Assembly (NCBI GenBank): GCA_032622095.1
Contig: CP136063.1
Coordinates: 206,075,934 to 206,139,933, forward strand
DNA: 64,000 bases
DNA from: Siphonodentalium dalli
Taxonomy: Eukaryota > Mollusca > Scaphopoda > Gadilida > Siphonodentaliidae
Reading direction: 5' to 3'
The translations under genes and the position numbers were made by a program. The notes below the pieces were generated by a model that searched no databases, was not told the DNA's origin, and worked only from the letters and a program-made list of their open reading frames with translations. Positions 1 to 64,000 of the stretch are shown piece by piece; position 1 is the first letter of the stretch, and each line of letters begins with the position of its first letter.

Positions 1-517
1 TTCGGATTATATTAGTCAAAGACCTCTAAACTGACATTGTATAAATAAGAACGCTAATTTTTCTTAACAGTGTAATTTTCCCTCATCAACATAGCTAAAT
101 CAGCAGGACCCACGAGCAGCATATCAAATTAGCAGGACCACTCGTCCGGGAGCTTCAGGATTAAGGTCTTTGATATGTTACCGCGTATTTATTACATTCA
201 AAAGTGGAATATACTAACCAGAATAATCACTTGATTAAACTGGTGACGTGACATAATTAATTCGAGGTAGGGACTATTTCGTAAAACACTCGAGCGCAAT
301 GCGTTCTCTTGTTTGTATAACATTCGAAATCGTGAGTTGCCTACATAATAATGTCTAGTGGCGATTTAAAACCTAAAATTATGCTCGCTTTTGGTACATC
401 CTGGTCCGGTAGCGGGGATCAAAACACGTCCATAACTACTTTTATGCGGACTTTATCACACCCATATTTGAAATGTCTTAATAAACCATTCTCACATGAT
501 TTTGATTCGAGTAGAGA

Positions 518-702
518 AACCCACCCATCAAAGCTCAGAGTGATTAGATATCGATGTTTGAAATTTGCTGTTTCTATTGTTTGTGGACCAGATCTTTTCC
601 AGGACCACGTGCTCAAACGGACAAATTGCGGTTGTAAGATGGATAGCTCGAAAATCAACTGGTTATTATTTAGGAGCGTCTGATCGGATTGAGTACCTTT
701 AA
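518..702 (-). mobile_element. TTAA-bounded TIR element, truncated copy 1
   Basis: Carries CCCACCCATCAAAGCTCAGA through to the terminus GATCGGATTGAGTACCTTTAA. The other half is missing. Confidence 0.7.
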
Positions 703-1375
703 GCGATGCTAACACGAAAAAAGTGGCCGTGTAGACACCTGGTACAGACAAGATAGCGTCCATCATGGCCGTCGTTTTTCAGACTAGGAACTAAGTCAGT
801 TTGATGCAGTTATAGCTGGAAAGTCTTGTAAAATGTATACAAATATATATATTTGTGTGAAGTTGACATAATTCCACCTTTATAGGGCAAAATTAGAAGC
901 CCCATCCAAGATGGCCACCAAAATGGCCGCCAGAAGTGGAAAATATGACGTTTTTTCACTAATATCTTCTATCAGTTTCTCCTGTTTGGAACTGGTTGAG
1001 AATTGTTACTATATTTTGTATTTATCAAGTTAACGGACCATTTGAGCAATGAAATATGCAATTCGTGGGGTTTTAGCCTCTTGTGGTCCCTCCAAAATTC
1101 GATTTTACAAAATGCGTTTTAAACGTTTACACACAAAATCATAATTGGGATTCTAGTCATATTTCAACAATAAATGATCAGAACTGTGTAATGTAAGTGA
1201 GGCATACCATTTCCCGTAAAATTCCAAATCATTGGAACCAAAATTGTTACTTTGGCTCAAAATGGCTGCAAAAATGGCAGAACTATGAAATGGAACTGTG
1301 AGGGACCATGATATGTGGCTACTCTGGGCCTCTGGCCCATTAGCATCAAAATCGATCAACTATTGTCAGGAAAAT
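697..1375 (+). repeat. CAAGATGGCC-type dispersed repeat, copy 1
   Basis: Shares CATGGCCG, GTTTTTCAGAC, AAGATGGCCACCAAAATGGC and GGGATTCTAGTCATATTT with 41950-42610 in the same order. Confidence 0.78.
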
Positions 1376-1479
1376 CGTTAAAAGTTTCCTCTTTTTGCAT
1401 ACACGCCATCAAGATATAGAACTGACATGACACTATCTATCGATTAATATATCCTTGAATTATTGTGAAAAGTATCATG

Positions 1480-1810
1480 TACAACCCACTCAGTACTATA
1501 CAGTCACTCCATATATGCATAAACACCACACATATGACAATGCAGTCGCTCAATTTATACACATACATCTGACCCATGACTATACAGTCACATTTGGTTA
1601 TACCCGTACACACCACAAATTGTTATACAGTCATGCGTCACAATGTAGACACATCAGGTAACTCCTAAACATGACCCATGACCATATAGTCACTACCCGT
1701 ACACCCATTCCTCACATTCATGACCATAAGTCAATCCTTGTATACATATTCACATCACCATTGGCCATACGGTCACTCCCTGTATACATATTCGCCACTG
1801 CCATGACTAT
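1480..1810 (+). repeat. Degenerate tandem repeat
   Basis: Irregular copies of CCATGACTATACAGTCACT and GTATACATATTCAC. The spacing is uneven, roughly 50-70 bp. Confidence 0.6.
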
Positions 1811-2035
1811 TTTCTGAGGTGCAAGGGGGAGGGGTGCAAATAGAATTATGCAAAACTTGTGTTTGGTCTGATTCTGATTCAAGGAGGGTGCAGTTGGAAT
1901 TTCCCAAGGTGGACACCCCCAATGGAGACCCTCTAGCCACGTCCCTGATTATGGACGCCATCTTGTGCGGTTTACCACCGTCAACCGGGGAGCAGTTTTC
2001 TCACCCTGCCAGATACAACAATCACAGACACACTT

Positions 2036-2405
2036 TGAACAAGAAAACCATAGTCAGAAATGGTAACGCCCTCAAGATCATATTATTAAGCATATATAAA
2101 ATATATTGCAGCTTTAATGTGCTAATTTGGAAAATCGGTATATAGGTAACGGCTATGTAGTCGACTATATGTGATACCATGTGTAGGTGTGTATACTGTG
2201 CACTTGGTGAGAAAGGGTGTGAAAACATTTTTAAAATCGGACGTGCCAAATTAAAGTTTAATTTCAAATATTTAAATACCATACGTCACGTATGATATGT
2301 GTTCACAAAGGGCACATACGTGTGTTCCAATTGGTTGAAATGTTCATATCCTAACATGCAACGGCCATTGCGTTGATACACCAACAACCACACACCAATG
2401 AAGAA
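2036..2405 (+). repeat. Dispersed repeat shared with 26690-27010
   Basis: Both contain ACATAGTCAGAAATGGTAA-like start, CCCTCAAGATCAT, ATGTAGT(C/T)GA(C/T)TATATG and CAATTGGTTGAAA, then CATGCAACGGCCATTG. Confidence 0.75.
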
Positions 2406-2881
2406 CGCCTTGATGATTGACACGTTATTATGTTGACATGCTGCCAGCTTGTGCAAATACACTAAATTGTTCTCTTATGCAACATTTGTATTGTTTTCGG
2501 CTGGCATGTATCTTTTCTTTGTTATTTATTCTACTTTCTATTGAAAAATAGAGGTATGAATAGTGATTGAAATAACATGCAGAATAATAACCAGGGCAAA
2601 AGCTCTCGATCTTCGTTACATGGTTCAAGTCTGCAAATACCGACTACGTTTCTATTCACATTTAGTCCATACAAGTACGCAAATACCGAGTACACTAAAT
2701 TTAATCACATATATAGTCCATCAGCTCCTACGCCAGGGTCAGATAAACTTGCCAATGTACACCCTATAAGAGGGCGTAATGCTGATCTAAATACACGCAT
2801 AACAGTATAAAACCCACGTATACCCTTCGCAGGCTGGAACTTGTGTAGTGTTAAGGTTTCATTGTACATTTTTCGTTTCAG

Positions 2882-3150
2882 TTGATGGATCTGGTAGTGT
2901 TGGAAGAGAGAACTTCCAAAGAGAAATAAGGTTTATAACCAAACTACTGGCGGATTTTACTGTTGACCAGGATAATACCCGGGTAGCTATTGTGATATTT
3001 TCTTCTCAGAACAGGGTTAACCGTTCCGTTGATTATATAACGACTCCTGGGCCTGACAAACACAAATGTCGGCTCCTAAACACGGATATTCAGAGGATAA
3101 AATATACGGGAGGAGGGACATATACGCTCGGGGCATTCCAACAAGCTAAG
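2882..3150 (+). CDS. SVEP1: SVEP1-like exon: VWA domain, N-terminal part
   Basis: First exon seen of a SVEP1 (Polydom) orthologue, a secreted matrix protein that in vertebrates binds integrin alpha9beta1 and acts in vessel and lymphatic development. Acceptor TTTTTCGTTTCAG, donor AAG|GTAAGA. The exon opens inside a codon (two bases remain) and closes on a codon boundary; residues 1-90 of the fragment. DGSGS at the start is the DxSxS metal-ion (MIDAS) motif of a VWA domain, and GGGTYT near the end holds the MIDAS threonine. The start falls in the middle of the first VWA beta strand, so an exon with the signal peptide must lie upstream; none was found between 1 and 2881. Family assignment is confident; the function in this animal is inferred. 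Confidence 0.93.
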
Positions 3151-3821
3151 GTAAGAATCCATACAGGTACGTGGCTATAGATGGTCTCCGTTGTGGAGGT
3201 GTGGTGCATGCAAGTGTCCAGCTTCGAGTTTCCTACTACTCCACCGCTGGATTCCAGCTTCGATAAAGTCCATTTGTAACCTTGGCTTGGAATTTTCCAG
3301 TTGACACCCGAAGCTTTCCAACAGTTTCAGTTGGAAATTTCTAACCTGACTGACCCTCTATGATTGGTAATTTTCAAACTGATGGTCTGTCGGTCCGAAA
3401 AAAAAGTATGAAAATCAGGGGACCTTTCGTCTAAAAACAACAAATATTTCACACTTAATGCTTGTTGGAAAATCAATCTACCCGAACAATACCAACTTAT
3501 TATTTTTGGTGTGCAATTTCAAACTGTTGACATTTTTTACCAAAGTTGAGGACAAGACACCACAACCATCTCCTTGTCGCAACGTCCCCGAGTTGGCACC
3601 GTGCATATCTCTTGTATTGTCATTAATATGAATCATAGTCCCTTCTTTACGACATATCGGTGACTCAGTTAATAATGTGCATGGTGCATTAGGCCAAACA
3701 CAATTGTCCATCGATGATGAAGCCGACTCGATCCCCGATATACACCGATTTTTGATCCAATCACATTTCAGCTATTGGTAACATGACTCGTGTATCAGAC
3801 CAAGTTTTACAGTTGTTTTAG

Positions 3822-4105
3822 AGAGAGAGAGATAGAGAGAGGGAGAGAGGGAGAGAGAGAGGGAGATAGAGGGAGAGAGATATAGGGGAAAGAGAGAGAG
3901 AGAGGGAGAGAGAGGGAGAGAGAAAGAAAGCGATATATAGAGAGAAAGATAGGGAGACAGACATAGGAGAGAGTACGAGAGGGACAGAGAGGGAGAGGGA
4001 GAGAGAAAGAAAGAGAGCGATATAGATAGAGAAAGAGAGAGAGAGAGAGACAGACATAGGAGCGAGAGAAAGAAAAAATATATATAGAGAGAGAGGGAGA
4101 GAGAC
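3822..4105 (+). repeat. (GA)n-rich tract
   Basis: ~280 bp of interrupted GAGAGA with occasional TATA and CAGACATAGG. A shorter pure (GA) run is at 7766-7797. Confidence 0.95.
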
Positions 4106-5018
4106 TATGAGTGTACCCAATGGCCTATTGCCGACTGAGCATGAGACTGAATTTATACTATTATTCTCGGAAAACAAATTTATATACCTGCAAAAAATAC
4201 ACTAAACCTGTTATTGACATAATGCATTGTACGATAATTATGTTCTCAGAAATCATAAATGTGTGTGTCAGTTTAGCTACTGTTAAATCGATTATGAACA
4301 ATGAAACGATGATGCCACGTGGAAGGACAACGATAATGTCTATAATTGCATACGCATGCATGCGCGCATGTATGCCACATGTAATACACATTAGCATTTA
4401 TGAGTACATCTGTGCGAAATTTCGAGGTAAACAATAAAACTTCTTGAGTACCACCTGGCCACATGTGCTGACATCAGCTATGGTTGGCTATTGTTCAGTG
4501 CCGTATTCTGATTAGTGTATATTCGCAAGTTCCACGACAATATTAACCTTAGTAACTAAGGTGTGACTAAGGTCAAACTTAGTTACTTTTGGTTACGTTA
4601 GTCAAAAATAACTAAGTTACGGGTTGACTAAGGCTATGACTAAGTTTTTTTTTTCAGTGCTAATAGACCAAACATGACACTAGATTAAATTGCCAAAATG
4701 AGTGTATCATATGATTGATCAAATTACACATTGAAGCAACAATGAAGTGGTGCAAAGATTGGAACAAGACTTGATCACTATACTGTGACTTGTTAATTAC
4801 ACCATGCCGGGTAGATCCAATTTGACTGAAGAGACCAAACGATCAAAATTATATATTTGCATTTGAGGATAATCTAGATATTAATCTTATTGAATAACAA
4901 CGAACTAACTTGGGGCAAAAAATAAAATAATTGATACATAAAATGACACGTCAAACCTCCATTACAATAATAGCACGCGCATAGTTCTTTGTCAGCATTA
5001 ATCTCGTCTGACGAATTA

Positions 5019-5384
5019 GTGAACGTTCAGACGACCACGATACAATCGTAAGGGGAAAGATTTCCCTTGTAGGAAGTAACCGTTAGTTGGACTGCGCATG
5101 ATCACGTCAAAATCGTAGGTCAAAAAATAATATCAAGCACTGTTTGATTTTAGATGCGAAATCGTGGCGTATCCTTAGTTACCCCAATTGCGACGTAATC
5201 GCAGTCGTGTGTACGTAAACATCGTAGCTGGAAATGACCGTATGGCAGTCAATCACATGCTTTAGGGACAACATACGATATCATAATGTACGACGACATC
5301 GCAATCGTATGAACAAACTATCCACGATCTCGTCGGGCCCGATTCCTCCACTTACGATTGAATCGTGGTCGTCTGAACGTTCAC
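5019..5384. mobile_element. TIR element, 23 bp perfect ends
   Basis: The termini GTGAACGTTCAGACGACC and its complement extend for 23 bp perfectly, then CAATCGTAAG with one mismatch. The interior is non-coding and rich in ATCGTA words. Confidence 0.85.
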
Positions 5385-5426
5385 TTATTCTTGAAAACCT
5401 CTGCTTGTGCTATAACCCTTACTGAT

Positions 5427-5834
5427 GCTGAATAGGTCAGTGTCGCATGGTTTCGACACACAGGATCTCTCAAACAGGCAAAAAGACACCCAGGGTGTCC
5501 CAAACAAGCAAAATGACACACAGGATCTCAAAGGCTCATCAAGCAACAGGAATTTTGTTTAGTCGTCTGCTATTATAATTATTTGTTTGTGATCGGAGTG
5601 AAATATCAACGAAATTTAAATGGGCTTTGAGTCTGACTGACAGCGCAGTTCCATATCCTTGATAATTGGGCCAATATTAATAGCAGACGACTAAACAAAA
5701 TTCCTGTTGTTTCGTGACTTTGAGATCCTGGGTGTCATTTTGCTTGTTTGGGACATCCTGGGTGTCTTTTTGCCCGTTTGAGAGATCCTGGGTGTCTTTT
5801 TGCTCGAAACCATGCGATAATGACCTATTCAGCC
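5427..5834. mobile_element. Foldback element, ~165 bp arms
   Basis: GCTGAATAGGTCA and complement at the ends. Each arm has three units of GATCCTGGGTGTCTTTTTGC type, followed by GGAATTTTGTTTAGTCGTCT at the inner end. Confidence 0.85.
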
Positions 5835-6867
5835 TTACTGATAGGGACAGCTATTCGAATAGATCCAGATATATCAGAATGTGCCTATTGAATATGGATC
5901 GAGTGTAAATGCGATATCATCTATTCCCATGTCAGGTAAACACATTGACTAATGTGCAAGTGCGATATAATGTCAAGCCATAAAACTTACCTGTTGCCGA
6001 TTGTTGGTAGAAAGTCCCATGTAATGGTAGGCAGAGATTTTTGTTATTCTATAAGTATGGATATGCGAATCGGCGATTTTGCATAGAATCGAATCTCGAT
6101 ATCGAATCTCTTTCCTGATATCGACATCGAATCGAATCTCGAATCGAATCTGAAAAACTGCAAAATTCACTAGATACTATATAACAATGTTAATCTCCTT
6201 AAACAAATATATGCGGCGATATATCACCGTTACGGGTTGCGATCGAAGCACATAATTTGCATAATGCACGTCTATTCTGAACGGCATACATTCAAAATTA
6301 CATACGTTCGCTAACTTGGCAACCTTGTGGTTCATTTTGTTTGTGAGTTCAGGTCATTTGGCATGTGATAATTAGACGCAAAAAAAAACGAGACTACACC
6401 AAAGTAACACCGATCCGAAAATATCCGAATCAGCGGACCGATTCGGTGTCGATCTCGAATCGAATCGAATCTCGAATATCCGCAGGTCCCTATCTATAAG
6501 GTGGAATAATCTCCAGTGTTAAAATAAGGAACTTTGAGTTCTATATTGGCACAGCAGTAGATCTCACGATTGCCCCACGATCGAATATGCGTGTTTCTCG
6601 AAAGATAATTTAATTTAGGTAGAAGCCTTCGTAATGTTGTTCACATATTCCAATTGACGCATATCGATGCGTATTGTCCTCTTTTGGGTCACACGACCTC
6701 ATATAAATCGCATCAAGAGGGCACGGGTTGGTACATTGCATAGCAATTAAGGATTTATTCCATCTAAAATTGCAATTCACGCTGATAATGCGGTTTGATC
6801 CGCTGCAGTAACGAAGTGGTGCATTACATTGAGTTCGTATTCCAGATTAGTATCATTGCTCATATAT

Positions 6868-7010
6868 ACAGTAATGCTCTAAATAATCGACTTCTTAACC
6901 ACAGCAGAATTATGGGTAACTTTTCAGGATTTAGTCGGAAATATGGCTTGTTGCCATTCATCGGAAAGCTCTCGCCCAGAGCTTTCCGATGAATGCCAAC
7001 AAGCCATATA
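6868..7010. mobile_element. ACAGTAATGCC MITE, right end missing
   Basis: Left arm with AATTATGGGTAACTTTTCAG, GATTTAGTCGGAAATATGGC and the GAGCTTTCCGATGAATG turn; the right arm stops after CAACAAGCCATATA. Confidence 0.75.
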
Positions 7011-7169
7011 AGTAGGGATATGCTCTTTAAAAATACGCTCTTTAAAAAATCGTCAGTTGTGGGTTGCACCCCACAAGTTACTCAAATAAAGATCGCACCC
7101 CACAAGTATTCATGGGTATGTGCGGTCACCCCACAAGTATACTCTGGCCAGTGCGTCCGTCCGTCCCGT

Positions 7170-7470
7170 CCATCAGTCCGTCAACAATTATATATAACAT
7201 CTTCTTCTTCGGAACCATAAGACCGAATGGGTTCATATTTGATGTGGATGTTCCCTAGGTGACTCACATTCAGATTTGTTCAAATGAGGTCACCAGGTCA
7301 ATTAGTTGCGAAACCAGGGCCATAACTATATTCCTCCTTGGTAATTCTTATAACGACTTCTTGTCTAGAACCATTGGGACGATTTAGCTTATATTTGGTA
7401 TGGAGGGTCCTTGAATGACCGGGGTTCAGATTTGTTCAAATGGGTCACTGGGTCAAATAGGGGTGGACAC
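7170..7470 (+). repeat. CAGATTTGTTCAAATG-type dispersed repeat, copy 1
   Basis: Two ~150 bp sub-units with CAGATTTGTTCAAATG and TTGGTATGGAGG / TTGATGTGGATG. Matched by 10440-10800. Confidence 0.72.
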
Positions 7471-7762
7471 AGGAACATAACTCAAAAAAAAAAAATTAAG
7501 ATTGAACTCCTTGATCAATTTATCATACAAAAACATTTTATTTTTTAAAAACATTTTAAAAATTATAAAAACTGACACCGTTGTAACATCCGCAGAGTTA
7601 TGAAAATCTTTAATGAAATCATGGAAACTTTCCCTTTCTATCGCCCCCCCCCCCCACATGACCCAGACCACCACCCTGCCCCCAACCAACAGTATCCCAC
7701 CCCATCTCATCTCCTAACTCACAGGATCTCTCCCACCAGCAGATTCAGTCAATTGTATTAGC

Positions 7763-7799
<37 letters not shown>

Positions 7800-7924
7800 A
7801 ATATAAATACACAGTCATCAATTGAGATGTTATCAGGCTGTCAGGTGTGAACAAATGCTTAGCCAGCACTGATGCCAGTGTGTGTGTGTGATTAAAATCA
7901 AATCAAAACAAACTATTGTTCTCA

Positions 7925-10266
7925 AACCTCAATTTAGTGTGTCTGACATTTGCAGAATGAGGTCCCCAGAGGGTGAATTTAGTTATGGTACCCTGCACAG
8001 CACGCTAGCATCACCAAATACACTAGTCAGGGTCCTTCTTCTGTTTAGGCCTCATCTTCTGGGAAGTATATAGGGTCTTAAATTGACATTTTTACTTACT
8101 TTTTCCCTTCTGTTTAGTTTCTATATCCCCTCATTTGTAGAAGATAAAATGCATAATTAGAGACCTTTCGCATCCTCGCGTTTACGATTACGAATACGGA
8201 TGGCTATTCAAAGTCGTAAGTCTATCCGTATGGCCAAAAAGTCCTTTCGCAAAACGACTACGCGTAAGAGTTTTTACGAACACGTTTTGAACCACTTTTA
8301 CAATTCAAAGCGTGTGTTTGGTATACAGTCCCTTAATACTTCACTTATCGTCTCATTTGCAACAATGCGATAAGCATGACTTGTTTATATTGTCAATAAT
8401 TCGACCAGTCACAACGTACGACCATGGATTCTCGTGATATATTATGGCAATACAGGTATAAATGCCAGGTCATATGTGGTGGAAATTCAGTTCGTTGTTA
8501 TCATGGATGACCTGATGGACGTTATGCTGATGGGGGAAGAGGGGTTCCTAAATTTGGACCTCACATCAACCACGACGCCACCACTTCAAGACCCTTTCAG
8601 CCCGCAATGCAATTTCGGCAGGAAGACAGTCTTGCCAGGTTATGCCATCCCCCACAATTTACGACAGAATTATCCATAATTGTCATCATTATTATGTAAT
8701 ATGTATGTGCAGGGGCGTAGCTAGAGGGTTCCCGTTGGGGGTGTGCACACGACTACGGGCAATAGACCAGGACCCACCGGGACGACCATGGTTGTTCGGC
8801 CCGGTGTGAGAAAACTAAACAAGAAAATCGCAAAATTCTAGCATCTAGACTGGCCTCAAGCTTTCATAGTGTTGGAAATTTCAAACCTCACACTCTCCCT
8901 TAGTTTGGAAATTTTCAGTCAACGATTTTAACCAAATGTAGTAAAATATTGTTTTCTTAAACTCATTAGCACTTTTTTATTGGCCACGGGGAGGGACCAG
9001 GACACACCGGGCCGACCATGGTTCGGCCCGGTGTGCGGCGAATTTTTTTTTGAAACCTGAATAAGAAAATCGCAAAATCCTGGCATCTAGACTTCAAGCA
9101 TTCATAGAGTTGGAAATTTCGAACTGATGACAATTCCAGTGACAATTTTGACCAAATGTAGGACAATATTATTTTCTTAAATTAACTAGAAGTTTTTGAC
9201 TGGCCACGGAGAGGGACCAGGACACAAGCTTTCCAAGTGTTGGAAATTTCCAACCTGACACCCCTAAGGTTGGAAAATTTCTAACTGATGACCATTTCAG
9301 TCCAAATTTTTATCAAAAGAAGGAAAATATGCAAATATTGGTCCAAAAACAATAAATTCCCCACAATAAATTGTTTGAATATCAAACTACAAGAACATTT
9401 TCAACCTATTGTTGGTGTGAAATTTCCAACATTAGTGTCAGGTATGAAAATTTTGACCAAAGTTGGGGGTGAGACACTCCAACACACCCTGTCGCCACGT
9501 CTCTGTGTATGTGTATTGGAAATATAATATCCTATCCTATCCTATCCAGGCATATCACCTCTTTGGGTTTAGGAAATCCGACATTAGGTTGCTGTGCTCG
9601 CTGATGTGCATCACTTCTGATTTGGTACTATCAAATCGAAACAAAGTCGACACGGTGATGTCGGTGGGTGTGCCAAATATTCTTTTAGTACCACCAAATC
9701 CATGTCAGTCGCAGCCAGCCAGCGATGACTATCCGTTGTGAATAGCGATCTTATTTCGCGGGAAGCTCGAGATTCACGACGACGAGTAGAGTGATTGCGA
9801 TCTAAACAGCACACCGAGGTCGTAGCTCAATAGAACTGGATGGTTTACATGATATACATATACAGTCTCGAACGGAGTAAAGTGATATATTGCAGAAAAT
9901 AAATTTCAGGTGTTATTTGAGCTTATTAGAAACCATGAAATCGTAACCGTTATTGCGGATAGTAATATACGACAACGATTAGAAAGTACACAAATGTTGG
10001 TGACGTAGTACTCTATCCGTATCCGTTATCGTAAACGTGAGTTTTGCGAAAGGTCTCTATTGAGATGCCCAATGGGTCCATATCACCAACTTTAACTACT
10101 GGAGAGCTTCAATCTGATGCTATGTCTCCCATAGCAGTTGAGGCCTAAACAGAATGAGGTCCCCAGATGGTGACTTTGGTGATGCTAGCCTGCATTACAG
10201 GATTGCGTCATTAAATTCACCCTTTGGGGACCTCATTCTGCAAATGTCAGACACTATGTTCAGGCT
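7925..10266. mobile_element. TIR element split by a nested element
   Basis: Both ends carry GTGTCTGACATTTGCAGAAT and GAGGTCCCCAGAGGGTGAAT in inverted orientation. A shorter intact relative is at 37536-37943. The interior is interrupted by 8159-10058. Confidence 0.78.
8159..10058. mobile_element. 1.9 kb TIR element nested in 7925-10266
   Basis: The TIR is AGAGACCTTTCGCA with sub-terminal CGTTTACGATTACG-like sequence, and ATT flanks both ends. Inside, 8766-9300 has two to three ~225 bp direct units with GGGACCAGGACAC and GACCATGGTTCGGCCCGGTG. No intact gene. Confidence 0.75.
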
Positions 10267-10439
10267 TGGCTGTTCGAGCATTATTTTCTTAACCACCAGT
10301 ATCCAGTTCAACTCATTATACCCTGATTTTGCAAAGAAAACTTGGGGGGTATATTGAATTGAATTGTCTGTCTCTATGTCAGACTGTTCTCCCATCCATC
10401 CATATGTCATTATGTCTCTATCCGTCCATCAATTGTTTT

Positions 10440-10800
10440 CTTCTCCAGATATATATTAAAGACCAAATGGGTTTATATATTTGGTGTGGATGTCCCCTAG
10501 ATGAGTCATATTCAGATTTGTTCAAATGAGTCCATCAGGTCAAATAGGTGAGAAGCCAGGACTATAACTCTTTCCTTCCATAGTAATTCTTAAAACAGTT
10601 TCTTCTCAAGAACCATCGGGCCTATATAGCTTATGTTTGGTATGGAGGATCATTCGGTGACTGGGGTTTAGATTTGTTCATATTTATGGTTATTTTAGGA
10701 AATTTGAGGAAAATCAGTTCATTTCAACTATTAAAATATACCGTCTGAAATTACCAAATGAATGGATATCATAGATGGGGATTCACGTTTGTTCAAATAG
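10440..10800 (+). repeat. CAGATTTGTTCAAATG-type dispersed repeat, copy 2
   Basis: Shares the order AGACCAAATGGGTTTATAT, CAGATTTGTTCAAATGAG and GAACCATCGGGCC with copy 1. Confidence 0.72.
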
Positions 10801-12052
10801 GGGCGGAGATAAGAGATTTAATTATCAACCATCCATCATACCTGTGCTTTTTGATACTGGTATAATAATGTATAGATTCCTCTTGATTTCCAAGCTGCCT
10901 GGGTGGGGGCAATGGGGCGGAAGTGTAGAGGGGTTGGGGTTTTTACCCCCCCTAATTTGATCAAAATTTTCGAACAGTTAGAAATTTCATGCCTGATAGT
11001 GTTACATTTGATTTTTCAACCAGTAACAGTCCATATTTTCCTACTTTGGGTTAAACTGTAAGACCGAAATGGCCACAAATTTTAACTTTATGGGGGATGT
11101 CAGGTTTGAAATTTCCAAGTTCGAAAGCTTGAAGTACTGGTAACAGTTGTAAAATTTCATTCCAAGTGGGATGTGAAAGGAATTTTGTGAACATAGGACT
11201 GTGGTCTGGTTGTCTTGTTTAAAAATGGTAAGGGGTTTGATATTTGGCAGTGGTGTGCAATTAAAATGTTCAAGGTGAAGAACCTTGCTCATCTGAGAAC
11301 CATCAGCTATGTCCCTGTTTAGAATTACTTTTCTTAAGTGATTTTGACAATTACTGACTGTTGTGGTCTTCAGAGTCCCAGTCTTCTCAGTCTTTACAGT
11401 CAGGTGAGCGACCCCCACAGTCATTGGCTGTCTTATTATATATAGGCAAAACTGGAATAGTTTCCTACTTTTTGTATTTGTGGGTGTATTTTTGTGTCAG
11501 GTTGGATATTACCAACAATTAGTAATCTTGATAAAATTCCAATCCACATGTTGAGGTGGGGTGGCGTTGGGAATGAAATTTCTTGTACCATGACACTACC
11601 AGGTCGCTGAGTACAAAATACAAATACACTACTTCACATGATCAGTTATCATGCGTAATTGAAACTTATAGATGTTGGACACAGGAAACAATATCTTAAA
11701 ATGTTGAGTGCATATACTTCAATGATGCGTGAGATGGAGGAAATATTAACGAATTGCCCAGAGCATATCATATTAATGAATGAATATTGTTTTGTTCAGA
11801 ACATGCACGAGTGGATAACGTACCATATATATTGACAACTATCGGTGCGTCATCGAACCCAGACACACATGCAACTGAATTGATACATGTATGTATGGAC
11901 ATTTGTTTATTGACTGGTAATTGTAGAAACGTGTGCACGTATGCCATCATAATTTCGACTTTGTAACTGGGCGAGAGGACACAATTGAATAACAGTGAAT
12001 GCTATGAACCCTTTCACGACTAGAGCTCCCTGAAATGTTACGAGAACCCTGT

Positions 12053-12240
12053 ACCAATGCATTATCTTATATCCCATTGGGAGCATCCCATCATATATAA
12101 GATAATACATTGGCCTTCGTTCACCCTGATATTGTAAGCCGGTGCATTCTCTTATATCCCATTGGGAGCCTCCCATCATATATAAGATAATACATTGGCA
12201 TTCGTTCACCCTGATATTGTAAGCCGGTGCATTCTCTTAT
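12053..12240. repeat. Hairpin modules in tandem (variant sequence)
   Basis: Two hairpins (12053-12114, 12140-12199) with CCCATTGGGAG(C)CTCCCATC centres, joined by TTCGTTCACCCTGATATTGTAAGCC. The linker recurs after the second one and leads into a third start, GGTGCATTCTCTTAT. Confidence 0.75.
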
Positions 12241-12591
12241 TTATTACACCATGCTACTCCTATTCCATTCAATAAACGCATTCTATAAATAGTCATATTA
12301 AGCCAGGTGATCTTTGACTTCCGGTTTGTTGTTCGTTTACATTCCGTAAGCTACGTCTCAAAATACTATGGCTTCCAATATTTTTCCAACAGACTATAAT
12401 GAATGAATAGTTTGAAAAGTTATGTCATTAAATATACGCCATTAAATACACCAAAGGATCTTTATTTATCTGGGACTATTTCTTTACGCGGGCAAACAAC
12501 GCCTAATTACTTGAAACGTCATCGCATGCCTTACAGAAGTCGATGTTAGTTCGCGTCCCATTTGTTGATTTAGGTATGATTTTGATTCTAC

Positions 12592-12722
12592 AACTTGTCC
12601 CCAGTTTATTGTGGAATTTACAGAACTCGTCCAGTAAATTAGGTCTTGACCTCGCCAAAGGGTCGGTCCAGACCTAATTTACTGGACTCGTTTGTAAATT
12701 CCGCTATAAACTGGGGGCTCGT
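12592..12722. repeat. Palindrome, ~58 bp arms
   Basis: CCCAGTTTATTGTGGAATTT with CCAGTAAATTAGGTCT in the left arm, complement in the right. Confidence 0.82.
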
Positions 12723-14131
12723 TGTTGAACGTCTGTATATGAGCGGCGCCCTATGGGAGACTCGCATATATAAGATAATTCACTGGAGGATATTTAATGA
12801 TATTTAATTTCATGAAAGAGTTAACCAGAAATAGAAATCCGTTTAACGTCATAACCCTCACAACAATATCGACGATAGAGAGGTTTCACAAAGTCGCAAT
12901 TAAAATTATCAGTTACAAACATGTTGAGCATCAACAAGACTGGTCGACAGTATAGAAGGACAGTCTTGATCATATTCTCAATACAATATATTTTAATCTC
13001 CTCACATATATCATTATAGTCATAAGCCTGTATATATTTGCCAATAAACCAATAAACCAATAAACCAATAAACAGTGCAACCAAACATATAACAATTCAC
13101 TTGACCCATTATCTATTATAGCTGAAGAGTCATCGGAGACATATCTATTAAATATGATTGAAATTCCTTCGTATGAGTTTAAATTCTATGTTACACCATG
13201 CATGAATCCATGAGATACAAAACTCTCATAGAAATCTATATGAAACTCTCTTAGAAACCCATGTGGTAACTATACTCTGGTATTTAATAACTAAACGACC
13301 ACAACTTAAGTGTTTGGAATGCAAGTCTATGCTTGGTACTATCTGCCTCAAGTCTCCTGAAAGTACATGGGTCTTCTCGTCTTGCTGGCGGCAGATCTCA
13401 CTGGTGGTGGTCATTATTGCCATTTATTTATTGATTATTTCGCTAATTCTGGAATCACGTCAGTAATACAAAATGTCAAGTTAGAATTGAGCTTTATACA
13501 CGAACAATAATGACACAAGCAAACACGGTTTTGTATTTACTAGTTCCTTTTGTTGGAAATATCGACGTAAATATTGATGATATCAACATTTGGATTTCGA
13601 GGATTTGAGATTCGATATTTGATTCGATTCGAAAGGTTTCGAATATTCAAATCGGAAATCGATTCAAACCAAAATCTAAGTTTCGCAGGCCTACACATAT
13701 ACGACACTAACCCTCCATGATACTTGTCAGCAGACTTCATCCGTGATGAATGTTGGATAACACAAAACTAATGCTGAATCTTTAAATATGTGCATAGCCC
13801 ATGTGTGTTACACTAAATCCTACACCTTGATTGGTCGACTGTCTAATTGTGTGTTACACCCAATACACACTATAACACGAACCGACGTCAACATCTTGTT
13901 GACCTAAATCACTAAAAGTTGTTTGAATACTACATGGGCGTATTTGGCAAGCGATCTACGTAGACAAATGGATCGGTAACTCGTGAATAGAATATTGGGT
14001 TAACTTTATATCAAGCTGCATGGTATAATCTCCATACTGCATCCAGATTTTGGGGAAGAAAATATAATAATTTCAGCTGATTGTATGAAAGTAATTAGGA
14101 ACTCAGTTCTACAGATAAAAGAAATGTATTG

Positions 14132-14240
14132 TGGGCGTGTTTTATTGGGGGATACGGCTCTGTTGTCGCCGCAATGCATTTAGTTTGAACCGCGAAGCAC
14201 CCAATGATCACAGAGCCGTATCCTACAATAAAAGACACCC
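14132..14240. repeat. Short inverted repeat
   Basis: GGCGTGTTTTATTGGGGGAT with ACGGCTCTGT pairs with ACAGAGCCGTATCC and ACAATAAAAGACACC. Confidence 0.75.
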
Positions 14241-14426
14241 AAACTACATTCATTCATTAAATAAACTTTTCGGTTCAGATCGGAGAAATGGATACCCTAT
14301 CCGATGTGACGGTTATGACATCATGTTACAGCTAGAATTTGTGCATGAGTTGATGGTTACCAAAACTGAAATTGTAACTGCTAACTGTGATTATCGAAAC
14401 CTCTCTAATATATTGGATTCCTCCAG

Positions 14427-14682
14427 GATATTCTCCGTTTCGGAAGACAAGATGCATCACAGGTGATAATACTCGTCACGGACGGTTACTCTAACGGAGG
14501 GGATCCGAGACCGGAGGCACGATCTCTCAAACAATCGGGTGTCAAGATATTCACGTTCGGTATCAGGAATGGAAACATCCAAGAACTGGTGGATATGGCA
14601 TCGGAGCCGAAAAATGAAACCTCATACATACTCAGTAGCTTCGACGAATTCGAGCAGCTGGCACGTCGGGCTCTACACGAAG
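14427..14682 (+). CDS. SVEP1: SVEP1-like exon: VWA domain, C-terminal part
   Basis: Second half of the VWA domain (residues 91-175, residue 176 split). Acceptor CTCCAG|GAT, donor CACGAAG|GTACTA. It joins the previous exon in phase 0, giving a continuous AFQQAK/DILRFG helix. [10 protein letters not shown] carries the third MIDAS aspartate, and KIFTFGI is the usual following beta strand. It ends with [13 protein letters not shown], the closing VWA helix. The reading frame is open upstream of the acceptor for a few codons only, which supports the chosen start. The preceding intron is 11.3 kb. The exon ends in phase 1, the phase used by nearly all later exons. Confidence 0.93.
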
Positions 14683-14995
14683 GTACTATATGACAACCCT
14701 ATACATCATAAATTACAATAGCTAGATTCAGTTACGTGACCATCTATACATGTAACTTTGGCCAGAGTTGCCACGGAGAGGTATTTGCATCTGTGTTGGT
14801 AGACCATAGCAGTCAGTACGCGTATAACGGCCGTGTATAGAGATGTTTGTTGCCTGTTTGTTTGGGGTTTAACACTTTTTAGCCGCTAAGCCATAACAAT
14901 ACGACAGAGATGCCAATAACCCTTTTACGACAGAGCATTGCTTTATCATTCGTCCACAATTATCTTCAAAACAAATAATCTCTCACTCGCATTAG

Positions 14996-15060
14996 AGTTT
15001 AGTATTAATTAGATTTAGAGTTTAGTATTAATTAGATTTAGAGTTTAGTATTAATTAGAT
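14996..15060 (+). repeat. 23 bp unit x3
   Basis: AGAGTTTAGTATTAATTAGA plus TTT, three nearly exact copies. Confidence 0.9.
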
Positions 15061-15321
15061 ATGACATATTTGTCCAGAACGGCCTGTTATCGAACTATGT
15101 GAAAATTGCTTCAATTTACCCTTAAACCGAGTAATATAATTTTGCGACATCACCAATCCGAGTAGTATCATTTTACGATATCTCAATTCCGAGTAATCTG
15201 GTTTTACGATATGCCGTAAATCTACTTCATTGCTAAATAGCGTGTCGTTATCAATTTGTGTGATGTCACTCATATGAAAGAGTTGTCAGTTACTACGAGG
15301 CGATATTATTAATAAATATAA

Positions 15322-15463
15322 TATTACTTGGTTGGTTTGATACTATATGCCTGATATCAGCCCTCGGTAACCTCATACCAGCCTTGGACCTTCGGTCTTG
15401 GGATGATATGAGGTTACCTCGGTCTGATATCGGGCCTATACTATCAAACCGACAAAGTAATAT
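15322..15463. repeat. Palindrome, ~60 bp arms
   Basis: ATATTACTTGGTTGGTTTGA and CCTCGGTAACCTCATA, with complement; centre CCTTGGACCTTCGGTC. Confidence 0.85.
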
Positions 15464-15534
15464 CCTCTAAATATTGAATGGCTCCACTTTGTCACCCACA
15501 CTGTATCCAAAATTAAATCTTCCAGAATGCAAAT

Positions 15535-15868
15535 ATCAGGTCAAACTCCATGCAGCGCCCTCTACGTTATCACTGCGATAGATCACCGCCACAATTATGA
15601 TGGTACTTTGCGGACCGATACATCTATTTTTACGTATTGTCGGAACTATATTTAGTCACCTATTATCTTATCTGGACCACCACAGGTTTGCAAGAATGGT
15701 AATGCTGTCTGTATTGATAAGAAAAATATGAACTGAACCAGAGATAGACAATTTTAATCCTAAAACATATGAACTAACATCATGTCAGAAATCTTTACCA
15801 AATGTCCTTGTGGCAGTGATATCTCAGCGGAGCGATGGGAGGTAACTCTGCCTGGAATTTTTGCTGGT
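15535..15868 (+). repeat. Dispersed repeat, copy 1
   Basis: Matches 34113-34425 over about 320 bp, starting GCAGCGCCCTCTACGTTATC and ending GAGGTAACTCTGCCTGGA. No ends or coding potential recognised. Confidence 0.78.
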
Positions 15869-15949
15869 GATAGCATCACGTGCCATGCTGATACGACACA
15901 TACATAATACGTGAAACAGAACCTCGTTAAAGGGTACTGCATGTACACT

Positions 15950-16150
15950 GAATCATGAGTTTGAGCCATGGATGAGTGCAAAATACACTCATGTGCTCAA
16001 TGAACAATTTAAACATCATGGTACTTATAATGAAACTGAGTTAATGACTCGAGTACTTAACTCATTTTCATTATAATTACTATGCTGCATCGCTCATATA
16101 GCACATGAGTGTAATTTTCACTCATCCGTTGCTCGAATTCATTCATTTGT
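15950..16150. repeat. Foldback of stem type GAGTGCAAAATACACTCATG
   Basis: ATGAGTGCAAAATACACTCA pairs with TGAGTGTAATTTTCACTCAT; inner TACTTATAATGAAACTGAGT pairs with ACTCATTTTCATTATAATTA. Confidence 0.75.
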
Positions 16151-17578
16151 TGCATATATTATGTTGAGTATAATAGGAGATGGACCCATTATTGCCGGAT
16201 TTAGTGTCCAGCGCCCCTTTAATGTTTGCCATGGTGTATCCCTTTAGCTAGGGGTCATAGTGATATACGTGTGAAATAATAGAAACCACATCGCGTGACG
16301 TAATATGGCTAATTATTATTTCCTGTCAAATACAAAGCTATTTTGAAACCAGTTGGCTTTATATTCAGCCACGATTTGAGACATGAAGCAACAGTTGGTT
16401 TTAATATTAACATGATCAATGTCATTTGCGTGTCGTATTCATTTGTTGTTATTCTGTATTGCGTGTTCAAAGCTGTCATTGGTCTGAAATTGCGCTTCTT
16501 TACAATAGCGCCCGACTAGTTTACATGACATTGATTGGGGTTTTTTCAAGAACGCAACGACAATTTATTGAACCCATGTGGACGTTATTTTATCCAATTG
16601 ATTACTTTATTCAAATTAGGCAATTTAAATACTACGTGTGACATGTTACTCGTTGTTTGTGATGCTGTTCATAATTTCAATAGACCCATACGTGGTTCCA
16701 TACCAACTTACGAAGTTTGCATCTATTTGGATTCTAGTGTACAAATAAAACGAGATGTGCTACAGTATCAGATAATTATCACACTTGTTTTCTGCAGCAT
16801 TCTAACTGTAATGCCGCCATGGCCTGACGCTTTGTCCTGTTTCATACGTTCAATTGCCGATTGATGTCATCAAGTGTGAAGTCAACTTCAGTAATCATAT
16901 TACAGTTTTGTGTGAATATCGACAGCTGCAAGACGAATCGTCTATGCTTGAGGTGGCAATGAATGCATTTTTATAATATGTTCAGCCTATGAGTTCGACA
17001 ATAGTTTGGTCTTGTTTGTATTTGTCAGATGATTATTCACATAATTATGTCCACTTAAGTCCACACATACATCGTCTCCTATGACAAACGAGGGAGATCG
17101 TATATTCTCCACTCTACTCACGGAGGAGCTGACATCAGTGCGATGTATTCATAAATTTCTAAATGTTATAGCTATACAACAGTATATAACAGATGACGTA
17201 TTCACACGTGTGTTGTGATGATGCGCGTGATGGGAACACAACTGTATTCCTTCTGTATATTATGTATCTAATTATGTTCTTTTTTTGCCTGTTTCATGTT
17301 AATTTACGATTTGGCAATACACTATACATTAAGCATCCATGCTTTTGTATGATCGTCAGTTACTAGGTTGCATTCATAATTGATAAGAAGGGGTGCATCT
17401 TTATGTTTGTTTTGCATGAATTCGTTTATGCTATGACATGAATATTTTAAGGAATGTTGTTCTCCTGGACATTTTCCTCCTATTGGGGCCCTTGCTTACT
17501 CTTTCATATTGTTGACTGTATTACACTCTTTTGAATTTTACCCAGTCATTGTCTTATTTGTCCTGTTTATAAGTCTTG

Positions 17579-18036
17579 TTAAAGGTACTCAATCCGATTC
17601 GATTGTCCCCATATCATCAGATTCCAACAACAACAACAACATTTTTTGAAATGCCGCTTCAGTTATCAGAATCAATTAATTGCCCAAAATAATGCTAAAC
17701 ACAGTCAACGGTAGTATAAAATTGCCCAAAACCTGTTATTTATCAACATTTTGGTCAACGAAACTTTGCCGGTTTGTCAAATATCTGACACAAAAAAGTC
17801 ACTTGATTTTAGAGTTATCCATCTTCATCCGCAATTTGGTCCGCGACCGAATTCTCGTCGACTGTTTACTGGGCCACCTAAAATTATCGGTGGTGAAAAA
17901 TAATAGATTTCATACATCGATATCTGATCACTCTGAGCTTTGATGGGTGGGTTCCCCGACTCGAATAAAATATTGTTTACCCCCGAAGCCAAGGAAATAG
18001 TAATTTGCGAGCGTTAATTCGGATTATGCATCTTTA
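17579..18036 (+). mobile_element. TTAA-bounded TIR element, copy 2
   Basis: Starts TTAAAGGTACTCAATCCGAT and ends in a diverged AATTCGGATTATGCATCTTTAA. It is ~460 bp with no intact gene. A CAACAACAAC run lies near the left end. Confidence 0.8.
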
Positions 18037-18128
18037 AATATCTACGCTTCTCAGTTGAACACAAATATGATATTAGAATAGACTTCACTTGCTGTTGCAA
18101 CATGAACCATGAAAACATAATTTTTCAG

Positions 18129-18305
18129 ATTTAGGCGGCGGCAGCAACATTTTACAGAATCGCTCAGCTTGTGACGGGTTATGCCGAGAAGGCCGAAGTT
18201 GTTGTCATCCCTTTTCCGAGTGCATATGCGGAACACACACCGGCTACTATGAATGTTTATGTCCTGCTGGTTACTATGGGCACGGAAGAAGAGAAGGATG
18301 TACAC
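18129..18305 (+). CDS. SVEP1: SVEP1-like exon: EGF-like Cys-rich module
   Basis: Symmetric phase 1-1 exon, residues 177-234. Acceptor ATTTTTCAG|AT, donor TACAC|GTGAGT. It encodes a compact Cys-rich module with nine cysteines, including CDGLC, SCC, CICG and CLCPAGYYG. The last motif is typical of the C-terminal half of EGF or laminin-type EGF domains. SVEP1 has a short Cys-rich/EGF-like stretch between VWA and the first Sushi domain, so position and length fit. The nine cysteines are an odd number, so one is either free or pairs with another module. A TTAA-bounded TE ends about 90 bp upstream. Confidence 0.88.
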
Positions 18306-20728
18306 GTGAGTTAGATTAGTGCAACACAAATATGGCTATTTCTGACATGCAAACATGGTAAGAGGACTACATGCAGTATTATATTACCCCCAAGAGACCT
18401 GCACGCTAACTTACGCGAAGTCCCTTGCTTCCATTAAGTCGTGTGTATGGTTGTTCAACTTAAGCTAATACTTTGAGAAACAGCATGTTTATGTAGTTGT
18501 TTATATATAGCCTAAAAATGGTTGGGTGGGGGGTCCACAATGAATTTCACTGTCATCATCCTGATTATGTTGTTAGAACATCCTTACACATTGAAATGTA
18601 TGTACTTATTAAGATTCGATATGTAATGAACATGCTAATACATATTTCACGTCATGAATCTCTCGAACTGAAACCAAACCTAATGTGCAATAGATTACCA
18701 AGGGACAAGTATTAACAAAGAGATATATTCTTGCGTTGTCTGGTGAAACCCCGCAGTTGCCACATACGGATCCAGAAGGGGGGGGGGGGGGTATATCTAT
18801 CTGAGTATGAACCCAAACCACATAGACAATTCAGAATATATGCCCATATTATTTGGGGTACCAAGAGTTATGAAACTTGATTTTTTTGGACTGAAAATGT
18901 GATTTTTATATGCACACAAAAAAGACAGAATTATATCACACGAAAAAAAATCTGATTTTTCCAAGTATGATAACCTATGTTGGTTCAAATGCCTCTGGCT
19001 TCAAACATCACAATGAAACAAATTCAAATAAGTTTTTAATGCAAATGACAAATTTTGAATTATCAAACAGTTTTCAACGGGTGGAATATCTCTCTATCTT
19101 GTCGGAATTTATGCAAGAGGTGCGTTTACAGATACGGAAGGCCTTCGCGTGGGTATTGCTGTTAAAACGCCACACCCGTTAAAAGTTTATTGAAATATAG
19201 ACATATTTTGTTCTTATACCAATCATAAATATCGCATAAATAGCATGATGTTGTCAGGATCGTACTCCTTTTTATAAACACAAGCCATAGGATGATAAAG
19301 TACAATACTGAAATGATGTGTGATGCGTAAAACTCTCAACACGGGAGACATGCTAAGTGTACTTTGGTTAAAATTGACACCATATTGTTTACAACATACC
19401 GATATAGCGCTCGCTAATCCTCGCAACTCAAGATATCGGTGTTGAATGGGTCACCGTGAATTACTACCCCCCCCCCCCCCAAATAAAAATCGCCACGGTA
19501 TTGAGTGTTTTGCTTATCGATCACGCTTTACGTGCTGTATATTAACACATGCTCGGTTCACACAAAGTGTGTTTTTGTGGGCAATATCGCATTCATACTA
19601 TCATTATACTATAATATTAGTATATTCTATAAGGAATTCATAATTTGGTAACTTTTATTTCTAATTATAACCTACAACCAATAACGTGCCTTTAAGACTT
19701 AACTAGACCGTAGTTCACGAGCCACCCCTACTTCAATCCGCACATTGTAAGAAGTCGCATGCAGGTTTTAGCAGGGAACACAGTTTTTTTTACATCTTCC
19801 GCTTCTTCTTACAGCTTGTCCGCCAGGTACATACAAACCCAACAGCGTGTCGGGGGGTAAGGCTACATGTATTCCGTGTCCAAGTGAGCATCAAACGACA
19901 CCAGAGGGCGCCACGTCGATATCACAGTGTGACTGTAAGACAGGATTTTACTCGGAGACACAGAACGACTCATATTGCGCAGGTAATTATAAATGCCATA
20001 ATTTAATGCTAGCTCGTTGCGTGCCTGCATCCACCCACATCCAATCAACTGGGCATCCGCAGGACAAAACATCAATATCGTTGGACATTTCTACACCACG
20101 CAACTGTCCATATGTCAGCTGGTATCTCTGCTCATAAAATTGTTACTGAACATTGAGGTTAATTTATTCAGCCTTAAAGAGCCCTCATTCGTCAGTTTTC
20201 TAAAAAGAAACAAACAATCAATTTGAAGGGAAAAAATCATTATCCTTTATAACCAATGTATGATATAGTATATAACAACACGTGTTTACCCTCACAATAT
20301 ATTCAGAGTATGATATAAAGTGGTTTAAAAACTAAAAGCAACCATTGTTTCGTGTACATGTAGGTCGATAGACAGTTTGACCGGAAATATTTTCAAAAAA
20401 ACACACTGCATTATACAGACTATGAAGTATGAACCCAATGAATACTAATCAGGGATGAGTGCAAAATACATAGATGTACTACATGAACGATGTAAAATAC
20501 CATGGCTTACGCCTTTTACTCATGTTGGTTTTAATTATCAGGTTGTTATGCGTGGTTATTTATGTACTTGAATGTATTTAACTCTCATTCTTGACTCATG
20601 TTAATTCTTTTATTGCATATTTTCTGTTGAGTATAATAGTATAGATGGTCCATAAATAACTGGATTTAGGTAAGTCTCTCTTTAGGTAAAGGTTCAAACG
20701 TCATTAATCGGCATTTTCGACCTTTCAG
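18306..20728 (+). other. Two introns flanking exon 19815-19982
   Basis: Apart from G and C homopolymers near 18777-18790 and 19466-19479, nothing nameable before the exon. After it, 20450-20660 is a diverged relative of the foldback repeat at 15950-16190 (shared GGGATGAGTGCAAAATACA and GTTGAGTATAATAG motifs). Confidence 0.5.
19815..19982 (+). CDS. SVEP1: SVEP1-like exon: ephrin-receptor-like (GCC2/GCC3) module
   Basis: Phase 1-1 exon, residues 236-290. Acceptor CTTCTTACAG|CT, donor GCAG|GTAATT. The pattern CPPGTYKP...CIPCPS...TSISQCDCKTGFYS is the ephrin-receptor-like (GCC2/GCC3) fold seen in SVEP1 and related matrix proteins: CxPG-[TY]-Y, then CxxCP, then a closing Cys pair. It sits just before the three Sushi modules, as in known SVEP1. 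The split first codon forms Pro with the last base of the previous exon. No defects seen. Confidence 0.9.
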
Positions 20729-20908
20729 TTCTGCAGTGCCAAATATTGGAACCACCAAAGAATGGATACTTCGTGAACAAGAAATGTAACAACGTGTTTA
20801 ACGCTGCGTGTGGTCTGAGGTGCAAACCTGGGTATGAATTGCTGGGCAGTAGTCTGCGGATATGCCAGGAAAATCGAACATGGAGTGGAGAACCATCTCT
20901 CTGCCTGA
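20729..20908 (+). CDS. SVEP1: SVEP1-like exon: Sushi (CCP) domain 1
   Basis: One Sushi/complement-control module in one phase 1-1 exon, residues 292-350. Acceptor GACCTTTCAG|TT, donor CTGA|GTGAGT. PPKNGYF, CKPGYELLGSS and TWSGEPSLC are the hallmark Sushi strands, with the conserved Trp near the end. There are six cysteines rather than the usual four. The extra pair (KKC and AAC) is shared by all four Sushi domains here and, as I recall, by the N-terminal SVEP1 Sushi domains of vertebrates. NKKCNNVFNAACG is very SVEP1-like. Confidence 0.94.
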
Positions 20909-21150
20909 GTGAGTGATCAGTCGTAGAATAGTCCACATTGAATAACCCCATATATGGGTCATTTGAACATAGTATACACACATTGACTGCCTTGTGTGGA
21001 ATAGCGAGAACTAGTTTCCAGAGGTGGTGTCTTTTGAACATCAAGCAGGTCTGTTGACCGAGGCGCATGCCGAGGTTAATAGTCCCGATTGTTGTTCAGG
21101 AGACTGAACATAACGCTCGCTATTCCACCCAAGGTTGTTAATGTGTGTTT

Positions 21151-21386
21151 TCTACTATATAATTTGGAAGTTCTCTCTGTCTGTTTATGTGTGTGAGTTA
21201 GACTCGAAAACTGCTCGACCGATCCGACTCAAATTTGGTCTGTAGGCCTACTTTGATCATGGGAACACTATGGTTGTGTCCAATTTTACATGCGACCGTG
21301 TCCTTGACCTTGACCTCGCTCATATAGGCATGTTTCTGGCAAAGAAACCCCTAAATAGCCCGGACGAAGTCGAGCACATCAGCTAG
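21151..21386 (+). mobile_element. Short Helitron-like element
   Basis: On the + strand it begins TCTACTATATAATTTGGAAG and ends in an imperfect AGCCCGG...hairpin followed by CTAG and a flanking T. Its 3' end resembles the reverse complement of the start of 31121-31735. The base 5' of it is T instead of the expected A, so this is less certain than the other copies. Confidence 0.65.
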
Positions 21387-21894
21387 TATTATATATTTAT
21401 GATAACATTATGGCATCTCGTCAACCTTAACGCCGACGGCGGGTAAATAGTTCTAAGACTATAGCTCAGGCGATAGTTCGCAAAAATCTGGCATCGCGCT
21501 AGAATTCTGACACCATCGATTTTGACAATTCTGGCATCACGGCAAATTCTGCCTCGCGCCAACCAGCACGTCATCAGGCGGATATATAGTTCGAAGTCTA
21601 TAGCCCGGGCGATAGTTCGGGCAAATGTCAAAACTAATCTCCGACATCCAATCAAAAGACAGTATGACCCCCTGTGAACTCAGGGTATATAATACAATTA
21701 ATTATATGTAAGTAATTTGTAAAGAGGGATACCACATGTAGCCCGATTGCACTGGGCGGGAATCCTTAGTACCACGAGGGGTATCCTTAGTCTCATGCAC
21801 AGTCTCACCTCTATAGTTGTCATTGATTACAGCGCCGTTATTTCTGACCCGCCATATCAAATCCAGTCGGAAGTCGGGATTTTTTTTACCCTGT

Positions 21895-21963
21895 GCCAAT
21901 GCATTCTCTTATATATGCGAGTCGACCATAGGTCGATTCGCATATATAAGAGAATGCATTGGC
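21895..21963. repeat. 68 bp hairpin module (copy in left arm of foldback element)
   Basis: Near-perfect hairpin with arms GCCAATGCATTCTCTTATAT and its complement around a CGACCATAGGTCG centre. The same module recurs in at least eight places in the window. Confidence 0.85.
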
Positions 21964-22181
21964 CTAACATTTTTTTACAATTCTAATAAATGTTTTTTGT
22001 ATTCTTTAACAATTTTATAATTTCACCGATACAGAGCCCCAGACAAACATGAGCAGACGACACTCTTCTATATGCTTCTATGTATGTGTGGGGTTCCCTG
22101 CAGGGTAATGGATGTTTTTTATTTTATGTCCTAAAAATTGTAAGAAACATTTATTTGAAAAACATGATAAAAAATTGTTAG

Positions 22182-22250
22182 GCCAATGCATTCTCTTATA
22201 TATGCGAGGCGACCTATGGTCGACTCGCATATATAAGAGAATGCATTGGC
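22182..22250. repeat. 68 bp hairpin module (right arm of foldback element)
   Basis: Same hairpin as at 21895-21963, with centre GGCGACCTATGGTCGAC. Confidence 0.85.
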
Positions 22251-22318
22251 ACAGGGTAAAAAAATCCCGACTTCCGATTGGATTTGATATGGCGGGTCAC
22301 ATTTCTGTTCTGTTTCAG

Positions 22319-22498
22319 TGAAAACCTGCCCTCCGCTCCCAACACCAAAGAATGGGAATACGCTTTGTGATAACGATGACTTCATGTTTTCCACCGTTTG
22401 TCGATTCACCTGTGATAACGGTTACCAACTGGTCGGGTCCCGGAAACGAACATGCCTGGTGATTGCAATGTGGACCGGGATAACAACCAGGTGTAGAG
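22319..22498 (+). CDS. SVEP1: SVEP1-like exon: Sushi (CCP) domain 2
   Basis: Second Sushi module, phase 1-1, residues 352-410, again 180 bp. Acceptor CTGTTCTGTTTCAG|TG, donor TAGAG|GTAGGT. Motifs: TCPPLPTPKNG, FTCDNGYQLVGS, RTCL, then a W and closing C. Six cysteines. A foldback transposon ends 18 bp before the exon, and its 6 bp target-site duplication forms part of the polypyrimidine tract, so the branch point must lie inside the transposon. The exon itself is intact. Confidence 0.94.
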
Positions 22499-24209
22499 GT
22501 AGGTACTGAGCAGTGATGCGGCGGCAGTACGGTATTACTTGTGTCTCACTCCAAATGTGGACAAAACTGCTCGATAGTTTATGTCTGACACAACATCAGA
22601 CTCGTCAGTTGGACATTTCCGAAGAAATATAGGTTGGAATTGTTCTAATAATTAGTTTTTCAAGTAGAATTTGGTATGAAATTTGTTGTTTTAAAACAAA
22701 AGTCAATTATTTGCTTACTTTCTGACGAATGTTTGGACTACGATGACCATCAGTTGGAAAATGTCCGACCTTTGGAGGGTTGTAGGTTGGAAATGACCAA
22801 CAGTTTCCAAGGCGGGGTTAAATTTTTAGGTGCAATTTCGGTCTGGTTCAAGGAAATGCACATGGAAATTCTCGTCATGTTATATGTTGACGTCAAAGAT
22901 GTCGATATCTGTGAAACGTCCCATGCGTAAACTAGTTCCCTGGTCCGACCTTATTATTCTTCAACACGTTAATTTTATGGTGCCAAATTGGATGTGGTGT
23001 CTTTTAGCGATTTAGATAACTGGAAATAATTGTAAATAGAACAATTCATACAATTATAGAAACTATGACCAACAGGTCAATTTCATGATCTGGTGCAGAT
23101 ATAGTCAAGATAACACACAACTAATTCACCTGCAACTGTCGACGGCGATAGTTAGAGATATAATCTATTTTTCTAGTTCTACGGAAATAAGCAGTATACT
23201 CAGGAAATATTAGCAGACGACAGAAACTAGAAGTGCAGAAGGGTTCATATTCATTGGTGGGAAATGTTCATATAATAATGTTCATATAATAATGTTCATA
23301 TTACATGTTCATATAATAATGTTCATATAATAATGTTCATATTAAATGTTCATATAATAATATTCATATAATAATGTTCATATAATAATGTTCATATAAT
23401 AATGTTCTAAATGGTGGTTTGTTGAACGTATTATTTTAAAATGTCCTAAGTGGGCTACTCGTCAATGAGTATTTCGTATAGAAAGGGTTAAAGACATATT
23501 ATGTACTTGTTCGGGTGCGTGAAACTGATAAGTTAATATTCGGGCTCTTTGGCAACTGGAGGAATGTAACATTCTAGTAACATCGCCGAAAACTTGAAGC
23601 AAATCGACCTTACCACTCCAAAGAAAACATCGTTTGAACAACGCTCAATTGTAAATATTTACTACTCCATTCGTCCCGAATGGTGGCGATAAACTAACGA
23701 AACCGATATCGCCATCGAGAGTCACTGTATATTTAATAAATATATAAGAATAACTGTGTGCGTTGTCTATTTGGATATTAAATTTCTAATAATTACTACT
23801 TTAAGCAATATCATTCTCTATTTCTATTTGATCACACTACCGGGGTGTTTCACATCACTTTAATGTGTCGAATGGTCTTTTAGCGATTTAGATAGCTGGG
23901 AATTATAAATAGTAGTATTGCTTGTGTAATATAATTGAAGAATTTCAAAGCCGAATGCTTTTTTAACATAATATGTTTGAATGGTCTTAAAGGTGTTAAC
24001 ACAATCCATCGCCATTTCTACAATCACACACCTTTACGGTTATAAGAAGTATTGATACATATACAGAAACTAGATAGGAGGACAATTTCCTGATCTGGTG
24101 CATATATAATCACCATAAGAAATTAATAATCCACATGGAACGATGGGTCGTGATGGCTTAGATTATTATACTATCGATCTGTCGCAATGATATTATTCTT
24201 GTTCTGCAG
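22499..24209 (+). other. Intron between Sushi 2 and Sushi 3
   Basis: Two related segments at 22975-23115 and 23876-24130 share TTTTAGCGATTTAGATA and a later GATCTGGTGCA motif. Between them is a TIR-type element (about 23176-23491) containing a 14 bp minisatellite. Nothing else recognised. Confidence 0.5.
23176..23491. mobile_element. TIR-type element with internal 14 bp minisatellite
   Basis: Right end CTACTCGTCAATGAGTATTT, then CGTATAGAAAGGGTTAA, as in 46018-46247. Between 23266 and 23405 a TTCATATAATAATG unit is repeated about ten times with minor variants, which lengthens this copy relative to the one at 37190-37383. Confidence 0.7.
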
Positions 24210-24410
24210 AAATCACCTGCCCTGCTCTGACGCCGGTTAAAGATGGAACAGTGGAGCCCGTGTCCTGCGTGACTGGTGACGTTGTTTCTTTTGGAACAAC
24301 CTGTTCCACGTCGTGCTCTGCTGGGTACACCCTATCGGGACCACACAACAAACAATGTACACCAGCGGGAAAGTGGATACCGGATAGCGACAAATTGAAC
24401 CAGTGCCTGG
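24210..24410 (+). CDS. SVEP1: SVEP1-like exon: Sushi (CCP) domain 3
   Basis: Third Sushi module, phase 1-1, residues 412-477. Acceptor TTGTTCTGCAG|AA, donor CCTGG|GTACGT. Motifs: ITCPALTPVKDG, SCSAGYTLSGP, QCTPAGKW, closing QC. Six cysteines. At 66 residues it is longer than domains 1 and 2 because of an insertion before the last strand; the third Sushi domain of SVEP1 is also longer in vertebrates as I recall it. The last exon bases and the donor are the seed of a minisatellite that starts at this junction (24404-24932). Confidence 0.93.
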
Positions 24411-24932
24411 GTACGTCTCCTTCCATATATATAGCCTAATAGGACCATGCGCGTGGGTACGTATCCTTTTCCATATATAGAAACATGCGAGTGGCTGGGT
24501 ACGTCTCCTTCCATATATACAGGACAATGCGAGTGGGTACGTCTCCTTTCATATATAGGACAATGCGAGTGCATGGGTACGTTTCCTTCCATATGTAGGA
24601 CCATGCGAGTGCCTGGGTACGTCTCCTTCCATATATATATAGAACCATGCGAGTGGGTACGTCTCATTCCATATATATAAATAGGACGATGCGAGTGCCT
24701 GGGTACGATTCCTTCCATATATATAGGACCATGCGAGTGCCTGGGTACGTCTCCTTCCATATATATATATAGGACGTTTCCTTCCATATATAGGACCATG
24801 CGAGTGGATACGTCTCCTTCCATATATAGGACCATGCGAGTGCCTGGGTACGTCTCCTTCCATTTATATAGGACCATGCGAGTAGTTACGTCTCCTTCCA
24901 TATGTATAGGACCATGCGAGTGGCAAATAATA
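24404..24932 (+). repeat. ~40 bp minisatellite seeded by the Sushi 3 splice donor
   Basis: Units of the form GTGCCTGGGTACGTCTCCTT, then CCATATATATAGGACCATGC and GA. The first unit spans the exon end and the donor. GGGTACG occurs ten times including the real donor, and GTGCCTGGGTACG five times. Confidence 0.9.
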
Positions 24933-25818
24933 CAGAGGTTTGGACTGAAACCTTATAACTTGTCTCGTAAAAAATGTCAGACAATATATATTATTCGTCA
25001 CGACGTGGTTGGAAATCGTGACCAATCGAAGAATAACTATAGACTGTTGATAAACTATGTACAACAACGAGTTTGAACGTCACGCACGAGTAGCGGCCAT
25101 ATTTTATTCTGTCTTTTGTGAGGCATTTTTCGCGTCTCATTAACAACTAACTAAATCGCTGTGTTATGTTGCACGGACTTCGTTTGGACACATAACATCT
25201 GTCTGACTCTAACTACTGGGCAATACTTGCCCGCCTTGGGCACGTAAAATTATAGTTTGTAATAAGTGACGAAGTGAGAAGTTTAACAATCTAAACCTCT
25301 CTATTTATTCGATCTTAAATTACACTGCTCAGCTGATTCGTGTTCTCCCATTGCAGATGGCGGCCTCTCGGTGTTCTACATAGGACCTAAGCTTCTTGAA
25401 CAGTGAAATTTGGCTCAAATTCAAATTTCACATGGATAGCACGACAAAGCGTTACAGGACTCCTAGTTGTCCGCTATGCGGTGTCATACGAGGCTCAGCG
25501 AGATTATTCTCACTTCGCCTCACATGACACCTTTCCGGCAACGAATCGCCCTGTATAGGCCTAACTTATAGTATCAGCCTGAGCCAGGACCATGAACGTC
25601 ACCAATCAAGTCTCTAACCCAAATCGTTTTTTACTTTAAATTTGTTAAAAACTTATATAAATGTTTGTCTGACGGGATAAACTAGTACATGAACTGTGTA
25701 AATTCACAATGCACATTAAAAAATCAGTAATCGTTAAAAACTCATATTTATAACTGAAATTTACTAGAAAATAGGTGTCGATTGTACCGCAATTTTGAAC
25801 ATCAAACACCTCAACTAT

Positions 25819-26184
25819 TTAACCCTTTACCCAACAAACCGGCCAAAAACGGCCAAATAAAGCTGCAACAGCCTAAATTATCTTGGGTCTGTCTCAATAT
25901 AACCATACAAATATGGATATCATTGGAACCGGCTCCTTGACCACATTGTGATAGTTACAGTTATGCCCTGTGCCAATGCATTCTCTTATATATGCGAGTC
26001 GACCATAGGTCGCCTCGCATATATAAGAGAATGCATTGGCCTAAAAAAAATCTTTTTTTAACACTTTTTACCATTTTTTCGTTAAGCCAATGCATTCTCT
26101 TATATATGCGAGGCGACCTATGGTCGACTCGCATATATAAGAGAATGCACTGGCACAGGGCCATTCTGTTGGGTAAAGGGTTAA
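25819..26184. mobile_element. Composite TIR element with two hairpin modules
   Basis: The outer TIRs are TTAACCCTTTACCCAACA and its exact complement. Inside, after about 140 bp, are two 68 bp hairpins (25972-26040, 26086-26154) bracketed by an inner GCCCTGTGCC/GGCACAGGGC inverted repeat. The hairpin unit therefore sits as an insert within a separate TIR element. Confidence 0.8.
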
Positions 26185-26689
26185 TAGATGTTCATAAAAT
26201 GCACATGATTCCTTTCAATCGTAATTATCACAACTCCTGCAACAAATATCTAGATAATCCACTGCATGAGTTCCAGACAGCAGCTATCAGAACGTCTGAA
26301 ACGACAGTTGAGAGATTACATTATAGTGGCGTAGGTTCCTGGCATTTGAGCACCACGTTGCCAGGTTGTTTACGACGTCAGACGCCTCGCATCTCAAGAC
26401 TACACAAGCTCCTTTCGAACAACAATTATGTACTTTGTGACACAAAAACACCCGGCATTGCGCAGGTAGATTCAAACGTTAACGATGTCATTTGATTAAA
26501 GGGCATCAATATGTGATCGACTACTTGAAGTTTCGATAGACGCCTTTTCCCACGCAGTTCTTTTCAGACGGCAGTAATTTGTGCGGAAATAGTGGCGTCT
26601 AGAGCACTACACATGTAGTTGCGTCGTCTGTAATTTTGCTATGAGTACTCCTACCCAGGTATAATACGTTTCTTCAGTAGAGACAAGAA

Positions 26690-27010
26690 AACATAGTCAG
26701 AAATGGTAAAGCCCTCAAGATCATTTTATTCGGCATATATAAATTATATTGGAGCTTTAATGTAGTGATTGCGAAAAATGTGTATCTATGTAACGTCTAT
26801 GTAGTTGATTATATGTAATATTTTTTGTATGTGTGTATAGTGTGCGCTTGGTGAAAATCGGACATGCCAAACTAAAGTTATGATAATTATGATATATTTA
26901 CACACCATATGATATGTGTTCCCAAAAGGCACATACATTCCAATTGGTTGAAAGGTTCATCGCCAAACATGCAACGGCCATTGCATTGCTACACCAAATA
27001 CGCAAATACC
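26690..27010 (+). repeat. Dispersed repeat shared with 2036-2405
   Basis: Second copy in the same orientation, with a deletion in the middle. Confidence 0.72.
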
Positions 27011-27542
27011 TTGTCACATTTACTACATCACATCCTGTAGTTGCGTCTTCTGTAAAGGTGAGTACCCTTACCCAGGTAGAATACGTTTCTTCGATAGAGA
27101 TAAGTCAACTGACCAAGTTATGCTGCTTGATTGGTATTGAAGCTATGTATGTTTCACTATATTTTGTCTTCTTTTTTTTGTGCTAAATAATGTTGTCCCC
27201 TTTTGAGTCTGTTCCACTTACGCTTAACGTATATATGTAAATATATTAATATATGTAAATATCTGCAATTGTTGGGTGATATAAAGTTAAATATATAAAT
27301 TTACAACATTATATGTATATCAGAGGTGCATGCTAAACACAATAATTGTGTACTTTGTTATAAAAGCATGCAACTTGGCACATATATACCGTACGTATGC
27401 GAACATCCCAAATGTTTTTAACATTTCCACCCGCCCATCGCAGTTCCCATGTATGGCGAACCATGACTGCGGTCGCCATCTTTTTTTTTGTGGCGAAATT
27501 GGTAGCATTTGCATTTAATGATTACATTGTGTATACTTGCAG

Positions 27543-27791
27543 ATACATCACCACCGTTCATACGATGCCCAGCAGACATAATCACCGAGACAGATAAAGA
27601 CAAGGGAACAGCCTTCCTGACGTGGGGCGTGCCGGTTGCGGTGGATAATTCCGGGTATATACCTGTCGTTACTGCTATCCCGGCAGTCGAACCTGCTGAT
27701 AACTTTCCGATCGGTGACCTAATAGTACAGTATACAGCCGAGGATCTCAGCAGAAACAAGAATTTCTGCATGTTCACCATAAAAGTCATTG
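27543..27791 (+). CDS. SVEP1: SVEP1-like exon: HYR domain 1
   Basis: Hyalin-repeat (HYR) module, an immunoglobulin-like adhesion fold; phase 1-1, residues 479-560. Acceptor TATACTTGCAG|AT, donor CATTG|GTACGT. It shows the standard HYR order: PPFIRCPADI at the start, LTWGVPVAVDNSG in the middle, FPIGDLIVQYTAEDLSRN near the end, closing with CMFTIKVI. The two cysteines are the usual disulphide pair. In SVEP1 two HYR modules follow the third Sushi domain, exactly as here. Confidence 0.94.
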
Positions 27792-28812
27792 GTACGTTTG
27801 TATGACCCTCTGCTGGAATACTGGGCTGGTGGCACGCGCAACGTTTATTTTCACAGTTCTTATTAGGATCCTTGAGCCCAAGGCTTTAGGTATTATTATG
27901 TCGCTAGGGGATTGCCCATCACAAATAGCGGGTGACAAACATGACATACAGGAAACTATCGTCATCGATGATAACGACATAAAGAATGTCGGCAAACGGG
28001 TGCGCGGAGTTTGTCCGGAATTTGACTTTGGTGTTTTGCAATGACGGACGCTGCTGAAAACACATTCGTCTTCGGAGAAACGCATGATATCAGTGAAAAT
28101 ATCGCCTCATTAACCTTTGAAAAACGCGTTATATCTCAGGTCGTTTTGTAGCGATTGGCTTGAACTTTGGCTTTAGTCGTATTCTAAGATGTGCCGCAGA
28201 GCATGGTCCAAATTCTGGCGCAATAGGATACGAGGGTGATATATTTTCAGATGCACGAAAATCATGACAGAGATACAAACATACACAAACCCAGACAAAC
28301 ATTTGACTTTCACATATAGGTAGATGTGCTCATGTATTGTCCTACATCCTCGGGAAACGCCGTTTGAATATTTGAATCCTATCGAATTTATGTGCGACCG
28401 TACGCATGCAACCGTCCACACCAAAAGTAACCGATCATAATGGGTGGTACATTTTTGTATTTCACTAATCAGAAGCCTTCTGTATGTTTTATCAGCATTT
28501 GGTACATTTTGTTACCTATACATGCATACATGTGTTTGAAGAGAAGTATATACATGTCGAAAGACTAGTATCGATATTAATTTGTATTATATGTGTGTTT
28601 AATATTGCATGCTGTATAGCTTTGTAAACTGAAGACAATTGTTTATATGATAGTCTTCAGGTGAACCGTTTCACAATGGCGGAATAACATACTCTAGTTG
28701 AAGTTAACAGACACGAATTTGAGTTGAAGATATGTCCTAAATACCAAACATATACTAGAATTTGAGCACTCATATTTGAGTTGCATCGCACATTACACAA
28801 AGTGTAGTCAAC

Positions 28813-29256
28813 TTATAGGTACTCAATCCGATTCGATATAATCAGATTGCAACAACAACATTTTTAGAAATGCCGTTCAGTTATCAGAATCGATTAATTG
28901 CCCAAAAATAATGCCAACCACTGTCAACTATAGTATAAAATTGCCCGAAACTTGTTATTTATCTACATGTTGTTCGACGAATTTGGCCTTATTATCAACA
29001 CAAAGACTCTTGATTTTAGAGTTATCCATCTTCATCCGCAATTTTGTCCGAGGCGTCGGTTCGTCGACTTATTACTGGGCCACTATTAAGTCTCGATGGT
29101 GAAAAATAATAAATTTCAAAACTCAATATCTAATAACTCTGAGCTTTGACAGGTGGGTTCCTCGACTCGAATTAAATATTTTGTACCCCAGAATCCAAAT
29201 AAATAGTAATTGCATAATTGTAATTGAGGGGCGCTTAATCGGATTATGCATCTTTA
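28813..29256 (+). mobile_element. TTAA-bounded TIR element, copy 3
   Basis: Same structure as copy 2; the left TTAA is mutated to TTAT. The right end is CGGATTATGCATCTTTAA, shared with copy 2, so copies 2 and 3 form a subfamily. Confidence 0.78.
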
Positions 29257-29430
29257 AATATCGTCAATATATGCTTTATCTCCTCAGCTTTGAGAGGAAT
29301 ATTGGAAATATCGATCCACACGACTGACTGACACATCATCAAATCGCCAATGCTAACATCTTGCAATTCGACATCCTATGATGGCTCTAGAAGATTTCCT
29401 ATTTCTAATTGAATTAGAATAGGATCAAAC

Positions 29431-29939
29431 TTAAAGATGGGTCATCTCTTCAAATAATAAATTTGAAATAGTTTCGTGGGTATAAAATAAAAAAATATGT
29501 ATTGAAGACCCCTATCCTGAAACTCTTCTATCCATTGATATTGATTTGATTTCGAATATTTTTTTATATAATGCAAATGATGTTATATTTTTAAAGCAGA
29601 GCGTTCAGGCGAAATCAGATAGCGATAGCGATTATTAGAGTGCCTCCATTGCTACGCACTAAACGTCAAATGTCTCCGATTTATTGTTTGTATTGTTATA
29701 TTCTATAGCTAAAAGCGATAATGAGTATAATTAACGTTTATTTGTGATAAAATTACACAATCAATTTCTGGTCTCTGTTAACACTAACGATCACCCATGT
29801 TTATACCAGAAAATATTTGAAATATAATCAATATTAATCGATAGAAGTGTTTCCAGACAGGGGTCTTCGATTCTTATATAGTATAGTATACCTCTGAAAC
29901 TATATAAAACATGTTTACAAAGAGATAGACCATCTTTAA
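29431..29939. mobile_element. TIR element ending 44 bp before HYR 2 exon
   Basis: Starts TTAAAGATGGGTCATCTCTT and ends in the imperfect complement (AGAGATAGACCATCTTTAA). The inner arms GAAGACCCCTATCCTGAAAC and GTTTCCAGACAGGGGTCTTC pair. It is ~509 bp, A+T-rich and without a gene. Confidence 0.75.
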
Positions 29940-29983
29940 CTCTTTAATCTTTCAGTGTAACTTTTAGTTTTTTGTTATTGCAG

Positions 29984-30220
29984 ATCGCCAGCCACCAACC
30001 ATTGATCGTTGTTTTCCGCCATTCCCCATTGTTTCTGTACATAAAGAAGTCAACGTCACGTGGGATGAGCCAATATTCAGCGATAATTCTGATACAGCAG
30101 TCCGCGTAGAAGCCTCCCACAAACAGGGCATGTTTCCACAAGGCAAAACCACCGTCAAATACGACGCATTCGACAAGTTCGGAAACAACAATTCGTGCTC
30201 GTTTGATATCAACGTCATTC
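29984..30220 (+). CDS. SVEP1: SVEP1-like exon: HYR domain 2
   Basis: Second HYR module, phase 1-1, residues 562-639. Acceptor TTGTTATTGCAG|AT, donor CATTC|GTAAGT. Motifs: PPTIDRC, VTWDEPIFSDNS, FPQGKTTVKYDAFDKFGNNNSCSF, ending INVI. The loop before FPQG is short. NVT is a potential N-glycosylation site. A TIR element (29431-29939) ends 44 bp upstream of the exon. No frame defects. Confidence 0.93.
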
Positions 30221-31120
30221 GTAAGTTTTAGTTAGCATTTTTCGTAAAGCAAATGGCGACTTACTTTAAACATATTTTATATTATTATAGAACTATACAA
30301 ACGGGATCGAGGCACAACTTATTTCAACTTAGGTAGCCCCTCTCCCGTATACAAAATTGACAATACATTGTTATAAAATGAAAAGAAGGCGATAACAGAA
30401 AGGTGTTGGGGGGGATGAGTTTGCATTATGTCAAATAACATCTTTCAGCGTGTATATATATTATATGTCTATGGATTACCAATTAGGACGAGCATAACAA
30501 TATGTCTGTTGGGACATTTAAGAAAGATGTCAAATAAAGATTTGAAGGCTATATGACTCAACCATGTGACTGTAAGGTTTAATCTGAATTGATATAGCAG
30601 AGAATTTGGCGACTGGCCCTATGACGGACTTGACAGTTACGCTGGAAGAAATTATCGATGTGTATACAAATTGTGCATGTGGCGGTCCGAAAACATGGCG
30701 ACTCGTACCACATACGCTATCGTGCATTTCATCTTATACATTCACCACCCTCCATCATGGGCAGTATTATTTCCACAGTTTGTGGCCATACAGTTGAGAT
30801 AAGATCAGGTATATTTAAAGTCTGATATAAAACTTATTTATAAAACACAAGCTCTGAATAGTTTCTGGTCGACTATTTTAGCAGCTGAGATTTTGCTATG
30901 GTCTCTAGCCTACATATGCAATATATTAAGAAATGTAAATTTCCCCGATTGAGATTTATTCTACAATCGTGGTCTTCACAATAAATTATCCTCAGCATAA
31001 GTCTTGTTGCTTTCCATGTCAAGTTTTACCGAAACACTTAGTCGGATTATTTATTATCTTACATCAAGTTATAATTTCAATGTTCTACCCCTGATAACAT
31101 AATTATCCCTATATATAATA

Positions 31121-31735
31121 CTAGCCGATGAGCCCGACGTTGTCCGGGCTATTCAAAAACCAAATTTCAAATCGATAGCTCCACCCGTTTCCGAGATCTG
31201 GTCTTCGTATGCGCGCAGCTTGCGTCGCATGGGCTCGGCGACCCGATAAAATTCGTAATCGGGGCAAGATACATTCACACACCAAATTTCAAGTCGATAG
31301 CTCCACCCGTTTACGAGATCTGGTCTGCGCATGCGCGAAGCTTGTGTCGCACGGGCTCGGCGACCCGATAAAATTCGTATCCGGGGCAAGATACATTCAC
31401 ATAGCAAATTTCAAGTCGATAGCTCCACCCGTTTGGATATCTCGTCTGCGCATGCGCTGCACGGGCGTCGCACGGGCTCGCCAATACGACAACGACGACC
31501 GCCTGGTCAAACTACACACACGTACCAAATTTCAAGTCGATAGCTCCACCCGTTTCCGATATCTCGTCTGCGCATGCGCGAAGCGGACGTCGCACGGGCT
31601 CACCAATACGACAAGGACGACCGCCTGGTCAAACTACACACACGTACCAAGTTTCGTCCCAATCGGTCGAGAATCGTAGATTTGTATAAATGACATACAG
31701 ACATACAGACAGAGGTCTTCAAAATATATATGAGA
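31121..31735 (-). mobile_element. Non-autonomous Helitron abutting Sushi 4 exon
   Basis: Same family as the element at 57331-58203: minus-strand 5' end TCTCATATAT, 3' hairpin AGCCCG/CGGGCT and terminal CTAG, flanked by A and T. It has fewer internal ~120 bp units. The 5' terminus at 31735 is 16 bp from the first base of the Sushi 4 exon. Confidence 0.87.
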
Positions 31736-31751
31736 TGCTGTTCTATTTCAG

Positions 31752-31943
31752 CACACCCATGTGAGCTACCCGTCGCCCCTGCTAACGGAGACATCAGTTG
31801 TTTGGAGGATACTGACGGTGTCAAATGTAACGTCACGTGTATGGAAGGTTACGTGTTCGCCATGGAGCCTGCTCCAGCTTATTTATGCGCCTTTGATAAC
31901 GTGTGGAAACCGAAGAAAAAATGGCCGATACCAGACTGTTCAG
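31752..31943 (+). CDS. SVEP1: SVEP1-like exon: Sushi (CCP) domain 4
   Basis: Fourth Sushi module, phase 1-1, residues 641-703. Acceptor TGTTCTATTTCAG|CA, donor TTCAG|GTAACT. Motifs: PCELPVAPANGDISC, KCNVTCMEGYVF, CAFDNVWKP, WPIPDC. Six cysteines and an NVT sequon. The module after the HYR pair is diagnostic of SVEP1. A Helitron terminus lies 16 bp upstream (31735), leaving only TGCTGTTCTATTTCAG as non-transposon sequence before the exon. Confidence 0.94.
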
Positions 31944-32309
31944 GTAACTAACTGAACAATCTCTTTATTATAAGCCCGTTTTAAAACGGAACGTATCATG
32001 TCTTGGTCTGTCTGTCCGCTCATTTAAAAAAAAAATTGTGGATGTGTTAATTATCTACGTTAATTTTGTATTCGCATACGAATCTGGTACGACTATTTGG
32101 GCACGAAACAAAAACAGATCATAAAATTGCAAGACGTAAGGTTTGCAGTCTAAAATTATCATGCATGATTACCCGCGAATATGACGACACACTGTTTGTC
32201 ACCTGGTCTGTGTCTTCGATTCGTCAAGTGAAAATATATAACCTCATGGCTATCTACTGCTCGTTACCGCTCAATAGCTGCGGATTAGAGTATCCCGATT
32301 AATGATAAA

Positions 32310-32730
32310 ATATAGAATATACGCATAGTGTTTCTGAGTAACAAATTTAATCCACGAGTGGGATTGGCGATTAACACCACGAGCTTCAGCGAGTGGTGTA
32401 AATCGCCAATCTCACGAGTGGATTAAATTTGTTATTCAGAAAAACTATGCGTATATTTTGTTTATGCCACGATCTTTACAATGCGATGGATAAACATTTT
32501 TCCGTTCAAATTGTATGGAGAAAGTTTAAACCACTCTGCGGAGTTTATGCCACGATCTTTACAATGCGATAGATAAACACTTTTCCGTTCAAATTGTATG
32601 GAGAAAGTTTAATCCACTCTGCGAAGTTTAATCAACAATAGGCACGTTTAATCAACAGGTGTTGATTAAATGTAAAATTTAAACAGATGGCTTTATTTAT
32701 GTAGTAAGATAGGCGATCGTGGTATAAACA
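32310..32730. repeat. Foldback unit, uninterrupted copy
   Basis: A ~150 bp hairpin (ATACGCATAGTGTTTCTGA, GTGGGATTGGCGATT and complement) is followed by two direct units with TTTATGCCACGATCTTTACA and CCGTTCAAATTGTATGGAGA. It is nearly identical to 52238-52644. Confidence 0.85.
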
Positions 32731-33586
32731 TGTGTATACTATAATTACAACTACTTTCGCTTTGACTAAAATGCGTGCATTTGATTGGTCAAGGCCCTTA
32801 GATACGCTTGGTAGCGACAATATCTATCAGTGGAGGGAAATGTCGTTTCCCGCATCACTGGGGGTAGTGATACCTTTAAAAGTTCGCAAACCAAGTCGAA
32901 TATCCATGGGGCGAATTTATCCGGATTTTTATTTTGTCCACGAATCAAATCGCAAGAAATCACTTCCGTTTCTAGTGGTAACGCAAGACGCCAAATATCA
33001 GCGAAAAATTATCGCCGATTAAACAGCAAAATAGTACATTAATTTATTTGGGGATAAAACAATGTATTACATAACTATTCCACCATTAGTATTAGCATTT
33101 ATCCAGCTTCGTGCCAATAATAATATGACATGGCAGTGGTCATGAGAGCATAGAATGCACCTTTGTAGCGACTGTTTACTTTTCGAGTCGCCGGAGACCA
33201 CAAATTCGGTGGCGAAGTTTGGGAACACCGCTTCGGAATCGCTATCGAATCGGACTGCCTTTATGACAATACATGATGTTCTAGAATCGTTTTAAATAAG
33301 TGAAATTTACACCAGCAAGTACAGTTTAATAGTTTACGGGTGTGGTCTCTTGCTTTTGTGTAGTTGGAATGTCGCAAACAGCGATCGAATTGTGTGTGTT
33401 CATCTCTAACTTCCGGTCGGTCGCCCAATTTATTCTCGACCCAATTTCCCATTTCGGTTAAAAGAGCAGCTGAGTCCAGACACAAATATCACTTGGGTAT
33501 TTTTACTATCTTAGTGTTTTTAATATAGTTTCTTTTAAAAGAACTTGTTTAATCACCAACTAATATGCGGATTGTCGTAATTATAA

Positions 33587-33738
33587 GCAATCAACGTCGT
33601 TTTCGATGCATCTGTCGGCGTATAGAAGTGTCGGATGCCGAACTACATACTTTGTATAATTTCGCGAAGCAAAGTATGTAATTCGGCATCCGACACTTCT
33701 ATACGCCGACAGATGCATCGAAAACGACGTTGATTGCA
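33587..33738. repeat. Near-perfect palindrome, ~66 bp arms
   Basis: Arms start GCAATCAACGTCGTTTTCGA and contain CGGCGTATAGAAGTGTCGGA; the loop is about TACTTTGTATAATTTCGCG. No second copy seen in the window. Confidence 0.9.
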
Positions 33739-33885
33739 TATATGTTTGTCGTCGATTTCTAGCATTTATCAAACAAGTCCTTATATGATACCAGTTTATA
33801 TGTAATAGTATACCATTATATACATCGTATATAGTGTGCAATAAGTGATGGTAGTAAACCAAATTGCTTGTTGTCTGCTGTGCAG

Positions 33886-34010
33886 TCAAGGTATTTTCCA
33901 GAGAAGTTGTGCAGTCAACATCTTTAACGTTCGCTGCGAGGTTGTCATGTAATGAAAACAGAATCTTAAATACTGTGGAGAATGATTTCCAGAACAAGAT
34001 AGTCCAGCGG
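33886..34010 (+). CDS. SVEP1: SVEP1-like exon: linker after Sushi 4, part 1
   Basis: Exon of 125 bp with acceptor GTCTGCTGTGCAG|TC and donor CAGCGG|GTGAGT; it enters in phase 1 and leaves in phase 0 (residues 705-745). The peptide VKVFSREVVQSTSLTFAARLSC...FQNKIVQR has no named domain, but it follows Sushi 4 directly and resembles the SVEP1 region of the same position: a single Cys, then an amphipathic helix. The phase 1-0 pattern fits only the next exon (36264-36336), which starts in phase 0. No other exon in the window could accept it. Confidence 0.85.
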
Positions 34011-34112
34011 GTGAGTAATTCAACAGAAAATAGCAACATATATGATATCTCTGTCCGAGAAGCAGCTAATGTCCAATAACTCTATCATAATATTCCCATT
34101 ATCTGAAGGCTG

Positions 34113-34425
34113 TGATCAAACTTCATGCAGCGCCCTCTACGTTATCACTGCGATATAGCACTGCCACAAGGATGGTACGTTGCAGACGATAAATCTATTT
34201 TAACATATCGTCGGAACTATATTTAGTCACCTATTATCTTGTTTTGACCACAATAATGGTAATTCTTTCGGTATTGATAAGAACAATATATGAACTGAGC
34301 CATACATAGACAATTTTAATCCTAAAACATAAGAACTAAGAACACGTAAGAACTCCTTACCAAATGTCCTTATGGCAGTGGTATCTCAGCGGAGCGATGT
34401 GAGGTAACTCTGCCTGGAGTTTGGG
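34113..34425 (+). repeat. Dispersed repeat, copy 2
   Basis: Second copy of 15535-15868 with several short deletions (for example around 34155 and 34245). Confidence 0.78.
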
Positions 34426-35623
34426 CTGCGATGTGGCTACATGGCATCTGTGGGGCTATCTAACTTAGAATTTCCATTCGCACGTTTTCAGTTCGTATTT
34501 TCCAATTGATACCTAAATCTTTCCAACTGGTCAGATTATTCCAAACTAATACCCCTTATGGGTTGACAATTTCCAATTGATGGTAACTTTAGTCTAAACT
34601 TTGGACTGAAAGTATATAGGAAAATATTCGAGTTTGAGACTATAAAGCGAAAGACTTTAGACTAAATAGTGCTTGGAAAGTTAAAGGCCCCCTTGATGTT
34701 CGAAAGCCCAGATCACATTTTACACAACATATTCTCTATTATATACCATTTGGAAGAGGAACCAAAATTATATATATTCCACCAGAATACGGAACAGCTG
34801 CGGCCAAGGAGTTATAGAGATTCTCAGATTCATCTCAAGATTTCCCCCGTTTTATATATATTTATATATTACCTCAGAATGCATCATAATTCACAACTAA
34901 TACGTTATTATTATTACTAGGAGTTATTCCCCTTCCATTGAGAATAATAAACTGGCAGTACATGGCAGGTAGAAATTAAGCACATAACACAAGTCGGTAC
35001 CTTGACACACAACATGTTCACAGTTTATTCGACCGGATCAGTTGATAATACAATGTTTTGGAGCTTCCCCCTTACCTTTCTTTGATATATAATATGAAAT
35101 ATGTTGTAAATAATGTGATCTGGTGATTAAAAAAATAAGTGGGCCATTAATTACAACATCAACCTATTTTCGTTCAGATATATTCAAGTGCTGTTGAGTC
35201 AGGGTATGGAATATCCAACTCTTTAAATTTGACCCACTCAAAATCAAAACCCTGTTAGTCCTGTCTGAAGGGTCGCAACACGGGAATATCATTTGTGTGT
35301 CTCGTATTGGAAGGGATTACATGTATTTTATACGCACATCCTTCTCATTAACATGTCATTGGGAAAATTGATAGTTGCGTATCCATTTATGTCCATGCAT
35401 TTTACATATAGTTGATTATTCACTGGAATCTATACATTTAAATCTAAATCTATATTGAAATTGAAATAGTTAAATTATTTATTTAGCCACATCCACATTC
35501 AGGATGCCGGGTAGACGACCGTCGTTGACCACGGCGCCCGACACAAACCATGTTTGAATACGTTGTAATTTCCATGGCGATGATGAATTCAAGAAGACAT
35601 ATAGGTTCGACTAAATATAAGAT

Positions 35624-36006
35624 TGTAATTGAAGTCGAATAATTGTCGCTGAAAATGGCATTTGATTAGGCGAGAGCTACTAACTTTAGTTTCACGATTC
35701 ACCAGCATCGGTCGCTGGAGCGTGCACTCATTTTGAATAGAGCCCGATGTCATTGACAACGCGTAAAATATGTCATCGCGCTTCCAGGAGTCGCGTAATC
35801 GAGTCAACCGGAACGTTCTTTTATACATAGACGTGATTAACAGGAATTGATTCTGGTGCTGTTTCGAGTAACCACATGGAACATATCCATAGATTTTATC
35901 ACCGACTAAATTTCAGCGACAAATGCTGATAAATCGAAAACTAAAGTTAGTAGCTCTCAGCAAATCAGAATGTCCTTTCAGCGACACATAATCGAATTGC
36001 AATTGT
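35624..36006. mobile_element. TIR element, ~65 bp imperfect ends
   Basis: Left TTGTCGCTGAAAATGGCATT then GAGAGCTACTAACTTTAGTTT; right is the imperfect complement with AACTAAAGTTAGTAGCTCTC. Confidence 0.75.
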
Positions 36007-36263
36007 ATATACACAATATCAGACATCCAGTGGCCATTTGGGTCGAACTGATTTCTAACAGTGAAATATATACTATGTGACATGCGACAAAACTGGTTAA
36101 TTCTCAGATATATATAAAATGACCGAATGAAATATTAATAAAAACCAAACAATAATTTAGCGTCCAAAAATTAGCACTGTCGCAATAGCACAGAGAGTAC
36201 TACTGTCCGAAAGACACACATATTCATGCATCACGACCTAACATACTTTGCTCCCGCACTCAG

Positions 36264-36336
36264 GTTGGTGAACTCTGCGAATCTGATGTTGCTTGCTCTG
36301 TGGGAGGAATGGAAACAACGTGCGAAGAAAGTGACA
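36264..36336 (+). CDS. SVEP1: SVEP1-like micro-exon: linker after Sushi 4, part 2 (73 bp)
   Basis: A very short exon, found through phase and splice sites: acceptor GCTCCCGCACTCAG|GTT, donor GACA|GTAAGT. It encodes VGELCESDVACSVGGMETTC followed by EESD, with three cysteines; residues 746-769. It begins in phase 0 and ends in phase 1, so it bridges the previous phase-0 donor and the next phase-1 acceptor. The Cys spacing resembles the equivalent region of vertebrate SVEP1. There is no similarity to the surrounding repeats. Confidence 0.82.
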
Positions 36337-36394
36337 GTAAGTTGATTTGTGTACTCTGTTTGAGCACCCAGTCCGTTCAGCTCACCAAGCCTGT

Positions 36395-36869
36395 TTAAAT
36401 GTACTCAATCCGATTAGAGGGTCCCCATATCATCAAGATACAACAACAACAACAACTTATCTTAAAAATACGCTTTAGTTATCAGAATCGATTAATTGCA
36501 ACAAAATAATGCTAACCACTATCAACTATGATATCACGTTTCATAAAACGTGTTATTTATCAATATTTTGTTAAACGAAATATGGCCGTATTATCACTAA
36601 AGTATCACGAAATTTTGCCGTATTACCACTTGTTTTCAGAGTTATCCATCTTCATCCGCAATTTTGACCGAGACCATCCTTTTGACGGCGTGTTTCTGGG
36701 CCACAAACAATTGAACATCTCGAGAAATAACAAACTTCAAAAATAGATATCGGATCACTCTGAGCTTTGATGGGTAGGTTCCCCGACTAAAAATCAAATA
36801 TTTTTATCCCCCCCCCCAAGCCAAAGAAATAGTAATTTAGGGGTGTTTAATCGGATTGAGTACCTTTAA
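36395..36869 (+). mobile_element. TTAA-bounded TIR element, copy 4
   Basis: Starts TTAAATGTACTCAATCCGAT and ends AATCGGATTGAGTACCTTTAA. TTAA is present at both ends. Confidence 0.8.
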
Positions 36870-37189
36870 TTAGCCATGCTATAGTTCTGTCAATATGTAC
36901 TACTGACCTACGTGTATGCTAGGTGTTGTTTTTTTTGTTATAGGGAGTTATCGTCGTTTGGGTCTCTATATATAAAAACGACGTTGCCGGCTGTTGTTGT
37001 TGTTGTTGTTGTGAAGAAAAAAAAGAAGACCAGGGATCTAACTTCACCCGATTGCATAGAAACCACCCCTTCGATCAGCAACTGACAAACGTACCTAGAT
37101 ACACAAACATACCTTACCCCTTTCTTTATTGAATGGATTCCCCTATCCATTTATAACAGTATATATATACATTGGAATGATCTATTATT

Positions 37190-37383
37190 TATATAGAGGG
37201 GTGTTCAGGAAATGTAAGCAGACGAAAGGACCATACACGTACAAAAGGATTCATATTCATTGGTGACAAATGTTCAGATAATACGTTCTTATGTGATTGT
37301 TTGTTGAACTTATTATGTGAACACTTCCTAATGGAACTACTCGTCAATGAATATTCAGTAAAGTGGGGATTAATACATATGAA
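37190..37383. mobile_element. Diverged relative of the 23176-23491 element
   Basis: Shares GTAAGCAGACGA, GGATTCATATTCATTGGTG, TTGTTGAACTTATTATGTGA and CTACTCGTCAATGAATATT with the copy at 23176-23491, but has only one or two TTCAGATAATACG-like units and a poor right end. Confidence 0.62.
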
Positions 37384-37535
37384 GAACGCACCACCGCGTG
37401 GTATACTGAATTGATAACTGAATGTGAGAGTCAAGTCAGTAAACAAGGGTTAACGTATTTACGTTGCAATGTTATTAGCCTTTAGACCTTGAATGCTATC
37501 ATAATCTCAGTTCCCGACCAAAATAATGAAAACTG

Positions 37536-37943
37536 CTTGAAATAGTGTGTCTGACATTTGCAGAATGAGGTCCCCAGAGGGTGAATTTAGTTACGCTACC
37601 CAGCACAGTAGGCTAGCGCACTAACTTCACCCTCTTGGTACCTCATTCTGCTGAGGCCTTAACTGCGATGGGATACCTAGGATCAGATTGAAATTCCCCA
37701 GTTGAAGTGTTAATTTAAAAGTCGCCTCGATTATGCATTTTATCTTCTGAAAATTAGGGGTTATAAACTGAACAGAAGGGAAAAAATTAAATAAAACAAT
37801 GTTAATTTGAGACTAGATACTTCCCAGAAGATGAGATGTAAGCATAATGAGGTCCCCAGAGGGTGAATTTAGTGTGGGGGTAGTGTCCATAAATTCACCC
37901 TCTGTGTGCCTCATTCTGCAAATGACAGACACACTATTTCAAG
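37536..37943. mobile_element. TIR element ending 40 bp before exon 37984-38214
   Basis: TIR CTTGAAATAGTGTGTCTG at the left and its complement at the right, followed inward by CATTTGCAGAATGAGG. It is ~408 bp and homologous to the interrupted element at 7925-10266. Confidence 0.82.
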
Positions 37944-37983
37944 ACTTGAATAATGCAACTCATTGCATTTTGCTTTCCTCCAG

Positions 37984-38214
37984 ATTTCAACAAAATTAGT
38001 TTAATCGTCAGTCGAAGAAAACGGAGCCTGACAGGGAGAAAACACCGAGAGGTCGAGATTATCGCCGCACATAATCATACGGTGGAGCAGGGGAATACTG
38101 GTGATGAACACATGCCAAGCTACACTGAGCACACGACGCCATTGTTGACACCACTTCTGGACACGGACGTCACAGAAGCCGTATCGAAGTTGAAATTCAA
38201 CTTTAACCTTCAGG
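37984..38214 (+). CDS. SVEP1: SVEP1-like exon: linker with RRKR basic cleavage-type motif
   Basis: Phase 1-1 exon, residues 771-846. Acceptor TTGCTTTCCTCCAG|AT, donor CTTCAG|GTAAAT. It has no cysteines. SRRKRSL at 38010-38030 matches the furin-type consensus R-x-K/R-R with a following Ser. The rest is hydrophilic and Thr/His/Glu-rich, including an NHT sequon, and closes with AVSKLKFNFNLQ. I recall a basic R-x-K-R sequence at the same place in human SVEP1, just before the helix preceding the GCC2/GCC3 repeats. A TIR element ends 40 bp upstream. Confidence 0.88.
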
Positions 38215-39337
38215 GTAAATCACAAGACTGGGGTTACTAATTTCAAAGTGCTGAACATAGAAGTGTCCCATCCAATATTAAACAAAATTAGTCACAATCG
38301 CTCACCGGGTTAATGATCAGGGGCATCTGATTATATCAATGCATATCGACATGGAAAGGCTAAGATTTAAATAGTCAACACGACCCAGCAAAAAGAACAC
38401 ATACACACGATATACGATAAGAATAAGCATGAAGTAATATTTTATGAACGTTCTATGATATCCGTCTCTGATGGACAATGCAACCATACACGAAGTTGGT
38501 ATTTTGATTCTTTGGATGGGCGCCGGCCAGACTTGATAATTTAGTATTATTTCTGGTATAACAGCAGACACATACTACATGTTGTTTTGTTGTGTAAAAT
38601 TGGACGGGCAAATTTATCATATTATTTTTCTTCAGCCAGGCATAAGATCTAAGCAACATAGACAAATCAAACTTTTCGTATTCAATAGTGTGGTTAAAAC
38701 ATACCTTGGTTCCGAACTACTATAGGTTGTGGCGTCCACGCGCCTGCACTTTGCCACCTCTTCGAGATATGAATTTAATCAAACAACCTGAAACATCTGT
38801 TAAAGATTATATATTAAGGTTAATGTCTCACCGACCACAAATCATAAAATTTCCATAAAACACACACTAATGTTTCACTGTTTACACCTCCGATTATCTT
38901 TCTTACCGGACAGCCTCGATACAATTTATAAACGATCTATAAACTCAGGCTATAAACTTAAATACATTTTACTGACGCCTGAAAAGAATGTAAAAGCTGC
39001 TGCAGGAATCAGCAGGTTATTTTTGAAAAATATGCTTGAAGTCAGAAGTGTGCTCGTAATCATATCTAACAATGGCTAGCAATTATATAAATGTAAAACT
39101 GCATAAAACGTTTTGAGCAGAAAATATATATTTTTTAAATTAAATCAAATTTGATTTCAGTTGTATCGTTATGAAAATCACAAAAACTTAAATATGACAC
39201 GGATCTAGTAAAACAATTGGCTTACTGGTATGAATATAATACTTAAAAGTGTAGTTGATGAAGTTTAGTTTCTTTTGAAAACCAGGAAATGTCTGCATGG
39301 AAGATTCAGTTCTTGACAAAAAAGTTGTTCTTTGCAG

Positions 39338-39562
39338 GTTATGTTAACAGATCGGGGGATCCTCTAGAGGATTACAGACGCCAGCGATTGGCTAAAGAGA
39401 ATTTACAGACGATAGCGAGAACGCTGAAAGATGACGCTAAATCCGGTCGCTTTATCCTCGAACTATCAGGAGAGACGCTCGAATTCACAGATATCGCTGT
39501 CGATGGCGGCGTTCCCAAGTTACGATGCGAACCTGGAACCATTCTGATCGGCGATTCATGTG
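39338..39562 (+). CDS. SVEP1: SVEP1-like exon: helical region before GCC2/GCC3 repeats
   Basis: Phase 1-1 exon, residues 848-921. Acceptor TTCTTTGCAG|GT, donor ATGTG|GTGAGT. The first half (DPLEDYRRQRLAKENLQTIA...LKDDAKSG) is a charged predicted helix. The second half (FILELSGETLEFTDIAV...) looks like a beta pair and ends in CEPGTILIGDSC, the start of the first CxPG...C ephrin-receptor-like unit. SVEP1 has the same change from helix to CxPG. The frame is open across both junctions. Confidence 0.9.
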
Positions 39563-40969
39563 GTGAGTCGATTTCAATGACGTTAATAGAAGGTCCCCGG
39601 CGGGGAAGGTGAAACTTTTGAAGTTCCAAATGTGCTTCACCGGGAGACGACAACATTTCCATCTTGAAAAATCCATTTGCACCCATAAATTCAGTGGAAG
39701 ACCCACAGTCAGATTTCACGGACGCGCCGTCCGCAACTCCTTCGAGAATCGATTAAGATGTGCGTTCTTTCTTATGTATTTCCAACTAAAATCACCTAAA
39801 CCCTATAGAAATTCCAACTTCGAAATTGTTAAGTTGTAATTGAATAAGTGAAACACGTTATAGTTATATACAGACAAATTGCCAAATCACCACGTTTTTG
39901 TAGATTGATAGTCCCCCCCCCCCCCCCCACCCATTTCTAGAGTTTCCATCTTAAGAAATCTATTTGCACCTACATATTCAGTTGTTCAAGATCCACAGTC
40001 ACATTTGCCAAACTTTCCTTTGGTTACCAGACAAAAGGAAAACAATCTGAGCAAGAGTATTCTCTATTCCCACCAAATAGCCACAGCATGCAGAGGGTTT
40101 CACATCACTATAACCTGGGCAACGCCGCGTAACGCTGCTATAGTAACTTATATTTACACGCAACCGAGTCCCCTTGCATATTAAAATAGCATTTAACGTC
40201 TATTTCCAACGTTATTGTCGTAGCTCGTTGCAAGTTGCGTCTACACAGCATGGAAGCAAGTAGGGGCTAGCGAGTAACGTCACGTGACGTCCATGTAATT
40301 GAGATCAACAACGTCCCACATTCATGTGTGAGTGTAAATATAGCATTATAATTACACCTCTATATGTTTCTCCTTCATTTTCCTCGCCTTAGTTACTTGT
40401 CCATTGTATTAAGTGACCGAGTCACCGTTGTATGCATTCTGGAAGGGTTAACTGGCAACATTCGCGCGAGTCGATTGACCCAATTGAGAATTTACCTCGA
40501 GTGTTTATGGTGTGTCCTTGGTTACCGATCCTTTCTTGGTGAATTGAAAGTGTTCGCTTCAAAGTAAAAACTGATAGCTTCGTTGCATTTTTTTTATAAT
40601 AAAAGATGACAAACAAATATTTATCTCCAAATTGTTGTCAAATAACATGGATAACAGTTGCTGGCTTCGCCTGTAACAATTACATGGTTAGCAGCCTAAT
40701 GCGAATCGACAAACTTCAAATTCTATTTTCAAAGGCATAATTCCACATTCCTGATATATTGCAGAATGACAATGCATTAGACGGATTCAGATAAAATTCA
40801 TAAAGTATCTAATTTGTATTTTACAATTCGAAAAGTAATTTTTAATGGCACAATTGTTGGTTGTTCCTCCGCGTCAGTTCATTTTATTTGCATTCAAGTC
40901 GATCTTGACTTGAGCTTCGCGAATTTATACAAAATGTTGTTCTGCCACTTACAATTTTATAAGCCCATA

Positions 40970-41347
40970 AGGCGACACCAATTTTTAAGTCTGGTTTACG
41001 AACACCTCCTACAACTTTTTTTCAATTTCATGAAAAAAATAAAACTTTTTTCTCCCAATTTTTTTTACACGCGTACTGATTTTCATGTGCTGTCGCATCC
41101 GGGTCTGCTTATGATCATTTACAGATCCATATTTTCATGTATTTCATGACAAGAAATGTCTTGTTTGGTTCAGAATTTCATTCAAATACATTTTTTCCAC
41201 AATTTTTGTAAAATTTATGTAAAATTCCACGATTTACTTGATATAAATTGGGGGGACATTTTTTTTATTTTTATTTGTTTCCCTCCTGCATCTACGTTTT
41301 TCTCTCCCCACATGTTCGTAAACCAGACTTAAAAATTGGTGTCGCCT
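40970..41347. mobile_element. TIR element, ~34 bp ends
   Basis: GGCGACACCAATTTTTAAGT then CTGGTTTACGAAC at the left, the complement at the right. The interior is T-rich. Confidence 0.82.
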
Positions 41348-41391
41348 AAATGCAACAAAAAATACCTTGATTGCATATATATTTTTCTATA

Positions 41392-41490
41392 TTTCGTTGC
41401 ATGCTTCTGTAACTATGCGTATTTCGTCTCATGCTTCTGTAACTATGCGTATTTCGTCGCATGCTTCTGTAACTATGCATATTTCGTTCA
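41392..41490 (+). repeat. 30 bp unit x3 before GCC2/GCC3 repeat 1 acceptor
   Basis: GCATGCTTCTGTAACTATGC then GTATTTCGTC, three times with minor changes. The third copy merges into the acceptor CGTTCACAG. Confidence 0.88.
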
Positions 41491-41493
41491 CAG

Positions 41494-41655
41494 CGAAATG
41501 CCCCCGCGGCACCTTCTACAATGTCATCTGGAAAGTATGTCAGAACTGCAAAGTTGGGACCTTCCAGAAGGAAGAGGGAAAGTTGACTTGCTCCGTTTGC
41601 CCGACAAAAACCTCAACACACGGCAACAGTTCCCGGAGCGAAAATGAGTGCAAAG
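41494..41655 (+). CDS. SVEP1: SVEP1-like exon: GCC2/GCC3 repeat 1
   Basis: Ephrin-receptor-like repeat in a 162 bp phase 1-1 exon, residues 923-975. Acceptor TTTCGTTCACAG|CG, donor CAAAG|GTAATG. The pattern KCPRGTFYN...CQNCKVGTFQKEEG...CSVCPTKTSTHGNSS...EC is the standard six-Cys GCC2/GCC3 unit. NSS is a possible glycosylation site. A 30 bp unit is present three times immediately upstream and runs into the acceptor. Confidence 0.94.
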
Positions 41656-41949
41656 GTAATGGAATTATAATTAGTCCAGGAGATCGACCCCAAGAAATAA
41701 CAAATGTTGTTCATTTTGACGGACAAGTGCTATCCAGTCTATTTTTGTAGTAAAATATATGTAGATTACGAAAATCCATGATAGCAGTGGTGAATTTGTA
41801 GATTAATTGGCGAAAAACATGTTTTTATTGACCTACCCGACGACCGAAAATAGAAGTAGTACTACTAGTATTCAGAGAGCTAATATTGGTACCCTTGCAC
41901 CCCTTGGGACTTAACTTCGCCCCACTCATTTTGTTCCTTATTATGTCCT

Positions 41950-42610
41950 TCAACTTTTAAGCAATGTTAACAAGAAAAAAAAGTGGCCATATAGACTCCA
42001 GACAAAATGGCGTCCACCATGGCCGCTGTTTTTCAGACCAGACTCTAAGTCAGTTTTATGCAAATTATAGCGGTAAAAATCTTGTAAAATGTATACAAAT
42101 GTATATATTTTCATGAAGGTAAGACATAATGTCACTTTTTTGGGGCAAAATTGAAACTCACCATCCAAGATGGCCACCAAAATGGCCGCCGGAAGTTTAA
42201 ATATTACTTTTTTATTTACAAATATCTTCTAGATCGATTCATGATGTTTGGAACTGGTTGAGTAATGTGACTTTATTTTGTATTTTTTATATTAACTGAT
42301 CATTGGGGCAATTTAATATGCACTTTTTGGGGTCCTAACCCCTTCCGTTCCCTCAAAAATACGAATTTACAGAATGCGGTATAAAATTTCACACAAAAAC
42401 ATCACAATTGGGATTCTAGTCATATTTTAACAAGAATTGAACATAACTTTGTAATGTAAGTGATGCACATGATTACCTATGGATATTCCAACTCAATGGA
42501 CCCACAATTCTTACTTTGGCTCAAAATGGCTGCCAAAATGGCCGCCAAAATATGGAAAATGGTAAATATTGCCCCAGCATGTCCTGCAATCGATTACTAG
42601 TTGTGGATGA
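41950..42610 (+). repeat. CAAGATGGCC-type dispersed repeat, copy 2
   Basis: Second copy of 697-1375; about the same length, diverged. Confidence 0.78.
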
Positions 42611-42859
42611 TGTACAAAATTGGCTATTCTGCCTTCTATACATTGAATACTAACATGTTTGATGTACCATGGTTAGTTGTTACTATTGTCACAACTGACA
42701 TCACCAAAAATATTGGACTTTTCTCTCAAAAACTTGACTTAAATATCGGCAAAAATTAACTTTTCATGTTTGGACTATTTTTTCAATTAAAATGTAACTA
42801 TCTTTGGGTTGAAAGGTGTTTATTGTTTTGGTGTATCTTAAATGTGTCACACTGTGGTA

Positions 42860-43880
42860 TTTATAGACCAAATTGTTCGCCCGATTTTGACAGAACTGTA
42901 TACTCTCATTAAGTAGACATGGATAAACTTTTTATATGCAGCCTGTGTCAGGGAGGACGCAGTTATATAGGAGTGGGTGTAATATAGTGTGTCATGTTGA
43001 CGTATTTCTCGATGGGTTAATATATAATGCTATGCTAATTATGGTCTGAAATGACTAATATCGAGATTTCTGGTGACCATTCAACGTTTGATACCATTTG
43101 ATGTCCCGATGGGTATATTCTTGGAGTTCTGACATGTCACGAAGCTTCGGTACATGTCACGAAGCTTCAGTACATAGGATGAAAAACCGCCACAGATTAG
43201 GGGTTAATGATGCAAGGTCACATTTTTCGCCAGATTTCGACAGAACTATATACTTTCTTTAAGTAAACATGGATAAACGTCTTGTATGTAGCACTGTGTC
43301 AGGGATGAAGTAAAGCAGTCATATAGGGTGGGTGTAATATAGTGTGTCATTTTGACATAATTACACCATGGATTAATATATATTACTATGATAGTTACGA
43401 TCTGAAATGACTGATATCGAAGTTTATGATGACCATTCAACGTTTGGTGCCATTTGACGGTACGTGTCACGAAGCTTCGGTAAATTGGATGAAAAATCGC
43501 CCCAGATTTGGGGTTAACGATGCGAGGTCACATTTTTCACCAGATTTTGACGGAACTGTATAGTCTCATTAAGTAGACATCGATAATCTTCTTACATGTA
43601 GCCCTGTGTCAGAGAGGGAGCAGTTATATAGGGGTGGGTGTAATATAGTGTGTCATTATGACATATTCCTCGATGGGTTAATATCGATGCTAATTATGAT
43701 CTGAAATTATTAATATTCGGGTTTCTGGTCACCATTCAACGTTTGTTATCGGTGCCATATGATGTCCTGTGGTGGTATATTCCTGGAGTTCTGACACGCC
43801 ACGAAGCTTCGCTACATGGCACGAAGCTTCGGTACATTGGATGAAAAACCGCCACAGGTTTGGGTTTAAGGATACATTGT
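42860..43880 (+). repeat. ~330 bp tandem repeat, three units
   Basis: Units share TTTTGACAGAACTGTATA, GTAATATAGTGTGTCAT, ACCATTCAACGTTTG and CACGAAGCTTCGGTACAT. Unit starts are near 42885, 43225 and 43545. GTGTAATATAGTGTGTCAT is the best-conserved word. Confidence 0.82.
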
Positions 43881-46017
43881 CAATTTTTTTGCCACAGCGC
43901 TGGGGGATAAGTACCCAGGGCCACATGATTCTTCTTATTTCGATATTACTGTATACTGTTATTAATAACGATACACCTTGATTAACTTCATGTTGAATGA
44001 AGCAGTCACAGTATAATTTTCTATTATTGAACATTTAACTTGAATGTCACGAATAATCGGTACATTCGTGTTTTTGTTTCGACGCCGACTGTATGCATAC
44101 ATCGGATTTAAATATAGTAATATATGAATACTAATTAATGTACCGAAGCTTCGTATCTATAGGTTACAAACACCTAATTATTTTCCATAGATGACAGTGT
44201 TAACTAAAAATCCCTCCGGCCATGGGTTAAGCCTATTTGAACTTCAAGTGGTCAATTTTTCCTTAGAACGTCATCCGTTGCACCAGTATGTGACAACAAA
44301 CGCGCCCTTTTCGGTATTTTTTTTCAAACGATAATCTTGCATTTCTACAACTACCCCATTTACTGCACATAAATCAGCAGCATAACAATATACAGACCCC
44401 TTCCATATTTCCCTCAATGATAATCAACCAATCAGCAGCCAGATGTTTTTGTTATGCTGACTCGAGTTTCCCCACACAACTTCAAGAAGCGTAACTCTAT
44501 ATAATTAGTTGCTTGTAACATATTGTAAAGAAAATCGAACTTTGATCGTGTAAACCGCGCCAATTTTACAAAAAACAGCTTCACTGTGGTACGATAGAAA
44601 TATAGGAGTCATTGGACATCCTATTATCTCCCAGTGGTCCTTTAACCCACATACCCCGTTTTAAAATTTATTTGGGTAAGAAATAACACCGATACTCTAT
44701 TCCTGATAACTCTGGAAGCACAGTTTAGTAGAAAGATACTAATGTCCCATGTCATGCTTGTCATATACATATATACTGCACAGTGCTGCACAGTGTCGCA
44801 TGCCCCATGTCCATCCACTCTCTAATGAGAATATTATGACCACAAATGTGATCACACCCAAAATTCAGGATTTTTCATCATAATTTAATTTGTAAAATCC
44901 GACTCGCGTGCATAACGCACATGATAGAAAGGCATATGTATAAGTTTTGAAAACTAGTTACGTATATCTACCATACGCCTTAAGAAATTGATCTAATTTT
45001 GAACAGTACAATGTTTAATTGGATTTGAATTAGACCCCCCTCAACTTAGAAAACAAGTAGAAACCTTCTTAAATCCATTTAAAAACATTGTAGAAGACAA
45101 GTTGTAAATTATTAACACTATTAAAATAATTAATGGCGAATTTAACCATTAAAATCATACTAAGATGAAATGGTTGCAATTTGGACGATTTTGCATAATT
45201 ATTTTTTTTTAAATGGGAAAAATAATTTTTTTTTTTTTTAATTCTTCAATTTGTTTTAGCACGATTAGTTATTTAACATTATTAACACAATTACTATTCA
45301 ACTTAATCACCAAAATCACACTAAAATGAAATGGTTACAAATTGAAAAAAAATTTGAAAAATTTGGGCTAAAAACGTAGAAAAATGCCCAAAAAATCGCA
45401 AAAACCAAAGAAGGCTACAAATTTGTTCTTGCTATCATAATGTTTCTTCATTACCATACCTAAATAACATGGTCGCAGCTTGTCCGTCAATATGAGCAAC
45501 ACTACTTCCCGATCTCCTGGACTAAATGCCATTTGAAGTTATAACTCTGTGAAACCGAAGCGTCGGAGATAATGCCCAATATTGGCCATAAATAAGTACT
45601 TAAATGGTCCGTTAACCAAGCAACTAGCATTGAAACACTATTTTAATATTTTAATCATCCGAAATCCCAAAGCATATGTTGATGTGCAACGGAACAGAGC
45701 ATAATAGCAGATACTCTATATTATTTATGAGATGTGATCGTTTGGAATTTATACCGACGTCATAAAAATAAAAACAACGAATGTCCTAGTAAAGCCTCGA
45801 CCTTTTGAAAGTTGTCATAATTATTGTAATGCACAGCGGACTCGTATTATGTATAGTGCATAGAACACATATGTAGACGGTAACTTAGATTTTTGAATCA
45901 GACCATCGTAATTTCGTGTAAAGTTGATTCATGCATAAGTAAATAATAATGAAAATGCTACACTTCTATAAGCCAACATTAATCCATTCACATGTCCTTT
46001 TCTATGACTGCATCCCG

Positions 46018-46247
46018 AACCCTTTCTATACTAAATGGACTCTCCTACTCAGTCAGAAAAGTAGACAATGAAATGGTCTGTTATTCATCTGGAGGGGTTT
46101 TCACGAAAATAAGCTGACCACAGATAATAAAAGAGCAGGAGTCCTATTTGAGGGAAATGTTTAGATAGTTGTCATTGTTGACCTTATTATCTGAATATTT
46201 CCTAAAGGAACTACTCGTCAATGAGTATTTAGAATAGAAAGGGTTAC
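46018..46247. mobile_element. TIR element related to 59773-60011
   Basis: Ends AACCCTTTCTATACTAAATGG (left) and TTTAGAATAGAAAGGGTTA (right), with internal CTACTCGTCAATGAGTATTT shared with 23176-23491 and 37190-37383. Confidence 0.72.
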
Positions 46248-46393
46248 AGAAATGGGTTTGTTTCTCAACCAGGCTTGTACATAACTTTATTAAACAACTG
46301 CATATCTCTTCATAATCTGTCACGTGGCAGATTGGAAGTCGGTAGTTTATCTGCTTTCCACTAAGTTTGTTGAGTTACAGTATACACGGTGGG

Positions 46394-46868
46394 GAATCAC
46401 GTGGTTTCGAGTTGATGAGTATCACGCATTCAAAATGGCCGAAGCGATCTAAAATGCGACTAGAAGCAAGGAAAAGGTAGTAAACTAAGATATGACATAT
46501 TACATAGTATTTTAACAGCTACGAACAGATGCTATACTATCTTTCAAACAAGCTGATACCTCATTTATGTCCAAATTCACATTTGTTTGCTCAAACATTC
46601 TGACCAAAGTTGTCAGTCGAAGGATTTTCCAAGATGTTGGACTGGTGTATTCCACGCACCTCCGACTGTCAACTTTGGTCAGAATGTTATAGAAAACCAT
46701 TAACTATTTCCGAACAAATAAGGTATCAAATTGTTTCAAAAATAAACCAGCATATGCTCGTCACAGTCAAACTGCTGTGTTTGGTATCAGTTCCTCGTAT
46801 ATTATGATTTTGCGCGTTTGCACATTTTGAATGCGTGGTACTCACCATCCTCGAAACCACGTGATTCC
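46394..46868. mobile_element. TIR element with an inner inverted repeat
   Basis: The ends AATCACGTGGTTTCGAG and CTCGAAACCACGTGATT are perfect. CGCATTCAAAATG pairs further in. An inner repeat, CTGACCAAAGTTG/CAACTTTGGTCAG, brackets 46601-46684. Confidence 0.8.
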
Positions 46869-46928
46869 GATACATATATCAACCATGCTTAACTTCGAAC
46901 ATCCTAATTGCTGTCAACATCATATAGT

Positions 46929-47125
46929 ACAGTAATGCCCGAAGTATATTACCCTTTAACCACAGCAGAATTATGGGAAATTTTTCAGGATCTAATCTAA
47001 ATATGGCTTATTGTCATCGAGAGCTTTCCGATGAATGGCAGCAAGCCATATTTCCCGACTAAATCCTGAAAAAATTCCCATAATTCTCGTGTGGTTTAGG
47101 GGTCGATTGTTTAGGACATTACTGT
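46929..47125. mobile_element. ACAGTAATGCC MITE, full copy
   Basis: TIR ACAGTAATGCCC and GGACATTACTGT, long hairpin arms (AATTATGGGAAATTTTTCAG and complement). Confidence 0.82.
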
Positions 47126-47965
47126 ATGTGCCCGAAAGCGCCAACACTCTACCAGTGAATATGTACGCCATAAACTTAATTGTGCACGCAAATATTCACG
47201 GAAAGAGAACGTAAGAACTTTTGGGGTTTATATTTATTTTGCCAAAAGTAAATTGAGGAGCTACGCTCCCCAATTATAATAATTTGATAAATACAATCAA
47301 TCGTAATTTGAACTAATTTCATATTCAATCATCAATGACAATGTAATTCATCATGATAATGATTTTCCAAATCAAATTCATCTGTATTCAAACGAATCAT
47401 AGTTTCCTACAAATTTCACGATAAACAATATTGTAAATTAATCAAATCAGATCTGAGTCAACAATTACAATATATATATGGGCTGAAGTAGATCATACAT
47501 ATATCCAATTATTATATTTTAAACATATTTTTGGCTAAATCTGCCAGTTCTCATCCAAATGTAAAAATTTGGGGAAGCTATGGGCGGGTGGGAAAGAAAT
47601 GATTCGCGCGCTTTGTCGCTCAAAATTCGAATGAATTATTACCTGTAATTAGGACGGAAGTCAAACGAAACTACTATCAACAAAAACGACCAATCAACGT
47701 CTTTGTTGTAAAGAGGAGCTATGACGTACAGCCGATTCTGATTGGATTGGAAATGATGAACTAAAATAACTGACTAATGGAAAGCCCCGATACGCAAAGC
47801 CTCGGGATTCGTGCACATGTTCGAACTTCAGAAAGATGGATTGCGTTCTCATTTTTCCAGAACATTACCGCTTTTAAGATTTTTAGCAACCTATCAGCCG
47901 TATGCCCGTATATATACAACTTGCCCGCAGGTTCATAGTAATTCTACTGATACGTCATATTTCAG

Positions 47966-48127
47966 ATCTATGCCTACCGGGAACATTTTCGTCAGACGGC
48001 CTGGAACGATGCGAAACGTGTCACGTGGGTTTCTTCCAGCACAGATACGGTCAGACGTCCTGCGTCAAATGTCCAGGAAAACGAACAACGTTAAAGCGTG
48101 GAACGAGGCAGAAGACGGAATGCAATT
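47966..48127 (+). CDS. SVEP1: SVEP1-like exon: GCC2/GCC3 repeat 2
   Basis: Second unit of 162 bp, phase 1-1, residues 977-1029. Acceptor CATATTTCAG|AT, donor GCAATT|GTATGT. Pattern LCLPGTFSSDGLERCETCHVG then FFQHRYGQTSCVKCPGKRTT...EC. Six cysteines. The identical length to repeats 1 and 3 suggests descent by exon duplication. The donor has T rather than G at its last exon base, so it is weaker than its neighbours. Confidence 0.94.
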
Positions 48128-48620
48128 GTATGTACTAGCACACAAATATAGCATTTACGTTGTTTTTCGGAAATAAACTCGTCCCGAATTAAGGAGTAAA
48201 TATTTAAAAGTGTGCCTAGTTCAGTAGTGCAAATAAACATTCAATATTCAATATGATGTTGCCCAGTTCAGATATTGATTTTCCATCCCAGAAATACTTA
48301 ATTCTATCTGTAGTTCATATTTTATATTCGTCCATCTTGTTTCTCGTCCATCGGAAGCTGTCGACGATTGTCTTCACAGATTAATCATTTGCGTGAACAA
48401 AGCTGATTGAAAAATCAATTGAACAAACTCCGTTAATGGTCGGTTATGGTGGCCAGCTGGGATTCGGTTATGAACCTATAACCAATGATTCATCTCAGCC
48501 CATTTTGCTCATGCGACAGGCATATCATGAACACTCTATATAATACAGGAAAAATATATATGCATGGGTGTTTGTGTTAACAAATGATATTAATAATGAA
48601 ATGACTTCAATCAAGAGAAA

Positions 48621-49225
48621 TTAAAGATACTCAATCCGACTAAACACCCATAAATTAGTATATCTTTGGCTTCGGGGGTAAAATATATTTGATTTGAGTC
48701 GAGGAACCTACCCATCAAAGCTCAGTGATCATATATCGATTTTTTGAAGTCTGTTATTTCAATTGTTTGTGGCCCAGAAACACGCCGTCGAAAGAATGGT
48801 CTCGGTCAAAATTACGAATGAAGATGGATCTCTAAAAACAAGTGGTAATACGGCCAAATTTCGTGAATACTCAAGTGATAATACGGCCATATTTCGTTGA
48901 ACAAAATGTTGATAAATAACACGTTTTGGGAAATTTGTAGTTGAACCATTATCCAATACTCTATTGGAATACTTGATAACTGAGTGTAACATAACACTGT
49001 TTTGCTATTCGTCCATTTGTGATGCGAATCGTCTAAATCGGAGGCTATTAGCGATAAACCTCTATTAATTAATCATTTGCGTAATTTGATACCATAGCTG
49101 ACAGTGGTTAGCATTATTTTGTTGCAATTAATCTATTCTGATAACTAAATCGTATTTTGAAGAAATATTGTTGTTTTTGTATCTTGATGATATGGGGACC
49201 CTCTGATCGGATTGAGTACCTTTAA
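48621..49225 (-). mobile_element. TTAA-bounded TIR element, copy 5, with internal insertion
   Basis: TTAAAGATACTCAATCCG at the left and GATCGGATTGAGTACCTTTAA at the right. It is closest to copy 4. About 130 bp near 48935-49075 is not shared and matches the direct repeat found at 49560-49720, so it is an insertion or a conversion. Confidence 0.75.
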
Positions 49226-49559
49226 GCTTCATGCATATACAATATCATTTATGTATAAACTGCTCTCCTGAAAACGTTCTATTTTACAGCAGTTCTTGGT
49301 AAGGAACATTCATGCCATGAAAGTATATGTAGAAATTGAGCTTATAATTTCTAAACGATTGATGTCCTTTAATTATGTGGGACATTATTCTAGTATACCA
49401 GTATATCATGCCATCTCCTCTGAGCCGCTGGAGTAGAGATTAATGGCATTATCTAGTCTACCAGATTATAATAATACAAATATATCTGGCAGGTTTGGAG
49501 AAAATCCATTTGGAAAATTCGGGATTGTTATTCAATACGATCGCCCGGGGGTTGTGCTA

Positions 49560-50402
49560 AAATTGACAGTTGAACCCATTATCCAATACTCTATTATAAT
49601 ACGTGACAACTGAGTCTAACAGAACACTGTTGTTTTGCTATTCGTCCATTTGTCCTCCCAATCATCTTAACCTGACGCTATTAGCGATAAAACTCTATTA
49701 ATTAATCATTTGCGTGAATCAAGCTGACGGAAAATCTATTGAACAAACTTCGTTAATGATAGGTTATGTCCGACTAATGAACAACAATGATAATTTAATA
49801 TGTTTAGTTGTGATTCAGATTATTAAATATAATACACAGTGACAGTCCATGCATGTGAGAATACAGGCGAGACCTGGTAAATATGATGCGATACCGGAAA
49901 TAATTTCCAAACGATAGACGTCCTTTAAAATATGTGGGGCATTAATCACGTATACCAGTATATCATGCCATGAATCATGATTCGTGGCATGATCTAGTCT
50001 ACCAGATTACAAATATGTGACCCGCCATATCAAATCCAGTCGGAAGTCGGGATATTTTTACCCTGTGCAAATGCATTCTCTTATATATGCGAGTCGACCA
50101 TAGGTCGCCTCGCATATATAAGAGAATGCATTGGCCTAACAATTTTGCCATTCGTCCATTTGTCCTGCGAATCGTCTAAATAGGAGGCTATTAGAGATAA
50201 ACTTCTATTAATTAATCATTTGCGTTCATCAAGCTGACGGACAATCTGTTGAACAAACTTCGCTAATGGTCGGTTATGTCCGACTAATGAAGAAAAAGGA
50301 TACTTTAATATGTTTAGTTGTGGTTCAGATTATTAAATATAACACACAGTGACAGTCCATTAGAGAATACAGGCGCGACCTGGTAAATATGATGCGATAC
50401 CG
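49560..50402 (+). repeat. ~260 bp direct repeats (49635-49895 and 50143-50402)
   Basis: Both have CATTCGTCCATTTGTCCT, TTAATTAATCATTTGCGT, ATCAAGCTGACGGA and ATATGTTTAGTTGTG in order, ending at GTGACAGTCCAT. Parts recur at 48360-48470 and 49005-49090. The half foldback element lies between them. Confidence 0.75.
50022..50145. mobile_element. Half copy of the foldback element, with one hairpin
   Basis: Matches the left arm of 21846-22300, from GTGACCCGCCATATC to just past the hairpin (50066-50134) and CCTAACAATTTT, and then stops. There is no right arm nearby. Confidence 0.8.
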
Positions 50403-50548
50403 GAAGCAATTTGTTCCATTATTGTATTGTGATCCAAACCTGGGACAGCCATCGAATGTCATCCGATCCTTATAGTATTATGTGTTACGTGAAATTTGTT
50501 TAACAGTTATACTAGGCCGTACCAGCGCTAACAAGATCTAATCTGTGT

Positions 50549-50766
50549 ACAGTAATGCCCCAAATAATCGACTCCTTAACCACATCAAAATTATGGGTAA
50601 CTTTTCAGGATTTAGTCGGAAATATGGCTTGTTGTCATTCATCAGAAAGCTCTCGGGGAGAGCTTTCCTATGAATGGCAACAAGCCATATTCCGACCGAC
50701 TAAATCCTGAAAAGTTACCCATAATTATGCTGTGGTTAAGGAGTCGATTAATTAGGGCATTACTGT
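50549..50766. mobile_element. ACAGTAATGCCC MITE, full copy
   Basis: TIR ACAGTAATGCCC and GGGCATTACTGT are perfect; arms with CGACTCCTTAACCACA and GGATTTAGTCGGAAATATGG. It forms one almost continuous ~100 bp stem. Confidence 0.85.
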
Positions 50767-51292
50767 AGCTTGAGATCGATCTCCGTGTTTTAACAACGCT
50801 AACATTGTTATTTCAAAGAGTATAATACTCATAGAAAGGTAGTTCAAGTATTTATACACCTATTTCAATACGGGATAAACAGGTTTCCCCTGGTGGCGCA
50901 TAACGTTGTACGGATCGGTTCTTGTTAACGCTGGCACGACCTAAATGTTAAACACGTTTCCCCTGGTGGCGCATTGTAAGCATCCGATGACTATCGATGA
51001 CTAGAGCTCTAGCTAGAGCTTTTGCCCCGCATGCAGGGATGGCGTAAAAAAAAACAATAATGACCATATAGTGAAAATGTGACCCATGCCACTGTTGATG
51101 CACGATATTTTTCAGCATCAAAAGAGTGTGTCACATTGCTCCACATATGGATTTGGACATGACAATGACCCCCATCTAACAATAAAACAACACTATTGAT
51201 ATAAATCTCCCCTGATGAGTTTATTGCAGAAAGTATATGGACATATAGTAATGTATATATTTCGTAAAAAAAACACAATTGCACCGAGAGGC

Positions 51293-52095
51293 TGAGGGTC
51301 AGGGAGAACAACGAGGGGTTTCCATTCCACTGAGAGGTCGTGCATCGAGTGGGCAGTCGGATATATAGTGATACGAGAGGCTTCCATTCCACTGTGAGGT
51401 CGTGCATCGAGTGGGCAGTAGGATATATAGTGATATGAAAGGTTTCCATTCGCACTGAGAGGTCGTGCATCGAGTGGGCAGTCGGGTATATAGTGATATG
51501 AGAGGTTTCCATTCGCACTGAGAGGTCGTGCATCGAGTGGGCAGTAGGATATATAGTGATATGAAAGGTTTCCATTCGCACTGAGAGGTCGTACATCGAG
51601 TGGGCAGTCGGACATCGAGTGATACGAGAGGCTTCCATTCGCACTGAAAGGTCGTGCATCGAGTGGGCAGTTCTACATCGAGTGATATGAGAGGTTTCCA
51701 TTCGCGCTGAGAGGTCGTGCATCGAGTGGGCAGTTAGACATCAAGTGATATGACAGCTTTCCATCCGCACTGAGAGGTCATGCGTCGAGTGGGCAGTCAG
51801 ACATCAAGTGATATGACAGGTTTCCATTCGCACTGAGAGGTCGTGCATCGAGTTGGCAGTCGGCCATCGAGTGATATGAGAGGTTTCCATTCGCACATAG
51901 AGGTCATGCATCGAGTGGGCAGTCATGACAGGTTTCCATCCGCACTGAGAGGTCGTGCGTCGAGTGGGCAGTTAGACATCAAGTGATATGACAGGTTTCC
52001 ATCCGCACTGAGAGGTCATGCATCGAGTGGGCAGTCGGACACCGAGTGATATGAGAGGTTTCCATTCGCACTGAGAGGTCGTGCGTCGAGTGTCG
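51293..52095. repeat. ~63 bp minisatellite, about 13 units
   Basis: Unit ACTGAGAGGTCGTGCATCGA, GTGGGCAGTCGGATATATAG, TGATATGAGAGGTTTCCATT, CGC. Most units are 62-63 bp; one near 51903-51950 is shorter. A single diverged unit lies at about 55385-55478. Confidence 0.9.
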
Positions 52096-52237
52096 TAGAA
52101 CTTCTTTCCGTTGTGTAGTTGGAATAGACGTGACCGTATACGTCTTCAATAGTAATCGTGTAGTATCGTTGTTTTTGTGGATACTTTCATTTTAAAGAAA
52201 TAATGTGTAAGTGTAAGTGCCAGTGGAACAGCACCTA

Positions 52238-52644
52238 TATATAGAATATACGCATAGTGTTTCTGAATAACAAATTTAATCCACTCGTGGGATTGGCGAT
52301 TTACACCACGAGCTTCAGCGAGTGGTCTAAATCGCCAATCTCACGAGTGGATTAAATTTGTTATTCAGAAACACTATGCGTATATTTTGTTTATGCCACG
52401 ATCTTCACAATGCGATGGATAAACACTTTTCCGTTCAAATTGTATGGAGAAAGTTTAATCCACTCTGCGAAGTTTATGCCACGATCTTTACAATGCGATG
52501 GATAAACAATTTTCCGTTCAAATTGTATGGAGAAAGTTTAATCCACTCTGCGAAGTTTAATCAACAGTAGGCACGTTTAATTTTAATCAACAGGTGTTGA
52601 TTAAATGTAAAATTTAAACGGATGGCTTTATTTATATAGTAAGA
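52238..52644. repeat. Foldback unit, copy interrupted by a Helitron
   Basis: Same sequence as 32310-32709. The remainder (GCGATCGTGGTATAAA) resumes at 53767-53790 on the other side of the Helitron. Confidence 0.85.
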
Positions 52645-53766
52645 CTAGCAGGTTAGCCCGCCACTGGCGGCATTCGTCCCATGACTTTGTTTCAGAAACA
52701 TGACATTTTTGAATATGAATTTAATGTTTTTTAAATTTAATATATTTTGTTTCTGAATTTTTTTTTTATTGTTAATTTTTTTTAATTTTAAATTGTTTTA
52801 ATTAAATTGTAAATTGTTTTAATTATTTTTTTTGTTTCTGGTGGAAAAATTTACCCGTAGAAATCCCCCCTTCCTAGGAACGACAGACAACGCATTCTTT
52901 GTTTCGTGAAATCTCTCTACGATAACATTGCATTGAATTTAAAACAAACGCTTCCCGTCGGGAAATCTGTCTGCATAATATTTTGAGTCTGCCGTACCCG
53001 TCGTAATGTCGTGAAATCTCTCTGCATAATAGATAACATTGCATTGAATCTGGTATTGGCATTCAGGGCTTCGGGTCGTTGTTGTTGGCATCACGGCTCC
53101 CCGAAAACTCTCACATTGTCGAAAACGTGTATTTAGTAATATCGTTGTTGTTGATATTTACGGCTTGGGGCTATTTTCTTATTTAGCAAGTTTGAGCTCA
53201 ATCGGTTCGAGTCTATAAAGGACACACTCATATATATGACACTTCCCGTGGGTAGAAGTTTGAGCTCAATCGGCATTCCCTGGAATTTTCCGTAGATTGG
53301 CAGATTCCAGTAGCTTTATAACGGTATATCTGGGGAGAAATCTGATGCTATATTCGTGATTATCTGGGATGATTTCGGTATATAACTATATACTGTAAAA
53401 ACAAAGCGCGCCATCTGTGCTCGCAGGGTTGGTCAGAAACAAATGTTTTTTAAATTTAATGTATGTTCCGTATATCTCTCTGCAGATGCAAATAACGTTG
53501 AATGGCAAACAGACGCTCTTTATAGAGATGCGTCAAAAACAAACGCTCATTAAATAATCACTTGATTAACCCACGCCGTGCCTTTGCGGTGATTTGAGAT
53601 TGGAGAACGGGTGCTCTGAGCTTCTCTAAACCGCGACCACGGTCGTGTCGGTGGGATTTGACACTTACATAGGAAGTTTGAGCTCAATCTGTACACGCGT
53701 TTTGGATTCTATGAAGTACACACACACACACATATACGAAGTCTCAAAATATATAGTATAGATAGA
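52645..53766 (-). mobile_element. Non-autonomous Helitron, second family
   Basis: On the minus strand it begins TCTATCTATACTATATATTT and ends with a CCGCC/GGCGG hairpin followed by CTAG. It interrupts a foldback unit whose uninterrupted copy at 32310-32730 shows the empty site between 32709 and 32710 (AAGA|TAGG). Flanks are A and T, without target-site duplication. The interior (52740-53640) is A+T-rich in its first part and has no recognisable gene. Confidence 0.82.
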
Positions 53767-54510
53767 TATGCGATCGTGGTATAAATATAGTTTAATTTGA
53801 AGTGTTGTTAAGTTTGAGAGAAGCAGCAATCTGCCGGAATAAAACTCCGACTGAAAAATATATATATATAAAGGCATCAGGACTAAACTGGCCAACCATA
53901 AGCCCCGGTTTAGCACACATTTTAGACACGTCATTTCCAACCAGCCATATAAAGCAAACAACCTGTAAAACTAGTCATCTATCTTGGCAGGCAGGATCGA
54001 ACTAGGAAACAGGATGCTATGACGTCAATTACACATTTGCTACACTAGTGTGCACCCTGTGAATCAGATCGATGGCGCTGTTCATGACATTCTCATGTCC
54101 ATTTCATGACATCTGTATATTAAATTCTAACTGCAGCCATGACAATGTGACTTCGACATAATTCCGGCACCACAGTTCCACTGTACTAATGCTGGTGCTG
54201 TTTTTACTCCCGCTTTAAGCTGGGAACTGTTTCCTAGAAATATGTGAATTAATTATTATTAACTACCATGATTTTTAATTGGGTACAGAGAGAGGGCACA
54301 TATACCCATGACCTGTCATCACCTTATGGTGTATTTTGTCTGTTGGGTTTGAAGGGTATGGGTGTTATGGTGTAAGGGGGTTAATTGTGTATCATATGGG
54401 CGATGACATTGCTGTCTGGAATCTGCTGATTTAAATAGGCCAGATATATATATATATATATATATATATTGTGGGAGAGACTGAATGAGAGGCAGATATA
54501 TATTATAAGT

Positions 54511-54615
54511 TACGGGACGCTTAGTGATCGGATATGGTGTCATGTAAGGCGAAGTGAGATATTGATATTGCTGAGCATCACATGCCACCATATCCAACTA
54601 CTAAGCGTCCCGTAA
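54511..54615. repeat. Short TIR unit
   Basis: TACGGGACGCTTAGT...GGATATGGTG and CACCATATCC...CTAAGCGTCCCGTA pair. A (TA)n run lies just upstream (about 54445-54469). Confidence 0.8.
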
Positions 54616-55999
54616 CGTATTTTTTATGTCAGTAACAAATTCCAACATATCCATTTAATTAATCGTCGCTGTAATTTATTTTAATTTGGTAAGTTAAGTG
54701 TGTCGACTATGGCCATTAACTTATGTAACGTCACAGTGACGCGCCATGGGCGTTGAATTCAACGCATTGAGTCAATGGCTAATCGCCAGAAGTGGGACAT
54801 TGAGTATGATAGTTAATTTATGAGTCTTTAGAATTCCTCAAATATATCGCATGCAGGTTTTGGTACATTGTACTATGTCTTAATTCGCAGAAAATTATTT
54901 CCGACTGATATCCCCTTTCTTGGCGCCCAAATACACCAAAAATATTCCCGAGGCGACAGAGTTTCCGAACACAAGATGGTGGATAAGCACTTAATATTGA
55001 TTCCACATGGGGTCACTGACCTAATATAATATGGGTTCATATACCGTCACTATTTATCGACGCTGATTGGCTAATCGCAAGAGGTGACATAATAAATATA
55101 TATATATAGAGATAGTCTGGAGTTTATTGCGTGTGTCAGGAATGTCTTGATGTAAAATATGTATTTGTTACATGAATGGGGTATATGACACAAGAATAGA
55201 TTATTATCACCTTAGAATTGTGTTGGAACACTTGCTTCCCCTCCCATGGTGTAACACTATGATAACCCAACTGTTGACGCATGTGCATGTACACTCCCGG
55301 ATGTTAATTTATTTCACAACAGAGCGTACACATCCCTGCCAATGTGGGCCCGACACGAATGTTGAATGTTGTGCTAACTTCACGGACCCTGTGCATCGAG
55401 TGGTTACTGGGACAATCAGAGGCATCCATTCGGACTGAGAGGTCGTGATTCGAGTGGAAAGTCTGACATCGAGTGAGAACATTGAGAATCATGGATTTCG
55501 TTTTATTTCTCCAACTTAAAAATCAAGCTATTTAGACAATTATAGGCACCGGGCAGTCACTGGACTGGTCATGTTAGAGAAGAAGCCACTGTGCTCTCGT
55601 TTCCGAATCAACAATATATAACATGGCACGGCATAAGTTCATTTCCGCTCTTCGTGGCCGCACACACCGAATCGTCTTGGACTATTTCTTTTAGTGCCAA
55701 CGCATCCCAGATATACGTGCCATTCAATGCGGGGTAGAGAAATCTCCTACAACTGTTAAACACACAGTTGCCGAATAACGAATGCAAATGATATGATAAT
55801 GGATAATAATGAGGGAGTTCCCCTTATCTGCGGAAATACCCGTGCACATGACGTCATTTGTCGCACCGTCGCACGCTCTCTTTGTTATAACGAAAGATAT
55901 ATCTATAAGAATTGCTTAGGTAACATTGTGAAAAATTTAATTATTACGGTAGTTTGAAGTCACTGACTCACATCTTATATATATAATAATGTATACAGT

Positions 56000-56570
56000 A
56001 TCAATGATTTATAATAATTCATATATATACCGGTATAAGGGATATGGGTTGTAGCAATTGATTTATAATAATTAATATAGACCGATATTCCTTTAAGGAA
56101 TTTCCTTATTATAAGTGATAGGGGTACGTGTTAGTCTCTGATGTATAATAATTAATATATACCGGTTTTACTTATTATAAGGGGTAGGGGTGGTACCACT
56201 GATTTATAATAATTCATATATACCGGCATTACTTGTTATGAGGGGTATATGGGTGGTAACCTCTTATCTATAATAATTCATATATTCTGGTATTTCTTAT
56301 TATAAGGGGCAGAGTGCATAGCCTCATATTTATAATAATTCATATAAACCGGTGTTACTTATGAGGGGTAGGGATAGTAGCCTATGATTTATAATAATTC
56401 ATATATACCGGTATTCCTTATTATAAAGGATATAGGGTGGTAGCCTATGATTTATAATAATTAATATATTCCGGTATTCCTTATTATAAGGGATAGGGTG
56501 GTGGTAGTTTCTGATGTATAATAATTCTTGTATACCGGTATTTACATGCACGGTATACACATAGAAGGCA
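56000..56570. repeat. ~60 bp minisatellite, left arm of palindrome
   Basis: About nine units of the type ATTTATAATAATTCATATAT, then ACCGGTATT, CCTTATTATAAGGGGTAGGG and TGGTAGCCT. Each unit has a TTATAATAA core. Confidence 0.85.
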
Positions 56571-57330
56571 ATTTGTTGCACGATATAACATTTATTTGTT
56601 GCGCCTATTATAGTATATTATATATCTGTATGTACTATATACATCCTCATATACATGAGCACATATATTCGCGCTGCAGTCGCGCATATATAATATGTAT
56701 ATACATAATTTATACTGTATTTTAGTATATATATGTATAACATATACCGGTATATATAGGCCTCTATATCTACGCGTGACCATTTTTTGACGGTAACCGG
56801 GAACCACCTTTAAATAAATCTACCGATGTATTAGATTCGACGCGACAAAGATGCGTCCGTCTGTAACAAAATCGACCGCAGACGCATCACCGACGGATTT
56901 AATACAATTAGATTCGAGTCGACAAAAATCCGTCGTTTGGAACGGGCCTTAACACACAGAGGAATTCTGATCTGCGAAAAATGTCCAACCACAGATACTG
57001 TTAGGCCCGTTCCAAACGACGGATTTTTGTCGACTCGAATCTAATTGTATTAAATCCGTCGGTGATGCGACTGCGGTCAATTTTGTTTCAGACGGACGCA
57101 TCTTCGTCGCGTCGAATCTAATACATCGGTCGATTTATCTAAATGTGCACTCCCGGTTACCGTCACAAAATGGTCACGCGTCGATATAGAGGCCTATATA
57201 TACCGGTATGTTATACATATATATACTAAAATACTGTATAAATTATGTATATATATGTGCGTGATTGCAGCACGAATATTTGTGCACATGTATATGAGGA
57301 TGTATATAGTACATATAGTTATATAATATA

Positions 57331-58203
57331 CTAGCCGATGAGCCCGACGTTGTCCGGGCTATTCAAAAACCAAATTTCAAGTCGATAGCTCTACCCGTTT
57401 CCGAGACCTGGTCTGCGCATGCGCGACGTTGGCGTCGCACGGGCTCGGCGGCCCGATAAAATTCGTATCCGGGGCAAGATACATTCACATACCAAATTTC
57501 AAGTCGATAGCTCCACCCGTTTCCGAGATCTCGTCTGCGCATGCGCGAAGCTGGCGTCGCACGGGCTCGGCGACCCCAAATTTCAAGTCGAAAGCTCTAC
57601 CCAGCCCGACGTTGTCCGGGCTATTCAAAACCACCCGTTTCCGAGATCTGGTCTGCGCATGCGCGAAGCTGGCGTCGCACGGGCTCGGCGACCCGATAAA
57701 ATTCGTATCCGGGGCAAGATACATTCACATAGCAAATTTCAAGTCGATAGCTCCACCCGTCTCCGAGATCTCGTCTGCGCATGCGCGAAGCTGGCGTCGC
57801 ACGGGCTCGGCGACCCGATAAAATTCGTATCCGGGGAAAGATACATTCACATAGCAAATTTCAAGTCGATAGCTCCACCCGTTTCCGAGATCTCGTCTGC
57901 GCATGCGCGAAGCTGGCGTCGCACGTTCTCGGCGACCCGATAAAATTCGCATCCGGGGCAAGATACATTCACATAGCAAATTTCAAGTCGATATCTCCAC
58001 CCGTTTCCGAGATATCGTCTGCGCATGCGCGAAGCGGGTGCCGCACGGGCTCGCCAATACGACAACATCCGCCGCCTGGTCAAACTACTCGCACGTACCA
58101 AGTTTCGTCCCGATCGGTCGAGAATCGTAGATTTGTATAAATGACAAACAAACAGACAAACAGACAGACAAACAGACAGAGGTCTTCAAAAATATATATG
58201 AGA
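57331..58203 (-). mobile_element. Non-autonomous Helitron with internal GC-rich tandem units
   Basis: Read on the minus strand the element begins TCTCATATATATTTTTGAAG and ends with a hairpin (AGCCCG/CGGGCT stem) about 7 nt before a terminal CTAG. It is flanked by A on the 5' side and T on the 3' side, with no target-site duplication. These are the defining Helitron features. The body consists of ~120 bp units containing TGCGCATGCGC. No Rep/helicase coding sequence is present, so it is non-autonomous. It sits in the right arm of a large palindrome, whose left arm (around 56601-56625) keeps the empty site. Confidence 0.88.
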
Positions 58204-58284
58204 TTATAATAGGCGCTACAAATAAATGTTATATCGTGCAACCAATTGCCATATATGTGTATAACATGCATGTAAATACAGGTA

Positions 58285-58690
58285 TACAATAGACTACCAC
58301 CCCTACCCCTTGTAATAAGGAATACCGGAATATATGAATTATTATAAATCATAGGCTACCACCTATATCCTTTTAATATAATAAGGAATACCGGTATCTA
58401 TGAATTATTATAAATCATAGGCTACCATCCCTATCCCTCATAATAAGTAATACCGGTTTATATGAATTATTATAAATCTGAGGCTACCACCCATACCCCT
58501 TATAATAAGGAATACCGGTATATATAAATTATTATAAATCATAGGCTACCACTCTGCCCTTAGAATAAGTAATATCGGCATATATGTTTTATTATAAATA
58601 AGAGGTTACCACCCTATACCCCTCATAATAAGTAATGCCGGTATCTATGAATTATTATAAATCACTGATTGTATATCCATTATAAAATGT
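58285..58690. repeat. ~60 bp minisatellite, right arm of palindrome (inverted)
   Basis: About seven units of the complement of the left-arm array (GGCTACCACCC, TACCCCTTATAATAAGGAAT, ACCGGTATAT). The unit number differs from the left arm. Confidence 0.85.
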
Positions 58691-59453
58691 GAGTCAGTGA
58701 CATGCCATGTTCGTTGAGAAATCAAACTACCAAAATAATTACAATTTGCACAATATTACCAAAGCAATGCCTATAGATATATCTTTCTTAAAAACAAAGA
58801 GAGCGTGTGGCAAATGACGTCATGTGGGTATTTCCGCAGATAAGGGGAACCCCCTCATTATTATATCATTAAAATATCATTATCATATCATTTGCATTCG
58901 TTACTTCGGCAACTTTCGGATCTCTCGTCACATGTATTAGATTCGAGTCGTCAAAAATCCGTCGTTTGAAACCAAGACGGATTTCAGACGCATCACCGAC
59001 GAAGATTCGTCTGAATTGGACGGAGATTCGTCTGTCATGCGTCTGACACGGATCTAATTGTTTCAAACGTCGCATTTTGACGCATTTAATACAATTGTGG
59101 GTCTGGTATTAGATTCGAGTCGACAAAAATCCGTCGTTTGGAACGGGCCTTATACTCACCAAGAGTCATGCATGTTTAATGTACCATGCACCTTACCAAC
59201 TAAGCCACCGAATCCCAAAATTGGGCCACAATTCCCATATATTTGAACATCTTCAAAATGAAGGGGAAGGACACACAGTGTTTCAAGATGCTGACAGAAA
59301 TGGAAAATGAGTCCTGGATCAAGTCGGTGTGTATACATGTACATACACCAATCGTGCATGCAGCAAGGACCGCACCAATCGTTTAGCTATCGAAACGCCA
59401 CAACTGTGATCCAGTTTAAGTTCATATTGACTGTTCACACGATACGCCAATGT

Positions 59454-59571
59454 ACGCGAGCTCTTGCGTTCGAACGTGCGAGCTCTTACGTTCGAACATG
59501 CGAGCCCTTGCGTGCAAGAGTTCGCACATTCGAAAGTAAGAGCTCGCACGTTCGAACGTGCGAGCGTTTTT
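59454..59571. repeat. GCGAGCTCTTGCGTTCGAAC palindromic cluster
   Basis: Direct and inverted copies of GCGAGCTCTTACGTTCGAAC type, three on each side of a CTTGCGTGCAAG centre. Confidence 0.8.
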
Positions 59572-59772
59572 TTCTTCCATGTCCTAAACCAGCCACCGTA
59601 CCAATGCGACACGCATGCCAATGTGCGCTTTGTTATCATTTTATTGTTTTGTCACATTTTTTCGTTCGCTTCCACTTGAGTAGACCATTTCCACATGTCG
59701 GGTTATTCAAGTTTTACCAGGGCAGTGTGAAGACTATGCTGTTTTCTCTAAATAATACACCGTAATTGAACT

Positions 59773-60011
59773 AACCTTTCTATACTAAAACATCATTATT
59801 GGGTAGTTGCAGATATTCCGAGAGTAAGTTCAACAAACGATTGTTGAACTTACTATCTAAAGATTTCCCTCAATAAACAGGGATCGTTCTTTACTTTTAT
59901 TTATCTTTCGTCTGCTTTTATCACATTAACAACCCTCCAACTCAATAATAGACCATGCATATGTACAGTGTTTAACTGACTGGGATAATCCATTTAGTAT
60001 AGAAAGGATTA
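59773..60011. mobile_element. Short TIR element ending 25 bp before GCC2/GCC3 repeat 3
   Basis: Ends TAACCTTTCTATACTAAA and TTTAGTATAGAAAGGATTA. It contains GTTCAACAAACGATTGTTGAAC. Relatives are at 46018-46247, 37190-37383 and 23176-23491. Confidence 0.72.
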
Positions 60012-60036
60012 AGTGTGAATGGTACCTTCTTTTCAG

Positions 60037-60198
60037 TTAAATGCAGCGCGGGTCACGTGTCTAAGACAGGGTTGGAGTCATGTTATTCGTGTCCTGTTGG
60101 ATATTTCCAACCAGAAGCCGGGAAATCATCGTGCTTCGAGTGCATGAAAGGAACGACAACACAACACACCGCCGCCGATAACATCACTGATTGCACAG
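60037..60198 (+). CDS. SVEP1: SVEP1-like exon: GCC2/GCC3 repeat 3 (last exon in window)
   Basis: Third 162 bp unit, phase 1-1, residues 1031-1083. Acceptor CCTTCTTTTCAG|TT, donor CACAG|GTGAGA. Pattern KCSAGHVSKTGLESCYSCPVG then YFQPEAGKSSCFECMKGTTT, NIT sequon, closing DC. It follows an 11.9 kb intron packed with repeats; a further exon hidden in that intron cannot be excluded, because any phase 1-1 exon would fit. The gene continues to the right: SVEP1 next has EGF repeats, a pentraxin domain and a long Sushi array. A short TIR element ends about 25 bp upstream. Confidence 0.94.
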
Positions 60199-60331
60199 GT
60201 GAGATTTTATTTCGTCAAACTTGATGTCTAGTTTCGGCAGGGACATGGGGAAAAAGGGTCTTATCCCAATACTTGTAAAACTGTTAAGCAGTTCATGCAT
60301 AGAGCTTCCTTCTACTTCGCGAAAACCCTGT

Positions 60332-60480
60332 ACCAATGCATTCTCTTATATATGCGAGCCTCTCATAGGGTGCCTCGCATATACATGTATAAGAGAATAC
60401 ATTGGCCTAACAATATATACCTTGACCTTGTAAGCCAGCGAATTCTCTTATATATGCGAGGCTCCCTATGTGAGCCATTG
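60332..60480. repeat. Degenerate hairpin modules
   Basis: One full hairpin (60332-60405) with an inserted ACATGT-like segment in the right arm, followed by half a hairpin (60434-60480) that stops after GGCTCCCTATGTGAG. Confidence 0.7.
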
Positions 60481-60517
60481 TGAAATTTCAGACCGTAAGG
60501 GGACTTTTGTGCAGGAA

Positions 60518-60835
60518 TTTCGCCAAAGAAAACCATATGGTGCCAGAATATGAACGGAAACATGCGTATAAAATGCATCTTTACCAAAGCTAACGACATT
60601 GTATAAAATGCATCTTTACCAACGACATTGTAAGTTAATGTTTTGTTGTTCCACGTCTTGCGGGATAATTGCATGCTATATTTAGTTATTTACAGGCAAA
60701 TTTCGGTAGCATCGTTATACAGGTGAAATACAACGTTTTTTTTACTTCTTACGTAATTAGTTGTGGTACAGATGCATTTTATTCGGATTTTTCCGTTAAT
60801 TATTCTGGCACCATATCGTTTTCTACGACGAAATG
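60518..60835. mobile_element. TIR-like element with imperfect ends
   Basis: Left AAAACCATATGGTGCCAGAAT and right ATTCTGGCACCATATCGTTTT pair imperfectly, continuing into TGCATCTTTACC/AGATGCATTTTA. Confidence 0.6.
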
Positions 60836-61849
60836 CCCGTAAAAAATACCAGGGAAAGTTGCGAGTGTATGAACGTACCCTTTTTCTTATCCATTGATTT
60901 TCCATGCAGTATTCAGTTCAGTAAGTTACTAGTAGTCGATTGTGTCCCTATGTGTACTTTCAGTCGATTGTTAAAGGGACTCAAGACAGTCAGTGGGCAA
61001 ATGCGCACAAGATAACATGCTTCGTACGTGACACGTAGTGGGGCAACCACACACGCTGTGCATCAAATTTGATTTTTATCGGCGACATAACGCTAAATAT
61101 TAATTTATGTAACCTCATGGCCCCGGAGGAGACAACGTGACAAGTATTGTCACGAATTCTGCAATCTTGTCTTGATTCTGGCCCGCAAAGCCAACGTGAC
61201 GTAAATGACCCATGAACCCACGAAATTGGTCTAAATGAAACTAACATGCCTAAATCACATAGGAATTCTTCAGAAATATTGGAGTGTTATTAATAACGAA
61301 AATAAAAACAAAGTCAATATATTTTCTCATGTACTTGTTGATGATAGTTGTTTTACAGACGTTTTATGTTATTCCGAACGAACCCACATCGAAAGCATTG
61401 AGTCCCGTTAAAACTACCCCCCCCCCCCCCCCCACTTAGTTCCTACTATATAGCAGGGGTGATTCGGTTGATAATTCGAGATACCCAAGTTTGTGGAATG
61501 GAGGGAATTTGCCACCTCATCATGGATTTTACTTCGATTTGTGAAATACAATCAACGTATTGCATACAAAATTTAATAAAGTGGCTTGTGGTTAAATTCG
61601 CCCGTACAGTGCCTTGGTTTGTGTGTATAGTTATCTCAGGTTCGCGCCATGAACTATGTTCAATCCTCTTGGCAATATATAACTGCGAAGTAAAAACCAC
61701 GCCATTCTCTGTTGAAGAGGTGGCAGGAACACATAGGTACATAACTCAAATGTTTTCTTTTGTAATAAGATGTTGTAATATTAGCCACGGTGATCGGGTA
61801 TAGTGTTGGGCTGCAACTATTACTGATAATAATTACGACTACCTTATAG

Positions 61850-61900
61850 TCCAGTGCATTTATGAGAAAATAGGGCTGAACCTCAAAATAATTGCAACAC
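61850..61900 (-). pseudogene. Short second fragment of the same TE-derived ORF
   Basis: Its reverse complement reads ALFSHKCTGL, the same as the start of 63160-63652, with matching flanking sequence (AACCTCAAA and AATTGCAACACAA). It stops after TGCACTGGACTATA. Confidence 0.5.
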
Positions 61901-62696
61901 AAAAGATTTATTTTGGTTGGAAGCATCATAGAGTATACTCAGCTAAAAATCAACAAAAATCTGAACATGCGAAATGGCCTTTTTGAGGCAAAAAGTGGCA
62001 AAAATGATGAAAAATTGGTGAAAAATGGAGATTAACATTTTTTGTTAATAACTCTTGATGTAAACATACAATTGTTATATTTTCACAATGATAAACTGTG
62101 GTACAGTTGTATCCAAGATTTTGTATCATTTTATTCTATAAATATCGATTAAATTTTCGAAATTTGGGTCAAAAAGTTGAAAAATTTGCCAAAATTCAGT
62201 GAAAACTGGAAGTCTACAATAACTCTTGATTGTTGTAAAATTGTCATAACTGGGCTTGGAACTATTGTTATATAGTTATTTATTACATATCTATCAACGT
62301 AATTCGCATGATCGCACGACGTACCAGGCGTGTGATAATTCTCAGAATCGCACTAGTGCAATCTGTCGACGGAACTATTTCATTCAGTGTTGTTAGACTG
62401 GCTCTCGCCGTTATTATTTTAACTTTTTCAACTTTTCAACGCAAGGGCGACAACCCACTTGCCGAAATCGCAACGCGCTGATTGAGTTATATTTTTGGAA
62501 AATTTGGGAAAACCCAATTAACACCTTTGCTGGGGTCAAGATGGGTCAAGTTCACTCGCGGATAGACGGGCTCCCTGTCTGATTGTTGCGTTAACCCTAA
62601 AATGCCGTTAAAACTCAATTAAATTCACATTTTCTGTACCGGAGATGTACGATTGTGAGTCAACTTATTATGACACGGAGATATGTAATAAAAATA

Positions 62697-62854
62697 GAAC
62701 ATCATGAGTGTCTGGATTTTGACGAATTATCGCACTCGATTTGTTGGCGGAACGCGATACCTCTCGTGCGGGACTGCGTCCCGCACTCGAGGTATCGCTC
62801 CGCCAACAAATCTCGTGCGATAATTTCGTCAAAATCCAGACACTCATGCGGTTC
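62697..62854. repeat. Near-perfect palindrome, ~72 bp arms
   Basis: Arms GAACATCATGAGTGTCTGGA...GCGGGACTGCGTCCCGC at the centre. Arm mismatches are few. It lies between two fragments of a TE-derived coding sequence. Confidence 0.9.
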
Positions 62855-63159
62855 TATCTATATCCACAATTGTGGGGTTGTTGTTACTACAAGCAAATAA
62901 TCAAAATAATCAAATATTTTAGGGTGAAAAGATGTAAAAATGGCAAGAAATCAGAGAAAAATGGAATTTCAAATTACATGTTTATGCATTAGAAAATTGC
63001 CATAGTTGGACTTGGACTGTTGTCAGTCAGTTATATATGGGATTTTCCATCAATTTTTGGCCAGCTTGTGGTATCAGTGACACTAAATTGTCCATATCTT
63101 GTGGCAAAATAGTGAAAAAAGAAAAAAAATATAGAAATTCATTAAAAAAATATAGAATT

Positions 63160-63652
63160 TTGAAAAAATAATAAGTCTGGATAGATCGTTCTGATTTTCT
63201 GATAAGGCATGTGCACCTATTGCTTTTGCAGTCCGTTTTACATTTACAACGAATGATGTTCAGTAGTTCTTTTGGAGCTGGTGGTACCTCACATTTGATA
63301 GGATTAAGCCGCCCATCCTTAACCTGCCATCCCAATCAGTTGGTTCCAAATTAAGCCCTTCCAAAACTGCACCTGGTGATAGTGTATGTAAATTAAATCC
63401 TTTTCTACCTAAAAGCCTGACACAGCATGTTGCATCACCCCTGGTCGGCGCTTTGGCAACAGTGATAAGCCTCTGAAACAAGAGTTGTGGGTCGATGTGT
63501 ACAACGTTGTTGTCGATCTTGAGAGACAGAGCACTCATTATTATTGCTTGGGATGTTCGCTTGAATACATAACTCATAACATCTTTCCCTCCCATGTTCA
63601 TAAGGATCTTCCTGCCTATTAGTCCAGTGCATTTATGAGAATAAAGTGCCAA
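63160..63652 (-). pseudogene. TE-derived ORF fragment with CXC-type Cys cluster, frameshifted
   Basis: On the minus strand, 63652 to about 63330 encodes ALYSHKCTGLIGRKI, then VHIDPQLLFQRLI, CCVRLLGRKGFN and NLEPTDW. The sense then shifts frame near 63325-63340 and continues as GWQVKDGRLNPIKCEVPPAP then LLNIIRCKCKTDCKSNRCTC. I recall this order (PQLLFQR ... LGRKG ... W-x-W ... PPAP ... CKCKT-x-C) from a repeated protein family in marine invertebrate genomes, thought to be transposon-derived. The frameshift, the lack of a downstream CXC remainder and a second 5' fragment at 61850-61900 (same SHKCTGL sequence) mark it as a relic. Confidence 0.6.
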
Positions 63653-64000
63653 ACCTCAAACTAATTGCAACACAATGTTTCTTAGCAGGAATAAGTCTAT
63701 TAACCAATTATAAACAACATACTAAAAATCAAAAAGGATCAAGAAAGGCGAAATTGATAAATTTTGTGAAATAAATTTAGTAAATTTTATAGCTTTTCAA
63801 GGATGTTTATAAAAAACTTCTTTTCACACGTGCTTCCATTTATATATCCATTTTATTGAGTACACAATCCTGATTACAGATCAGAAAACATTTTCCAGAT
63901 ACGTTGAGAATTTTTCGAGTTATGTGCCTCCAAAATTGGGAGTTTGTCTAATTTCGGAGCCTCAATTTCTGAAGAATTAGCTAAAAATCCATATTTTAGG

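Follow-up and report, generated by a model that had tools for sequence, protein, structure and literature searches.

A donor-repeating minisatellite at a predicted exon-intron junction of a polydom/SVEP1-like gene in Siphonodentalium dalli

Minisatellites that carry copies of a splice donor have been described in two human genes, ABCA7 and 6-16/IFI6. The minisatellite of 6-16/IFI6, reportedly described by Turri et al. in 1995 as a source of multiple splice donor sites, is said to have a 12-bp unit and to give rise to in-frame insertions. According to the relevant passages of a published account, two of its downstream units act as donors (PMC4526556). The VNTR in intron 18 of ABCA7 starts at the GT of the exon 18 donor and is built from 25-bp units; in the corresponding parts of the report, retention of one unit, which is out of frame, amounts to 2 +/- 1% of transcripts independent of VNTR length, skipping of exon 19 increases with VNTR length, and the Discussion holds that the lower expression does not stem from the retention transcripts (PMC5954066). 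Two further cases concern repeats and splice signals in a broader sense, i.e., intron gain by tandem duplication of AGGT segments, with fission yeast introns that span several 24-bp copies, as described in sections of one paper (PMC4974935), and the MIR137 VNTR, which accompanies altered donor use with the donors lying outside the repeat, as stated in part of another (PMC6692358). Among the titles listed for literature queries, none of which named the present sequence, no paper on an array with donors in a polydom gene appeared, which is weak evidence of absence.

Host gene and layout of the array

The window, i.e., the whole stretch of 64,000 nucleotides analyzed here, originates from the scaphopod Siphonodentalium dalli (GenBank assembly GCA_032622095.1, contig CP136063.1, positions 206,075,934 to 206,139,933). 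On its + strand, the scan of 30 of the 139 listed open frames revealed domains in the order Ephrin-receptor-like, Sushi 1 to 3, HYR 1 and 2, Sushi, and Ephrin-receptor-like, which is presumably also the order in SVEP1. Judged by this order of Ephrin-receptor-like, Sushi, and HYR domains, the host gene may be polydom/SVEP1-like and would encode a large extracellular protein. Domains of these kinds are contained in polydom/SVEP1 according to the relevant part of the literature (PMC10281526). The features that surround the array are as follows:

20737 to 20904, + strand: Sushi 1 domain (Pfam)
22327 to 22494, + strand: Sushi 2 domain (Pfam)
24210 to 24410, + strand: predicted Sushi 3 exon, 201 nt, phase 1 at both ends, with AG before 24210 and GT at 24411
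27543 to 27791, + strand: predicted HYR 1 exon, the next exon found, 249 nt, phase 1 at both ends, with a donor that is also GTACGT

Sushi 3 reaches 26.9 bits with the Pfam Sushi model (cut-off, 20.7) and HYR 1 reaches 62.4 bits with the HYR model, while the Sushi domain after HYR 2 stays just under the cut-off with 20.3 bits. The predicted Sushi 3 and HYR 1 exons join in frame (KLNQCL-D-TSPPFIRCPAD). A strong donor-like site, AAGGTGAGT, is located inside intron 3 (27055-27063, GT at 27058); a hidden exon before HYR 1 that would end there appears unlikely, as no convincing acceptor was found upstream. About 290 kb downstream of the array and on the same strand, 47 Sushi matches lie in a single 2818-residue open frame (G000:C3:206394530-206402929), which may form the Sushi block of this gene.

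The array begins at the end of the Sushi 3 exon and extends into the intron:

24403 to 24919, + strand: minisatellite of 12 units of 36 to 67 nt each, the first of which begins inside the Sushi 3 exon
24402 to 24410, + strand: nine exon bases, AGTGCCTGG, common to the exon end and the repeat unit, with five copies before GTACG
24435 to 24442, + strand: eight bases, CCTAATAG, unique to unit 1 according to the unit list

Its extent is close to the interval of 24404-24932 given in the original prediction, with GTG at 24920-24922 at the right end. The successive units measure 50, 38, 42, 36, 40, 44, 42, 42, 67, 36, 42, and 38 nt; the full form has the sequence GTGCCTGGGTACGTCTCCTTCCATATATATAGGACCATGCGA (42 nt), four bases of GTGCCTGG are missing from the short forms (units 2, 4, 7, 10, and 12), and unit 9 is fused (67 nt). 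Pairs of units differ by 0 to 5 mismatches and 0 to 4 gaps, and since the units are not identical to each other, the array appears unlike a run of identical copies caused by an assembly error. Tandem Repeats Finder alone places the start at 24439 because unit 1 carries the eight extra bases, but the alignment of unit 1 with the 42-nt unit has a local score of 32, compared to at most 12 across 2000 simple shuffles. The ten occurrences of GGGTACG that had been announced were recovered on the + strand (24409-24852), as were the five within GTGCCTGGGTACG, which all lie in the array, include the exon's own copy, and represent every copy of this longer word in the window (0 in 100 shuffles). On both strands of the window, GGGTACG occurs 13 times, a number reached by none of 100 dinucleotide shuffles (mean, 3.64; maximum, 11). 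A CArG-like box, CC(A/T)6GG, had no match in 24403-24932. The opposite (-) strand contains a 206-codon open frame across the array (24332-24952), probably a by-product of the repeat.

Donor sites and the predicted outcome of their use

The proposal of many decoy 5' splice sites was confirmed at the level of the motif: the donor 9-mer TGGGTACGT is present in nine identical copies, the exon's own among them, and one further decoy differs at a single position.

24411 to 24416, + strand: first donor GTACGT, which closes the Sushi 3 exon
24437 to 24439, + strand: in-frame TAA inside CCTAATAG of unit 1, encountered by nine of nine predicted exon extensions
24457 to 24853, + strand: span of the eight decoy donors with the exact 9-mer (GT at 24457, 24499, 24537, 24577, 24617, 24657, 24745, and 24848)
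24703, + strand: GT of the decoy donor TGGGTACGA, which differs at +6

The other units contain altered sites, TGGATACG in unit 10 and AGTTACG in unit 12. Sites that score at least as high as the first donor number nine in the 530-base array versus 1.24 per 530 bases outside, and none of 1247 other counting windows holds nine of them (maximum, 6).

The comparison with other Sushi exons is based on at least 149 Sushi places in the genome (150 of 278 candidates scored), comprising the 47 in the 2818-residue frame, 2 in the window, and 100 others; Sushi 3 is absent from this listing and passes the Pfam cut-off. The best 60 of the 100 others were combined with the four Sushi exons of the window (n=64), and donors, mechanically called as the best in-frame phase-1 site, were obtained for 62 of them (none for L006 and L061). 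Among the other 61 Sushi donors called in this genome, none has its own 9-mer within 700 bases downstream. Donor strength was compared with 57 donors, i.e., without Sushi 3 and after dropping L029, L039, L046, and L056 as implausible. The matrix score of the first donor is 5.52 (median, 7.39; 8 of 57 lower), with a bias against the first donor, as all others are represented by their best-scoring in-frame site. Its pairing energy with U1 amounts to -5.6 (median, -5.9; 22 of 57 weaker). Taken by its bases, the first donor of the Sushi 3 exon is not strong, which counts against the reading that we prefer.

Folding gave a mean unpaired probability of 0.35 for the first donor versus 0.06 to 0.55 for the eight exact decoys, so that it is more open than six of them and less open than two. 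An RNA structure that hides the decoys finds no decisive support in these values. When equal donors are present in duplicate, splicing often prefers the copy closer to the 3' splice site, a tendency that in the case of nine equal 9-mers would favor the decoys. In the mechanism that we propose, the first donor would be mainly used, as it closes the 201-nt exon and adjoins that exon's own putative enhancers.

The nine possible extensions at GGGTACG donors measure 46, 88, 126, 166, 206, 246, 292, 334, and 437 nt in mixed frames, and the expectation that the exon would grow by multiples of the unit was therefore not borne out. A repeated peptide or a stop had been anticipated as the outcome. The stop was found, but the repeated peptide has to be abandoned for this allele, because the TAA in unit 1 is common to all extensions; any predicted use of a downstream donor would give only a stop. 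Units 8 and 11 are stop-free in the frame of the exon (QCLGTIPSIYIGPCECL and QCLGTSPSIYIGPCECL, respectively), and if unit 1 were replaced by a complete 42-nt unit, the latter would read through and add 14 residues. A few per cent of the transcripts would use a copy, gain the stop, and be lost to nonsense-mediated decay. A slight leakage into stop-bearing transcripts with a dominant first donor is the most likely outcome, in line with the 2 +/- 1% of transcripts that use the next copy in ABCA7 (PMC5954066).

Frequent use of the downstream donors, where each use adds a stop and more copies mean less protein, is suggested by the nine identical 9-mers, the stop in every extension, and the below-median matrix score of the first donor (5.52 versus 7.39), but it is unlikely in view of the ABCA7 VNTR, of which a copy is used at only about 2% independent of VNTR length and whose authors, in the passages concerned, do not attribute the fall in expression to such transcripts (PMC5954066). 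We are highly doubtful of a copy-number dial for protein dose, in which identical donors compete and the fraction of productive transcripts depends on the length of the array. In such a dial, any donor choice except the first would be unproductive owing to the stop in unit 1, and the eight stop-bearing bases are confined to the unit adjacent to the exon, where their effect would be greatest. The chance that the array mainly causes skipping of HYR 1 (249 nt) appears small: exon 19 skipping does increase with VNTR length in the relevant part of the ABCA7 report (PMC5954066), and the omission would be in frame, joining Sushi 3 to HYR 2 (QCL-D-RQPPTIDRC), but the ABCA7 effect may stem from GC-rich motifs of that VNTR, which the AT-rich unit of S. 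dalli need not share. Each unit might even contain a small exon of 15 to 19 nt between an acceptor-like CATATATAG that precedes GGACC and a donor that follows TGG. Eight acceptor-like ends were counted in the array by a simple pattern that leaves the sites unscored, but the pyrimidine tract is short and exons of 15 to 19 nt are usually poorly recognized, which makes this proposal scarcely credible.

Origin of the array and distribution of its unit

The unit had been described as including the exon end and the donor, and this description holds, with an exact match of the nine bases AGTGCCTGG plus GTACGT. AGTGCCTGG stands upstream of GTACG in five copies, and one additional 5' base (C), i.e., CAGTGCCTGG, leaves the exon copy alone. 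The Sushi 3 exon end is the likely source of the exon-like bases, because TGC CTG encodes the closing Cys-Leu of the domain and Sushi 1 likewise has TGCCTG just before its donor; the proposed birth from an exon-donor junction is thus well compatible with the sequence. At the borders, a short direct repeat was found:

24919 to 24922, + strand: AGTG at the right edge, repeating AGTG at the left edge (24402-24405), a possible slippage seed

The edge contexts are ATGCG-AGTG-GCAAA on the right and AACC-AGTG-CCTGG on the left, which fits an array birth by slippage between short direct repeats, but a candidate seed of only four bases counts against the proposed origin. TGG is found in the right flank (AGTGGC) as well as at the exon end (CCTGGG), and the junction AGTGGGTACG of the short forms could be due to slippage at TGG or to a later four-base deletion.

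The reading that we consider probable is that a tandem duplication at the exon-intron junction of Sushi 3 created the minisatellite and that the first donor is mainly used, with the copies giving rise to minor, stop-bearing transcripts that decay. About 42 to 50 bp across the junction of this third Sushi exon of a polydom/SVEP1-like gene would have been duplicated, with AGTG as the seed of the first slippage and with further slippage or unequal exchange behind later changes. Selection for the array itself is unlikely. An array that first arose in the intron, with the exon end later converted to match, is very improbable: the shared bases code for the conserved Cys that closes the domain, TGCCTG also ends Sushi 1, and the full exon match is present in five copies exactly at the junction. 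A paralogous exon that could serve as an outgroup was not found, as the exon peptide matched itself alone (E <= 0.001; 76 scored candidates). Intron gain by AGGT duplication was ruled out, since AGGT is absent from all 12 units listed.

In the genome (2.23 Gb, 9 contigs), a DNA search, which may pass over simple or common words and miss weak matches, placed the array at one locus. The unit core AGTGCCTGGGTACGTCTCC was found with up to two mismatches at seven places in the array and one elsewhere; up to three mismatches resulted in 47 matches versus 311 for the reversed control, so that weak matches carry no meaning. GTGCCTGGGTACG had 14 matches (5 in the array and 9 at two loci on contig C2) versus 13 for the reversed control. 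A dispersed repeat or transposon-borne satellite was rejected for the whole unit, given the single place in the DNA search and the unrelated 81-bp unit at the C2 loci. The 14-base piece GGACCATGCGAGTG of the unit is not confined to the array, with 190 matches genome-wide at up to one mismatch versus 119 for the reversed control and at least 11 in the array among the matches listed, and this counts against the explanation that we prefer.

The two C2 loci (near 2.37 Mb and 159.2 Mb of G000:C2) each contain a minisatellite of this 81-bp unit, which also holds GTGCCTGGGTACG, with 9.9 and 8.9 copies, respectively; they are inverted, 157 Mb apart, and share matching stretches of 3.3 and 3.1 kb with 97.3 and 98.6% identity. 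Other long tandem arrays of the window are located at 31151-31655, 57371-58053, and 51313-52092; a 122-bp unit is present at two places, and the third array has a 63-bp unit.

Tandem Repeats Finder reported no array spanning the donor at any of the 62 called Sushi donors, Sushi 3 included, where it missed the array because of the eight extra bases. Exon-end tandem copies were present at no fewer than 2 of these 62 exons, Sushi 3 and L057, the latter being the one locus read among eight comparison loci with an array at most 300 bases after the donor, so that two is a minimum. In L057 (G000:C6:205876109-205877334), the final ~43 nt of a Sushi exon are present in three tandem copies with spacings of 77 and 98 nt. 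It resembles the array in these exon-end copies and differs in that its two downstream copies are without a donor (CATAAAGCAAAT). In view of this second case, arrays of this kind are perhaps not rare in this genome.

Comparison with known donor-bearing minisatellites

The array resembles a classic splicing experiment carried out by nature: behind one exon, nine donors that share their nine bases stand at increasing distances, and RNA from a single animal would reveal to what extent the choice among them depends on position alone. With it, an animal with a 2.2-Gb genome joins the two human cases. Compared with AGGT-based intron gain, tandem duplication multiplies splice signals in both systems, but new introns are made from exon sequence in the published case, as far as the relevant sections describe it (PMC4974935), whereas the duplication in S. 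dalli would provide extra donors in an existing intron. The 6-16/IFI6 locus, by the partial account referred to above, shares the minisatellite with several donors and differs in that every predicted extension of Sushi 3 stops. As in the ABCA7 VNTR, in the parts of its description considered here, the array starts at the donor of an exon, here a predicted one, and its units repeat the donor; in ABCA7, a second copy is used at a low level and shifts the frame. The ABCA7 unit comprises 25 bp from the GT onwards with no exon bases described in those parts, in contrast to the AT-rich unit of about 42 bp with nine exon bases in S. dalli, and the length of the ABCA7 VNTR varies among people, whereas the array of S. 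dalli is known from one assembly.
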